Shown: positions 1-46,585 of the stretch, piece after piece
Position numbering within the stretch: the first letter of the stretch is position 1
Layout: every line of letters starts with the position of its first letter
Virus record (IMG/VR): IMGVR_UViG_3300031841_002410
Location: 1 to 46,585 of that record
From: a virus
Direction: 5' to 3' (one strand)
Length of the DNA stretch: 46,585 bases
Translations under genes and position numbers: made by a program
Notes under the pieces: generated by a model
Database searches by the model: none
What the model saw: the letters and a program-made list of their open reading frames with translations, nothing else
What the model was told of the DNA's origin: nothing

Positions 1-91
1 TCAACTTCTAGTTCTCTTATTTGCTTTTTATCCGTCCTAGTTACCATTTCAAAATCAGCACCCATAGACTTAGCTAGTTTTTTTACTGTGC
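1..91. repeat. Terminal direct repeat, left copy
   Basis: This stretch is identical base for base to 46495-46585. It lies inside a single minus-strand reading frame that stays open and in register across the join. The repeat is therefore best read as the overlap left when a circular or circularly permuted genome is assembled, not as a phage terminal repeat with its own function. Confidence 0.95.
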
Positions 92-1079
92 CTTGTACTT
101 TTGTTTCATACCACTTTTGAACTCCAGCACCTCTATGTAACTGTTGCACTGAACCTTTTATAGGTATCGCTACTTCTTCAGCTCCTTCATTAATGGCATC
201 GACTACTTCTCTTTCAAGACCTTTGCGTAACCAGGTCTTCTCAAAAGGTGACTCTGGTATAGTGGAAGGGCTTGGAGCATCTAGTTCATCAGCTAGTCTT
301 CGCAGTTCTTGTATAACATGAGGAGGCCCGTCCATATCTGACAACTGGCTGATAAGTATTCCTCCATCTATGTCGTATTCTTCGTACAATTCATCTATCT
401 CTCTTGATATTTCAAACTGGCCTCTGGGTTCTGGCGCATTAGAATTGGCATAACCGCTTTTTCTACCTGCTTGGTGTAAGTCAGATTGTACTTCCTCTAT
501 TACTCGTACGTGCTTACCATTCCATGTAGCGTCAAATACTCTAGAGTGCATAAGGTAGTCTTTAACCTCAGGAAAATGGGAAGACGTATAACGAGAAGGA
601 GTGTACTTATCATCAGCAGCTTGTTGTAATTTATAATAATTAAGCTCTTCACCTGGAAATCGTTTATTCCACATAGCTCGAACTTCGTCTAATAGGTCTT
701 GATTTTCTGCACTGTCAGGTTCAGTCATTAGTCGGTTAATTAACTTCTTGTCGTCAACTGTTAACCTATTACTTTTAGCTTGAGAAAACGTAGTAATTTT
801 TTCTCTATAAGAATTAGGTTTAGAAGATTTACCAGACAGACTATATCTTTCATAAGTTCCTTCCCCGTCTACTGTTTTAAAATTATCGGCGGGGTCACCA
901 ACACGGTCAACTATCTCTTCAGTAGAATAACGAGTCTCTGGCTCTAGATTCAGTTCTGCAAATTTAAGTTCTTCGTCTTTAACTCCAGCTTTCTTAAGAT
1001 TATTAGGTATTGCTTTACCTTTAATCGTGCCATCAGGTAAAGACTGTGCTGCAGATTTTAATAGTGACTTAATAGCCAT
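1..1079 (-). CDS. Ejected polyvalent virion protein, N-terminal part (continues at 46494)
   Basis: This is the first 359 codons of a gene that crosses the circle join and ends at 43686, for a total of 1295 aa. The ATG at 1079 overlaps the portal stop as TAATG, which fixes the start. Residues about 150-340 carry motifs of the large polyvalent protein-associated domains found in giant phage ejected proteins: EVQSDLHQAGRKSGY (196-210), PFEKTW (278-283) and QKWYETKV (321-328). I recognise these from family memory, not from a search. Such proteins are packaged in the virion and delivered into the cell with DNA; by position next to portal and tailspike this fills the role of T7 gp15/gp16. No lysozyme or transglycosylase motif was seen in this part. 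Confidence 0.8.
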   Translation of the reverse strand, partial: MAIKSLLKSAAQSLPDGTIKGKAIPNNLKKAGVKDEELKFAELNLEPETRYSTEEIVDRVGDPADNFKTVDGEGTYERYSLSGKSSKPNSYREKITTFSQAKSNRLTVDDKKLINRLMTEPDSAENQDLLDEVRAMWNKRFPGEELNYYKLQQAADDKYTPSRYTSSHFPEVKDYLMHSRVFDATWNGKHVRVIEEVQSDLHQAGRKSGYANSNAPEPRGQFEISREIDELYEEYDIDGGILISQLSDMDGPPHVIQELRRLADELDAPSPSTIPESPFEKTWLRKGLEREVVDAINEGAEEVAIPIKGSVQQLHRGAGVQKWYETKVQGTVKKLAKSMGADFEMVTRTDKKQIRELEV

Positions 1080-2920
1080 TAGCCTACTCCTTCGTTTGTA
1101 TTCTGTGGCAATTTAAATCCTTTGCTTAAAGGCTGACTACCACCAGAAGAACCGCCTTGAGCCATTTCAGAAGCTCCTTGCTGTGCTTCAGGATTTTCAG
1201 CTAAACTTTGCGAAGTCTGCTCTAGTAAAGCACTAATATTCGGGCTATACTTAGTTTTCATACTCTTAATAGACAAAGCGGCCATCTTGAAGAACGCTGA
1301 AGGATTAACCTGTGATAACATAGTACCTATATTACCAGACATAACAGTCTCTAACATTAGTTGAGCTTTCTCGTCTTCATCGTTGTAACTAGTTGACTCT
1401 ATATCTACTTCAAATTCAGTAAACATAAACTCCGATTGTTCTTCTGCTACTGGAGCTAAAACTATGTTACCGTCAGGGTCCTGGATAAACTCACCGCTTG
1501 CAGGGTCTTCCATTGGTAATAGTATAGGTTCCATTACAGGCTGACCTTCTTCATCAAGCTGACCTGTAGGTTGCATCATAGGTTTATTTATTTCTATCCA
1601 TCGATTACCAGAAGCTTCATCTGAAACTCTTAACACCTGGTTAGCCGTATAGAACTGCTTTATCAAATTAGCGGTGTCCCAACCTAATGACCTGTAGAAT
1701 GATTCAATTCTTGCTGTCATATATCTAAGTGACATAATAGTAGCATCTTTCTGTAATTTAACTTTTCTACCTGAATCAGAAGCAAAAGCCATACCTAAGA
1801 AGCTATCATTAATACCTAGTATTCTTTGTATACGGTCGAAAGACTTATCAATAATGATATATTGGTCTAAAACTTCTCGACTCATTTCTTCTACTTTTAT
1901 CTTAGACAAGCTTTCTACTTCGATTACGCCATTTACTCTGTTAACTGCTTGTCTAAAAATTTCGATATCTTCTACCGCACCTTCCTCGACATAAACTTTT
2001 TCAGAGTTAATCATTAATTGCAGTTTAATCAACGCTTGGTTAATAGCTTTCTGAGATTCCACTACGTCTCTAAAGATTCCATAGTACTCTGTCTTATCTG
2101 AGCTGTGTAACTTTTGAACTCGATAAGGCCACTTAGTTTCTTTATACGTGATTTCAGTTTTCTTTAGTATTTCATCGCCTGACCAGAATATAGACCAACG
2201 TTTACCGTCCTCGTCCACCATTACAGAGTGCACAACTAGGTAGTTATCAAATACTCTAAAGTAACCAGTGTACTCCCAACCATAATTAAAAGAGAACTCA
2301 GCTTCATCGATGTTCAAGAAGTTATAATAAGCATCTAGCTTTTCTGACGTACCTTTACCAAATGTGTTGTTAAGCTTATTCTTAGTCATCCACTTGAAAT
2401 GATGTAACCATTCTGCGTCAGAATAATCGTCTTGTTCACTGCTAGGGTCTAACACTAAGCTAGAATCTTTAACGTGATGAGATACTACCTTATTGATAGG
2501 TCTATTGAATCTATCGCGTTTTAAAGTGTCTATTACATCAGTGTAGCAGCAAAGTAAGCCAGAAATCATACCACCTAACTTTATCTTATCGCCTTCAATA
2601 TCAAATCGATTAGAGCGAAAAGTACTAGTTATAGCATCATTGAGTAAAGTAGCAGTGTCAGTGTCTTTCACATTGTCTGCAGATACTACTACAGTATTAA
2701 CCACTGTTGAATAGTAGCCTACTAACATTCTAGCAAACAGTTTAACGATGTTAAAAGTCTCAGCCGGCTGACCTCGTTGAGCTAATACATTAAGCTGCTC
2801 TACTGTGTACTGTCTATTGTGGTAGAGGTCCCAGACTTCATTAGCTTCTTTCCTGGACTCTTCAAAAGCCTCGTAGCCAATTCTAAAAGAATCTTTTAAG
2901 TCTTGTATATCAGCCTTCAT
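1079..2920 (-). CDS. Portal protein (P22-type)
   Basis: A 613-aa protein forming the dodecameric head vertex through which DNA is packaged and ejected. The N-terminus has the P22-portal pattern: an acidic helical start, a tyrosine/histidine-rich 'YHNRQYT' stretch, then 'RGQPAETFN' and 'LFARMLVGYY' at residues about 33-70. A basic stem-like region and 'RVNGVIEVESLSKIKVEEMSREVLDQ' type helices follow in the middle, and the C-terminus is low-complexity and Gln/Gly/Ser-rich. Length is in the usual 600-720 aa range. The start at 2920 overlaps the stop of the 533-aa gene. It is unusual that the portal is translated after the tail genes and lies on the opposite strand from terminase. Function is confident, subfamily moderately so. 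Confidence 0.85.
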   Translation of the reverse strand: MKADIQDLKDSFRIGYEAFEESRKEANEVWDLYHNRQYTVEQLNVLAQRGQPAETFNIVKLFARMLVGYYSTVVNTVVVSADNVKDTDTATLLNDAITSTFRSNRFDIEGDKIKLGGMISGLLCCYTDVIDTLKRDRFNRPINKVVSHHVKDSSLVLDPSSEQDDYSDAEWLHHFKWMTKNKLNNTFGKGTSEKLDAYYNFLNIDEAEFSFNYGWEYTGYFRVFDNYLVVHSVMVDEDGKRWSIFWSGDEILKKTEITYKETKWPYRVQKLHSSDKTEYYGIFRDVVESQKAINQALIKLQLMINSEKVYVEEGAVEDIEIFRQAVNRVNGVIEVESLSKIKVEEMSREVLDQYIIIDKSFDRIQRILGINDSFLGMAFASDSGRKVKLQKDATIMSLRYMTARIESFYRSLGWDTANLIKQFYTANQVLRVSDEASGNRWIEINKPMMQPTGQLDEEGQPVMEPILLPMEDPASGEFIQDPDGNIVLAPVAEEQSEFMFTEFEVDIESTSYNDEDEKAQLMLETVMSGNIGTMLSQVNPSAFFKMAALSIKSMKTKYSPNISALLEQTSQSLAENPEAQQGASEMAQGGSSGGSQPLSKGFKLPQNTNEGVG

Positions 2921-4518
2921 GACTTACCTCCGAAGATATCGTCCAAGCTTCTACGCTCTCCTGGAGGTTTAGTTTGTACTTCACCTACAGAATCAACATT
3001 AGTTAGCTCAATTCGTTTTTCAATCTGCTCTATTACCTGGTCAATTTCTTCCAGACTTGAACCTAAGTAATACTTAGCAACATACTCGTCATTAGTGTCA
3101 TACACAGACTGAAGTTGTCCTTTAACAGTACTAAGCTGTGTAGCTAATTGTTGTAGAACTGGTCCAGCCTGTTGACCTAAGTTACCAGCAGCGGCGTTGA
3201 ATGCGGCTATTTCACCTTGCGATAACGTAGCACCATACAAAGCATGTCGTATGGAGTTTCTAAACGTCTCGTAAGCAGATGTACCTACAACAGTGTCTAC
3301 CTCATTACTCATGTACTTTTTAAAGTTATTGAACATGTTATCTATAAGGCCTGTTTCTTCCTCACCAATTTCTTCGCCGGCAGTTTTACCTAAATGAGTA
3401 AGCTCTCTCATGTCTCTGACTACTCGCTTGTCTTGATTACTCAAAGACTTACCAGTTAACTTCTCTAACGCAGTAACATGTCTACCGGCGGCAGAACGAA
3501 CTTTCGGGTCATTCATGTCAGCAGATAAGAAATCGCCACCAGCTATTTCATCAAGCTTCTCTCTAGCTCCTTCAGCTTGCTCTAGATTTTTATTAACCGA
3601 AGTGTTAGGTTGAGTATTCTTACGACCTTGATTCATTGCTTCTTCACGAGTCATACCAGGATTCTCTTTCATTAGCTTGTCAGCTTCTCGCTCCTGTGAA
3701 GACCCGGCTCTCATAGTTTCTCCTGCTTTTTTAACTGCGTCTACCCAAGACATACTAGGATTTTCTTCCTGTATAGTTTTAGCTAGTCTTTCAATAGCAG
3801 AACCGCCAGCAGCATTACCAGCTCTTACTTTTTGTAATGCTTCATTTAACGGTATACCTAACTCATCTTTAATCATGTGTGCTGCTTGTAAGGTAGTACC
3901 CATTTTGTCATAAGTCATACCCGTAGACTGTAGTTGCATGGCCTGGTTTCTCATTCGCATAGACTCTAGCTGGTCAGCTTGCATTACCTTAGTAAAACCA
4001 CTAGCTGCATAAACGTTATCTAAGTTAATGAGTTTCTGATTACCGTCTTTACCTGTTCCAAGTAAGAAGTTTCCGTTCTTATCTGGGTCATTAAAATAAC
4101 CATTAATATCCTGGATACCTGCTCGAGATAACATTGCTTCAGTTTGAGGACTTCTGGTTAGTTTATCAACTCTGGCTAATTCACCGTACATACGTTGACC
4201 CGCTGGATTATTCTTGGCATCTGCTAAAAAGCTATTGATGTGTCTAACATCTTTGTCGCCTTCGTACCTTCGAAATGCACTATAAGTGTTATCCCGTAAA
4301 GTTTGATTATTCAGCTTGGTTAATTGAGCTTTAGTAGCTTCGAGCTCTAATTCTGATTTAGTCTTACGTAGCTCAGCGTTATTAACAAACTCTTCTGCTT
4401 GTTTCTGTCTAGCTTTAGCTTCAGCTCTACGAGCATTACGATTATCAGTATCTCTGATATACTCTTGAGTTTGAACTAAACCTTTAGTTATTCCTGCATA
4501 CATATGTGCATCTGACAT
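2917..4518 (-). CDS. Probable internal virion/ejection protein, 533 aa
   Basis: Not recognised as a named family. The protein is almost wholly alpha-helical by composition. Charged, Ala/Gln/Lys-rich segments with coiled-coil character occupy residues about 20-90 and 270-340 (for example KARQKQAEEF and REEAMNQGRKN), and the C-terminal part is rich in Gln/Leu heptads (VLQQLATQL, IDQVIEQIEKRIEL). There is no signal peptide and no clear membrane segment. It is coupled by TAATG to the upstream 197-aa gene and by a 4-base overlap to portal, and sits with the other candidate ejection proteins. A gp15-like internal virion protein is the natural guess; a portal-associated or structural filler role cannot be excluded. 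Confidence 0.6.
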   Translation of the reverse strand: MSDAHMYAGITKGLVQTQEYIRDTDNRNARRAEAKARQKQAEEFVNNAELRKTKSELELEATKAQLTKLNNQTLRDNTYSAFRRYEGDKDVRHINSFLADAKNNPAGQRMYGELARVDKLTRSPQTEAMLSRAGIQDINGYFNDPDKNGNFLLGTGKDGNQKLINLDNVYAASGFTKVMQADQLESMRMRNQAMQLQSTGMTYDKMGTTLQAAHMIKDELGIPLNEALQKVRAGNAAGGSAIERLAKTIQEENPSMSWVDAVKKAGETMRAGSSQEREADKLMKENPGMTREEAMNQGRKNTQPNTSVNKNLEQAEGAREKLDEIAGGDFLSADMNDPKVRSAAGRHVTALEKLTGKSLSNQDKRVVRDMRELTHLGKTAGEEIGEEETGLIDNMFNNFKKYMSNEVDTVVGTSAYETFRNSIRHALYGATLSQGEIAAFNAAAGNLGQQAGPVLQQLATQLSTVKGQLQSVYDTNDEYVAKYYLGSSLEEIDQVIEQIEKRIELTNVDSVGEVQTKPPGERRSLDDIFGGKS

Positions 4519-5111
4519 TATCCATTTCCTCCATTAGCATAATCAGCCAAAGCAGTTCCGATTGCTCCAACAGCATCTCCAACCGCGGCACCTGCGGCTT
4601 GTTCAGCGCTGGTCGCTCTATTGTTTAGTCTATCTGCTTGACGAGATAGACTACCCGATAACGAATCACCTGGGTTTTGGCCCAAGCCGACTTGTAAGAA
4701 CCTTAGTTTGTCTTCAGCAACCATAGCTTCAGATGAACGTCTAATGTTGGCACGTTCTACCATTGAAGTATTTTCTAATTGCAATTCAGCTGCCGCAGCT
4801 AAACCACTATCGTCTATACCACGTTGAGCTAATCTTTCAGTAAGTCCAGTAAGAGCTCTTTCTTTTTCTACCTCGTAAGCTTCCAAGCCCATGACTTCGT
4901 AATCTTCTGGCGATAATTCCATGAAGTATTCTCCAAGGTTTTCTTGAAGGCCTCCATAAATAGACTGCCAATCGTTATAACGTTGCTGTTCAAAGTCAAG
5001 CTGTTGTTGTTCAATCGTCCCAGCTTCCTTACGAGCATCTTTAGCATCTTTGTTAGAGAAGTATGCGCTTGTTAAAGCGACACCTCCTGCTATCACTGCG
5101 CCCCAAGCCAT
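4518..5111 (-). CDS. Internal virion protein, gp14-like/DNA-transfer candidate
   Basis: A 197-aa protein with a short hydrophobic, Gly/Ala-rich N-terminus (WGAVIAGGVALTSAYF, residues 3-18) followed by a long charged helix rich in Gln and Glu, then a conserved-looking 'GIDDSGLAAAAELQ' and a Gly/Ala-rich C-terminus. This plan (N-terminal membrane-active segment, Q-rich helix, small size, next to portal and other ejection genes) is the plan of T7 gp14 and P22 gp7-type proteins that build the ejection channel in the cell envelope. The start is fixed by TAATG coupling with the cupin-like gene. Assignment rests on architecture and position, not on a unique motif. Confidence 0.6.
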   Translation of the reverse strand: MAWGAVIAGGVALTSAYFSNKDAKDARKEAGTIEQQQLDFEQQRYNDWQSIYGGLQENLGEYFMELSPEDYEVMGLEAYEVEKERALTGLTERLAQRGIDDSGLAAAAELQLENTSMVERANIRRSSEAMVAEDKLRFLQVGLGQNPGDSLSGSLSRQADRLNNRATSAEQAAGAAVGDAVGAIGTALADYANGGNG

Positions 5112-5515
5112 TATTTAACCTCGCTTATTAATTTACTATTATCGATGACCTGTTCTTCAATCTTGTCCAGGTCAGTCTCATCAGTAACGTGAATATTAAT
5201 CCAGACTGTATCTTCTAAAGCATAACCAGCTCGCTTAGTACCTGGTTCAGACACGAAAATACAAGGAGCTGAAATTTCTTTTGTTCCATCTTCTGTAGCA
5301 ACTAAGATACGACCTTTAGCAACTATATTAAGATGTTGAGTTTTGTGAATCTTACCAGTCAGCATAGTACCTTTAGGAATGTTCATACAACGAGCATAAA
5401 CACCATCTGCAAATACGTGGTCTACAGGAGCTAAGCCTTCTGGCATCTTTCTTAAAGACTCTTCCAGCTTTGCCATACGTGCCATATGGTCTGCCAATTT
5501 AGTAATAGTACTCAT
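5111..5515 (-). CDS. Cupin-like small phage protein
   Basis: I set the start at the ATG at 5515, which overlaps the upstream stop as ATGA and gives 134 aa; an in-frame ATG at 5527 would begin inside the upstream gene. After an N-terminal helix the protein has a beta-rich region with cupin character: 'MLTGKIHKTQHLNIVAKGRILVATEDG', then 'APCIFVSEPGTKRAGYALEDTVWINIHVT'. These resemble the two cupin strands that carry metal ligands (His in KTQHLN; His in NIHVT). Proteins like this are common beside tail genes in aquatic phages and have no assigned role. Structural or decoration function is likely from position; enzymatic activity is unproven. Confidence 0.6.
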   Translation of the reverse strand: MSTITKLADHMARMAKLEESLRKMPEGLAPVDHVFADGVYARCMNIPKGTMLTGKIHKTQHLNIVAKGRILVATEDGTKEISAPCIFVSEPGTKRAGYALEDTVWINIHVTDETDLDKIEEQVIDNSKLISEVK

Positions 5516-6015
5516 AGCTGAGTCCAACCGTTAGTTATTGCTTGAGCAAAAGTATCTCCAGTTCTTTGAAATACTCTTAAGTTAGTGCCTGTATCTTCTA
5601 TCGCGACTATTTGCCAAATACCACCAACAAAAGAAGTAACGTTATGTGCGTATATAACGTAAGTAGTTCCTCCTGTTAAAGCAACTGGAGGATTCGATAA
5701 TGCACTACCTAGGGCACTAAACCTATAGTAGCCTCGTAGAGCACTCCAAATAGTTTCGTTAAAGTTATAGTAAGATGCATCTAGTTCTCTTCCATTAAAT
5801 ATGACCGCGTCCTCTAATTGTTCTACTCTTTCAATTAACGACTTTACATCAGATTGTAGTTTTGCTATTTGTTCAGCTTGATTAGTAACTTCGTCACTCG
5901 TAGTAGAACTTGTTTCAGCTTGAGACGAAATCTTCTCTACTGTTCGTTGAAGAAAGTTCTTTAACGCTATTGGGTTAGAAACGTCTTGTGGCGGTGTATC
6001 GTACAAATTAGTCAT
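5512..6015 (-). CDS. Tail-associated protein with coiled coil, 167 aa
   Basis: Residues about 20-75 form a heptad-rich coiled coil (TNQAEQIAKLQSDVKSLIERV followed by EQLEDAV), a trimerisation style typical of fibre and spike proteins. The C-terminal 85 residues are beta-rich and aromatic, ending in 'FAQAITNGWTQL', a style seen at the ends of phage fibre or needle domains. It overlaps the start of the cupin-like gene (ATGA) and the stop of the nozzle gene. It may be a short fibre, a nozzle plug or an assembly chaperone; sequence alone does not decide. Confidence 0.5.
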   Translation of the reverse strand: MTNLYDTPPQDVSNPIALKNFLQRTVEKISSQAETSSTTSDEVTNQAEQIAKLQSDVKSLIERVEQLEDAVIFNGRELDASYYNFNETIWSALRGYYRFSALGSALSNPPVALTGGTTYVIYAHNVTSFVGGIWQIVAIEDTGTNLRVFQRTGDTFAQAITNGWTQL

Positions 6016-7924
6016 TTTGTCGTCTGCTCGCTACGTACTCTAATTCGTGCACCGTACCAGTACCCGAAATGTTGAAGTGAATATAGTTACCTCTTTGCTT
6101 ATCTTGAGGTACTTTTAGTTCGTGTGAGTCATTACCAGAAAGACTTTTACTAAGAACTAAAACATTGTTTATATAAATCTTTACAATTATATCACCTTCA
6201 GAAAAAATGTACACTTTTTTGTATGCTTTTTCTTCAGTCATTCTACCTTCTACGAATCTAGGAGAAGTATAGTTAAAGGCTTCTACTGTAGTACTAGCGA
6301 ATAAAGAATATTGAAGTCCGTCTTTATGCCCGTACAAAACGTCTTTAGCTGTGACTAGTGCATTTATGTCTAAGTCTAAGTTCTTGATAATAGAATTGTA
6401 TCTAAAGTCTAATGCTGTAATGATACCTGTAGACTCTAATAAGTAATATACTTGGTCATGTATGACTGAATCTACAGGGTCTAAATTAATTTTACCTTGT
6501 TTCTCCTTAGTTACTACTTCTACTTTAGTTCCGTCAGAAGCACATATACCATCTTTAGACACCCACACAGCACTATCTTTTATGAATTGGATAGACGAAG
6601 AAGATACACAGCCCTGGTTAGCATCTAAGACTCGTTGAGCAAAATTACCAGGACTAGAACCAGTTACTATATACGTTGTATCTTCTGTTAAAACTAGCAG
6701 TCCATTAATAGTTGGAGCTATACCAGTAATAACAGCACTGAAGTTCAAAAAGAAGAAAGCAGACCAGCTATCAGGCTCTCCAATTGCTGAAAATCTTAAC
6801 TTAGTACCCTCAGCACCAAATAGCATAGCATAGGCTTCTGTTATGTGCTGAAGGTCTCGTGGAGGTGGCAAGTTATTCTCAGAAGCTAAGATAGTGCCGA
6901 TTATCTCGGAATCTTTTAATTCATCTAAGTAGGTGTCGTCTGCGTTGTTGACTTCCGCTACTAAAGAAAAATTAGCTATGTTACCACCAGAACGATATAT
7001 ACGTTTCTTATCAACCTGAGGGTCTGAAGATACTTGCATATTACTTATTGTTACTGTACTTAAAGTAACTAGTTCATCCGATACTGGGCTAGGCGCAGAT
7101 TCTGTGCCGTCTAAAGAATTGACGAAAGTGTACTTATAAAACATCGTGCCATCTATAGGAGCAAATGAACTGTCTTCATAGACATCATTAGCACTGATAT
7201 CGTAAACTGAATCATTTAGAGTAGCAACAGCGCTTGTTAGAGTTCCTACCTTATAGTATTGCCCTGCGTAAAATCTATATACCTCAACAGTACTGCCTGT
7301 ACTATAGTCTATATTCTTTACGTTACTAAGAGTTACATTACGAGTAGTTATTGCTGAGTTATTTAAGAAATGCGTATTTATTTCTCGTCTTTCTCTTTCC
7401 CCTAGTTCTTCTAAAATATCGTTTAGTCTTTGTATTCTGTTATCTACTAGGTTAACACTTATCTCTAGTACTGCAGAATTATAAGTACCATCATTAGCAA
7501 CTATGATATATCTGTGAATTACTGACGGTAAATCCCCAGCTACACCTGTTACTATATCTACGTCAGTTGGAGAAGCTATTTTAGTCGTTGTTGACGTAAC
7601 TGGTTTACTTACTGGTGCGTCTATACCTAAGTTATTAACCGAAGTGCCATCATATTTCTTAGGCCTATCAGATTCACTAGTTACATACAGCTTCTTTTGG
7701 AATTCTACAGTATCCTGGTAAGTAGAAGAACTAATGAATCTATCTGCAGCTTTGTAGTAAGTTGCAAATCTAGCTGTTGCAATTGCCGAAGCTACTTTAG
7801 ACTTTACAGGCGTAAGTATACCTTTCTCATTATCAATATTAGTGTACTCTACCGCTTCAGTTTGTCCTATCTGTTGAGGACTTTTTCGCGTGCTTAAGCC
7901 ACCATCAAATATTTGTAGTTTCAT
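6008..7924 (-). CDS. Tail nozzle protein (tail tubular protein B-like)
   Basis: A 638-aa beta-rich protein. The N-terminus 'IFDGGLSTRKSPQQIGQTEAVEYTNIDNEKG' is typical of phage nozzle proteins that start with an alignment segment against the adaptor. Residues about 300-480 show the propeller signature: 'KKRIYRSGG...FSLVAEV', then 'LLVLTEDTTYIVTG', 'NQGCVSSSSIQFI' and 'AVWVSKDGICASDG', the last matching the 'GC.s..S......v.w.s.dGi...dG' pattern of T7 gp12-like nozzles. It closes the tail channel and carries tailspikes. Length is below T7 gp12 (about 794 aa). It is followed closely by the small membrane protein gene upstream and the 167-aa gene downstream. Confidence 0.75.
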   Translation of the reverse strand: MKLQIFDGGLSTRKSPQQIGQTEAVEYTNIDNEKGILTPVKSKVASAIATARFATYYKAADRFISSSTYQDTVEFQKKLYVTSESDRPKKYDGTSVNNLGIDAPVSKPVTSTTTKIASPTDVDIVTGVAGDLPSVIHRYIIVANDGTYNSAVLEISVNLVDNRIQRLNDILEELGERERREINTHFLNNSAITTRNVTLSNVKNIDYSTGSTVEVYRFYAGQYYKVGTLTSAVATLNDSVYDISANDVYEDSSFAPIDGTMFYKYTFVNSLDGTESAPSPVSDELVTLSTVTISNMQVSSDPQVDKKRIYRSGGNIANFSLVAEVNNADDTYLDELKDSEIIGTILASENNLPPPRDLQHITEAYAMLFGAEGTKLRFSAIGEPDSWSAFFFLNFSAVITGIAPTINGLLVLTEDTTYIVTGSSPGNFAQRVLDANQGCVSSSSIQFIKDSAVWVSKDGICASDGTKVEVVTKEKQGKINLDPVDSVIHDQVYYLLESTGIITALDFRYNSIIKNLDLDINALVTAKDVLYGHKDGLQYSLFASTTVEAFNYTSPRFVEGRMTEEKAYKKVYIFSEGDIIVKIYINNVLVLSKSLSGNDSHELKVPQDKQRGNYIHFNISGTGTVHELEYVASRRQND

Positions 7925-8204
7925 TAGTCTTTTGAGCTCCTTGAAGTCTCGCTAAGCAAATAGAAATGTCTGTTAAAGTTTTACCCATCTCTGCGTGCGC
8001 GGTCGCTGTGTTCTCGGCTAATTTGTGCATAGCCTTAGTATTAGCATCCAGAGTTTCTTTAAGTGGGTCAGTCCTTAAAGTTATTTGCTCTTTAATTTCG
8101 TCTTTTGTATAGCTGTTCATCAGTTTCTTTAACATAAAGCCCCATATACCTATAGTTGGTCCTAAAATGATTAACTCAAACCAGTCCTTTAAAAACTGCT
8201 CCAT
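7905..8204 (-). CDS. Small one-TM membrane protein, holin-like candidate
   Basis: The start is the ATG at 8204 (99 aa), chosen because it has a clean GGAG ribosome site 7 bases upstream and avoids the 80-base overlap of longer frames. Residues 7-27 form one hydrophobic segment (WFELIILGPTIGIWGFMLKKL), followed by a charged amphipathic helix with KDEIKEQI and LTDISICLARLQ. This single-TM plus cytoplasmic helix layout is shared by some small holins and by unknown phage membrane proteins. A stronger holin candidate exists at 41102-41626, so this may be a second holin, an antiholin or a tail-linked membrane protein. Confidence 0.55.
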   Translation of the reverse strand: MEQFLKDWFELIILGPTIGIWGFMLKKLMNSYTKDEIKEQITLRTDPLKETLDANTKAMHKLAENTATAHAEMGKTLTDISICLARLQGAQKTNETTNI

Positions 8205-8205
8205 C

Positions 8206-10872
8206 TTATATCTCCAATGCTGTAAATGTTGCTGGTGGTGCATATGTTTGCACTCCTTGGTGAGTAAGTATTCTAGCGGTATCACCGTAGTAATCGGTAT
8301 TAGAACCTCTAGCTAAGTTTATGCAAGGTCTTAAACCATTACCAGAAGCTAGTGAACTAAATGACTTAGTATACTCGTCTACTTTCTTACCGTTTATATA
8401 AACCCAATATGTGGCTTCATCTGTAACTGAATAGTCTATAGCTAATGATATAATGTCGCCGATACTAAACTTTAACGATACTAGATTTCTAAGAGGGTTT
8501 ACAGTATCTCTAGACCCGCCATTAGTAAAGCCCATATCGTTAGTTAAACTTCCTAATAAAATACCAGGATGTTCATGACCTTCTACTTGAGTGCCATACC
8601 TGATGTCTGCATATGAGGAGACATCAAAAACAAATTCAACATATTTCTTCTCGCCTGGTGCTATAACGTCTTCCGTATACATAGTACATTGACCAGTAAC
8701 TAAATTAAAAGGATAACCCCAAGAGTCTTGTTGATAAAGCTCTGTACCAACTCTTTCGGCTTCTTGGTCAGTATTCCTAGTAGTACCTTTATTAAATACT
8801 CTAGTGTCACCTGCAGGATGTCTAGCTGTTATCGTGGTACCTGCATGTAAACCATCAACAGCTCCAGGAGTTATTCCTGAAGAGTCCAGCAAATCTGCAT
8901 CTGCATCACTACCTATCCAGGCAGAATAACCAGCAGGAGGTGCATAGGTAAGTAAAGATGCTTGGAAAGCGCACGTAACATTTAAGGTACCCGTATGAGC
9001 AGCATTCACCCTGACCATTGGAACCATCGATAGACCTGAGTACATGTCAGTTCCTAACGCTACGCTGAAAGAAAGAACATTGTTTTCATACACGTCTACA
9101 TCACCAGAATCAAAGTCAATAGCTATTCCTATTATATCACCGGCATTAAACGTTAATGAAGCACCCCAAACGCCTGTGGAATTCAAAGTTGAAAAGTAAG
9201 CGCCTCCAGAAGTTACTATTCTAAGATAACGACCTCCTACATCGTTCAAGTCCCATAGACCTACATCAGAGTTAAGTGATGTGGCAGAAATAGCATTTAT
9301 TTCAAATTCTAAGTAATACTTACCAGCATTTCTAGCTTGTCCAGCTCTAACCATAGCTACTGCAGTGCTATTACCTTCTACAAGTACTGTTCTGTAACCA
9401 TGTACAACTTCTCCATCTGAGTATATTGGAGAAACTCCACCTACTCCGACTTCTTCATGGTCTGGGTGAAACAAGGATTTAGCAATAAGACCAGAACTGC
9501 TTCCATACTGACGGTCTACAAAAGCTTGATTAGCCTCTAGTAAATGTATCTTTACATCTTGTATTTCAGATAGTTGGTCAATACGCCAAGCACCGTTTAA
9601 AAACCTAGGACCTACGTGCAATACCGTAGAGCGCGAACCATCTAGAACGCTGTCTGAACCCAACGAGCCATACCAGGCCGGGTCTATTACTGCAGTACCT
9701 ATACTTACTCCGTTGACCCAAAATTCTATAGTGTCATTACTAGGTTTTATTGTGCCTACTAAATGATATATCTTGTCTACTACTGCATCTGTACTGTCTC
9801 TAACTTCTGCTTCGATAGTTGAATAGTTATTAAAGTCAGCATAAATAGTACTTCTACCTAGTATAGTGAAACAAGGTCTTACACTATTAGCATTTGTAGC
9901 ATCGTCGAAATTATCAAAGCCAATTAACCATAAGCTACTAGCAGCAGTGTTGTTAAATGAATTAACAATGCCACAAGCTCGACTGTCTGAGTTTGCTGAC
10001 CCTTTGTATCTGCAAAGCACTTCGATAGTAAAACCATCTTCATAAGGTAAATCTCCTGCTGTTGTCCAACCTTCCGATAAAGCTCTCATATACTCTGCAC
10101 CAGCTAAAAAACCTAAGGAGTAACCAGTACCATCGGTTCTTAAGCTAGGCTGACGACTAGATAAATTATCTCCACTATTAGGGTCACTAGTTCTTAAATC
10201 CCAGTCTACACCAGTACCTTGATTTTCTTCTATGTCAACAGTTATCCATCTAATTTGCATATGGTTGTTTATAGTTACATTATTACCTGTACCGTTCGCT
10301 TCTGCTTGTAAAGCATTATTATAAGTATGCATAGGCCAGCTATACGTCTGTGATGCCGTAACAACAAAGAAATCAAACAGTGCAAAAATTATAATGCCCG
10401 TGCCAGGATTACCTGAAGCACCTAGGTCTCCATCTCCCATACTACCTATATGTCTAAAATCAGTTCTTGCTGTAGCTGTTAAACTTATAGTATGAAACTT
10501 CATATCTGTAGTAATATTACTGTTATAGATAGGGTCTCCGGCCGCTATAGGGTCACCATCCATTGTAGCTGTGAAATTAGACAGTATTAAGTCACCATTA
10601 GCATCGTGACCCGCGTAACCTACATTTTCAGCTGATGAACTAGAGTGTAAAAAATAAGAAACAGCAGCTAGGCCACCTTCAGAGTCGTAAGTAAAAGTTA
10701 CAGTATCTCCAACTTCTAAGACAACAGCGGTATCAGTTCTGGCATGCTGATAAGCAGCTCCACGGTAAGCGTATCTATTAACTGCAGCATTTCCCATAGG
10801 CCAATAGAAATTACCAGGAGCTTCTATGGTCTTATTAGGAACTAATACAGGGTAGCCGCTATAATTACGCAC
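8206..10872 (-). CDS. Receptor-binding fibre candidate with LamG-like and SPRY-like domains
   Basis: An 888-aa beta-rich protein. The middle (about residues 230-450) looks like a concanavalin/LamG lectin fold ('DGFTIEVLCRYKG', 'IEFWVNGVSIGTAV'). Two SPRY-like domains follow: about 515-655 ('GKYYLEFEINAIS', 'GDIIGIAIDFDSGDVDVYENN', 'LTYAPPAGYSAW') and about 735-888 ('KKYVEFVFDV', 'GDIISLAIDYS', 'VYINGKKVDEY', 'QTYAPPATFTALEI'). The duplicated ending with 'YAPPA' marks the same fold used twice. These domains bind glycans or proteins, so host recognition is the likely job. It lies between adaptor-side fibre genes and the nozzle. Confidence 0.7.
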   Translation of the reverse strand: MRNYSGYPVLVPNKTIEAPGNFYWPMGNAAVNRYAYRGAAYQHARTDTAVVLEVGDTVTFTYDSEGGLAAVSYFLHSSSSAENVGYAGHDANGDLILSNFTATMDGDPIAAGDPIYNSNITTDMKFHTISLTATARTDFRHIGSMGDGDLGASGNPGTGIIIFALFDFFVVTASQTYSWPMHTYNNALQAEANGTGNNVTINNHMQIRWITVDIEENQGTGVDWDLRTSDPNSGDNLSSRQPSLRTDGTGYSLGFLAGAEYMRALSEGWTTAGDLPYEDGFTIEVLCRYKGSANSDSRACGIVNSFNNTAASSLWLIGFDNFDDATNANSVRPCFTILGRSTIYADFNNYSTIEAEVRDSTDAVVDKIYHLVGTIKPSNDTIEFWVNGVSIGTAVIDPAWYGSLGSDSVLDGSRSTVLHVGPRFLNGAWRIDQLSEIQDVKIHLLEANQAFVDRQYGSSSGLIAKSLFHPDHEEVGVGGVSPIYSDGEVVHGYRTVLVEGNSTAVAMVRAGQARNAGKYYLEFEINAISATSLNSDVGLWDLNDVGGRYLRIVTSGGAYFSTLNSTGVWGASLTFNAGDIIGIAIDFDSGDVDVYENNVLSFSVALGTDMYSGLSMVPMVRVNAAHTGTLNVTCAFQASLLTYAPPAGYSAWIGSDADADLLDSSGITPGAVDGLHAGTTITARHPAGDTRVFNKGTTRNTDQEAERVGTELYQQDSWGYPFNLVTGQCTMYTEDVIAPGEKKYVEFVFDVSSYADIRYGTQVEGHEHPGILLGSLTNDMGFTNGGSRDTVNPLRNLVSLKFSIGDIISLAIDYSVTDEATYWVYINGKKVDEYTKSFSSLASGNGLRPCINLARGSNTDYYGDTARILTHQGVQTYAPPATFTALEI

Positions 10873-11422
10873 TTAGGTCACCCGCTAGTAAAAATACGTC
10901 TGTAGCTTTAGCCTGCACAGCTACAGCACTATATTGCAGTCTTGTGTTTAATTCATTGCCTGCAGAATGTATAGTTGTACTACTTTCTAGGAATGACACT
11001 TGTCCTGCACCTTCTTGTACCACCTGGCAGTGAAAACCTTCAGATAACCCCGCAGGTACAGTAATAGTTATAGGCAATGCATTGTCCATAAGAAGTACTT
11101 TACCTAAATCAGAAGACAGTAGAGTGTATGTAGTACTAGTTACAGTCTTGATGGACAAAACAGCTGCGTTAGGTAGTGCTACCCAAGCAGAACTAACATA
11201 GGCATAATCAACAGGAGCTGAGCTACCGTCGTACAGTCTACACTTAGTAAACTTTGTGGTGTCTAAGGCGTCTCTCTCAGCTATACTGTTTACTGGCTGA
11301 ATATTTCTCACTCCGTTTATAGCATAAACACCGCCACCTCTAGTTTGATTTACTGGAGTTTCGCCGTAATAAATGTCTTCTTGACCTATAAGATGTTTAG
11401 CTACTGTTCTACCGTTACTCAT
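10865..11422 (-). CDS. Fibre-like structural protein, 185 aa
   Basis: The N-terminal half has a module also present in the tailspike at 41635-43689: 'VNSIAERDALDTTKFTKCRLYDGSSAPVDYAYV' parallels 'VNTTAELQALDVTKYTRGRVYSS' plus 'YTDYVYDEA' there. The C-terminal half ('YTLLSSDLGKVLLMDN', 'ITITVPAG', 'HCQVVQEGAGQVSF', 'HSAGNELNTRLQYSAVAV') is a beta domain seen in many phage head and tail fibres. It overlaps the 888-aa gene by 8 bases and the adaptor gene by 4. It is probably a short fibre or a connector carrying another fibre. Confidence 0.6.
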   Translation of the reverse strand: MSNGRTVAKHLIGQEDIYYGETPVNQTRGGGVYAINGVRNIQPVNSIAERDALDTTKFTKCRLYDGSSAPVDYAYVSSAWVALPNAAVLSIKTVTSTTYTLLSSDLGKVLLMDNALPITITVPAGLSEGFHCQVVQEGAGQVSFLESSTTIHSAGNELNTRLQYSAVAVQAKATDVFLLAGDLSA

Positions 11423-12348
11423 TCGAAAGCACTCCTATAATCTGTTCTGTGCCTAGCAATTTTAACACCATTTTTCCTGGTGAAGTTTTCTGCTACTTCT
11501 AGCTCTCTTAAATATAAAGCATTATGCATACTGCTTTTTTCTACGTTTCTAGTATCGTAATCGTCTAGGAAAGCCATAGCTATTACAAAGTATCTTAACG
11601 CTCTATCATACATTCTAGGAATACTTAGTGCATCATTTACTGATGATAATTCAGGAGACAATTTACTGTACCATATAGTAAATACTTCTGTTGTTTCTCC
11701 CATATCCGCTACTAAGCCGAACGCAGAATCAAAGTTTTCTGAAGCTATCGTTGGGTCATACATGCCAGTAACTACGCCATATACAGAGTCAAAAGTATAA
11801 TCAGTTATACTACCGACTACGCCATAACGTTCGTCACCTGCAAATACTACAGTACCACCATTCTCAAAGGTGTAAGATTCTACAGTGATATCTGAATTAG
11901 GTATTGGGTAGACTCGAATATCTAATGGACTTCTGTTGTCATGGACTAAGGCTTCTACGTAAGCTCCTTCGTCACTTTCCCACACTGAGTTTATGTAATT
12001 CTCATTGACATTTGAATTACTAGTATGACGTTCCCAGTAGTTAGAAGTATCATTATTTACTCGTTCTTTTCGGGCTTTCTCATCTAATTTACCGTAGGAG
12101 ACAATAGGTATTTCTCTATCACGTACTGAAGCACGTCTTATGAAGAAACAGTCTTCTGGTAAGGTGTACATAGCCTGACCTACAACCAGTGGTATAGAGA
12201 TACTAGTTTTAAGCAATTCTGCTTTTATAACGATGTCTTCTTGCGCATCGCTAACAAGTTCAAGTAGTCTATCATCTGACCAACGGTCTTTATCAGGGTC
12301 GGCTAATACTGTTCTTGCCTTTTTTATGATATCTGCAATTCTAGACAT
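11419..12348 (-). CDS. Head-tail adaptor (DUF6682/gatekeeper-like)
   Basis: A 309-aa protein. The N-terminus 'ADIIKKARTVLADPDKDRWSDDRLLELVSDAQEDIV' follows the 'r.iL.D....RWsd.eLl.wv.dAq..iv' pattern of DUF6682 phage adaptors, which form the ring between portal and nozzle (functional equivalent of T7 gp11 tail tubular protein A). A beta-rich middle with 'LPEDCFFIRRASVRDREIP' and a C-terminal helical region 'PRMYDRALRYFVIAMAFLDD' complete the usual layout. The start is coupled by TAATG to the 88-aa gene. Confidence 0.75.
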   Translation of the reverse strand: MSRIADIIKKARTVLADPDKDRWSDDRLLELVSDAQEDIVIKAELLKTSISIPLVVGQAMYTLPEDCFFIRRASVRDREIPIVSYGKLDEKARKERVNNDTSNYWERHTSNSNVNENYINSVWESDEGAYVEALVHDNRSPLDIRVYPIPNSDITVESYTFENGGTVVFAGDERYGVVGSITDYTFDSVYGVVTGMYDPTIASENFDSAFGLVADMGETTEVFTIWYSKLSPELSSVNDALSIPRMYDRALRYFVIAMAFLDDYDTRNVEKSSMHNALYLRELEVAENFTRKNGVKIARHRTDYRSAFE

Positions 12349-12614
12349 TATTCCTCCAAGTAAACTTCAGTAGGATTAACCGTTGAAGGCTTTACGATTC
12401 TGTAAGTACCTGGGCCTCCTAATTGTATCATATTTATAGATACGTTTAAAATAACTGCTGGTAGTATTTGAACCCAAGTACCTGCTAAGTCTACTTCTAT
12501 GTTTATTATCTCAGCACCTGATAGGCCAACTTGAGCAATACTAACAAATTTGTCTGTAGGTACGAAAAAAGTAAATGTACCTGCAGATGTTGTTGAGTCT
12601 ATTACTTTTTTCAT
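12348..12614 (-). CDS. Small structural protein, 88 aa
   Basis: Not recognised. A small all-beta protein by composition (many Val/Ile/Thr, few charges) with 'GGPGTYRIVKPSTVN' near the end. It overlaps the 497-aa gene by 4 bases and is coupled by TAATG to the adaptor gene downstream. Position points to a minor head or tail component, perhaps a head fibre subunit. Confidence 0.55.
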   Translation of the reverse strand: MKKVIDSTTSAGTFTFFVPTDKFVSIAQVGLSGAEIINIEVDLAGTWVQILPAVILNVSINMIQLGGPGTYRIVKPSTVNPTEVYLEE

Positions 12615-14104
12615 TTCTTAAATACCCTAGTAATGTTTCTCGTGATATTCCTAGTAATGTTTCTTACTAATGTGCTAATGGCTTCTACGCCTTCTATAAA
12701 TATTTGACCTGCTGAAGCTACAGCATTCACTACTGCCGCAGCTGCTACAGCTGTCACATAGGCTTCTTCTTGCGACGCAGAACCAGTAGCATTAGCTGTG
12801 AAAGTTCGTTTTATGTACTTAGCTAAAGTACTGTTTCCTATAGCCGGAGCTGTAAGAGTTTTCTTTACTGTTTTAAGTACTGTTGCAACACCTGTAACGT
12901 TTGCTGTAAAAGCTAGAGCTGTTCCAAATACTGGTACTGCTGCGGCGGTTACTGTACCTAATACTGATGAAGCTAATGTGCGATAATAAGTAGTTAACGC
13001 TTGCACCGTAGGAGAACCTGTTACTGAAACAGTGAAGCTTCGTGCTAAGTCTAATCCTCTTACGATTGTCGGTGAAGCTGTGACAGAAGCAGTTAAAGTT
13101 TTCTGTACTTCTTTTGTCACTGTGCCTACGGCACTAGCCGCTGCACTAAAGCTTCTACCAATAACTGAAGCAGTGCTAAAAGACGCCGTACCTATTGCAT
13201 TAGCTGTCACGCTAGTTAAAAATACTGAGCTATTAGTATTTGTAGCTGTGCCTAATACGTTAGCAATCAAAGCTCTTAAAAATGTAACTTCTGGCGTTAA
13301 AGAAGCTGAAGCGTTACCTACTGCACTTAAAGCTCTGTAATATTCACTAGTTCTTGCTACTGTGGGAACCGCTGTAGCTCCAGCACTTAATGTCCGGCTA
13401 AAGGTGGCTACTTTTGAATGCGAAGCCGCTGCACTTGCTGAAGCGCTGCCAGACTGAGGAGTAGTAGTACCTCCTGAAATTTCATTAATCGCGAAGCCTA
13501 ATACCTGAGCGTCTTCTGTGCCTCCAGTATTATCATAACCACAGCTTACATCAGCATCGCTTACTGTATCGTAGTAATAGAACGCTGATACTAAAGCGCC
13601 CATATCACCTTCACCGCCGTCTGACCAGCCAGATATAGGAGATATATTAGTTACTTGAGAGTAACCACTAGTTGCAATTTCAGCTACAAAAGATTCGATA
13701 CTACCTATAGCTAAGGTTGCTCTTGGATTAGTTTCACTGCTTGAGTCTATTAATTCCGAAGAAACATTTATCTCGGTGTCAGCCGCAGCTGTCAGAGTCA
13801 TTACTACGCAGTGTTTACCTGCATTTGCACTAGTAGATATTACGGCATTTTGTGTGCCTGTAGGTATACTAGCGCCTAAAAAATAAAGATATTGTACTGT
13901 GTGTTCTGCACCAGTCCCTACGAACCTGCGTACTCTAGTCATAGTAGTACCGCCGTACGTAACACCTGTTATAGTGTCAGTATCGTTGGTACCTTGTGCT
14001 ATGCCTACCCATACACCCCTAGGAGTGCCAACGGGCGTAATGCCCATAGTGACATTACCGCCAAAACCTGTAGAATTGGCGTGATTGTCATAAGCTATTG
14101 TCAT
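12611..14104 (-). CDS. Virion protein with about ten 20-residue repeats, 497 aa
   Basis: Residues 1-210 form a beta-rich head domain resembling phage surface or Ig-like modules. After a Ser/Ala linker (SGSASASAAAS) come about ten degenerate repeats of roughly 20 residues with the pattern R/K-T-L/F-x-A-x-V/A-x-G-x-A/P-T (for example RTLSAGATAVPTV, RALIANVLGTATN, KTLTASVTASPTI, RTFTANATGSASQ). The C-terminus has a hydrophobic helix (AVAAAAVVNAVASAGQIFI) and then three copies of N-I-T-R ending in VFKK. Repeats of this style occur in hypothetical phage structural proteins, with unknown role; a flexible, possibly membrane-seeking, virion appendage fits. Low charge and high Ala/Thr content set it apart from neighbours. 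Confidence 0.6.
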   Translation of the reverse strand: MTIAYDNHANSTGFGGNVTMGITPVGTPRGVWVGIAQGTNDTDTITGVTYGGTTMTRVRRFVGTGAEHTVQYLYFLGASIPTGTQNAVISTSANAGKHCVVMTLTAAADTEINVSSELIDSSSETNPRATLAIGSIESFVAEIATSGYSQVTNISPISGWSDGGEGDMGALVSAFYYYDTVSDADVSCGYDNTGGTEDAQVLGFAINEISGGTTTPQSGSASASAAASHSKVATFSRTLSAGATAVPTVARTSEYYRALSAVGNASASLTPEVTFLRALIANVLGTATNTNSSVFLTSVTANAIGTASFSTASVIGRSFSAAASAVGTVTKEVQKTLTASVTASPTIVRGLDLARSFTVSVTGSPTVQALTTYYRTLASSVLGTVTAAAVPVFGTALAFTANVTGVATVLKTVKKTLTAPAIGNSTLAKYIKRTFTANATGSASQEEAYVTAVAAAAVVNAVASAGQIFIEGVEAISTLVRNITRNITRNITRVFKK

Positions 14105-14946
14105 TACTGAAGAGTGCCGCTGGCGTTAGCAGTTGGACAAGTGAAAGGAACTGTTTGAGGGTCGAAAGCTCCAGTGGACACTGTAACTTCTACTGAGCCG
14201 CCATTATAAGTGCAAGTTTCAGTTTCTGGTGGAGGATTAATAACACCATCTAGTGAAGAACATACTCTTAAGTTTGGTTCACTTACTACACATAAGTCGC
14301 CAACACCGTTAAAGTAAACACCTTCGGCATTAGTAAGCGAAGGGATTTCTTTTTCAGAGATAAAAGCGCCAGCCAAAGTATATTCTACTACGGTAGGAGA
14401 AGGAGGCTCGCATACAGCTACGATATTATTACCGTTGAACGTTAATCCACCTGCTCCATTGCAGTCTGGTATAGTAAAGAGTACTTGAGGAGTAACCGGA
14501 GACGTGCCACCAGAATCTACGAAGTAGTATATAGTAGCAGTTAGTTCCTCAAGTACATAGACAGTGCCATCCTTAACCGCTATGCCTTCGAGTCCGTCTG
14601 AACCAGAAGCATTAACATTGATTACGAATTTACGTTCAAAATTACAAGTGGCATAATCAACTACTCGAACGCCATTCTTAGCTTCATTTAACGTGTACAG
14701 TTTACCAGGCTGGTAAACCTCTACTCCTTCAACATCTCCACCAGGATAGCAAGAAGCCATGCCATTTGGAAGGTCTAATCGACCTGCTCGGTTATCTACG
14801 TAAGCAGCACCGACTCCGTCAATCCAGACGCCATCACTTAAATCAGTATAACCACTTAAGGTTTCTACTGGGCCATCTTCAGTGTACTGCGATATGTCTG
14901 CCGCAATACTTTGAAGTGAAAATAGTGCTACTAGTAATAATCTCAT
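14104..14946 (-). CDS. Secreted beta-propeller, SdiA-regulated/YjiK-like
   Basis: A 280-aa protein that begins with a textbook Sec signal peptide (MRLLLVALFSLQSIAA, cleavage likely near residue 16-17; no lipobox Cys). The body shows repeating blades: 'LSGYTDLSDGVWI', 'EGVEVYQPGKLYTLNEAKN', 'GLEGIAVKDGTVYVLEELT', 'GAGGLTFNGNNIVAVCEPP', 'NAEGVYFNGVGDLCVVSEPN'. The pattern G-x-E/L-G-(I/V/L)-x-(V/F) with a following 'vlEe' is that of the SdiA-regulated (PF06977) propellers, which are normally bacterial periplasmic proteins. Several cysteines suggest disulfides outside the cytoplasm. It is embedded in the virion operon (TAATG coupling with the repeat protein). It could be a periplasmic effector, superinfection factor, or a host-derived gene. 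Confidence 0.6.
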   Translation of the reverse strand: MRLLLVALFSLQSIAADISQYTEDGPVETLSGYTDLSDGVWIDGVGAAYVDNRAGRLDLPNGMASCYPGGDVEGVEVYQPGKLYTLNEAKNGVRVVDYATCNFERKFVINVNASGSDGLEGIAVKDGTVYVLEELTATIYYFVDSGGTSPVTPQVLFTIPDCNGAGGLTFNGNNIVAVCEPPSPTVVEYTLAGAFISEKEIPSLTNAEGVYFNGVGDLCVVSEPNLRVCSSLDGVINPPPETETCTYNGGSVEVTVSTGAFDPQTVPFTCPTANASGTLQ

Positions 14947-14947
14947 A

Positions 14948-15307
14948 TTAAGACCACGCTAAGTCGAAAGTAAGTTCAATTTTGTCGCCTAGGGCAAGCA
15001 CGATACCAGTGAAGTCACTTTTCTGTAATAAAGTTCCGCTAGATACAGCACTAAAGACACCAGCATTCGTGATAGTCTTACCTGCATCAGCTGTTAAAGT
15101 TGCTACGTATCTACTGGTACTGGCTGCAGGCTGTGATAATGTAGCCGCAACACGAGTCTCAGAAGCTTCTGTAAACAACGTAGTATCACCGATAGCAGCA
15201 GTGCCTACTCCAGTGCCCCATCCTATATACCAGGTAGGTACAGCAACAGTAGTGTCGAGTATATCGACAACTAGTCCTGCACCTGCGGTAGTAAATACGT
15301 CAGCCAT
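14948..15307 (-). CDS. Phage structural protein, 119 aa
   Basis: The segment 'WYIGWGTGVGTAAIGDTTLFTEASETRVAATLSQP' and the ending 'ITNAGVFSAVSSGTLLQKSDFTGIVLALGDKIELTFDLAWS' match a widespread small phage structural family with the 'GWGTG...gdT.L..E...R' and 'G.Fsa...GtLl.r..F..i.l..GD.i..t' signatures. It is usually encoded beside fibre or decoration genes. Exact location in the particle is unknown. Confidence 0.6.
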   Translation of the reverse strand: MADVFTTAGAGLVVDILDTTVAVPTWYIGWGTGVGTAAIGDTTLFTEASETRVAATLSQPAASTSRYVATLTADAGKTITNAGVFSAVSSGTLLQKSDFTGIVLALGDKIELTFDLAWS

Positions 15308-15513
15308 TATTTAATTTCCTCTATGTCACCATTAGCTCTTATAACTCGCACTTTAACATTTGTTACTGTTGCTACTTTAGCAACACGCGAGTCGGCTCCT
15401 GGTATTTCAGTTCTTTCATACACACGACCTCTAGCATTCTTGTCAGCATGTACACGTTTCTCACCTCTACGGTGAGCTTTAAAATCTTCTATCCATTTCT
15501 TGAAAATGTTCAT
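15307..15513 (-). CDS. Small basic protein, 68 aa
   Basis: The start is taken at the ATG at 15513 (MNIFKKWIEDFKAHRRGEKR), since the longer frame would run back through the terminator hairpin at 15522-15540 and into the decoration gene. The N-terminal 20 residues are strongly basic and helical; the rest is a short beta segment 'VAKVATVTNVKVRVIRANGD'. No strong ribosome site is visible. Its stop overlaps the next start. Family unknown. Confidence 0.5.
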   Translation of the reverse strand: MNIFKKWIEDFKAHRRGEKRVHADKNARGRVYERTEIPGADSRVAKVATVTNVKVRVIRANGDIEEIK

Positions 15514-15521
15514 AATATGTA

Positions 15522-15540
15522 AAGACCGCCGAAGCGGTCT
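15522..15540 (-). terminator. Hairpin terminator after capsid/decoration genes
   Basis: Reading the minus strand there is a perfect 7-bp stem AGACCGC / GCGGTCT closed by a TTCG tetraloop and followed by TTTACATATT. It lies 8 bases past the stop of the 142-aa gene. A leaky terminator here would raise capsid and decoration mRNA over the tail genes, as after gene 10 in T7. The U-tract is short. Confidence 0.6.
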
Positions 15541-15547
15541 CTCCAGG

Positions 15548-15976
15548 TTATAACTCGGTGTATTCACCAGTTTTCTTGGTGTACTCCAAGTATTCAACTA
15601 CGATAACATACTTACCAACAGCAGTTTCTGCACCGACTTTAGTTATTCCTAACCAAACTGTTGCACCGCTACCGGTATCAAGCATGCCTGCAAATGTACC
15701 TTGTTCACCTGCTGCTGCGATATTAGCAGCTGAAACAATCTGAGCACCGCCAGAAGCAGTTCCCAAAGTTGCTGTAGCAGAAGTTGCTGCATCGCTTGCT
15801 GTTTTAACAAAGATGTAAGCGTCTGTAATCAAGCAATTAGGAGGAAGGTTAACCATTTGATGGTTACCGTTACCTGCCTCTAACTCATAAGACTCAGTAC
15901 CTTCGTTCAACTCACCAGCAAAATAGCAGTTGGACTTCTTGTGAAATAGTACACCTTCTCGACGTTTATCAGTCAT
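15548..15976 (-). CDS. Head decoration/stabilisation protein candidate
   Basis: A 142-aa protein directly after the major capsid gene (2-base gap) and before a terminator, the classic place for a decoration protein. The sequence is beta-rich: 'NGNHQMVNLPPNCLITDAYIFVKTAS', then an Ala/Gly/Thr-rich stretch and 'GKYVIVVEYLEYTKKTG'. This 'lP.n.lit.ayv.v...s.aa' pattern occurs in unnamed phage head proteins found after N4 gp56-like capsids. Role inferred mainly from position. Confidence 0.6.
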   Translation of the reverse strand: MTDKRREGVLFHKKSNCYFAGELNEGTESYELEAGNGNHQMVNLPPNCLITDAYIFVKTASDAATSATATLGTASGGAQIVSAANIAAAGEQGTFAGMLDTGSGATVWLGITKVGAETAVGKYVIVVEYLEYTKKTGEYTEL

Positions 15977-15978
15977 GA

Positions 15979-17151
15979 TTACTGTACCTCGATATCAACA
16001 GCAATAACGCCATAGTCTAGTTCAGACACTTTAGCCTGCTTGTACTTTTCGTTTTCTGCTGTTAGGTGACACTTTCGAGCTTCCATCCAGAACTCAACAG
16101 CAGACTCTGAATTAATGTCAAAATCTTGTGAAGATTTGTACTTATAATCAGGTTGCTTACCGAAAGCCATTTGAAGAGCACTTCGTCCTAGAAGAAGCCC
16201 ACGTGAATGCAAACTAGTTGATGCATAGTCAAAACCTTCTTGACCTGTCCATGCAGCTGTTGCAGGGTCTGCGCCGTCATACTGTCTCATGCCGCAGATT
16301 TCAATTTCAGAGTCGTTAAGACCCCAACCAGTAGTAGTTCCTTCAGTAAAACCAAAGAAATGACCAGCTTCAACAATCATAAGAGTACCGATAGTACCAA
16401 ATACACCTTTGATGTTGCGGTTTTGTTGACCACGAATATCAGCATCTTTCATGATGGTCTGATAGCCTGCAGTGTCCTTACGAAGGATAGCAGCCATGGC
16501 AGAATCAATTAAGAATACCCAAACAGGTAAGTCACCGTGAATACCATTGTTTCCACGACTGGCTTGATAAGGGTCTAGAGGACGACGATTACCACCAGTA
16601 GTATAACCATTAGAAGTCCGAAGAACTTTCTCGAGGTCAACAAGAGTATTAAAGTTAAAAGTAGTACCCAAGTCAATAATGTGAGTAGGCGCTTGAGCAC
16701 CCGAGTCATTAGTAACAAGGTTACCTTGAGCCGCATCAAATAATGCCTGGTCTTTGAAACGAGTAAACAAGTCACCCAAGCCAGCACGAGAATTAGCATG
16801 CTCATTGATTGATAAATCCCCGATATCAACACCGTCGAATTTGTCACCGTTATCAACTACTAATCGATATCGTTCAACTGTGATTTTATCTGAGAATTTC
16901 TTTTTCTGCTCACCTTTACCGTAAGCAGTGGTTTTGCCTTTGATAGCCTTACCAGATAAGTTACCATCGTAATCGAATACAACAGTATGACCAGAACCTG
17001 AGTTCTCGTTATTCTCTTGATAGACGATTGCGTCTTTGGTATTACCCGTGAAAGGACTCCAGAAGGACTTTGAAGCTGCTTGAATTAAGCCTTCACGCAT
17101 CCAGCGCTTACGCTTAAGTTCTGAGCTTAACGCCACTACACCTGTAGCCAT
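15979..17151 (-). CDS. Major capsid protein (DUF4043/N4 gp56-like HK97 fold)
   Basis: A 390-aa protein that follows the scaffold gene and has the strongest ribosome site in the arm (GAGGTGA, 6 bases before ATG). The N-terminus 'KRWMREGLIQAASKSFWSPFTGN' and the segments 'GHTVVFDYDGNLSGKAIKG', 'KITVERYRLVVDNGD', 'VWVFLIDSAMAAILRKD' and 'GTLMIVEAGHFFGF' follow the order expected in DUF4043 capsids (E-loop, spine helix, P-domain strands). It builds the icosahedral shell. The role is well supported by position and length; the exact Pfam family is from memory. Confidence 0.8.
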   Translation of the reverse strand: MATGVVALSSELKRKRWMREGLIQAASKSFWSPFTGNTKDAIVYQENNENSGSGHTVVFDYDGNLSGKAIKGKTTAYGKGEQKKKFSDKITVERYRLVVDNGDKFDGVDIGDLSINEHANSRAGLGDLFTRFKDQALFDAAQGNLVTNDSGAQAPTHIIDLGTTFNFNTLVDLEKVLRTSNGYTTGGNRRPLDPYQASRGNNGIHGDLPVWVFLIDSAMAAILRKDTAGYQTIMKDADIRGQQNRNIKGVFGTIGTLMIVEAGHFFGFTEGTTTGWGLNDSEIEICGMRQYDGADPATAAWTGQEGFDYASTSLHSRGLLLGRSALQMAFGKQPDYKYKSSQDFDINSESAVEFWMEARKCHLTAENEKYKQAKVSELDYGVIAVDIEVQ

Positions 17152-17320
17152 TATATCACCTCATAATTTAGAAGAATGAGTGCCACTGCACCCGTTAATT
17201 GAGTGCAGTGAATCCAAGTAAGGCTTGGGACTGCAGGTTTAAAACTCTAGTACCTGAGCGTCGTGAACGGAATCAGGTTTCGAATATGATAATACTACCA
17301 CATTACGTATAATAAGTACA
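17152..17320 (-). promoter_or_regulatory. Structured leader of the capsid gene with three hairpins
   Basis: No gene fits in these 169 bases. Three inverted repeats stand in a row: CACTGCAC/GTGCAGTG (17184-17191 with 17203-17210), CCAAG/CTTGG (17213-17217 with 17223-17227) and ACCTGA/TCAGGT (17252-17257 with 17273-17278). None has a U-tract, so they look like mRNA stabilising, processing or translational control structures between scaffold and capsid rather than terminators. Confidence 0.5.
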
Positions 17321-18028
17321 CTAAAAAGTAGTCGTTTTATACGATTCGTGTATATCAGCTTCTATTGCATCATTTGAAGGCGTACTGCGACCTCCTGATG
17401 TCGCTAAGTTAGGCTCCTCAGGTTTACTAACGCCAGGCTCAATAACTTTAGGTGTTTGCAAGAACTTAGAAGACTTTTCTAAGAATTCATCAAATGTTAG
17501 CTCACCTTTAGTAAACTGAGTTACTAACCGTGGAGGTAAGTCGTTATTGATAACATCATCATTAATGACGTATTCTGGATTGTTAGCGTTGTACTCAGTA
17601 ACAAGTCTAGTGCGTCGCTCTTTTTCAGTCTCATTCTTAACATGATTCTGTAATTCTGTTTTCTTTTCTTCAAACTTAGAAGTTGCAGCTGTTTTATGCT
17701 CTTCTAGTTTAGCTAACCATGCATCTGGGTCACTAGCTTTTAGCTCAGCTAATTCAGCTTGGTCATCAGTAGTTAGATTATTAGAAACATCTTTTTCCCA
17801 TTGCTTAGCCAGTGCTTTATTTTCAGTACTAAGCTCGATGTTCTCATTTTTCAACTTAGTAAAAGAAGATTGAGTATCTTTTCTACGCTTTTCTATAGTC
17901 GCAGCATATAATACTTCTTCTGATACTTCAACGCCTTCTGGTAAAGCTAGTTTACCTTTGTCGTCTTTAATGAACTGCTCTGCGGTTGATTGAACTTGCT
18001 CGGCGAATGTTGGTGCTTTATCTGTCAT
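17321..18028 (-). CDS. Scaffolding protein
   Basis: A 235-aa highly charged, helical protein directly upstream of the capsid gene. It is dominated by Lys/Glu coiled-coil segments ('TKLKNENIELSTENKALAKQ', 'EEKKTELQNHVKNETEKERR') and ends in a Pro/Ser/Thr linker plus 'DAIEADIHESYKTTTF', the short helical C-terminus that usually contacts the capsid. Size and composition fit internal scaffolds of podoviruses. It is the first gene of the leftward arm. Confidence 0.8.
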   Translation of the reverse strand: MTDKAPTFAEQVQSTAEQFIKDDKGKLALPEGVEVSEEVLYAATIEKRRKDTQSSFTKLKNENIELSTENKALAKQWEKDVSNNLTTDDQAELAELKASDPDAWLAKLEEHKTAATSKFEEKKTELQNHVKNETEKERRTRLVTEYNANNPEYVINDDVINNDLPPRLVTQFTKGELTFDEFLEKSSKFLQTPKVIEPGVSKPEEPNLATSGGRSTPSNDAIEADIHESYKTTTF

Positions 18029-18141
18029 TGCTTTATTCCTCTAAATATGTTATGGTGACAATGAATATTTTATATAAATTATTTACAAATGTACACGTTT
18101 TATTATATAATATTATTTCTTAACTCGAGGAACTATAAAAG
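18029..18141. promoter_or_regulatory. Divergent promoter region between virion and terminase arms
   Basis: This AT-rich 113 bp separates the two transcription arms. For the rightward genes there is TTTACA (18082-18087), an 18-base spacer and TATAAT (18106-18111), near consensus for sigma70. The leftward promoter is less clear; TATAAA on the minus strand near 18069-18074 is the best -10 candidate, with TGTACA 15 bases upstream. The -10 region lies in a small palindrome (ATTATATAAT), a possible operator. Confidence 0.55.
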
Positions 18142-18306
18142 ATGCCCGTCTTTACTTTTTCTACACCAGCAAAACGACCACAGGATGAGATAACAGTAAA
18201 AGCTGTTAAACAGCACTGTGAAAAACACCATCTCAATTTCAGTGGTATTATAGTAGAACTCTTGGAGGACTACAGAAGAGAGAAGGATATAACTAATGAC
18301 GTATGA
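18142..18306 (+). CDS. Small ribbon-helix-helix-like protein, 54 aa
   Basis: A short gene at the head of the rightward arm: it starts at the ATG at 18142 (GAGGAA upstream) and overlaps the terminase small subunit start by 11 bases. The sequence 'DEITVKAVKQHCEKHHLNFS' followed by 'GIIVELLEDYRREK' has the strand-helix-turn-helix plan of Arc/CopG/MetJ ribbon-helix-helix DNA-binding proteins, including the conserved 'N-F-S' turn. It may autoregulate the divergent promoter just upstream, or assist terminase. The fold is an inference from pattern. Confidence 0.6.
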   Translation: MPVFTFSTPAKRPQDEITVKAVKQHCEKHHLNFSGIIVELLEDYRREKDITNDV

Positions 18307-18781
18307 TGAAGAGACTAAATACCAGGCTCTTAGTAGAATACACGCGGGTGAGATGCCTGTCAATGTAGCTAAGGACATGGAGATACCATTGACTACTGTA
18401 TTACGCTGGAACAAGGCTATGAAGGAAGCTAAAGAAGAAGGAGGTCTGAATGCTTTAGTTAACCTGGATAAGGTGGTGGTTAATAAGGTAGTTGAAGGTA
18501 TAGTAGAAACTGAGCCGGAACTGGTAGAAGCGGCTAAGAATCTGACTACACAGTTAGACCACGCTGAGAAGTTAAGAGTAGAGTTACAAACCGCAGCGTT
18601 ACATATAGCAGCCCAGGCTAAGTCCTTTGGTATGAAGACCGAACATACTGGTGACTTATTAGTTATTACTGAAGTGCTGTGCAACCTTCAGAACGCGTTT
18701 TTCAATTCCAATGCAACTCAGGTAAACGTTCAAAACAACTACGGTTACCAAGAGTTCTTATCAGATGAGCCAGCAGCATGA
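18296..18781 (+). CDS. terS: Terminase small subunit
   Basis: A 161-aa protein overlapping the large subunit start (ATGA). The N-terminus is a helix-turn-helix ('ETKYQALSRIHAGEMPVNVAKDMEIPLTTVLRWNKAMKE'), the DNA-recognition part of small terminases. The middle is helical and suited to ring assembly ('AAKNLTTQLDHAEKLRVELQ'), and the C-terminus is Asn/Gln-rich. It recognises the packaging site and loads the large subunit. Identity rests on HTH plus direct coupling to terL. Confidence 0.75.
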   Translation: MTYDEETKYQALSRIHAGEMPVNVAKDMEIPLTTVLRWNKAMKEAKEEGGLNALVNLDKVVVNKVVEGIVETEPELVEAAKNLTTQLDHAEKLRVELQTAALHIAAQAKSFGMKTEHTGDLLVITEVLCNLQNAFFNSNATQVNVQNNYGYQEFLSDEPAA

Positions 18782-20409
18782 CCGGGTTTGTATTAACAGA
18801 AGCTCAATTCACCTTATTGTATCCTGACTTAGCACCTTATTATTCTCGATTTGCTAATCCACCTCCTGTAGGCCTTAGTAAGAAAGAATTCGAAGCTAAA
18901 TACTTAACCTCTAAGTTATGGAGACTTAACAATATCTATAAGATTATCAACAAGGCTGGTGAGTTGGTAACCTTTAAGATGAATTTTGCTCAACATGTAG
19001 TATATGCAGCAAGCAGAGTACATCCTAGGATAATAATCCTTAAATCCAGACAACAAGGCATCAGCACCTTATGGTTAGTTAGCTACTTTGATGACGCTGT
19101 ATGTCAAGGCAATCTTAACTTAGGTCTAATGGCACAAGGTTCAGATGAAGCCGCTACACTATTAGAAAGAACTAAATTGCTATGGGACAAACTAAATGAC
19201 AACGTTAAAGCCTGGAGAAATGTACGACTCCATAAAGATAACTCAAAAGAGTTTAGCTTCTCTAACGATTCTAAAATCTTTATACGAGTATCTTTCCGCT
19301 CAGCTACCTTGCAACGTTTACACATCTCGGAGTTTGGGAAAATCGCGAATCAGTATCCAAAGAGAGCTCGTGAGACAAAAACTGGAACTTTACAAGCGCT
19401 CGGAAAAGGAAACACAGGAGTTATTGAATCGACTGCAGAAGGAATTAATGATTTCAAAGATATGTGGGATAAAGCAGAAATCGCCGACAGAAGTGGAACT
19501 ATGTCATATAAAGATTTTAAGCCCGTTTTCTTGCCCTGGTTTAAGGACCCTGATTGTTACGAGCCAGTTTACCAACCCGATACAGACGATTCTATTGCGT
19601 ACTTTAAAAAGCTAGAAAAAGAAACAGGATACAAGCTAAGTCAAGAGCAGAAGAACTTCTGGATTGCACAAGAAAGAGAACTTGGTAGCGACGTGCACCA
19701 AGAATATCCAGGTACTCCTGATGAAGCTTTCAGTGCGTCGAAGAATGGCTCTTACTGGAGCTCCTTATTCACAGCTGAGGTTGTGCAGCGCAATCGTGCA
19801 GTGACCGACTTATATGACCCTAACCTTCCTGTCGATGTACACTTCGACCTAGGTGTAGATGATTACATGGTCCTTGGCTTCGTGCAGTGGTGGCGAGGAG
19901 AATACCGTATTATAGACGAATACTTCAACGATGGTTATGGTTTAGAGCACTACATCGATGAAATAGCTAGTCGAGGCTACAACATAAGAACTCTTAAATT
20001 CCCTCATGATATAGAAGTGCGTGAGCTATTGACTGGCGACGGTGGAAAAGCAGTTAGCAGGATGGATGGTTGCCGTAAGCTAATTAAGAAGAAGAAGCTT
20101 GGGTGGAAGGTTACTAAGGTCGCAAAGACTAATTTAGCTGATGGTATAGAACGTGTGCGCGTCATAATTAAAGTGCTTCAGATAGACGTCCGCTGCACGT
20201 ATCTCATTAGTTGCTTCCATAAATACACGAAGGAATGGGATGACAAGTTACAAGTATGGAAGAAAACGCCTCGGCATGATGAATACTCGCATGGTGCTGA
20301 TGTAATACGGAGTATCGCTACAGGGACTATCGAGAGTGATAGACATAATCGCTCTAAACATGAACGAGATATTACTGAACCTAAACACAACAGAGGATTT
20401 GACTTATGA
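18778..20409 (+). CDS. terL: Terminase large subunit
   Basis: A 543-aa packaging motor. The ATPase domain has the Walker A-like 'LKSRQQGIST' (about residues 88-97) and a Walker B-like strand ending 'LHISEFGK' (about 179-186). The nuclease domain begins with 'DVHFDLGVDDYMVLGFVQWW' (acidic residues of the RNase H fold, about 357 onward), followed by 'FPHDIE' and a late 'HDEYSHGADVIRSI', the usual last acidic motif. The form is close to P22-like/headful terminases, which would agree with a circularly permuted genome. It lies on the opposite strand from portal and capsid. Confidence 0.9.
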   Translation: MTGFVLTEAQFTLLYPDLAPYYSRFANPPPVGLSKKEFEAKYLTSKLWRLNNIYKIINKAGELVTFKMNFAQHVVYAASRVHPRIIILKSRQQGISTLWLVSYFDDAVCQGNLNLGLMAQGSDEAATLLERTKLLWDKLNDNVKAWRNVRLHKDNSKEFSFSNDSKIFIRVSFRSATLQRLHISEFGKIANQYPKRARETKTGTLQALGKGNTGVIESTAEGINDFKDMWDKAEIADRSGTMSYKDFKPVFLPWFKDPDCYEPVYQPDTDDSIAYFKKLEKETGYKLSQEQKNFWIAQERELGSDVHQEYPGTPDEAFSASKNGSYWSSLFTAEVVQRNRAVTDLYDPNLPVDVHFDLGVDDYMVLGFVQWWRGEYRIIDEYFNDGYGLEHYIDEIASRGYNIRTLKFPHDIEVRELLTGDGGKAVSRMDGCRKLIKKKKLGWKVTKVAKTNLADGIERVRVIIKVLQIDVRCTYLISCFHKYTKEWDDKLQVWKKTPRHDEYSHGADVIRSIATGTIESDRHNRSKHERDITEPKHNRGFDL

Positions 20410-20900
20410 TAAACTATATAGGCATAAAAGAACTAAGAGCTACACCAATGACTAGAGGTGAATACAATCTATACAGAGGCTGGGACTGTCCGCCTGACGA
20501 GAATCCAGGAGACTCTGGCTATCTAGTAGAATACAAGGTTGCGGAAGGCAATAATAGTAATCATGTTAATCATGCTGGCTATATCAGCTGGTCTCCTAGT
20601 GCTGTATTCGACAACCATTACAGATGCTCAGGCTACCTAAGTTTTAGTCATGCTCTTGAACTATTAAAGCAAGGCCATCGCGTGGCGCGCGCAGGGTGGA
20701 ATGGAAAGAGCATGTTTATATTCTTAGTACCAGGGAGCAACTTTAAAGTAAATCGTCCACCTTTATTGGGAATTTACCCTGAAGGTACTGAAATTGACTA
20801 TCACTCTCATATAGATATGAAAACGGCTGATAATCAAGTAGTACCTTGGCTTGCCTCACAAACTGACATGCTTGCTGATGATTGGGAAGTTGTTGGGTAA
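20406..20900 (+). CDS. Tad2-like (DUF2829) protein with N-terminal phage domain
   Basis: A 164-aa two-domain protein. The C-terminal half (about residues 77-164) carries the DUF2829/Tad2 pattern: 'SFSHALELLKQGHRVARAGWNGKSMF' and the ending 'ADNQVVPWLASQTDMLADDWEVVG'. Tad2 proteins block Thoeris defence by sequestering the cyclic ADP-ribose-type signal. The N-terminal half ('RATPMTRGEYNLYRGW', 'DSGYLVEYKV', 'GYISWSPSAVFDNHYR') is another frequent phage domain, often fused to this one. It overlaps the terL stop (ATGA), so is made with terminase. The family match is strong; anti-Thoeris activity is not proven because many DUF2829 members are untested. Confidence 0.75.
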   Translation: MINYIGIKELRATPMTRGEYNLYRGWDCPPDENPGDSGYLVEYKVAEGNNSNHVNHAGYISWSPSAVFDNHYRCSGYLSFSHALELLKQGHRVARAGWNGKSMFIFLVPGSNFKVNRPPLLGIYPEGTEIDYHSHIDMKTADNQVVPWLASQTDMLADDWEVVG

Positions 20901-20926
20901 ATTTAATAAATTTATTAAGCTTACTA

Positions 20927-20970
20927 GGCTTCCTTAGGAAAGTCAAACTCCTGACACGACAAAGGAAGCC
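20927..20970 (+). repeat. Inverted repeat downstream of the Tad2-like gene
   Basis: GGCTTCCTT (20927-20935) pairs perfectly with AAGGAAGCC (20962-20970) across a 26-base loop that itself contains GTCA/TGAC. It lies 26 bases after the Tad2-like stop codon. There is no T-tract after it, so it is not a classical terminator, but it could end or protect the terminase transcript. Confidence 0.4.
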
Positions 20971-21428
20971 GAACTGGCCCTAGCCCCTCAATTGTAGTAA
21001 CTATGAAACTTGAGTAACACATTCACTACAATAGTAATAACTCATCGCTACTGTAGTACATCCAGGACCAGGATAGTGTGACTACTATGATAGTAACATT
21101 GCCATTACATTCTTGATACTCGTAATACTTCGTTACAATTAATTAGTGTACATTTATATAAAGATATGATATTCGCATGTGCATACATATAAATAAGTAT
21201 ACTAAAGTAAGAATCAAGTCAAAACATACCTAGATCGTCCCATATCACACAATAATCTTTACCTAATAGTTAGTACTCATCGAGGAAAATAATGCGATGG
21301 TGGACGATTACTTATAAATCAATAACTTAGAGTTCGAAGCATTTTGTTACATTTAATGACTTTACTTTCTTATATAAAAGTACTATTATTACTTTACTAA
21401 CTACATGTTAGTACGTTCTTTAAAAATT

Positions 21429-21437
21429 TGCTATAGT
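21429..21437 (+). promoter_or_regulatory. Extended -10 promoter candidate for early genes
   Basis: TGCTATAGT is an extended -10 (TGn plus TATAGT). The predicted start near 21444 would place the palindrome 21450-21477 at the 5' end of the mRNA, an arrangement also seen at the two better promoters (22709 and 31418). No good -35 is visible. Confidence 0.35.
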
Positions 21438-21449
21438 CTTAGTTGATTT

Positions 21450-21477
21450 CTAAGTATTAATTTAATACTATACTTAG
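21450..21477 (+). promoter_or_regulatory. Leader palindrome before the first early gene
   Basis: CTAAGTAT (21450-21457) is complementary to ATACTTAG (21470-21477), and inside it AGTATTAA (21453-21460) is complementary to TTAATACT (21462-21469). The two pairings are alternative structures of one leader. The last bases run into the GGAG ribosome site at 21477-21480, so folding could limit translation. An operator function is the other possibility. Confidence 0.4.
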
Positions 21478-21483
21478 GAGACG

Positions 21484-21678
21484 ATGATGAAAAACTTAGA
21501 TACTTTATACTCACTTGATATGGTACTTGTTTTATTTACTTTATTAGATGATAAGAAAGAACCAATATTCAAAACTACTTATTTATATGATAATAGTTTA
21601 TCACCAAAAGAAGTAGAAGCATTCTTAAAAAATAAGTATGGAAATAACTTTGTAGGCCTTTGTAACATCTCAAGATAG
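21484..21678 (+). CDS. Small early protein, 64 aa
   Basis: Not recognised. The ATG at 21484 and the next ATG at 21487 both follow the GGAG site; the second has the better spacing. The protein is a mix of hydrophobic strand and helix ('YSLDMVLVLFTLLDDKKEPIFKTTYLYDN', 'SPKEVEAFLKNKYG'). It is the first gene after the noncoding region and is likely expressed at once after infection, as host-takeover proteins are. Confidence 0.6.
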   Translation: MMKNLDTLYSLDMVLVLFTLLDDKKEPIFKTTYLYDNSLSPKEVEAFLKNKYGNNFVGLCNISR

Positions 21679-21697
21679 TGTCAACGCAAGTTGATAC
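21678..21697 (+). promoter_or_regulatory. Intercistronic hairpin
   Basis: GTGTCAAC and GTTGATAC form an 8-bp stem (one G-T pair) with a GCAA tetraloop of the GNRA type, starting on the last base of the upstream stop codon. No T-tract follows, so an mRNA stability or processing element is more likely than a terminator. Confidence 0.4.
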
Positions 21698-21729
21698 TTA
21701 GAAATTAACTAAACTAAGAGGAAAACGAT

Positions 21730-22158
21730 ATGACTAATATCAAAAAGCAATTCACTAATCTTCATTCACTACTTATTGCGAATCAAGGCAAAAAGTTAAC
21801 TAAAAACTTGGTGGCGGAATTCGAAGAATTAATGACAAGCAAAGTCGCGAGCTCTACGGTGAGAAAAGATGATGAGGGTAATGTTACTCATGTATTTTGT
21901 TACTATCATAAAGAGTGGGAAGACGTCAACGAAGTACCATATGGCAAGAAATCTAATACTGCGAGCGGTTTAAATACTATGTGCAAACAAGGTTTGAGTC
22001 ATTGGACTAAGCAAAATAGAAAAGCTAAGCAAGAAGAGAGTGAACTATTGAGCAAAGTCGCTAGTGGTGAGGTTGATGCGAGCGAAGTTGGTACATTGCT
22101 AGAAGAAATCAAGGAACGAGCTAAGACTATAGTAGCATTTCAAGACCAAGCAAGCTAA
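21730..22158 (+). CDS. Early paralogue A, Cys/His-containing protein of unknown function
   Basis: A 142-aa protein homologous to the product of 22786-23262. Shared core: 'DDEGNV...FCYYHKEWEDVNEVPYGKKSNTASGLNTMCKQGLSHWT' here against 'DEEGNV...RCGYHKKWMDPSVVEFGVKKSSATGLNSMCKDGMSKWT' there, and then 'VASGEVDASEV' against 'VASGEIDAADV'. The conserved C-x2-H and a later Cys could bind zinc. N- and C-terminal parts are charged helices. Similar proteins occur in aquatic phages without a named role, to my recollection. It has its own ribosome site (GAGG) and terminator at 22167. DNA binding is a guess. Confidence 0.65.
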   Translation: MTNIKKQFTNLHSLLIANQGKKLTKNLVAEFEELMTSKVASSTVRKDDEGNVTHVFCYYHKEWEDVNEVPYGKKSNTASGLNTMCKQGLSHWTKQNRKAKQEESELLSKVASGEVDASEVGTLLEEIKERAKTIVAFQDQAS

Positions 22159-22166
22159 ACTAGATG

Positions 22167-22202
22167 AGAATGGGTGATTTTACTAAGTAATTCATCCATT
22201 CT
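22167..22202 (+). terminator. Rho-independent terminator after paralogue A
   Basis: AGAATGGGTGA (22167-22177) pairs with TCATCCATTCT (22192-22202) over 11 bp with one G-T pair and a 14-base loop, followed by TCATTTATTT. It lies 8 bases after the paralogue A stop. Confidence 0.55.
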
Positions 22203-22204
22203 TC

Positions 22205-22342
22205 ATTTATTTAGTACCTTATAAATCCTATATTTATATTTATATATATATATTATATATATTAGACGTATAGACGTCCATACCTATATTTATATATTAA
22301 CCGCTATTTTTTTAAATAGGATTTGTAACGTACTAAATAAAT
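22205..22342. repeat. 27-bp inverted repeat around an AT-rich core
   Basis: The left arm (22205-22231, beginning ATTTATTTAGTAC) and the reverse complement of the right arm (22316-22342) agree at 25 of 27 positions. They flank 84 bp that are nearly pure A/T on the left (alternating TATATA) and include the direct repeat TAGACGTA-TAGACGTC. The region lies between paralogue A and the SET gene and encodes nothing. A cruciform-forming site, replication origin, or recognition site for a dimeric protein would look like this. Confidence 0.6.
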
Positions 22343-22372
22343 AATAAATTAATAAAACGTAGGTACCAAAAC

Positions 22373-22705
22373 ATGACCAGACTATTTGTAAAACTTTCAA
22401 GCATTCACGGTAAAGGCTTATTCACACATTACCATATAAGTGAACATGACCTCATCGCAGTCTTTGAGCAACGACCCGCCACTCCCAGTGAGTTAGCTAG
22501 TGACCATCCTCATGTTATAGAAAACCTGGGTGTCATGATGCTCGGAAAACATAAGTATATAAATCATAGCGATGAGCCGAACGTCGAGCTCTACGACGAC
22601 GGTAGAATTATAGCTATAAGAGATATTGAACCAGGACAGGAAATACTCAGTGACTATGGTCCTTACTTTAGTTCCCTGTACAGTAAGGGTAAGACTCGAA
22701 ATTAA
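22373..22705 (+). CDS. SET-domain protein-lysine methyltransferase
   Basis: A 110-aa protein that consists of little more than a SET domain. Motifs in order: 'SSIHGKGLFT' (the G-x-G/GKGLF SAM-binding start, residues about 9-18), 'KYINHSDEPNVEL' (the NHS-x2-PN motif, about 61-73) and 'IEPGQEILSDYGPYF' (the GEE-x3-DY motif with the catalytic Tyr, about 84-98). All key SET motifs are present, so it is likely active and transfers methyl from SAM to lysine on a protein. Targets are unknown. It lies between two paralogous early genes. Viral stand-alone SET enzymes are known (Chlorella virus vSET) but are uncommon in phages. Confidence 0.8.
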   Translation: MTRLFVKLSSIHGKGLFTHYHISEHDLIAVFEQRPATPSELASDHPHVIENLGVMMLGKHKYINHSDEPNVELYDDGRIIAIRDIEPGQEILSDYGPYFSSLYSKGKTRN

Positions 22706-22708
22706 ATG

Positions 22709-22737
22709 TTTACAACCTTCGAAAATTCATATATAAT
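22709..22737 (+). promoter_or_regulatory. Near-consensus sigma70 promoter for paralogue B
   Basis: TTTACA (22709-22714), a 17-base spacer and a perfect TATAAT (22732-22737). The predicted start near 22744 coincides with a small hairpin ATCTC-ATCT-GAGAT (22743-22756), so the mRNA would begin with a stem. Strong early host-polymerase promoter. Confidence 0.7.
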
Positions 22738-22785
22738 AAAATATCTCATCTGAGATTTTATATAATTTAACTGGAGATTTTAATC

Positions 22786-23262
22786 ATGGCAATTAAGAAA
22801 GCATATCAAGCAATCGTATCACTGTTGGAAGCTAATCGTGGGGAACTAGTAGAGAACATTATCGACAACGTCATTGAGCTCGCATCAGCGAAATCTGGTG
22901 GTGGCGGTGGTAAAGCTACTACTCATCACAGAGATGAAGAAGGTAATGTCGTAGCAATTCGTTGTGGTTACCACAAGAAGTGGATGGACCCATCAGTCGT
23001 TGAGTTCGGTGTTAAGAAATCATCTGCAACTGGACTTAATAGCATGTGTAAAGACGGTATGAGCAAGTGGACATCACAGAACAGTGCTTATGCTAAAGCG
23101 AAAGGTCAACTCTTAGAAGATGTTGCATCAGGTGAGATTGATGCTGCAGACGTTAAAGATGCACTTGACGCACTCGCTGAAGCTAAAGCTGAGATTGTTC
23201 CTATCGAGGGTGATTACCAAGGGTTTGACACTCTTGAAGATTGCTTAGCAGCACAACAGTAG
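22786..23262 (+). CDS. Early paralogue B, probably highly expressed
   Basis: A 158-aa paralogue of the product of 21730-22158 (see core match there). It keeps the C-x2-H (RCGYHKKW) and 'SMCKDGMSKWT' but has a Gly-rich insertion after the N-terminal helices (KSGGGGGK) and a longer acidic C-terminus ('ALAEAKAEIVPIEGDYQGFDTLEDCLAAQQ'). It has its own strong promoter, ribosome site (GGAG, 9 bases before ATG) and terminator, so it is a single-gene transcript. Codon use is richer in G/C than its neighbours, which also suggests high expression. An abundant DNA-binding or host-targeting protein is plausible but unproven. Confidence 0.7.
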   Translation: MAIKKAYQAIVSLLEANRGELVENIIDNVIELASAKSGGGGGKATTHHRDEEGNVVAIRCGYHKKWMDPSVVEFGVKKSSATGLNSMCKDGMSKWTSQNSAYAKAKGQLLEDVASGEIDAADVKDALDALAEAKAEIVPIEGDYQGFDTLEDCLAAQQ

Positions 23263-23275
23263 TCGAGAAACTACC

Positions 23276-23304
23276 AGGGTGACCGAGAAGTCGCCCTTTC
23301 TTTT
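23276..23304 (+). terminator. Rho-independent terminator after paralogue B
   Basis: AGGGTGAC (23276-23283) pairs with GTCGCCCT (23290-23297, one G-T pair) around CGAGAA, followed directly by TTCTTTT. It is the clearest terminator in the rightward arm. Confidence 0.8.
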
Positions 23305-23334
23305 AACTCTTTATATACATTTAGGACTAACAAC

Positions 23335-23742
23335 ATGAATAAACAAGTACTTAGAACCTTAGTATCATTTAGCGACCATGTTCTACTTACCTACGAGCTA
23401 TATGGCATTAGAAAGAATAGGAAAGTTATTGAGGAGTATATCAACAGTAATGCTACCGAATTAGAAATGTGGTGCGAAGGTTGCTGGCACAAACTAAAAA
23501 ATCCTACCTTCTCCGATGATACTGAGTATCGTATGCTACCACAACGTCGCTTGCATGGTGAAATAGTATTTGAGCCATTATTAGGTGACAACTACTTCTA
23601 TTGTTCTCATGACTGTGTCAGACTTACTAAGTGGCAAGATACTTCACAAGACCGCAGTTTAGTAATTAAAGGTAATTGCTTTCGCACTAGAGAAGAAGCC
23701 TTAAGAGTGTACCATAAGATTTGGGGACCAGACAATGAATAA
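23335..23742 (+). CDS. Early protein of the 'GNCF-TREEA' family, copy 1
   Basis: A 135-aa protein paralogous to the next gene. Shared pattern: 'GIRKNRKVIEEY' early, 'VFEP...FYYC' type in the middle ('VFEPLLGDNYFYCSHDCV'), and 'LVIKGNCFRTREEALRVYHKIWG' at the end. The ending G-N-x-F-x-T-R-E-E-A is seen in many unnamed phage proteins. It has extra Cys residues (CEGCWHK, CSHDC) that the second copy lacks in part, and these could bind zinc. It overlaps copy 2 by 8 bases. Function unknown. Confidence 0.6.
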   Translation: MNKQVLRTLVSFSDHVLLTYELYGIRKNRKVIEEYINSNATELEMWCEGCWHKLKNPTFSDDTEYRMLPQRRLHGEIVFEPLLGDNYFYCSHDCVRLTKWQDTSQDRSLVIKGNCFRTREEALRVYHKIWGPDNE

Positions 23743-24148
23743 GAATAAAAAAGCACTTGAAGCTTTGCTCGCCTTAAGTGACAAGTCGCTCTTGCACTTT
23801 GGCATCGATGGAATAGTTAAGCATCGAAAAGTCGCTGAGAGTTACGTTAAAGGTTTTGAGATACAAGTACGACTTAATGCCGAAAATAGATGGGTTAACT
23901 CAGTAGACCCTCAGTTCTATAGTTTTAAGAGCTATAAAGTAAAGTTTAATCGCAAAGTTTATAGCGAAACCGTCTTTGCGCCTATTAGAGGACAACTGTT
24001 TTACTACTGTGGTGGTGCTGATGTTGTCAATGCTACATGGGTTGGAACAGACGAAGACTTGAAGCTTTTATACAACGGTAACTGTTTTCAAACTAGAGAG
24101 GAAGCCGAAAGAGTACTAGCGAGGATTTGGACTAATGCTGAACGCTAA
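23735..24148 (+). CDS. Early protein of the 'GNCF-TREEA' family, copy 2
   Basis: A 137-aa paralogue of copy 1: 'GIVKHRKVAESY', 'ETVFAPIRGQLFYYCGGADVVNATWVG' and 'LLYNGNCFQTREEAERVLARIW'. In copy 2 the middle 'CEGCW' is replaced by 'LNAENRW', so a zinc site there is not conserved. It overlaps both neighbours, which implies coupled translation. The tandem pair probably arose by duplication followed by divergence. Function unknown. Confidence 0.6.
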   Translation: MNKNKKALEALLALSDKSLLHFGIDGIVKHRKVAESYVKGFEIQVRLNAENRWVNSVDPQFYSFKSYKVKFNRKVYSETVFAPIRGQLFYYCGGADVVNATWVGTDEDLKLLYNGNCFQTREEAERVLARIWTNAER

Positions 24149-24809
24149 GAATATTAAACTCGCTCTAATCTATGGTATGTCAGAAGACAAACTAGTGGAA
24201 GCTACTCAGTCGTCGCATAAGACTCTACGACAGTTCTGCTATAAGAATGACATCGACTTTGACTATGACGTTATATCATCATCTCTTATTGAAGAAATGC
24301 TAGAGACTTGTGACGTAGCTCGTAAGATGGTCGTATGGTATCGTATCAAGCCCAGTGTAGCTACTCATATCATTGGTGGTTCTTATACTTTGCCTGAGCC
24401 TAAGAAGCCATTAGATATACTAGAGCTCATACACCACCTAGACCAGGGCAGTAGTATTCGAGAGATAGCTAAGACTCTTGATACTTCTCAGTACCAGGTT
24501 AATAAAGCTATCAAGGAACATGACTTGAAGCCTAATCGTCGTAAGCTAACTAACGCACAGTATGAACAGTTAGTTAATGATATTCTGGAAGACAAAAAGT
24601 GCAATAAAGAACTAGCTAAGCACTATAATATTAGCACTAGTATGGTCTCACATATTAAAGGTCAAGTCACTGACATGCCACCCAGGAAACCGCACGGCAA
24701 AGCAGACCCTGAGTTAGTTAGCAAGCTTCATGAGGCTGGACTTACACAACAAGAAATTGCAGATACTACTGGAGTATCTCAAGCAACTGTCAGCAGGTTA
24801 TTGAAATGA
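24135..24809 (+). CDS. DNA-binding regulator with three helix-turn-helix units
   Basis: A 224-aa protein. At least three HTH units can be read: about 93-128 ('LELIHHLDQGSSIREIAKTLDTSQYQVNKAIKE'), about 140-172 ('QLVNDILEDKKCNKELAKHYNISTSMVSHIK') and 190-223 ('ELVSKLHEAGLTQQEIADTTGVSQATVSRLLK'). Each resembles resolvase or homeodomain-like HTH repeats of the 'G.s..eIA...gvs..tVsr.lk' type. With no phage RNA polymerase or sigma factor visible, this is the best candidate for a middle or late transcription activator. It could also bind an origin. Confidence 0.65.
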   Translation: MLNAKNIKLALIYGMSEDKLVEATQSSHKTLRQFCYKNDIDFDYDVISSSLIEEMLETCDVARKMVVWYRIKPSVATHIIGGSYTLPEPKKPLDILELIHHLDQGSSIREIAKTLDTSQYQVNKAIKEHDLKPNRRKLTNAQYEQLVNDILEDKKCNKELAKHYNISTSMVSHIKGQVTDMPPRKPHGKADPELVSKLHEAGLTQQEIADTTGVSQATVSRLLK

Positions 24810-25027
24810 CTATAGAAGAAATTAAAGAAAAGTACGGTCACGTCGCTTTGCGTTTTAAGAATTCTTTTGTTGGACGTCTTACGTATGGTATAGAAGAACC
24901 TGTACCAATTACTATTGAAGTATCGGCTATTTACTATTGTTTTGAAGAATGTGAAAGTCTTGACAATCTTACTGATGTTTGCACAGTACACTATATTATA
25001 ATTGACGGTGAGAAGGTTTTTAACTAA
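24806..25027 (+). CDS. Hypothetical protein, 73 aa
   Basis: Not recognised. It overlaps the HTH gene stop (ATGA) and the primase-helicase start (TAATG), so it is translated between the two. Short strand-rich protein with 'SAIYYCFEECESLDNLTD' and a C-terminal 'HYIIIDGEKVF'. Confidence 0.55.
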   Translation: MTIEEIKEKYGHVALRFKNSFVGRLTYGIEEPVPITIEVSAIYYCFEECESLDNLTDVCTVHYIIIDGEKVFN

Positions 25028-27219
25028 TGCAGAAGTTTATTGATATTGGTTGGCATACAGTGCCACTAGCCGGGAAGCTAGAACGACTTGAAGACGGTAG
25101 CAAGACTATACCTGATTTCGAGAAGGACTGGAAGACCAAGTATAAGAAAACATTTAATCGAAGAGCTACTGCTCTAGGAGGTGCTATAACAGGTGAGGTC
25201 AGCGACATCATAGCTATTGACTGTGATAATGCTATTACCTATTCATTATTTAAAGCTCTTGACCAGGACTATGAGTTCGACCTAATTAGTTTAGGTAAGG
25301 GTAAGACTGCTGGGACTATTATCTATAAGTACGATAGTGATATTGAGACTAAATCATATAAAGATAAAGACCTGGAGCTCGACATATATAGTGACGATGG
25401 TTTTATATACCTTCCAACGAAGGCTAATAAGACTAAAGTGACTATGGAAGAAATACCAGAAATCAGAGAAATGCCACCTACTGTTAAGCTCTTGTTACTG
25501 CAGTTACAAGCTAAGAATAAAGTTGTGGAGAAGTACAACACTAACTCACAGTCTGCTGCTTGCCTGGCACCTCTACTAACGCAGTTCGTTGGTTCTAAAG
25601 GTGAGTTCATGCCTTCATTGTTTAAAGTTATAACTCCACGTCAGTTTAGAACAGAACAACAATATCAGAAGCAAGGGTATCTACACCCTGAGAACATCCC
25701 AGATGGCTCTGGTTCTGATTATTTATCTAGAGTTAGTGCAATACTAGGGTCAGACGAAAGTGTCAGCCAGGAGCTGTATATGGAGACCATGATATGCATT
25801 AATAATTTATTTGAAAGTCCTATGGATAGTAGTAGACTTGATAAAACTATTCTTGAGCCAATGCTTGAAGGTCGTAGTAGTATAGACGGTAGTCCTATCT
25901 GGCAATACAATAAAGAGTGGGCTAAGAAGAGGTTTACAATAACTACTAAGCATGGCTTGATAGTTGACTTAGGTTTTGATGACCAACGTAATACTTATTA
26001 CTACTTAGATATGACTAATGAGTTGCTAAGAGGTTTTAATAAAGATAATGACTTTATTGCGTACTTGGATGTGACTACCCAATCTGCTCTACCTAAGAAG
26101 CCTGCGTTCAAGAAGAAGTTACCTATAGTTAGAATTACTTCTTCACCATCATTACCGTTTGGGTTCTGTGAAAGTGATACACCACAAGTATTAACTTTCA
26201 ATGCATTTAAACCATCACAAGCTTTGACAGTTCTTCATCATCCTGAAGACTATGAAAAGTTCTATAAACCTCCTGTTAATATACTGAAGTACTTTGAAAC
26301 TTTGGTACCTAGCTTAGCTGCCAGGACTTATCTACTACAGTTTATTAAAAGGAAAATGACGTACTTCGAGTACTCTCCTGTTACTCTTTACTTCCTGGGT
26401 AAACCTGGTTCTGGTAAAGACACTTTTGTTAACATACTAGAAGCTATAATGAATCACGTTGCTCGGCCTACTACGAATGAGTTCTTAGAAGTATATAATG
26501 CCTGGTTGCTTGACTCTTACTTTGTACAGCTTGATGAATACGGAGACCAGTTAACTAAGATGGTTGACAGAGATATGGTTAAAGGTAAGTGGAAAGCTTA
26601 TACTGGTAAAGACACTGTTAGTATACGTACTATGAGACAGGTTGGTTACCCTTATAAGCATAATGCTACGTTTATATTTACTGCTAATCGTAACCCTATA
26701 ATCATTGAAGATAATGACCGTCGTGTGCATCTGATGGACACACCGAATATTCTTAATGCTCAACCCTGGTTTACTGCTGAGGTTCATGACAAGATGATGA
26801 CAGAGATAAATGACTTCTGTTATTATTTAGCTACAGAGGTTGATATGTTATCTAAGACTGAGTACATGAATGCTCCAGTATCTGCAGATAAGCACACTTT
26901 AATAGCTGACAGTATGTTTGCAGCTCAGAAGATAGCTTATGCTATGAATCATCAGATGTGGAACTACCTGGTAGACCTTGGATTAGATAACAATTGTAAA
27001 GACTTTGCTGAAGATATTAATAAAGGTAAAGTAACAAGTTTCGCACTTGAAGCCTTGTATGATGAATTAACAGACTTTAAGGGTGATTTGAAAACACTAA
27101 CTAAGATATTACGGAAGACAGGATTCCATATCATACCTACCTCAGCTAACGGTACTAAAGGATACTATATACTGTTAGATAAAGACGACAACCCATTTGG
27201 AGAAGACGATGAGAACTAA
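25027..27219 (+). CDS. Primase-polymerase/SF3 helicase (D5-like)
   Basis: A 730-aa replication protein. The N-terminal about 150 residues fit a prim-pol-like domain ('GWHTVPLAGKLE' start, 'LGGAITGEVSDIIAIDCDNA' with a D-x-D). The C-terminal half holds a superfamily 3 helicase: Walker A 'YFLGKPGSGKDTF' (about residue 453-465), Walker B 'LLDSYFVQLDEYGDQ' (about 495-509) and the sensor 'FIFTANRNPIIIEDNDRRVHLMDTP' (about 553-577). Such fused enzymes prime and unwind at phage and plasmid origins. The helicase is confident; the primase activity is inferred, as zinc-binding residues are not evident. Confidence 0.8.
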   Translation: MQKFIDIGWHTVPLAGKLERLEDGSKTIPDFEKDWKTKYKKTFNRRATALGGAITGEVSDIIAIDCDNAITYSLFKALDQDYEFDLISLGKGKTAGTIIYKYDSDIETKSYKDKDLELDIYSDDGFIYLPTKANKTKVTMEEIPEIREMPPTVKLLLLQLQAKNKVVEKYNTNSQSAACLAPLLTQFVGSKGEFMPSLFKVITPRQFRTEQQYQKQGYLHPENIPDGSGSDYLSRVSAILGSDESVSQELYMETMICINNLFESPMDSSRLDKTILEPMLEGRSSIDGSPIWQYNKEWAKKRFTITTKHGLIVDLGFDDQRNTYYYLDMTNELLRGFNKDNDFIAYLDVTTQSALPKKPAFKKKLPIVRITSSPSLPFGFCESDTPQVLTFNAFKPSQALTVLHHPEDYEKFYKPPVNILKYFETLVPSLAARTYLLQFIKRKMTYFEYSPVTLYFLGKPGSGKDTFVNILEAIMNHVARPTTNEFLEVYNAWLLDSYFVQLDEYGDQLTKMVDRDMVKGKWKAYTGKDTVSIRTMRQVGYPYKHNATFIFTANRNPIIIEDNDRRVHLMDTPNILNAQPWFTAEVHDKMMTEINDFCYYLATEVDMLSKTEYMNAPVSADKHTLIADSMFAAQKIAYAMNHQMWNYLVDLGLDNNCKDFAEDINKGKVTSFALEALYDELTDFKGDLKTLTKILRKTGFHIIPTSANGTKGYYILLDKDDNPFGEDDEN

Positions 27220-27397
27220 CTGTAAGCACGATGATAATAATTATCATTGGAAGCATGTTCAATGTAAAGTATGCGGTCAAGTTTATACTGACAGCGGAGA
27301 TGATTGGGGTATTGCAAAGAACAAAACCTTTAACAGTCTTGATGAAGCAGAATTTTATAAGACTAATGGAAAATTACCGGAGACAAACAATGCTTAA
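27209..27397 (+). CDS. Small zinc-ribbon-like protein, 62 aa
   Basis: I start it at the ATG at 27209, 6 bases after GGAG, rather than at the TTG at 27197. The sequence has C-x-H and 'CKVCGQVY' (Cys4/His-type zinc knuckle), then an aromatic acidic tail with 'DSGDDWGIAKNKTF' and 'SLDEAEFYKTNGK'. Overlaps the helicase stop. Function unknown; single zinc ribbons often mediate nucleic acid or protein contacts. Confidence 0.55.
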   Translation: MRTNCKHDDNNYHWKHVQCKVCGQVYTDSGDDWGIAKNKTFNSLDEAEFYKTNGKLPETNNA

Positions 27398-27674
27398 GAA
27401 ATTCGCTATTAAACTACTAACTAAATACTTTGCAGACAGCGAAGTACTTAAAGAAGCTAGTGATGCTGCTATAGCTATAGCTATTGACCAGTACTTTGTC
27501 GACCTTCATGAAAAGCGAGAGTTACGCTATAAAGCTGGTGAAGCTGTTAACGCTGCTTTTAAATGTCGGCAGTGGGATATCGAAAATGAGATATCTAAAT
27601 ATGCAATGAGTGGAGAGTTGCTTGAATTAATAGTTCGAAAACTAAATGCTCTACAACTGGAGAGAAAACAATGA
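27390..27674 (+). CDS. Hypothetical helical protein, 94 aa
   Basis: Starts at the ATG at 27390, which has GGAG 9 bases upstream; a longer frame that begins at 27231 overlaps the zinc-ribbon gene almost completely and is not credible. The protein is helical ('FAIKLLTKYFADSEVLKEASDAA', 'LLELIVRKLNALQLERKQ'). Family unknown. Confidence 0.55.
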   Translation: MLKKFAIKLLTKYFADSEVLKEASDAAIAIAIDQYFVDLHEKRELRYKAGEAVNAAFKCRQWDIENEISKYAMSGELLELIVRKLNALQLERKQ

Positions 27675-28054
27675 TTGACATATTGCTAAACTGGTTTATA
27701 ATACCAGCACTTTTACTAACATTCTTTTTTATTGGTTACATTAAACTGATAAAAGCTAATGAAGATGATATTCACATATTGCTAAGACCGTTCGCCTGGT
27801 GTTGGTTTATTGTTGGAGCACTATTAGACATTGCGTTTAATTATATACCAGCTAGTGTGTTATTCTTACAATTACCGCCTAAAGGCAGAATTACACTGTC
27901 TATGAGAGTTAAGTCTATATTATTCTTAGAGACTAGTATAGAAGCTTATAGTACCAGGTGGTGGATTGCTTACGGCTTTGGCTGGATAGCTGAACAAATA
28001 GACCCAGGTCATGTTGACATGGATAAACTATCGGAGGTACTAAAAGATGAGTAA
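27671..28054 (+). CDS. Membrane protein with two hydrophobic segments, 127 aa
   Basis: Two strong hydrophobic stretches: residues about 3-26 (DILLNWFIIPALLLTFFFIG) and about 39-58 (LRPFAWCWFIVGALLDIAF). A conserved-looking ending follows: 'ITLSMRVKSILF' and 'YGFGWIAEQIDPGHVDMDKL'. The 'TLS.R' and 'i...DPGH' pieces recur in a phage membrane family of unknown role. It overlaps both neighbours by 4 and 8 bases. Expected in the inner membrane. Confidence 0.6.
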   Translation: MIDILLNWFIIPALLLTFFFIGYIKLIKANEDDIHILLRPFAWCWFIVGALLDIAFNYIPASVLFLQLPPKGRITLSMRVKSILFLETSIEAYSTRWWIAYGFGWIAEQIDPGHVDMDKLSEVLKDE

Positions 28055-28331
28055 AATTTTTCAAGACGCTTTAGCAGAGACGCTGGCCTTTGCTGGGTCT
28101 GTAAGTATGGTAACTACTTATGTTACATTTGGACAGACTCATATTCACAGAGTGAACGGTAAAATATTTGACCGAGACTCTGTAGCAGTGATACATAGAA
28201 AAACAGCTGAAGAAGGTAGAGACTTTGCTTTTGAAGTCTTTGGTCCTAAGTTCTTTACAACGTATACGGACTTAGATAACGTAAAGCTCGAGTATTACCC
28301 TCGCGGCTTAATTGAATTGGAGAGAGAATAA
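28047..28331 (+). CDS. Conserved small phage protein, 94 aa
   Basis: The order 'YVTFGQTHIHRVNGKIFDRDSVAVI', 'EEGRDFAFEVFGPKFFTTYT' and 'LEYYPRGLIELE' matches a recurrent unnamed phage family with the pattern 'tFG..H.h', 'R...fe.FG.kf...Y' and 'YPRG'. No enzymatic motif is evident. It lies between two membrane protein genes, to which it is coupled. Confidence 0.55.
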   Translation: MSKIFQDALAETLAFAGSVSMVTTYVTFGQTHIHRVNGKIFDRDSVAVIHRKTAEEGRDFAFEVFGPKFFTTYTDLDNVKLEYYPRGLIELERE

Positions 28332-28780
28332 TGATTTTACTACTGATAGCTATTGAAATAGTTTTAATGTTTATTAACCCGTGGTTTATGATTCCATTAG
28401 CTTTCTTATATCCTGCTTTGCTATTGCAAGTTAGGCCTGAAGAAACTAGTGAAGATATGCCTATGTACGTTCTTATAGCGATTGAGACTATACTACTGTT
28501 TATTTGGCCAGAAGCAATGATATCCGTTGCTATAATATATCCTTTTGCTAGACCACAGAAAGCTCCTGCTGATACAAGTAATCGTATCAACAAAATAATC
28601 TTGCTCTGGTTTGCTATGACCAGGACATACTTGTTTGCTAAAATACCAGGTTATGACATAAATGTTCGGTATGGTAAAGCATTATTAATATGGGACTGTT
28701 ACGTTCATGAAGATAGGTTAGCACCTCATTTCAAGTTCATGAGACAAGATGTAATGGACTATATGAAGTATGACCTTTAA
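28331..28780 (+). CDS. Membrane protein with an internal duplication, 149 aa
   Basis: Residues 2-40 and 46-84 are a tandem repeat: 'ILLLIAIEIVLMFINPWFMI' against 'YVLIAIETILLFIWPEAMIS', each followed by a 'YP' turn and an acidic/proline stretch. Each unit is a membrane hairpin. The C-terminal 60 residues are soluble and end in 'HFKFMRQDVMDYMKYDL'. Family unknown; inner-membrane location likely. Confidence 0.6.
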   Translation: MILLLIAIEIVLMFINPWFMIPLAFLYPALLLQVRPEETSEDMPMYVLIAIETILLFIWPEAMISVAIIYPFARPQKAPADTSNRINKIILLWFAMTRTYLFAKIPGYDINVRYGKALLIWDCYVHEDRLAPHFKFMRQDVMDYMKYDL

Positions 28781-28970
28781 TTCAGCGATTGACTATGAGC
28801 CTGCCTGTCCAGAGTGTGGTCAGGCTTTTGAAGAAGTTCACTACTGTCATAGATGTAATGTAGAACAAGACTTTGGCACTTGCTACATTTGTGATGATTT
28901 ATTAACAAAAGAAGATGCTTACAATATATGTTTTAATCATTACTGTAAGCAACAAGGTGGAGTAAGATAA
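28770..28970 (+). CDS. Cysteine-rich double zinc-ribbon protein, 66 aa
   Basis: Four Cys/His pairs: 'CPECG' (13-17), 'HYCHRC' (24-29), 'CYIC' (38-41) and 'CFNHYC' (54-59). The even spacing suggests two zinc sites in a treble-clef or RING-like arrangement. It overlaps the membrane protein gene by 11 bases. A partner-binding role is likely; none can be named. Confidence 0.6.
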   Translation: MTFNSAIDYEPACPECGQAFEEVHYCHRCNVEQDFGTCYICDDLLTKEDAYNICFNHYCKQQGGVR

Positions 28971-29236
28971 TGAAATGGGGAAAGACTAAAGAACAGAAAT
29001 TTAAAGAGTATCAAGAGTATTTAGCTAAAGTTTATACATCAGGTGTAATAAAGTTCGCCTGGTTACCTACTAGATTAGAAAATGGTAGATGGTGTTGGCT
29101 AGAGAAATTTAAAGCTGATTTAAATATCTACTACCAAGAAAGCGGTGGAGGTTTGTATTATCGAGTACGAGAAAGTGGCGACGCTTTTTACTCTGTTTCT
29201 TATCTTGAATTACATGAGGAGATATCTGCAAGATGA
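28970..29236 (+). CDS. Hypothetical protein, 88 aa
   Basis: Not recognised. Begins with a basic helix (KWGKTKEQKFKEYQEYLAK) and continues with an aromatic-rich domain: 'FAWLPTRLENGRWCWLEKF' and 'GGGLYYRVRESGDAFYSVSYLE'. Coupled by TAATG upstream and overlapping the helicase start by 4 bases. Confidence 0.55.
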   Translation: MKWGKTKEQKFKEYQEYLAKVYTSGVIKFAWLPTRLENGRWCWLEKFKADLNIYYQESGGGLYYRVRESGDAFYSVSYLELHEEISAR

Positions 29237-30543
29237 AAGAAATGTTTGACAAGTTCATGGAAGACGAAGAAGCCTGGGACATGTATGTCACTGGACGGGC
29301 TGGAACTGGAAAGACTACTAAGTTAGCTGAACTAATAGAAGGTTTAGATAATTATACAGTATGTGCTTATACTCATAAAGCTTGTGGTATACTTAGAGAT
29401 AAATTACCAGAAGGAGCTAAAGTACAGACTCTGCATTCTTTCTTAAAGAAGAGACCTACTATCAATACTACAGCTACTAAGCTAAAGAATGTTGATATGA
29501 ATGTAGTTATGGGAGAATCTGAGAGGCTGCACGTCATGTTCATAGATGAATACTCTATGATAGGCGAAGGTGACTTAATGGACATCAGAGCTCTTCAAGA
29601 CGAAGACTACGACGGTAGACCAGGAGTTAAAGTAGTCTGGATAGGCGACCCTCACCAATTGCCTCCAGTAGGAGATATGTTTACTTTGACTCCGCATGGT
29701 GATTATCAAATGACTTTAACTAAAGTGTATCGTCAAGCTGAAGATAATCCTTTGGTAGAACCGCTCAATCAAATAATTAGCTTCATAGAAGGTGCTCCTC
29801 CTTGTAAGCTGATAGAGTCTGATAATTTCGTCAGAGGAGTAGATATAGCTAATCCTTCTATGGAACGACCTGCAGACAGTGTTATATTAGCTTATACTAA
29901 TAGACGGGTACAAGAGCTGAACGCTAAACTAGAAGGTAAAGAAGAACCAGAAGCTAATGATTTGGTATTTAGTCCGACAACTAAGCATTCTTATCAGATA
30001 CACGGTCTGGATGAAACAATAGACCTAGGTTCTGAAGGTATTGACTTACCTCACAATGACAAAGTGCTGAGCTGGAACACAAAGTATAAGACTTTAGAAT
30101 ATCTAGTAACGATGGATAATATCGGGTTCGCTAGTTTAATTAGTGGTGAAGGCGATTATGAGTACTATGCTTATATGTTTGGTCACGGTGACTACCAGGA
30201 CACACTTAAGTATCTTAAGAGTGAAGCTGCTCATAGTAACGCAGCAATTGAAAAAGAGTTTCCTGGTTATAAAGCAGCTGGTTGGGCTAAAGTTAATTAC
30301 TCTCATCCTTTAGCTAGAGCTCGTGCTAAAGCCTGGAGAGACTATTTAACGTTTAAAGAATGTGTTATATGCTTAGACTTCAGTCATGCTATGACCGTTC
30401 ACAAATCCCAGGGAAGCACGTACGATACTGTTTACCTGGACACTAAAGATATAGGTCAAGTCGCTGACAGAGACTATGAAATGTATCTTAAACTAATGTA
30501 CGTCGGTATGAGTCGTGCATCTAACAAGGTGGTAACTAACTAA
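29233..30543 (+). CDS. SF1B DNA helicase, Dda/RecD2-like
   Basis: A 436-aa helicase with all motifs: I 'GRAGTGKTT' (about residues 20-28), Ia 'CAYTHKACG', II 'VMFIDEYSMIG', III 'VVWIGDPHQLPPVGD', IV 'KVYRQAEDNP', V 'MTVHKSQGSTYDTVYLD' and VI 'LMYVGMSRASNK'. Size and motif style match T4 Dda, a 5'-3' helicase that clears proteins at forks and origins. It is distinct from the SF3 replicative helicase and the SF2 protein, so the phage has three helicases. Confidence 0.9.
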   Translation: MKEMFDKFMEDEEAWDMYVTGRAGTGKTTKLAELIEGLDNYTVCAYTHKACGILRDKLPEGAKVQTLHSFLKKRPTINTTATKLKNVDMNVVMGESERLHVMFIDEYSMIGEGDLMDIRALQDEDYDGRPGVKVVWIGDPHQLPPVGDMFTLTPHGDYQMTLTKVYRQAEDNPLVEPLNQIISFIEGAPPCKLIESDNFVRGVDIANPSMERPADSVILAYTNRRVQELNAKLEGKEEPEANDLVFSPTTKHSYQIHGLDETIDLGSEGIDLPHNDKVLSWNTKYKTLEYLVTMDNIGFASLISGEGDYEYYAYMFGHGDYQDTLKYLKSEAAHSNAAIEKEFPGYKAAGWAKVNYSHPLARARAKAWRDYLTFKECVICLDFSHAMTVHKSQGSTYDTVYLDTKDIGQVADRDYEMYLKLMYVGMSRASNKVVTN

Positions 30544-30881
30544 TGGAAATACATTTTTTTCAACATCCTGAACCGTACATGCAAGATACTGATTTGATAG
30601 TCAGTTCTACAGCATCTGACCATTGTTTTGAAAATTATATTCATTTAGGTTCTGTAGACGTAAAAGAGCCTCAAAAGCTGGAAGGCAAAGAACTTCAAAC
30701 TGCTGCCTATAACATAGCGATAGGTCTGGCTAGACGTGAAGTAGGCACAAAAGTAAAAGAGTTAGCCGAAGCTCAAGAAGTCTTAGATAGGCTTATGGCT
30801 ATTGAAGCACCTAAAGATGATATCGGGGATTTATCAATCAATGAGCCTGCGTACATTCACGAAGATGATATACCATTTTAG
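30543..30881 (+). CDS. 112-aa protein ending in the bacterial SSB tail EDDIPF
   Basis: Not homologous to SSB as far as I can see: no OB-fold pattern. Residues 45-85 form a charged helix ('LEGKELQTAAYNIAIGLARRE', 'VKELAEAQEVLDRLMAIE'). The last residues, 'YIHEDDIPF', reproduce the C-terminal tip of bacterial SSB (DDDIPF) that docks RecQ, PriA, RecJ, exonuclease I, RecO and Pol III chi. Between Dda and the ssDNA-binding gene, it could recruit or block these host proteins. Function is inference from the tail. Confidence 0.6.
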   Translation: MEIHFFQHPEPYMQDTDLIVSSTASDHCFENYIHLGSVDVKEPQKLEGKELQTAAYNIAIGLARREVGTKVKELAEAQEVLDRLMAIEAPKDDIGDLSINEPAYIHEDDIPF

Positions 30882-30890
30882 GAGAACATT

Positions 30891-31184
30891 ATGAACACTG
30901 ATACACTAGGTACAAAGATTAAAAAGAAAGCTAATGAAGAGTATGAACTTGCAGTTAGAACAGCGACTAATAATTTTAGAACAGCTTTAGCCGTTAATGT
31001 ATGTTGTACTTATGTTAAGCTTGAGAGCGCTAAGCAATATAGCATAAATGAATTACTAGGTAAAATTGCGACCGCTGCTTTTAAACAGAAAGAAAAGAGC
31101 CTTGGAGAAAAAGCCATTGAAGACTTTTTAGCCCAGGTAGAAAACTTGCAAGAGCAAATAGAGGAGTTACAAGATGTTCGATGA
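30891..31184 (+). CDS. Hypothetical helical protein, 97 aa
   Basis: Family unknown. Helical throughout with a C-terminal coiled coil (FLAQVENLQEQIEELQDV). GGAG ribosome site 7 bases upstream. Overlaps the next gene by 11 bases. Similar short helical proteins are common among phage early genes. Confidence 0.55.
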   Translation: MNTDTLGTKIKKKANEEYELAVRTATNNFRTALAVNVCCTYVKLESAKQYSINELLGKIATAAFKQKEKSLGEKAIEDFLAQVENLQEQIEELQDVR

Positions 31185-31395
31185 CTATGACCAAGAACCA
31201 GAAGAAGCTGATGTTCAAATTATTAGTTATGATGAAATAACTCATACTACTGATAAAGCAATATTGTACTCTAAAGGTAACAGAGAGTTTTGGGTTCCTA
31301 AGTCTGTAGTAATTACTGATGAAGACAACGAAGTAGTATTACCTTCCTGGTTTACTGTAGACTTAAAGTTTAAAGACAGAACTCCTTTCTCGTAA
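31174..31395 (+). CDS. Hypothetical acidic protein, 73 aa
   Basis: Family unknown. Acidic N-terminus (DDYDQEPEEADVQ) followed by 'AILYSKGNREFWVPKSVVITDEDNEVVLPSWF', a 'WvPkS.....vv.lp.W' pattern shared by a set of small phage proteins near replication genes. Last gene before the promoter at 31418. Confidence 0.5.
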   Translation: MFDDYDQEPEEADVQIISYDEITHTTDKAILYSKGNREFWVPKSVVITDEDNEVVLPSWFTVDLKFKDRTPFS

Positions 31396-31417
31396 GCAAG
31401 GGTAACGAAATAAAGTG

Positions 31418-31471
31418 TTTACATTTTATTAAAATCGATTTATAATGAAGGTTCTGAGATTGGCTCAGAAC
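31418..31471 (+). promoter_or_regulatory. Sigma70 promoter and 5' hairpin for the ssDNA-binding protein gene
   Basis: TTTACA (31418-31423), 17 bases, TATAAT (31441-31446). The predicted start near 31453 falls inside a perfect 8-bp hairpin GTTCTGAG-ATTGG-CTCAGAAC (31451-31471), so the mRNA begins with a stem that could protect it from 5' decay. The same design is seen at 22709-22756. Confidence 0.7.
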
Positions 31472-31498
31472 ATTAACTGTAACATAAGGGTAAACAAA

Positions 31499-32155
31499 AT
31501 GGCTAAAAGTGCAACATTAAGAAAAGTAGTATCACCTAAAGGTGAATTTCGTTGGGTGTGTATCACTGGCGAAGGCGAAGAAAACATGTCAGGCAAGATG
31601 CAGTACAAAGTTGACCTCGTCTTAGCAGAAGGTGCTAAACATCCTTTCATCGCTGAGATTAACAAGTTTTGGGAAGACAATAAACCAGCTGGCTACAAAA
31701 AGAAAGCCAAGTCTTTGGGTTATTATTTCTGTGACAAAGTACTTGACGATGATGGCGAGCCAGTTAAGGACGAAGAAGATAAATTCGTGTATGATAAAGA
31801 CGGTGCTATCTCTGTCTCTTTCAAAACGTCTGTATCTTTTCCTGACGGCAAAACCAAGAAAGTTAAAACTCGTACTGCTAAAGGTGCGTTAATTGAACTT
31901 GGTGACATTCTTATCGGTAACGGTTCTGAAGGTTACGTAGCTGGAGCTATGGACATCTACAAGAACGTAGTTAAAGGTAAAATCATGGACGCTGGAGTTG
32001 CTTTATATCTAGATGAGTTAAAGATTACTAAGCTCGTAGAGTTTGGTGGTGCTGACCCATTCGGTGATGAAGGTAGCGAAGACGAAGATGGTTGGGATGG
32101 TTCTGATGTCGATGCCTTTGTAGGCACTGAAGAAGAAGAAAAAGTTCGTCTGTAG
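31499..32155 (+). CDS. Single-stranded DNA-binding protein, T7 gp2.5-like
   Basis: I start at the ATG at 31499 (218 aa), after AAGGG and downstream of the promoter hairpin; an upstream ATG at 31445 would lie in the promoter. The order 'KGEFRWVCITGEGEE', 'GKMQYKVDLVLAEG', 'LGYYFCDKVLDDDGEPV', 'ISVSFKTSVSF', 'ELGDILIGNGSEGYVAGAMDIYK' and 'GVALYLDELKITKLVEFG' matches gp2.5-like OB-fold proteins ('i.nGS.v.v' then 'q...LVE'). The C-terminus is strongly acidic (DEGSEDEDGWDG to EEEEKVRL) but lacks the terminal Phe of T7 gp2.5. Strong promoter fits a stoichiometric protein. Confidence 0.75.
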   Translation: MAKSATLRKVVSPKGEFRWVCITGEGEENMSGKMQYKVDLVLAEGAKHPFIAEINKFWEDNKPAGYKKKAKSLGYYFCDKVLDDDGEPVKDEEDKFVYDKDGAISVSFKTSVSFPDGKTKKVKTRTAKGALIELGDILIGNGSEGYVAGAMDIYKNVVKGKIMDAGVALYLDELKITKLVEFGGADPFGDEGSEDEDGWDGSDVDAFVGTEEEEKVRL

Positions 32156-32169
32156 GTAGGAAGAAGCCC

Positions 32170-32193
32170 TGGTATACGGCTAATAGTATACCA
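32170..32193 (+). promoter_or_regulatory. Hairpin after the ssDNA-binding protein gene
   Basis: TGGTATAC (32170-32177) and GTATACCA (32186-32193) form a perfect 8-bp stem with an 8-base loop, 14 bases after the stop. No T-tract follows; a 3' protective hairpin or weak terminator is likely. Confidence 0.45.
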
Positions 32194-32228
32194 CTAACTA
32201 TTATTGTAACATTATTGGAGACAAGAAA

Positions 32229-32651
32229 ATGCAAGAACTAAATTTAATACTAGGTCAGAATGAAAATTTCACTTTCGTAACAGTCGTGTTTGATAACCAA
32301 CTAGAAGTAGTAGACGGTATTGGCGCTAAGAAGTACGTCTATAAAACTACTTTACAACTTGAAAAAAGTGACAAAGTAATAGTTGAAGCTGATGGACGAC
32401 TAAAAGTAGTAACTGTTCATGAAGTTGACGTGGGCGGCGAAATCGACTTAACAGCTTACAATGGTTATAAGTGGATTGTTGACAAAATTGACTTAGACTA
32501 CTATAACAATTGTTTAGAAGTTGAGCGGAACGTAAGAAGAAATCTTAACAAGCTAAAGATGGCACAGTTAAGAAAAGAAACTGAAGCTAACATGACTGAG
32601 CTTTTAGGTGAAGAAGGCGTTCAAGAAATTAAGAAAATCGCTAGACTTTAA
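32229..32651 (+). CDS. Conserved small phage protein, 140 aa
   Basis: The N-terminal half is a small beta domain: 'FTFVTVVFDNQLEV', 'KKYVYKTTLQLEKSDKVIVEADGRLKVVTVHEVD', with the 'f..V.f.....yvYk....l..gD.viV.......vv.V..vd' pattern seen in unnamed phage proteins near SSB and polymerase. The C-terminal third is a charged helix ('RNVRRNLNKLKMAQLRKETEANMTE'). Ribosome site GGAG. It may be a replication accessory factor; no motif proves that. Confidence 0.5.
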   Translation: MQELNLILGQNENFTFVTVVFDNQLEVVDGIGAKKYVYKTTLQLEKSDKVIVEADGRLKVVTVHEVDVGGEIDLTAYNGYKWIVDKIDLDYYNNCLEVERNVRRNLNKLKMAQLRKETEANMTELLGEEGVQEIKKIARL

Positions 32652-32656
32652 TCAAC

Positions 32657-32676
32657 GGTCGACTTTCGGGTCGACC
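32657..32676 (+). promoter_or_regulatory. Hairpin in front of the DNA polymerase gene
   Basis: GGTCGAC and GTCGACC form a perfect 7-bp GC-rich stem with loop TTTCGG, 5 bases after the previous stop and ending just before the AGGAG site of the polymerase. It could act as a partial terminator or set polymerase translation. Confidence 0.45.
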
Positions 32677-32688
32677 TTAGGAGACACC

Positions 32689-34335
32689 ATGAACGTACCC
32701 TGGAAATTAGTACCCACTTTAGACGAACTAATATTAGATACCAATAAGCCTCTATGTTTTGATATCGAAACTGATGGTCTATACGGTCCTATAAGATTAG
32801 CTCAGTTCTTCCAAGAAGGCCAAGACACTGTTCAAATAGTAGAAAAGCCAGAACCTTTTACACTAGCCTTATATCTTAGTAAGTATAACTTCTGGGCTCA
32901 TTCGGCTCATTATGAAGTTTCTACTATTCAAGAGCAATCAACGACCCGTTGGATTCCTGAAAGATTCGAAGACTCTTTGTTAGCCGCACGGTTAGCGTTA
33001 CCTACTCTGTTAGATTACGATTTAGAATCATTATTAACAGGTGTACTAGGTTATGACCCTTACGACAAACAAGGACTTGATAAGAAAGTTCTTCAGAAAT
33101 CTGACTGGGGAGCTCCTGTATTATCACACAAACAATATGCTTATGCTGCTACTGATGTTTATTTTATGCCTCAATTAATTGCAGTAGTTTCACCAGCCTT
33201 AGAGAGTCAAAGTTATAAGTTAGATATGCATACTCTTAGATACTGTTTAGACTTTCAGTGGAATGGAATGCCTATCGACCAGAATCGTATTAATGAGCGA
33301 TATGAAGCTAACGAAATAGAAATAGCTAAAGCAGCATTACCGGTAAATGTAAACAGTTGGCAACAAGTTAGACCTTATATCGGTGAAGATGAATCTGATG
33401 ATTTAGCCTTAGCTAGGTTTGCTCATGCTGGCAATGAAAGAGCTTTTAACGTTCGTCGTATTAGGAAGATAACTAAGCAGAATAGCTTCTTAAAGAAGTT
33501 TAGTGTTGAAAGAGTTATGGGCTTCTTTAAACCTTACGCTAGGTCTGGTCGACTTACTTCAAATCGTCAAAATCAGCAACAGCACCCTAGAGAATTAAAA
33601 GATTGCTTTGGCGTTGAAGAAGGTTGGATTATTTATGCCGATTATGCTCAGTTAGAATTAAGAACTATCGCAGCTATCACTAACTGTTTATTAATGGTTG
33701 AAAAGTTTAAAGAAGGTGTTGACCTTCATGACTTTACAGCTGAGATGATATTCGGTAGTGGTTTTACTAAGCATCAACGGCAGTTAACTAAAACTGCTAA
33801 CTTTAACTTCTTATACGGTGGAGGTATTGGAACTTTCATTTCTATTCTGCAAAAGCAAGCTGATGTATTCTTAGAAGAACGTGAAGGTTATTCGCTACGC
33901 AAAAGATGGCGTAACTTGTGGCGAGAAATATATCACTGGCAACAGAAAGGTATAGACGCCTGGCAGAAAGGTAAAACCTGGTCAACACCATTAGGTCGTA
34001 TTTATAAAGGCAAGATGATGACTGACCAACTTAATATTCAAAACCAGGGTGCAGGTGCTGAAGTAGCTAAGTTAGCTCTTCATTACATGTATCCTAAGTT
34101 AGAAGACGGAGTTCAACTTTTAAATTTCATACACGATTCTTATATTTTATGGTCACCTGACTTAGAACAAGCTAAAAGAACTTCTAAGTTACTAGCTGAT
34201 AAGATGCAAGAAGCTTGGTATGAGATGTCTAAGTTGTTTCCAGTAAAAGACCTTCCTATGCCTGTTAATGTTCGAATAGGTAAGAATTGGGGAGACATCG
34301 AGAACGGTAAATTTGAATGGGAGTTAAACCAATGA
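32689..34335 (+). CDS. DNA polymerase, family A, compact
   Basis: The start is the ATG at 32689 with AGGAG 6 bases upstream, giving 548 aa. The exonuclease domain has 'CFDIETDG' (D-x-E, about residue 22-29) and a later 'YAATDVYFMPQL' (exo III, about 152-163). The polymerase domain has motif A 'IIYADYAQLELRTIA' (about 313-327), motif B 'RQLTKTANFNFLYGGG' (about 363-378) and motif C 'NFIHDSYIL' (about 479-487). It is shorter than T7 gp5 (704 aa), like the minimal Pol A of several marine podoviruses. Both proofreading and polymerisation residues are intact. Confidence 0.9.
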   Translation: MNVPWKLVPTLDELILDTNKPLCFDIETDGLYGPIRLAQFFQEGQDTVQIVEKPEPFTLALYLSKYNFWAHSAHYEVSTIQEQSTTRWIPERFEDSLLAARLALPTLLDYDLESLLTGVLGYDPYDKQGLDKKVLQKSDWGAPVLSHKQYAYAATDVYFMPQLIAVVSPALESQSYKLDMHTLRYCLDFQWNGMPIDQNRINERYEANEIEIAKAALPVNVNSWQQVRPYIGEDESDDLALARFAHAGNERAFNVRRIRKITKQNSFLKKFSVERVMGFFKPYARSGRLTSNRQNQQQHPRELKDCFGVEEGWIIYADYAQLELRTIAAITNCLLMVEKFKEGVDLHDFTAEMIFGSGFTKHQRQLTKTANFNFLYGGGIGTFISILQKQADVFLEEREGYSLRKRWRNLWREIYHWQQKGIDAWQKGKTWSTPLGRIYKGKMMTDQLNIQNQGAGAEVAKLALHYMYPKLEDGVQLLNFIHDSYILWSPDLEQAKRTSKLLADKMQEAWYEMSKLFPVKDLPMPVNVRIGKNWGDIENGKFEWELNQ

Positions 34336-35123
34336 TGAGATTTGAAGACGATTATATGCGTCTTATTCGTAAAATAAAGAAAGAAGGTGTTGTAAAAAAG
34401 ACTAGAAACGGTAGTACTCAGTCTTTATTCGGTGAACAAATAAAAGTACATATGTCTGATGGCTTTCCTTTGATTCAAGGCCGTAAAATGTACCCGGCCG
34501 GTATTCTAGGCGAGTTTGCAGCCATGATAAGAGGTCCTAAGTGTGTAGAAGACTTCGAACGCTGGGGTTGTAATTACTGGGGCTTGTGGGCGGACAAGAA
34601 AGGTAAACTAGAATTAGACTACGGTAATGCCTGGTTAGCTGACGGTCAGTTAGATAATGTTATTGATAAACTAAAGAATAACCCTAATGACCGACGTATT
34701 ATGATTACTGGGTGGAATCCTTCTAGGCTTAAGAAACTTAGTTTACCTTGTTGTCATTATGCTTATCAATGGTATGTAAGAGATGGTGTACTTGATATGG
34801 TATGGATTCAGCGTTCTGTTGACATGATGATAGGTTTACCTTCTGATTTTGTACTTGGTGCAGTTTGGTTAATAGGTTTAGCTAATCAGGTAGGTCTTAC
34901 ACCAGGTTCTATTACTTTTCAGTTAGGCGACTGTCATATTTACGAAGAACATAATAATGCGGCTGACGACTACCTAAAACGTTTTTATACTATGATGGGA
35001 TTACCTGCGCCAAGTTATGCACTCACTGTTCCACCTGGTATGCCTATCACTCAAATGAGACCTGACTGGTTCGAGTTTGATTATGTGTCTAAAGACCCAA
35101 TAAAATTGTTACTTAAGGAGTAA
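34332..35123 (+). CDS. Thymidylate-synthase-family enzyme with dCMP-type active site
   Basis: The ATG at 34332 overlaps the polymerase stop (ATGA); 263 aa, as in ThyA. Conserved ThyA motifs: 'TRNGSTQSLFGEQIKVHMSDGFPLIQGRK', 'RRIMITGWNPSRL', 'LPCCHYAYQWYV' with the nucleophile Cys141 next to His142, 'QRSVD' and 'GDCHIYEEH'. In ThyA the motif 'GLPFN' ends in the Asn that reads the uracil ring; here it is 'GLPSD' with Asp172. Asp at this place is the mark of dCMP hydroxymethylase (T4 gp42) and makes the enzyme prefer dCMP. I therefore call it a probable deoxycytidylate (hydroxy)methylase. A plain thymidylate synthase is the alternative. Confidence 0.75.
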   Translation: MMRFEDDYMRLIRKIKKEGVVKKTRNGSTQSLFGEQIKVHMSDGFPLIQGRKMYPAGILGEFAAMIRGPKCVEDFERWGCNYWGLWADKKGKLELDYGNAWLADGQLDNVIDKLKNNPNDRRIMITGWNPSRLKKLSLPCCHYAYQWYVRDGVLDMVWIQRSVDMMIGLPSDFVLGAVWLIGLANQVGLTPGSITFQLGDCHIYEEHNNAADDYLKRFYTMMGLPAPSYALTVPPGMPITQMRPDWFEFDYVSKDPIKLLLKE

Positions 35124-35126
35124 CTT

Positions 35127-35702
35127 ATGGATTTTAAAAAAATAGAAGCTCGAGTCGTTGCTTGGAATTCAGCTCGATATGACCGAGAGTACAATGAAGA
35201 ATTAACTCACGCGTTATTGAGAGAAGAGTATCAAGAGTGGCTTACTTCTGATAATAATGTTAATGATATCAAAGAACTTGCAGATATTGCATTTGTTTGC
35301 ATGGGAGTTGTTTGGAAGTGCGGTTTAAATGAACAAGAGATAGCGGAGTTCTCAATAGTAGCTAATGAAAGAACAGGTCAGTTACTTGATTGTAAGTTAT
35401 TACCTCCTGCTTATTACATAGGAGCTCTAATAGACTCCTTAGCTTTTGTTCAAGGGGCTGACCCTGCTTTCATTTGCTTGATTATTTGGAACTTAGCTTT
35501 ACAACAGTTATATACTTCAGGTTTGTCACTAGATGAGATACACAAAGTGCTAGAAGCTGTTTGCGACTCTAATGATTCTAAACCTGTTGAAAAAGTTGCA
35601 AGCAATGTAAAAGCTAATGCAAGTAAAGATGAGCGTTATCGTCCAGCAGAACCTGATATCGCTAGAATCATAGGAGAGACAGCATGCGTAATAATCCACT
35701 AA
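35127..35702 (+). CDS. MazG-like nucleotide pyrophosphatase
   Basis: A 191-aa all-helical protein. The metal site of the MazG/dCTPase superfamily is visible: 'LLREEYQEWL' (E-E-x-x-E, about residues 30-39) and 'DIKELADIAFVCMG' (E-x-x-D, about 49-62). A second helical bundle follows, with 'VLEAVCDSNDSKP' near 140-152, similar to the 'v..sN.sK' ending of phage MazG-like enzymes. Set 4 bases after the TS-family gene and overlapping the dNMP kinase, it most likely hydrolyses a dNTP. If the neighbour makes modified dCMP, dCTP removal (like T4 gp56) is the expected job; ppGpp or dUTP hydrolysis are alternatives. Confidence 0.7.
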   Translation: MDFKKIEARVVAWNSARYDREYNEELTHALLREEYQEWLTSDNNVNDIKELADIAFVCMGVVWKCGLNEQEIAEFSIVANERTGQLLDCKLLPPAYYIGALIDSLAFVQGADPAFICLIIWNLALQQLYTSGLSLDEIHKVLEAVCDSNDSKPVEKVASNVKANASKDERYRPAEPDIARIIGETACVIIH

Positions 35703-36169
35703 TAATTATTGGCCCTGCTCAGCATGGTAAAGATACTGCAGCAGAATACTTAGCCAAACATTTTCGGCTTGTTCACCGACCTGCTTCTCAGATAGCTTGT
35801 GATGCATTTATTTATCCATTACTTAAAAATTTCTATGCTTCTGAAATAGAATGCTGGGAAGATAGGGTAAACAATCGACAGCTATGGTACAATCTAATTA
35901 GAGACCACTGTTCTGAAGATAAAGCAGCTCTTGGTAAACTAATATTTAAGTACTCTGATGTTTATACAGGAGTAAGAGCTAAAGATGAGCTTCAAGGTAT
36001 TAAAGAGGCTTTTCCAGAGGCTATTACAATTTGGGTAGACTCGTATGTCAGATTGGGACATCCTAAAGAGCCTATGACTGTAGGTCCTACTGATGCTGAC
36101 TATGGCTTAACTAATAATGGGAGCATTGAGCAATTACATTGTGCGCTTAATGATTTACTTTATGAATAA
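35684..36169 (+). CDS. Deoxynucleoside monophosphate kinase, T4 gp1-like
   Basis: A 161-aa P-loop kinase. Walker A is 'IIGPAQHGKDTAAEYLA' (residues about 7-24), as in T4 gp1 ('GVKRSGKDTTADFI'). Then 'YTGVRAKDELQGIKEAF' resembles the 'DTR...E' region, and the ending 'DYGLTNNGSIEQLHCALNDLL' closely parallels the T4 gp1 ending 'DLVITNDGSLEELFSKI'. T4 gp1 phosphorylates dTMP, dGMP and hydroxymethyl-dCMP. The overlap with the MazG-like gene (19 bases) and the deaminase gene (8 bases) supports a shared pathway. Confidence 0.75.
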   Translation: MRNNPLIIIGPAQHGKDTAAEYLAKHFRLVHRPASQIACDAFIYPLLKNFYASEIECWEDRVNNRQLWYNLIRDHCSEDKAALGKLIFKYSDVYTGVRAKDELQGIKEAFPEAITIWVDSYVRLGHPKEPMTVGPTDADYGLTNNGSIEQLHCALNDLLYE

Positions 36170-36749
36170 GGTATGGCGAGACAGATTCTTTCAAATGGCT
36201 CAATATGTTGCTAAGTGGAGTAAAGACCCTGAACGTAAAGTTGGTTGTGTTTTAGTTGATGTAGAACTAAGAGCAGCAAGCTTTGGTTACAATGGCTTTC
36301 CTATCGGCATAACAGACGATGATAGGTTGTTAGGCTTAGAGAAGAACGAGCATTGTGTTCATGCCGAATTAAATGCTATTCTTAACGCTCGTCGCAACTT
36401 AACTGGCTGGTACTGTTTTATTACTGCACCACCTTGTCATGAATGCTGTAAAGCAATTATACAAGCTGGAATTAGCACAGTTTACTGTCCTCAAGTAGAA
36501 CAAAGCTCGTCCTGGTGCGAATCTCAACAGTTAGGATTGAATTTATTAATTGAATCGGCCGTCCACGTCAATCATATTTCAATTAAAAATCCGTTCGAAT
36601 ATGATGACAAGGGCCCAGAAAATAATTTGATGCCGGACGAATCTGGAGACGATTGCCCTTGCTCACCTGCAGAATATAAAAGTAATTTAGCAACTCAAAC
36701 TTACTGGTGTGGACACTGCGGTAAAAACACTTTTGTACCTTTAGACTAA
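36162..36749 (+). CDS. dCMP deaminase with C-terminal zinc ribbon
   Basis: I take the ATG at 36162 (195 aa), since it overlaps the kinase stop in the usual way. The deaminase fold is clear: 'FFQMAQYVAKWSKDPERKVGCVLVD', 'GYNGFPIGITDDD', the zinc/catalytic 'HAELNAILNA' (His67-Ala-Glu69) and 'APPCHECCKAIIQAG' (P-C-x2-C, about 90-95). It converts dCMP to dUMP and thus balances cytosine and thymine precursors. Unusual is the C-terminal extension of about 50 residues with 'CPC' and 'CGHCG', a likely extra zinc ribbon. Confidence 0.8.
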   Translation: MNKVWRDRFFQMAQYVAKWSKDPERKVGCVLVDVELRAASFGYNGFPIGITDDDRLLGLEKNEHCVHAELNAILNARRNLTGWYCFITAPPCHECCKAIIQAGISTVYCPQVEQSSSWCESQQLGLNLLIESAVHVNHISIKNPFEYDDKGPENNLMPDESGDDCPCSPAEYKSNLATQTYWCGHCGKNTFVPLD

Positions 36750-36760
36750 CGGAGACAATA

Positions 36761-37591
36761 ATGATTAAAATTAATAATACTGATATAAGAATAAGACCTT
36801 CTGCTGTAGACAGCTTTTTCGGCTGTGGTTATCAATGGGGTTTAAATTTCTTAGAAGGTCGTCAAGGTCGTTCAAATAGTAGAGCAGGTATTGGTACAGC
36901 TATACATAGTGCTGCTGAAGTATTTTGGACTGATGCGATAGCTAAGAATAAGAAAGACGCTAACTTAGGTATGATGACTGATGCAGCAATGGAGTCTTTT
37001 GAAGAAGAGCTAAAGAAAGATATGAAGTTCGGGGATGGTGAAAATCCTGGTACTTGTCGTGCTGAGATTATCAAAGGTACCGAAGCATTCATTGAAGACA
37101 TTACTCCATTTGCTCAAATACCTACTAAGGTAGAAGAGTTCTTTGAAGTTCCAATACAACATCCGCTAGTCTCAGGTATTGGTGGAACTATTGATTATCT
37201 TACTCCAACTATGGTAGGTGATTTAAAGACTGGCAAACGTAAACCAGGTATGTCTGGATTTGTTACTCAGCAGAGCATTTATAAACTATTAGCTCAAGAA
37301 AACGGCTACGATATCAAGTATAATGTTATTCAAAGCGTTGTATTGAAAAAAGTGCCCGATGGAGCTATTTATAGTTTAGACGCTAATATACCGATGGCTA
37401 AATACTTAGTTAACACTATATTAGATACTCTGGACTTAGTTCTAAAAGATGTCGTACCTATTGAAACTATTCTTAGAGGTAATCCTAAGCATACTTTCTG
37501 TAGTCCTCGATGGTGTGACCACTACGATACCTGTCCTTTCGTACAAGGTAAAGTGGAGGTACAACCAGCAGCAACGAAGATAGAGCTGTGA
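36761..37591 (+). CDS. Cas4/RecB-like PD-(D/E)XK exonuclease with Fe-S cluster
   Basis: A 276-aa nuclease. Motifs in order: an early Cys in 'SFFGCGYQW' (about 18-27), 'GIGTAIHSAAEVFW' (G-x3-H-x-x-x-E, about 43-56), 'GGTIDYLTPTMVGDLKTGKR' (D and D-x-K, about 143-162), 'QQSIYKLL' (Q-x3-Y) and a C-terminal 'CSPRWCDHYDTC' that with the early Cys gives four ligands for a 4Fe-4S cluster, as in AddB and Cas4. It probably resects DNA for recombination-dependent replication or degrades host DNA. There is no Cas1 or CRISPR array nearby. GGAG ribosome site 8 bases upstream. Confidence 0.85.
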   Translation: MIKINNTDIRIRPSAVDSFFGCGYQWGLNFLEGRQGRSNSRAGIGTAIHSAAEVFWTDAIAKNKKDANLGMMTDAAMESFEEELKKDMKFGDGENPGTCRAEIIKGTEAFIEDITPFAQIPTKVEEFFEVPIQHPLVSGIGGTIDYLTPTMVGDLKTGKRKPGMSGFVTQQSIYKLLAQENGYDIKYNVIQSVVLKKVPDGAIYSLDANIPMAKYLVNTILDTLDLVLKDVVPIETILRGNPKHTFCSPRWCDHYDTCPFVQGKVEVQPAATKIEL

Positions 37592-37794
37592 CAACTGAAG
37601 AAGCAGTACGTAAAGTTCTGGCAGGCGGTATGACTAAATACCGCTTGTCCCAGGACATGGGTTGTGCACCTATCTTAGTAAACTACTGGTTATACGGTAC
37701 TAAGATGGGTTACAAGTATCGTGACATCTTTGAACACTTATATGGAATAACAATAAATGATAACTCCCTGGACGCATCAAGAAGAAATAAGTAA
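37588..37794 (+). CDS. Small helix-turn-helix protein, 68 aa
   Basis: A GTG start at 37588 overlaps the exonuclease stop (GTGA). The sequence 'TEEAVRKVLAGGMTKYRLSQDMGCAPILVNYWLYGTKMG' reads as a Cro/XRE-type HTH with turn 'GCAP'. The C-terminus 'YRDIFEHLYGI' is the usual last helix. It may regulate transcription locally. No lysogeny genes are present, so a repressor of lysogeny is unlikely. Confidence 0.6.
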   Translation: MTTEEAVRKVLAGGMTKYRLSQDMGCAPILVNYWLYGTKMGYKYRDIFEHLYGITINDNSLDASRRNK

Positions 37795-39019
37795 TAAAGC
37801 AGCACTTATACTTAAAGAACACATGATAGTTTACTTAGCAATGGAAGAACGTACAGGTAAGTCTTTAACTGCTTTGTTAATAGCCTCTAAAGTTAAAGTG
37901 TCTAAGGTTTTAATTCTGACTAAGAAGAAAGCTTTGAAAGACTGGCTTTCTCTATTAGACGATTATCCAATACCTACGCTAGAAATAACAGCAACTAACT
38001 ATCATCAAGCTTGGAAGTTGAAAGCTAAATATGACTTAGTTATACTAGATGAAAGTCATAATTACTTAAGTGCTTATCCAAAGATTGGTGCGTCTTCTAA
38101 GCAATTAGCGGAGCTTAGAAAAGGTAATAAACCTAATCGTAATATTTATGACGCAGTTAAAAAACTAGCCTATAAAAAACCTATAGTGTATTTATCAGCT
38201 ACTCCGTATGCTCAAGGTCCTCAGCTGTTGTATCATCAATTAGCTTTGAGCTCCTGGTCTCCATTTAGAGACTACAGTAATTTTTATAACTGGTTCAGAG
38301 CTTACGGTAAGCCTTACCAAATAGAAGTTAGAGGTCGTCAGGTAACACAGTATGACCGGTGCGAAAATAGCTTAATAGTTAAAATGACTGAGCACTTATT
38401 CATAACTAAAACAAGAGCTGAATTAGGCTTTGAACATGAGCCGGTTGATAAACTGCATTATATAACTTTAGGTGCTGATACAAAGAGTATCTATAATGAA
38501 TTACTAGAAGACAAATTAGTATTCTTGGATGAATTCCCAGAGCCATTAGTTTGTGATACAGTAATGAAATTAAGAACTAGTTTACACATGCTAGAAGGAG
38601 GTACGGCTAAAATAGACGTCTTAGAAAAACCTAACTATATTGTGCTCAGTAACTATGAAAAAATCTGGTACATTAAGAAGCACTTCGGTGATAAGAAGTC
38701 AGTAGTTATTATGTACAATTACAAAGCAGAGCTAATTAAACTACAAAAACATTTTAAGAAAGCTGTGTTATTACAAGCAACTAGTTACGCTGAAGGTGTA
38801 GACTTAAGCGGTTATGAAAGTTTAATAGTTTACAGTCAAGACTTTAGTACAGCTAGACACACCCAACGGAGAGCTCGACAGTGTAACAAAGGTAGAGATA
38901 CTCCTATAACCATACATTACTTACTAGTTAAAGGTGCAGTCAGTGAGCAAGTGTATAAAACAGTATCAGTCAATAAAAGGAATTTTGTTGACTCCGTATT
39001 CGAGGCAGAGAAATTATGA
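37757..39019 (+). CDS. SF2 helicase, SNF2-like
   Basis: A 420-aa ATPase. Motif I 'AMEERTGKSLTAL' (about residues 28-40), Ia 'VLILTKKKAL', II 'DLVILDESHNY' (DESH, about 94-104), III 'IVYLSATPYAQ', and helicase C motifs 'VVIMYNYKAEL', 'YAEGVDLSGYESLIVYSQDF' and 'RHTQRRARQCNKGRD' (Q-R-x-x-R, VI). The 'E-x-R-T-G-K-S' Walker A and DESH box are typical of SNF2 proteins of phages. It translocates on duplex DNA, perhaps for repair, branch migration or removal of bound proteins. Overlaps the HTH gene by 38 bases and the Lar-like gene by 4. Confidence 0.8.
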   Translation: MITPWTHQEEISNKAALILKEHMIVYLAMEERTGKSLTALLIASKVKVSKVLILTKKKALKDWLSLLDDYPIPTLEITATNYHQAWKLKAKYDLVILDESHNYLSAYPKIGASSKQLAELRKGNKPNRNIYDAVKKLAYKKPIVYLSATPYAQGPQLLYHQLALSSWSPFRDYSNFYNWFRAYGKPYQIEVRGRQVTQYDRCENSLIVKMTEHLFITKTRAELGFEHEPVDKLHYITLGADTKSIYNELLEDKLVFLDEFPEPLVCDTVMKLRTSLHMLEGGTAKIDVLEKPNYIVLSNYEKIWYIKKHFGDKKSVVIMYNYKAELIKLQKHFKKAVLLQATSYAEGVDLSGYESLIVYSQDFSTARHTQRRARQCNKGRDTPITIHYLLVKGAVSEQVYKTVSVNKRNFVDSVFEAEKL

Positions 39020-39213
39020 GTGAATTAAAACCTTGTCCTTTTTGTGGCGGTCCTGTAGCATTAGAAACTACTATTGATGGTCGTACTTGGTTCGGTGTAG
39101 TATGTAGAAATACTACTAATTTAGGAGGTTCTTGTGCAGTACAAATAGCACCTTCTGCTACAGAACAAGCAGCTATTAAAAGGTGGAACACGAGAAATGG
39201 AGAAACGAAATGA
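39016..39213 (+). CDS. Lar-like restriction-alleviation family protein
   Basis: A 65-aa zinc-ribbon protein with the Lar pattern: 'SELKPCPFCGGPVAL' at the start, 'WFGVVCRNTTNLGGSCAV' in the middle and 'AAIKRWNTRNG' at the end ('CPFCGg...V.C..C....  Ai..WN.R'). Lar of the Rac prophage relieves type I restriction by altering the restriction-modification balance. The family match is good; activity in this phage is inferred, and many Lar-like phage proteins are untested. Overlaps both neighbours by 4 bases. Confidence 0.75.
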   Translation: MSELKPCPFCGGPVALETTIDGRTWFGVVCRNTTNLGGSCAVQIAPSATEQAAIKRWNTRNGETK

Positions 39214-40046
39214 AAGCGATGTTAGCATGTAGTACAATACCTAAAATCCATGAAGTACCGATACCAACGATAGCTTCACCTAAATTAGACGGCTATCGTT
39301 GTATCGCGATAAACGGTAGAGCTTATAGTCGTACATTAAAACCGATACCTAATAAGTATGTTCAAGCTCAATTTAAAGCTCTTAACTTACATGGTTTCGA
39401 TGGTGAGCTAATGGTCCCAGGAGACTTTGAAGACGTGCAGTCGGTATTTAGTAGCTTTGAGCACAGCAGTGAAAAGACTTTCTACTACAATGTCTTTGAC
39501 TGGTGGCCAGAAGAGTGGCGGGGTTTTCAAGAGCGTCTTAAGATTTCTCTAATGAGAGTATTGGCTTTACCTCTTAACGACATAGTACGCTTTGTACCTC
39601 ATCAGTTCATTCACAGTACTGCACAACTAAAAGAGTACTATGAAGCAGCATTAGCTCAAGGTCATGAAGGTCTTATTACCAGACATCCTAGAGGTATATA
39701 CAAACACGGTAGAAGTACTTTGAATCAAGCTTGGATGCTTAAATTAAAGCCATTTAAAGACGATGAAGCTACTGTTGTTGGCTTCGAAGAATTATTACAT
39801 AATGAAGACACCAGTACGATAAAGAAAGAAAACATGGTACCTGGTGAGACTCTAGGAGCTCTTAATGTTCGTTGGAACGATAAGATATTTAAGATAGGCT
39901 CTGGCTTTGACGACGAGCAAAGAAAACACATCTGGAGTAACAAAGCTAAGTATATAGGTAAGCAAGTTACTTTCAAATATCAAAACTTAACTAAGTACGG
40001 TAAACCAAGATTTCCAATCTTCAAGGGGTTTAGAAATGACGAGTAA
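39210..40046 (+). CDS. ATP-dependent DNA ligase
   Basis: The ATG at 39210 overlaps the Lar-like stop (ATGA); 278 aa. Nucleotidyltransferase motifs: I 'ASPKLDGYRCIAI' (Lys-x-Asp-Gly, about residue 23-35), III 'GFDGELMVPG' (about 65-74), IV 'EGLITRHPRGIYKHGRST' (about 152-169) and V 'WMLKLKPFKDDEATVVGF' (about 175-192). A short OB-fold follows. Size lies below T7 ligase (359 aa). It seals nicks in lagging-strand synthesis and repair. Confidence 0.9.
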   Translation: MKAMLACSTIPKIHEVPIPTIASPKLDGYRCIAINGRAYSRTLKPIPNKYVQAQFKALNLHGFDGELMVPGDFEDVQSVFSSFEHSSEKTFYYNVFDWWPEEWRGFQERLKISLMRVLALPLNDIVRFVPHQFIHSTAQLKEYYEAALAQGHEGLITRHPRGIYKHGRSTLNQAWMLKLKPFKDDEATVVGFEELLHNEDTSTIKKENMVPGETLGALNVRWNDKIFKIGSGFDDEQRKHIWSNKAKYIGKQVTFKYQNLTKYGKPRFPIFKGFRNDE

Positions 40047-40203
40047 AGAGGCGGTAAAAGAAATAAGATACATTATGACTAACCAGGTAGCAAGTGAGCA
40101 AACTAAGAGTGATGCTATCAAAGCTATCATGATGATATATAAAGAGGAGAATAGAACTAGTGTCGGAATCGAAAGAGCAGGCAAAAGTCTTAAAATGGCT
40201 TAA
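40036..40203 (+). CDS. Small helical protein, 55 aa
   Basis: A short frame starting at the ATG at 40036, 11 bases inside the ligase end, with AAGGGG 8 bases upstream, and running 44 bases into the VRR-NUC gene. Composition is helical and basic ('KEAVKEIRYIMTNQVASEQTKSD' region, 'RAGKSLKMA' end). It fills what would otherwise be a 113-base gap in a gapless operon. Family unknown. Confidence 0.45.
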   Translation: MTSKEAVKEIRYIMTNQVASEQTKSDAIKAIMMIYKEENRTSVGIERAGKSLKMA

Positions 40204-40438
40204 AGCTAATGGATTCTGGGTATTTAAAACTATAGAGTGCAACAGAGCTGGTATTATGGATATCATAGCTTGTGCACCTGATGGTAAGTTTGTCGGTATT
40301 GAAATGAAGTACGGCTCAAATAAGGCAAGCAAATTACAAGCCTGGAATATAACAGAAGTCATAAAATGCAACGGTATAGCATTTGTGGCTTGGTCACTTG
40401 AAGAAGTAAAACAGAGGTTAAAAGACTATGAAATTTAA
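40160..40438 (+). CDS. VRR-NUC nuclease
   Basis: A 92-aa stand-alone VRR-NUC domain, GTG start. The pattern 'ESKEQAKVLKWLKANGFWVFKTIECNRAGIMDIIACAPDGKFVGIEMKYG' contains the active site: G-x-x-D (GIMD) and E-x-K (IEMK), with a Gln in 'ASKLQAWNI'. Phage VRR-NUC proteins of this size are endonucleases that act on branched DNA or flaps, here likely resolving replication intermediates for packaging. Confidence 0.8.
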   Translation: MSESKEQAKVLKWLKANGFWVFKTIECNRAGIMDIIACAPDGKFVGIEMKYGSNKASKLQAWNITEVIKCNGIAFVAWSLEEVKQRLKDYEI

Positions 40439-40790
40439 AAAAGGTGTAGAACTACATAACTCGGTTGCTACTATGGATTTAGAACTAATAGACATAATGG
40501 CTAAAGCTGAAAGAGGCTACGATTGTTTTAGAAGAAATAGAATTGAACCGATACCAGAGTTTACAATTACTTCTATAGTAGATGGAATACACATGACTGA
40601 TTCTTTTCACTATAGAGACGGGCGAGGAAGAGCTTTTGATTTTAGAACTTGGTGTAGCAGCAGTGGTGAACAACTGATATTCAGTGAAAAAGAAGCATTA
40701 GTTGAGTTGGTAAAGCGATATGTACCTCACTATGTAGACGTAATTATTGAGAGAGACCACATTCATGTGGAGATTGATAAAGATGAGTAA
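40428..40790 (+). CDS. Hypothetical protein, possible small peptidase-like, 120 aa
   Basis: The order 'DGIHMTDSFHYRDGRGRAFDFRT' and a late 'YVDVIIERDHIHVEID' is reminiscent of M15-type peptidase cores ('S.Hy.GrAfDf.....D..H.h'): H in 'DSFHYRDG', D in 'RAFDFRT', and H-x-H in 'DHIHVE'. If correct this would be a zinc D-Ala-D-Ala/L-Ala-D-Glu peptidase and therefore an endolysin candidate, though M15 domains are often near this size only when minimal. It overlaps both neighbours and lies directly before a one-TM protein and the terminator, close to the holin on the other strand. I rate peptidase as plausible. Confidence 0.6.
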   Translation: MKFKKGVELHNSVATMDLELIDIMAKAERGYDCFRRNRIEPIPEFTITSIVDGIHMTDSFHYRDGRGRAFDFRTWCSSSGEQLIFSEKEALVELVKRYVPHYVDVIIERDHIHVEIDKDE

Positions 40791-41016
40791 AAGTGATAAG
40801 TTAGTAGGTTGGCTATTACTTGCGGCTTTAATAGCATACTGTTTATTTTTAGCCCGACAGGCTAAGCTAGAAGACTTCAAGAAAGAGTGTGAAGGTTACG
40901 GTTACACTGAATTTGTGTTACCTGGAGCTTACTGTAAAAGAGAAGTTTCCGGAACTGTTGAGTCCCAGAAACTGTCGTACTTAAGAAGAAAGTTTCTCTT
41001 TAATAACCGCCCCTAG
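40783..41016 (+). CDS. Small one-TM membrane protein, spanin-like position, 77 aa
   Basis: Starts at the ATG at 40783, overlapping the upstream stop (ATGAGTAA). The N-terminus is cytoplasmic and basic (MSKSDK), followed by one TM (LVGWLLLAALIAYCLFLA, residues about 7-24) and a soluble C-terminal part with two Cys and basic residues. It follows the peptidase-like gene, so an Rz-type inner-membrane spanin is possible, but the periplasmic part is short for a spanin. Last gene of the rightward arm. Confidence 0.5.
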   Translation: MSKSDKLVGWLLLAALIAYCLFLARQAKLEDFKKECEGYGYTEFVLPGAYCKREVSGTVESQKLSYLRRKFLFNNRP

Positions 41017-41097
41017 TCCTTTTTTCTCCTGGGAGGCCTTCGGGCTTTCCTTAACTTTTTCTTCTTTTTTACTACGGTCACGTCTTCGTTTGCTCAT
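40981..41097 (-). CDS. Short Lys/Arg-rich peptide gene, 38 aa (doubtful)
   Basis: On the minus strand just after the holin, the ATG at 41097 opens 38 codons rich in Lys and Arg (MSKRRRDRSKKEEKVKESPK at the start) that read through the complement of the rightward terminator and into the last 36 bases of the opposite gene. The holin end runs into it as TAATGAAATGAGC, which allows re-initiation. The T-rich terminator DNA alone would yield Lys codons, so chance is possible. Confidence 0.3.
   Translation of the reverse strand: MSKRRRDRSKKEEKVKESPKASQEKKGLGAVIKEKLSS
41031..41071 (+). terminator. Terminator of the rightward arm
   Basis: GGGAGGCC (41031-41038) pairs over 8 bp (with G-U pairs) with GGCTTTCC (41043-41050) around a TTCG tetraloop, followed by TTAACTTTTTCTTCTTTTTT. 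It lies 15 bases after the last rightward stop, between convergent arms. In the minus direction the stem is weaker and no T-tract follows. Confidence 0.8.
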
Positions 41098-41101
41098 TTC
41101 A

Positions 41102-41626
41102 TTATACACCTCTTTTTTGTTTACCTCGATGCCAAGAAGCGACACCAAGAATTGCGCCTGGAATGGCGAATAAAGTAGCCATAGCAGTAATAAACTGCGG
41201 TAGCATTACCATTGCTTCTGGTTTACCCTCTATTATTGCTTGGTAACCTAAGTAACAAGCTAGCGTACAAACGAACAAGAATGCTAAGGCACTTATGAAG
41301 CCCCAGAACGGCCTCCATGACCATTGCATCCAATGTTCAGATTTAGACTCGGCTTGCATTGTTTTATTGATGTTAGAGATATTTGAAGCTCTTTCGGTCG
41401 ACAATATACGTTCTATCTCGATTCTTTCATTAGCTTCAATTTCTCTTAACTTCACTGCTGCTTGAGGGTCTACAGTTATAGCTTGCATAACAGCGTCCGG
41501 AGTAGGCTCAGTACCAAACACTCCGGCGACTATTGACCCTAGACCAGCACCTAAAGGTCCTCCTATTGCAGTACCTAAAGCCGGCGCGAAGTCTGCTATC
41601 TTTTTACCTACGTCTGACCATTTCAT
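41102..41626 (-). CDS. Holin, 3-TM type
   Basis: The start is the ATG at 41626 (174 aa), 5 bases after AGGAGA; a longer frame from 41653 would begin inside the tailspike gene. The layout matches the 'holin of 3TMs' family (PF11351-like): a Gly/Ala-rich N-terminus ('IADFAPALGTAIGGPLGAGLGSIVAG'), a charged middle ('LREIEANERIEIERILSTER'), the hallmark 'HWMQWSWRPFWGFISALAF', then TM segments at about 111-133 and 141-163 ('PQFITAMATLFAIPGAILGVASW'). It forms the inner-membrane lesion that times lysis. Last confident gene of the leftward arm. Confidence 0.8.
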   Translation of the reverse strand: MKWSDVGKKIADFAPALGTAIGGPLGAGLGSIVAGVFGTEPTPDAVMQAITVDPQAAVKLREIEANERIEIERILSTERASNISNINKTMQAESKSEHWMQWSWRPFWGFISALAFLFVCTLACYLGYQAIIEGKPEAMVMLPQFITAMATLFAIPGAILGVASWHRGKQKRGV

Positions 41627-41634
41627 AGTTTCTC

Positions 41635-43689
41635 CTATGGTTCTGTTGTCCAAGTTCCAACAAGACCTTCAATAATATAAGCATTGTTAGCTAAGTCTTG
41701 TCTTAGTTTAATGTAAGCCCCTTGAGTAGTAGACTCGATATATTTACCAGCTGTAAGAGACTGAGGCGGTATGTTAAAGCCGACTTCTGGCACTATTCGT
41801 ATACCAGCAGTACCTCCAGCATCGGCTCTGACTACTAGTGAGCCTTCTCCGTTAGAAGAATCATTTTGCAAAGCAATAATAGTAGCACTACCGACATCAG
41901 AACATATTAGCTCTCTTTCTACTCTGTTAGTCATTAATGCGGAGACCGATATCGTTCTAGACAACAAATTAGCTTTGTCTTCAATGATGATACCTGATGC
42001 ATCTTCTAACGTTACTGTTGTGCCAGCATTATTATCAGTAGCCTCTATTTGGCGTAACCCAAAGTACGTATTCTTATACGTATTATTTAACTTGCCATCT
42101 TCAGAGTATATAACATAGAAAAGATGAGTAATTGCTCGGTCTTCAGTTACATATAGATTATGTATTTGCAAATTACCTTGAGCATTTACATAGGCATCAC
42201 TATTTAATCGGTGTAAAGACACGGCAACAGCTTCATTATCACTAGATGAATCATTATTATTACAGTTATGAATTTGTGCAGTGCCTATAGAGACTAATGG
42301 GGCGTTCTCACCAGAGTAATCTCTATGATATATACCTTGTAAATCGTTTTCAGAATAGTTTGCAAAGCCTATGCTAACTAGACCAGTTAGTACTTCAGTT
42401 GCGCCTAATTCCATAGGAGCCATGTATAAGCCTTGTAGACTACCTGTATCTTGATGCTTAAATATTGATATATCAAATTGATTATCAGTACCTGCATGTG
42501 GATATATATCAAAGTCTAGCTCTAATCCTGGACCTGTATTGTTATTAGTATTCAATGCAGCTATACTAACAGTACGAAGTGCAAGAGTACTGTTGATTGG
42601 CTTAAACAATAAACCACCAGCATCATTGTTGTTTAACGTTTTTGTACCTGACACAGACAAGATATTGTCTACAGATTCTACGACCATTCCTCTACCTACA
42701 TTGTCAGTAGATGTCACGTTATCCATGTACAGTTCATCAGCTCTAGTAATGACAATGCCATGGCTATGTGAATTATACGTATTAGCTCCGATAATGTAGT
42801 TAGCACCTGAGGTAGAACTAACCTTAAGATTAACGCAAGTTAAGGAAGCAGCTCCAGTATGTCCTGCTTTATTACCGTCAATAGTAGGATAAACTAGTCT
42901 ATTATTACTTCCACTAACTAATAGTATATTGTAGACCGTAGAAGTAGTATCAGAACCTTTCCATACAGAATCAACAGCCCAAGTGATAGTAGCATTGCCT
43001 GTTACTTGTATTCCAGTATCAACATCAATAATAGTGGTGCCAGGTGAGCTAATTAACGTAGTTTTATAAGTCTGACTATCTGCTACAGCTTTAGCAATAG
43101 CTGCAGTATCATCAGTACTTCCATCATGCTGAGCCCCGTACATTTTAGTTGTCATTATAGCTTGTACAGTTAAAACCATAACAACAGTAGCAGATAATCC
43201 TATCTCATCTATACCATTAGGTGAAGGTATAGTTGCAGCATCTACGCAAGTCCATAGGCCTCCTCCTTGATTGCCTGAGTCTCGTTCTCTCAGTTTAATA
43301 GAATCTCCAATCTGCAACTCTACACTGCTACCATCCGGTAAAGTGCCAGAAATCGCATCGTCTTTAGTATTAAATTCTATGGCCGACAATGAAGACTGTT
43401 TTGCTCTACTTATTACCCAGTTACCTGAACCCGAATCAGGAGCAATACCTGATGTAGCAGCTTCGTCATACACGTAGTCGGTGTAGACCGTTGTTGATGA
43501 GTACACTCTACCTCTAGTGTACTTAGTTACGTCTAAGGCTTGTAGTTCTGCTGTTGTATTTACAGCATACGGTACATCTATACTGCCTACTACGTAAGCT
43601 TGATTATTTCTAACTTGTTCTACTTGGCCTACCCCAGTAAGCAAGTCTTCCATTGCTGCACGTAATTTAGTTACGTTTCTAACATTCAT
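41635..43689 (-). CDS. Tailspike with pectate-lyase-type beta-helix
   Basis: A 684-aa protein. Residues about 1-160 are a virion-attachment region that contains the module shared with the 185-aa fibre-like protein. The beta-helix starts at 'MYGAQHDGSTDDTAAIAKAV' (about residue 183), the hallmark of pectate-lyase-3 spikes ('yGa..dG.tDdT.Ai..Ai'), and continues with short Asn/Asp-rich coils ('NSHSHGIVITRADELYMDNV', 'NNNDAGGLLF'). The C-terminus ('AYIKLRQDLANNAYIIEGLVGTWTTEP') is a cap. It probably binds or degrades a surface polysaccharide. Its start overlaps the polyvalent protein stop by 4 bases. Confidence 0.8.
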   Translation of the reverse strand: MNVRNVTKLRAAMEDLLTGVGQVEQVRNNQAYVVGSIDVPYAVNTTAELQALDVTKYTRGRVYSSTTVYTDYVYDEAATSGIAPDSGSGNWVISRAKQSSLSAIEFNTKDDAISGTLPDGSSVELQIGDSIKLRERDSGNQGGGLWTCVDAATIPSPNGIDEIGLSATVVMVLTVQAIMTTKMYGAQHDGSTDDTAAIAKAVADSQTYKTTLISSPGTTIIDVDTGIQVTGNATITWAVDSVWKGSDTTSTVYNILLVSGSNNRLVYPTIDGNKAGHTGAASLTCVNLKVSSTSGANYIIGANTYNSHSHGIVITRADELYMDNVTSTDNVGRGMVVESVDNILSVSGTKTLNNNDAGGLLFKPINSTLALRTVSIAALNTNNNTGPGLELDFDIYPHAGTDNQFDISIFKHQDTGSLQGLYMAPMELGATEVLTGLVSIGFANYSENDLQGIYHRDYSGENAPLVSIGTAQIHNCNNNDSSSDNEAVAVSLHRLNSDAYVNAQGNLQIHNLYVTEDRAITHLFYVIYSEDGKLNNTYKNTYFGLRQIEATDNNAGTTVTLEDASGIIIEDKANLLSRTISVSALMTNRVERELICSDVGSATIIALQNDSSNGEGSLVVRADAGGTAGIRIVPEVGFNIPPQSLTAGKYIESTTQGAYIKLRQDLANNAYIIEGLVGTWTTEP

Positions 43690-46585
43690 AGTATTTTCAC
43701 CTTATTAGTTCCTGAGGCCATTGCAGTATACCCTCGTTGTTTAAGTGCTCTTTCTATTGCTTTAGCATCACCTTTATGCAATGCTTCCTCATCTATTACT
43801 TGTTGTATAATGTCAGGAGAAGCTATTCTTGACAAGTGTACTTTAGTCGCCAAACCAGAACCTTCAGGACTTTTCAAAGGTCCGTCACCGTATAGTCTAA
43901 CTAATGGAGAGTTAGGGTTATCAGCTGCTTCTAACGATGCGGCTCTTTGTAGCTCTAATAAATCCTGGGCCATCATAGTCTGAGAACCAAGACCGTCCAT
44001 TAACTCTTTAGTTGTTCTAACATTTAAAGGATTTTCTAGTACTCTAGCAGCTTTAGCTAACATAGCTGCATGTCTACCGTCTTTTCCTGGGAAGAACTTC
44101 TGAGACTGTTTCCATAACTTAGCTACGAATGAATACTTAGCTTTTATAAATGGATTATCAGTCAACCCCTGTTGTACTGTAGGCATTGGTATACCTCCAG
44201 AGAATTGAGCCAATGGTACATCGTTTTTGAACACTGTAGCTAGCTCATCAATAGAAGCTTTAAGAGCTCTAGCATCTTTAGTTGTCAAAGATATTGGAGC
44301 TAAGCTATCAGACAAGCTTGGAAAGTCAATGGCTTGCATACCTTGACCTGCCGTGTGCTTATCAACTAGTGCTTTAACTGTTGCACCTTCCGCTCTAGCT
44401 TTAAGGCCTGCTGGTAACTGGTTTAATACTTCAGACCAAGTTTCATCGGATGCGGTAATATACTTAGTTAAGCTTCTTACTAGTGCATCTTCCGGCACTC
44501 CTTTCTTCTGGAGCATCTTAAACAGTACATTCTTTTCAAGCGTTTTCATTTCAGCATATCTAATCTTAGCTGTTGCGAACTGGTCTAGCCATTCTTTAGG
44601 GTCGTCAAATACTTGCTCAGCACCTTCTTTGATTTTGCGGTCTATCTTAGTCATTAAGTCACTGAAGCCTTTCTGGTCTACAGCTTTCTTCATACCTCTG
44701 CCGAATCTAAACTCATTAACTAATTGTCTTAAGTCAAGTAGGTCAGTAAAAGTACGACTGTCTACTCGTTGACCTATAACATCTGCACGTCTACCAAAAC
44801 GTTCTAGTGCTGCTGGGTCTGTTATCTTAGCTCGCATTGTATCAAGTACAGGTTGTATAGCTAATTCTTCATAGTCAAAGTTATAAGCTTTGGTACCTGG
44901 TGCGTCTTGAGCTCTCTTGATAACAGTCTTATAAAACTGCTTAGTATCTGTAACATAGTTATCTAAGTCTTGTCGCATCGCTGGAGATACGTCACCACTC
45001 TTAAGACGCTCTGCAGAGTCTATTAAATCCTTAGCTCTACTATCTATAGCTTTAGCTACATTACGATGAGCTGTTGGGCTAATAGACCCGACTTCTTTCA
45101 TTATCTCTTCACCTCCTGGCTCAGTCATAACAAAAGACATAACTTCTTTGTCAGGAGAGTTTTCAGGTAATTCCATAACTCTAGCTGTTTGAGTTACTAT
45201 ATGGTCTATCTCATCGTCAGATAAAATCATAAGCTCTTTCAACGCAGACTTAGCACCGAGTAAGTCACTATTGACCAAAGCGTTCTTCATCTTGACAACG
45301 CCCTGCCAACCTGCTGCACCTAACTTAACTAATGGATAACCAATGCTATCGCCAAGTAAAGAAGCTTCTGCGGCCGTTGTACTTTTGTGCCAGGCTATCT
45401 CTGCATCTAATTCAGCATTTAATTTCATAGAAGCATTTAAGTAGTCAAACTGAGTACCTAATGCCCCGCCACCCATAGCACCGAAAGCAGACGCAGCAGG
45501 AACGCCGATACCGAGCACCCAAGGATTCTTCGGTAATGTTCTAGCGGCCATTGAGCCTGCTGCGATACCACCACCTACAGCTCCCGCTATCTCACCTTTC
45601 TCGGCGTTAAGAGCGTCCCAGAATCCTGGATTAGCTTCTACCCACTCTCCGCCTTCAGTCTTGGCCCACCAGGTACCTAAGTCAGTAACAGCACCTATAT
45701 CAGACCTTCCGCCTTCAGGGTCTCTGTATTCTAGTGTCACTCCATTCTCAGCCGCAAATTTAGTTATCATTTGTTTCTGAGCTTCAAATAGTTTTTCTGA
45801 AGTTTGTCTTGCAGTAGAATTACCTGCAAAAGCTGATGTACGAGATAATACGGAGCCCATATGAGGTCTAATTAGTTTAATGGCTTCCACAAACTCAGGT
45901 AAAGACATATCTTCGTCTAGACCGACAACTTGTTGATAAGCTAACTTACGTTTACCTAAAGCAACTTTAGCTGGGTCTACTGCATCTTCTGGTTTAACAC
46001 CAGGTAACTCGCCTTCAGATATCTGTCTAGCTGTCTCAACTTTCTCAGACGCTTGAGTAAATAAATCTACAGCAGATTCCCACCAGCTCTTTTCAACTTG
46101 TGGTTTGGCTTCTCTGTTTACTACTGTAGGTTCTTCACCTTGCATAAACTGTTTTATTTCGTCTTCTGAGTAACCTTCAGCAACTGCTGCTTTTATCTTA
46201 TTAGCCCTATCTAATGCTTCAACAATGTCATCGTCGTCGTGGCCATCAGCTCGAAGTTTCTCGATAATTTCGTCTTCTGAATAACCTTCTTTTAAAGCCA
46301 GGTAAGCAGCCATACCACCAGCTACAGGAGTAGAGTACAAGCTAAAAGACGGTTTTTCTACCCGAGGTACAGAAAGATCATTAACTAGCTTTGGTCGAAT
46401 AACTGCGTAAGTAACTCCTTCTTTTGCTTTAGCTAAGTCCAGTCTTGCTTCGTCTATATCGCCAGTATCGCCGTGTTGTCTAGCCATTACTAACTCAACT
46501 TCTAGTTCTCTTATTTGCTTTTTATCCGTCCTAGTTACCATTTCAAAATCAGCACCCATAGACTTAGCTAGTTTTTTTACTGTGC
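43686..46585 (-). CDS. Ejected polyvalent virion protein, C-terminal part (begins at 1079 across the join)
   Basis: These bases encode residues about 330-1295 of the gene that starts at 1079; 46495-46585 repeat 1-91. The ATG at 46559 is an internal Met (residue 339), not the start. After the N-terminal polyvalent domain there are two 'EGYSEDEI' helices with 'LRADGHDDDDIVEAL' (about 410-485), a Gly/Ala-rich hydrophobic stretch ('GAVGGGIAAGSMAARTL' and 'GIGVPAASAFGAMGGGALG', about 665-705) that could insert into the membrane, and then about 500 residues of charged helices. Size, helix content and hydrophobic centre suit a protein ejected to build the DNA conduit. I see no peptidoglycan-hydrolase motif. 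Confidence 0.8.
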   Translation of the reverse strand, partial: TVKKLAKSMGADFEMVTRTDKKQIRELEVELVMARQHGDTGDIDEARLDLAKAKEGVTYAVIRPKLVNDLSVPRVEKPSFSLYSTPVAGGMAAYLALKEGYSEDEIIEKLRADGHDDDDIVEALDRANKIKAAVAEGYSEDEIKQFMQGEEPTVVNREAKPQVEKSWWESAVDLFTQASEKVETARQISEGELPGVKPEDAVDPAKVALGKRKLAYQQVVGLDEDMSLPEFVEAIKLIRPHMGSVLSRTSAFAGNSTARQTSEKLFEAQKQMITKFAAENGVTLEYRDPEGGRSDIGAVTDLGTWWAKTEGGEWVEANPGFWDALNAEKGEIAGAVGGGIAAGSMAARTLPKNPWVLGIGVPAASAFGAMGGGALGTQFDYLNASMKLNAELDAEIAWHKSTTAAEASLLGDSIGYPLVKLGAAGWQGVVKMKNALVNSDLLGAKSALKELMILSDDEIDHIVTQTARVMELPENSPDKEVMSFVMTEPGGEEIMKEVGSISPTAHRNVAKAIDSRAKDLIDSAERLKSGDVSPAMRQDLDNYVTDTKQFYKTVIKRAQDAPGTKAYNFDYEELAIQPVLDTMRAKITDPAALERFGRRADVIGQRVDSRTFTDLLDLRQLVNEFRFGRGMKKAVDQKGFSDLMTKIDRKIKEGAEQVFDDPKEWLDQFATAKIRYAEMKTLEKNVLFKMLQKKGVPEDALVRSLTKYITASDETWSEVLNQLPAGLKARAEGATVKALVDKHTAGQGMQAIDFPSLSDSLAPISLTTKDARALKASIDELATVFKNDVPLAQFSGGIPMPTVQQGLTDNPFIKAKYSFVAKLWKQSQKFFPGKDGRHAAMLAKAARVLENPLNVRTTKELMDGLGSQTMMAQDLLELQRAASLEAADNPNSPLVRLYGDGPLKSPEGSGLATKVHLSRIASPDIIQQVIDEEALHKGDAKAIERALKQRGYTAMASGTNKVKIL
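46495..46585. repeat. Terminal direct repeat, right copy
   Basis: Identical to 1-91. Removing one copy yields a 46,494-bp circle and an intact 1295-codon gene. Confidence 0.95.

Follow-up and report, generated by a model that had tools for sequence, protein, structure and literature searches.

SET-domain enzymes are usually treated as eukaryotic, or as effectors against eukaryotic chromatin; the one described here is encoded by a phage of bacteria. The window, i.e. the whole stretch of DNA that was analysed, is an entire IMG/VR record of 46,585 bases with tailed-phage genes (terminase, primase and a Dda-type helicase), and one of its open reading frames encodes a protein of only 110 aa that reads as a SET catalytic domain. 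What this protein is, where a phage could have obtained it and on what it could act are the questions raised by this locus.

The proposal of a sequence-only reading, that the protein is a stand-alone SET domain with the GxG, NHSxxPN and Tyr motifs, is borne out. The protein matches PF00856, and no other Pfam family, with 37.4 bits against a curated cut-off of 22.4 (E 3.7e-9). The Pfam alignment spans residues 48-96 only; the N-terminal GKGLF (residues 13-17) lines up column-wise with the homologues. Further motifs in the translation are NHSDEPN (64-70) and GQEILSDYG (88-96), and the SDYG of the latter provides Tyr95 at the catalytic position, which is invariant among the small bacterial homologues compared below (mini-SETs). 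A post-SET Cys cluster is absent, and the protein contains hardly more than the SET domain. A profile built from it and five homologues matched solved SET methyltransferases with E-values down to 2e-15; the structures matched (MLL, SUV4-20, NSD, EZH2 and vSET) range from about 1e-8 to 1e-15. The AlphaFold2 model (pLDDT 70, pTM 0.65, with residues 45-52 and 100-110 poorly modelled) has vSET of PBCV-1 (3kma) as its top PDB fold match (E 1.2e-6, TM 0.71). The SET-domain assignment is thus confirmed, far above chance, and this is the only SET domain in the 46.6-kb record. A weak Shine-Dalgarno-like AGG triplet is located upstream of the frame, at 22361-22363. No match to the protein was found in PHROG or PADLOC. 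The features discussed here are collected in Table 1.

Table 1. Positions of the SET gene, its surroundings and related features in the window.
Feature	Position	Strand	Basis or remark
Cupin-like structural protein without SET, phrog_12032 'short tail fiber'	5111-5527	-	Matches the N-terminal half of phrog_34170
Protein with Tad2-like (Thoeris anti-defence 2-like) C-terminal domain	20406-20900	+	PF11195, E 1.6e-27; between terminase and p1
p1, phrog_10459, upstream flank	21730-22158	+	Core gene of the phage group
Accessory slot, SET its sole gene here	22159-22785	+	Content varies among related phages
AT-rich long inverted repeat between p1 and SET	22191-22231 / 22316-22356		Core arms 22205-22231 / 22316-22342
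Stand-alone SET-domain protein, 110 aa, ATG start	22373-22705	+	ORF, PF00856, vSET fold match, homologues
p2, phrog_10459 paralogue, downstream flank	22786-23262	+	40% identical to p1

The phage was placed through its proteins. A search of the phage collection at the DNA level gave no relative, and direct scans with p2 alone or primase alone found no near relatives. In primase and phrog_10459, identities of about 39-56% connect it to the named phages KF-1 of Edwardsiella (Kafunavirus), VPMS1 of Vibrio and PH1 of Pseudoalteromonas, as well as to Dickeya phage Amaethon and two Manatee Spring genomes. Eighteen IMG/VR records are also related; for the nearest, the figure rises to 61-72% in primase, helicase or terminase. 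Of the 18, three appear to duplicate KF-1, VPMS1 and PH1. By protein similarity, the window phage belongs with the Kafunavirus-like podovirus group, and its host is probably gammaproteobacterial because the hosts of related phages are.

The surroundings of the SET gene were compared across 21 relatives. The gene order terminase - p1 - variable genes - p2 - primase - helicase recurs wherever the stretch suffices, and the p1-p2 interval holds differing small genes over about 0.6 to 4.6 kb. The flanking family phrog_10459 is found in all 21 relatives in one to three copies (at least two copies in 17 of the 21), the primase is conserved, and so are terminase and helicase where the stretch reaches them. 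None of the 21 relatives has a SET gene within the slot. This absence alongside conserved core genes fits an accessory cargo gene. In a search of whole records, a SET domain was detected anywhere in only two of the 21, PH1 and MW202744, in both cases as a fusion to a cupin-like domain among structural genes; since several of the 21 records are fragments, absence of SET in them is no proof. That SET is ancestral in this phage group is unsupported: 19 of the 21 relatives (some of them fragments) gave no match, and the other two carry their fusions elsewhere.

Several other elements of this region were observed. In the window and in several relatives (L027, L032, L035, L039 and L044), an inverted repeat follows the p1 stop at a distance of 17-108 nt, with arms of 23-45 nt; the position recurs and the sequence does not. 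In six of 15 phages these repeats score at least about double the highest of six shuffles, and in three more they are weaker. The window repeat segment folds as RNA with a z of -6.0, and the repeat may serve as an origin of replication or as a regulatory stem. Rfam elements were not found around the slot, and promoter and terminator scans gave no excess over shuffles. In the phrog_10459 family, the motifs Y-x3-W and N-x-M-[CS]-K are conserved; the AlphaFold2 model of p2 (pLDDT 91, 27-sequence alignment) did not match any PDB fold significantly (best E 2.6), and going by this model the family possibly represents a new fold. Beyond p2, two adjacent, overlapping frames (23335-23742 and 23735-24148) encode tandem paralogues that are 36% identical. 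The Tad2-like protein upstream of p1 has a second, N-terminal region corresponding to phrog_872 and is a candidate sponge for Thoeris or nucleotide signals.

The closest relatives of the SET protein are bacterial. Homologues were detected in 76 of 369 sampled gammaproteobacterial genomes (best E 3e-16, up to 46% identity), with frames mostly of about 95-180 residues and genes of 95-132 aa in the best 20 inspected. They are mostly orphan genes of ~100 aa, as in Parahaliea maris (L015) or at locus L063. A sample of 149 genomes from the class to which one Bacteroidetes genome belongs gave matches in 22, which were weaker (best E 4e-8) and mostly in longer frames. The expectation that such enzymes are mostly eukaryotic or chromatin-directed finds no support here, as the closest homologues are small orphan genes that occur in about a fifth of the sampled Gammaproteobacteria. 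A chromatin-directed role is unlikely, because the host is bacterial and the closest kin sit on bacterial chromosomes, in ordinary and varied surroundings. Across 20 bacterial loci, no conserved operon partner was found beyond two groups of three genomes, and these neighbourhoods give no shared pointer to a substrate. In three genomes (L065, L067 and L069), the mini-SET lies downstream of a methyltransferase-domain gene and a DUF1698 (PF08003, CmoB-like) gene in a cmoAB-like arrangement. A SET gene of Haliea salexigens appears disrupted: an open stretch of 43 aa (L023, 1671-1799) is left beside a transposase-like gene, and the matched region contains four in-frame stops.

The phylogeny (92 rows, 102 columns, of limited resolution) groups the window protein with 21 bacterial mini-SETs and one viral contig at a support of 95/86, while most viral SETs fall in other groups. 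The terminal branch of the window protein is long (1.1), no near-identical relative was found, and an AU test did not reject its placement with the cupin-SET fusions (p 0.128). GC (0.414) and GC3 (0.387) of the SET gene are similar to those of its neighbours and hence give no composition signal of recent transfer. Taken with the long branch, the limited resolution and the AU result, capture of the gene from a bacterium is favoured by the tree rather than proven.

How far the window protein departs from its bacterial kin was assessed against 20 gammaproteobacterial mini-SETs, Parahaliea and L001. It has the length of the mini-SETs, the GxG, NHS and Tyr motifs and the segment before NHS, and like them has no post-SET Cys cluster. 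Positions kept comprise Ser9, His12, Gly13, Gly15, Leu16, Asn64, His65, Asn70, Glu90 and Tyr95, of which G13, G15, N64, H65 and N70 are invariant among the mini-SETs compared. The mini-SETs, which are chromosomal, also have an invariant Trp (in an xLW segment before NHS) and an invariant His two residues ahead of the catalytic Tyr, whereas the phage-borne window protein, on its long branch, has a gap and no Trp at all in place of the former and Ser93 in place of the latter. Additionally, the invariant or near-invariant Tyr73 of the mini-SETs is Leu. SET enzymes have their Phe/Tyr switch two residues ahead of the catalytic Tyr, and this position affects the number of methyl groups added; a Ser there could change product or substrate preference. 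Given the missing Trp and His and the long branch, the specificity or activity of the window protein may differ from that of the mini-SETs, and altered specificity or lost activity is possible; its catalytic competence is presumed from motif conservation. As it lacks these two invariants, the protein is classified here as a SET superfamily member and merely as an outlying relative of the mini-SETs.

SET domains are also more common in bacterial viruses than anticipated. Phage examples had been considered scarce in the sequence-only reading, a view that the counts contradict: two short patterns derived from mini-SETs found at least 134 IMG/VR contigs with SET relatives (80 were kept), which may include non-phage viruses or cellular DNA. 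These counts of SET relatives are lower bounds, since the searches used short patterns and samples. Among 83 viral loci, the SET frame has at most 140 residues in 54 and more than 200 in 25, with start codons and domain limits set mechanically. Isolate phages with a SET domain include Stenotrophomonas phage Moby, Yut2, P-SSM7, P-RSM6, Pelagibacter phage Kolga and the cupin-SET phages of PHROG 34170. Some of these proteins had been annotated before: in Moby, in one Manatee Spring genome, where the annotation carries the vSET structure name, and in Stenotrophomonas phage Ps15, for which a SET protein is mentioned without function (PMC9025141). Phage SET proteins are thus already annotated in Moby and Ps15, and the window protein adds a member. 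The statement that they lack known substrates is upheld, as the literature searched reports no substrate for any phage SET or bacterial mini-SET; a study of a phage SET enzyme was not found in that literature either, subscription papers being mostly outside its reach.

The viral and effector proteins resemble the window protein to different degrees. Gp259 of Moby is likewise a stand-alone protein of ~100 aa, with about 31% identity and in another clade, and the SETs of P-SSM7, P-RSM6 and Kolga have the same size and stand-alone form but belong to other clades and are undetected by the window protein. The vSET of PBCV-1 (A612L), the best fold match, is also a stand-alone viral SET (about 110-120 aa). 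At about 25% identity, it is an active H3K27 methyltransferase of a eukaryotic-algal virus, whereas in the present case the virus is a tailed phage and its host, a bacterium, lacks histone H3. The SET effectors secreted by bacteria (NUE, RomA/LegAS4, BtSET and BaSET), which target eukaryotic histones (PMC3980110), have the SET catalytic core in common with the window protein, but the similarity is remote (NCBIfam AnkI/LegAS4 E 0.007, far below cut-off).

A distinct form is phrog_34170, in which a SET domain with NHS and DY motifs is C-terminal to a cupin-like structural domain. It was found in PH1 (L047), MW202744 (L046), zth2-2, P26218 and several IMG/VR contigs, and constitutes a SET domain in a probable virion protein. 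Like the window protein, these fusions bring a SET domain into podoviruses, including distant relatives of the window phage. They differ from it by the cupin fusion, their location in the virion gene block, a short pre-NHS segment and a separate clade in the free tree. The N-terminal cupin-like domain is absent from the window protein.

The reading that we prefer, to which we give about even credence, is that the phage took up a bacterial mini-SET as accessory cargo and that the protein works as a SAM-dependent lysine methyltransferase on a host protein; its activity, the direction of capture, the timing and the class of substrate we infer. A mini-SET gene would have been captured from a bacterium into the p1-p2 slot of a Kafunavirus-like podovirus. 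The protein would be made in the infected cell and bind S-adenosylmethionine via its GxG and NHS motifs, after which a substrate lysine would enter the SET channel beside Tyr95 and receive one or more methyl groups. The likeliest substrate would be a host cytoplasmic protein, perhaps the one that is modified by the host mini-SETs, and its methylation may tune host physiology or a defence in favour of the phage. That the phage SET rewrites the lysine methylation of a specific host protein (RNA polymerase or a nucleoid, translation or defence factor), with a specificity changed from that of the host enzyme, as a tool of takeover or counter-defence, is a rather doubtful prospect.

Other functions were weighed against this reading. 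One that overlaps with it is counter-defence, in which the SET protein modifies an anti-phage defence protein or regulator of the host; the accessory slot in the replication-side region and the Tad2-like protein about 1.5 kb upstream are consistent with it, but Tad2-like domains are widespread, PADLOC gave no match and no counter-defence phage SET appears in the literature searched, and we regard it as unlikely. Phages are known to use decoys of host proteins, and a non-catalytic SET that binds SAM or a partner could block a host mini-SET or its substrate. The loss of the invariant Trp and His and the long branch would suit such a decoy, but the residues for SAM binding and catalysis (GxG, Asn-His and Tyr95) are intact, which leaves it quite unlikely.

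The two remaining alternatives look to the phage's own proteins. The sequence-only reading had suggested the flanking paralogues as substrates, methylation of p1 and p2 altering their binding to DNA or to a host partner. The adjacency and paralogy are real, an invariant lysine of p1 and p2 lies in N-x-M-[CS]-K, with a second one upstream, and other prokaryotic SET proteins target DNA-associated proteins: chlamydial cpnSET acts on Hc1 (PMC3980110), and an archaeal SET protein acts on MC1-alpha, as cited in PMC10117894. The suggestion is weakened, however, because phrog_10459 is kept in all 21 relatives with no SET between its copies (two have the cupin-SET elsewhere), so that p1 and p2 do not need it. 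With slot content variable and the SET gene peculiar to this phage, the paralogous flanks belong to the slot as such, which accounts for the adjacency and makes it weak evidence on the substrate; we consider this function decidedly unlikely. Finally, the protein could have split off as the SET half of a cupin-SET virion protein and, in free form, act on virion proteins. PH1 and MW202744 have the fusion, the cupin gene of the window is its SET-less orthologue and the AU test leaves room for this kinship. Against it, the free tree groups the window SET with the bacterial mini-SETs, the pre-NHS stretch common to both is missing in the cupin-SETs, and the SET gene lies 17 kb from the cupin gene, on the opposite strand and in the replication-side region; this origin is very improbable.

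Several unrelated phage groups carry their own SET forms, and the interest of the locus lies in the little-studied breadth of mini-SETs in Gammaproteobacteria and their phages, together with the cupin-SET fusion. Since methylation can be compared between infected and uninfected cells, the phage copy offers an experimental handle on the targets of mini-SETs. If the phage SET does rewrite the lysine methylation of a specific host protein, SET-based protein methylation, which is widespread in Gammaproteobacteria and apparently unstudied, would also serve phage takeover or counter-defence.
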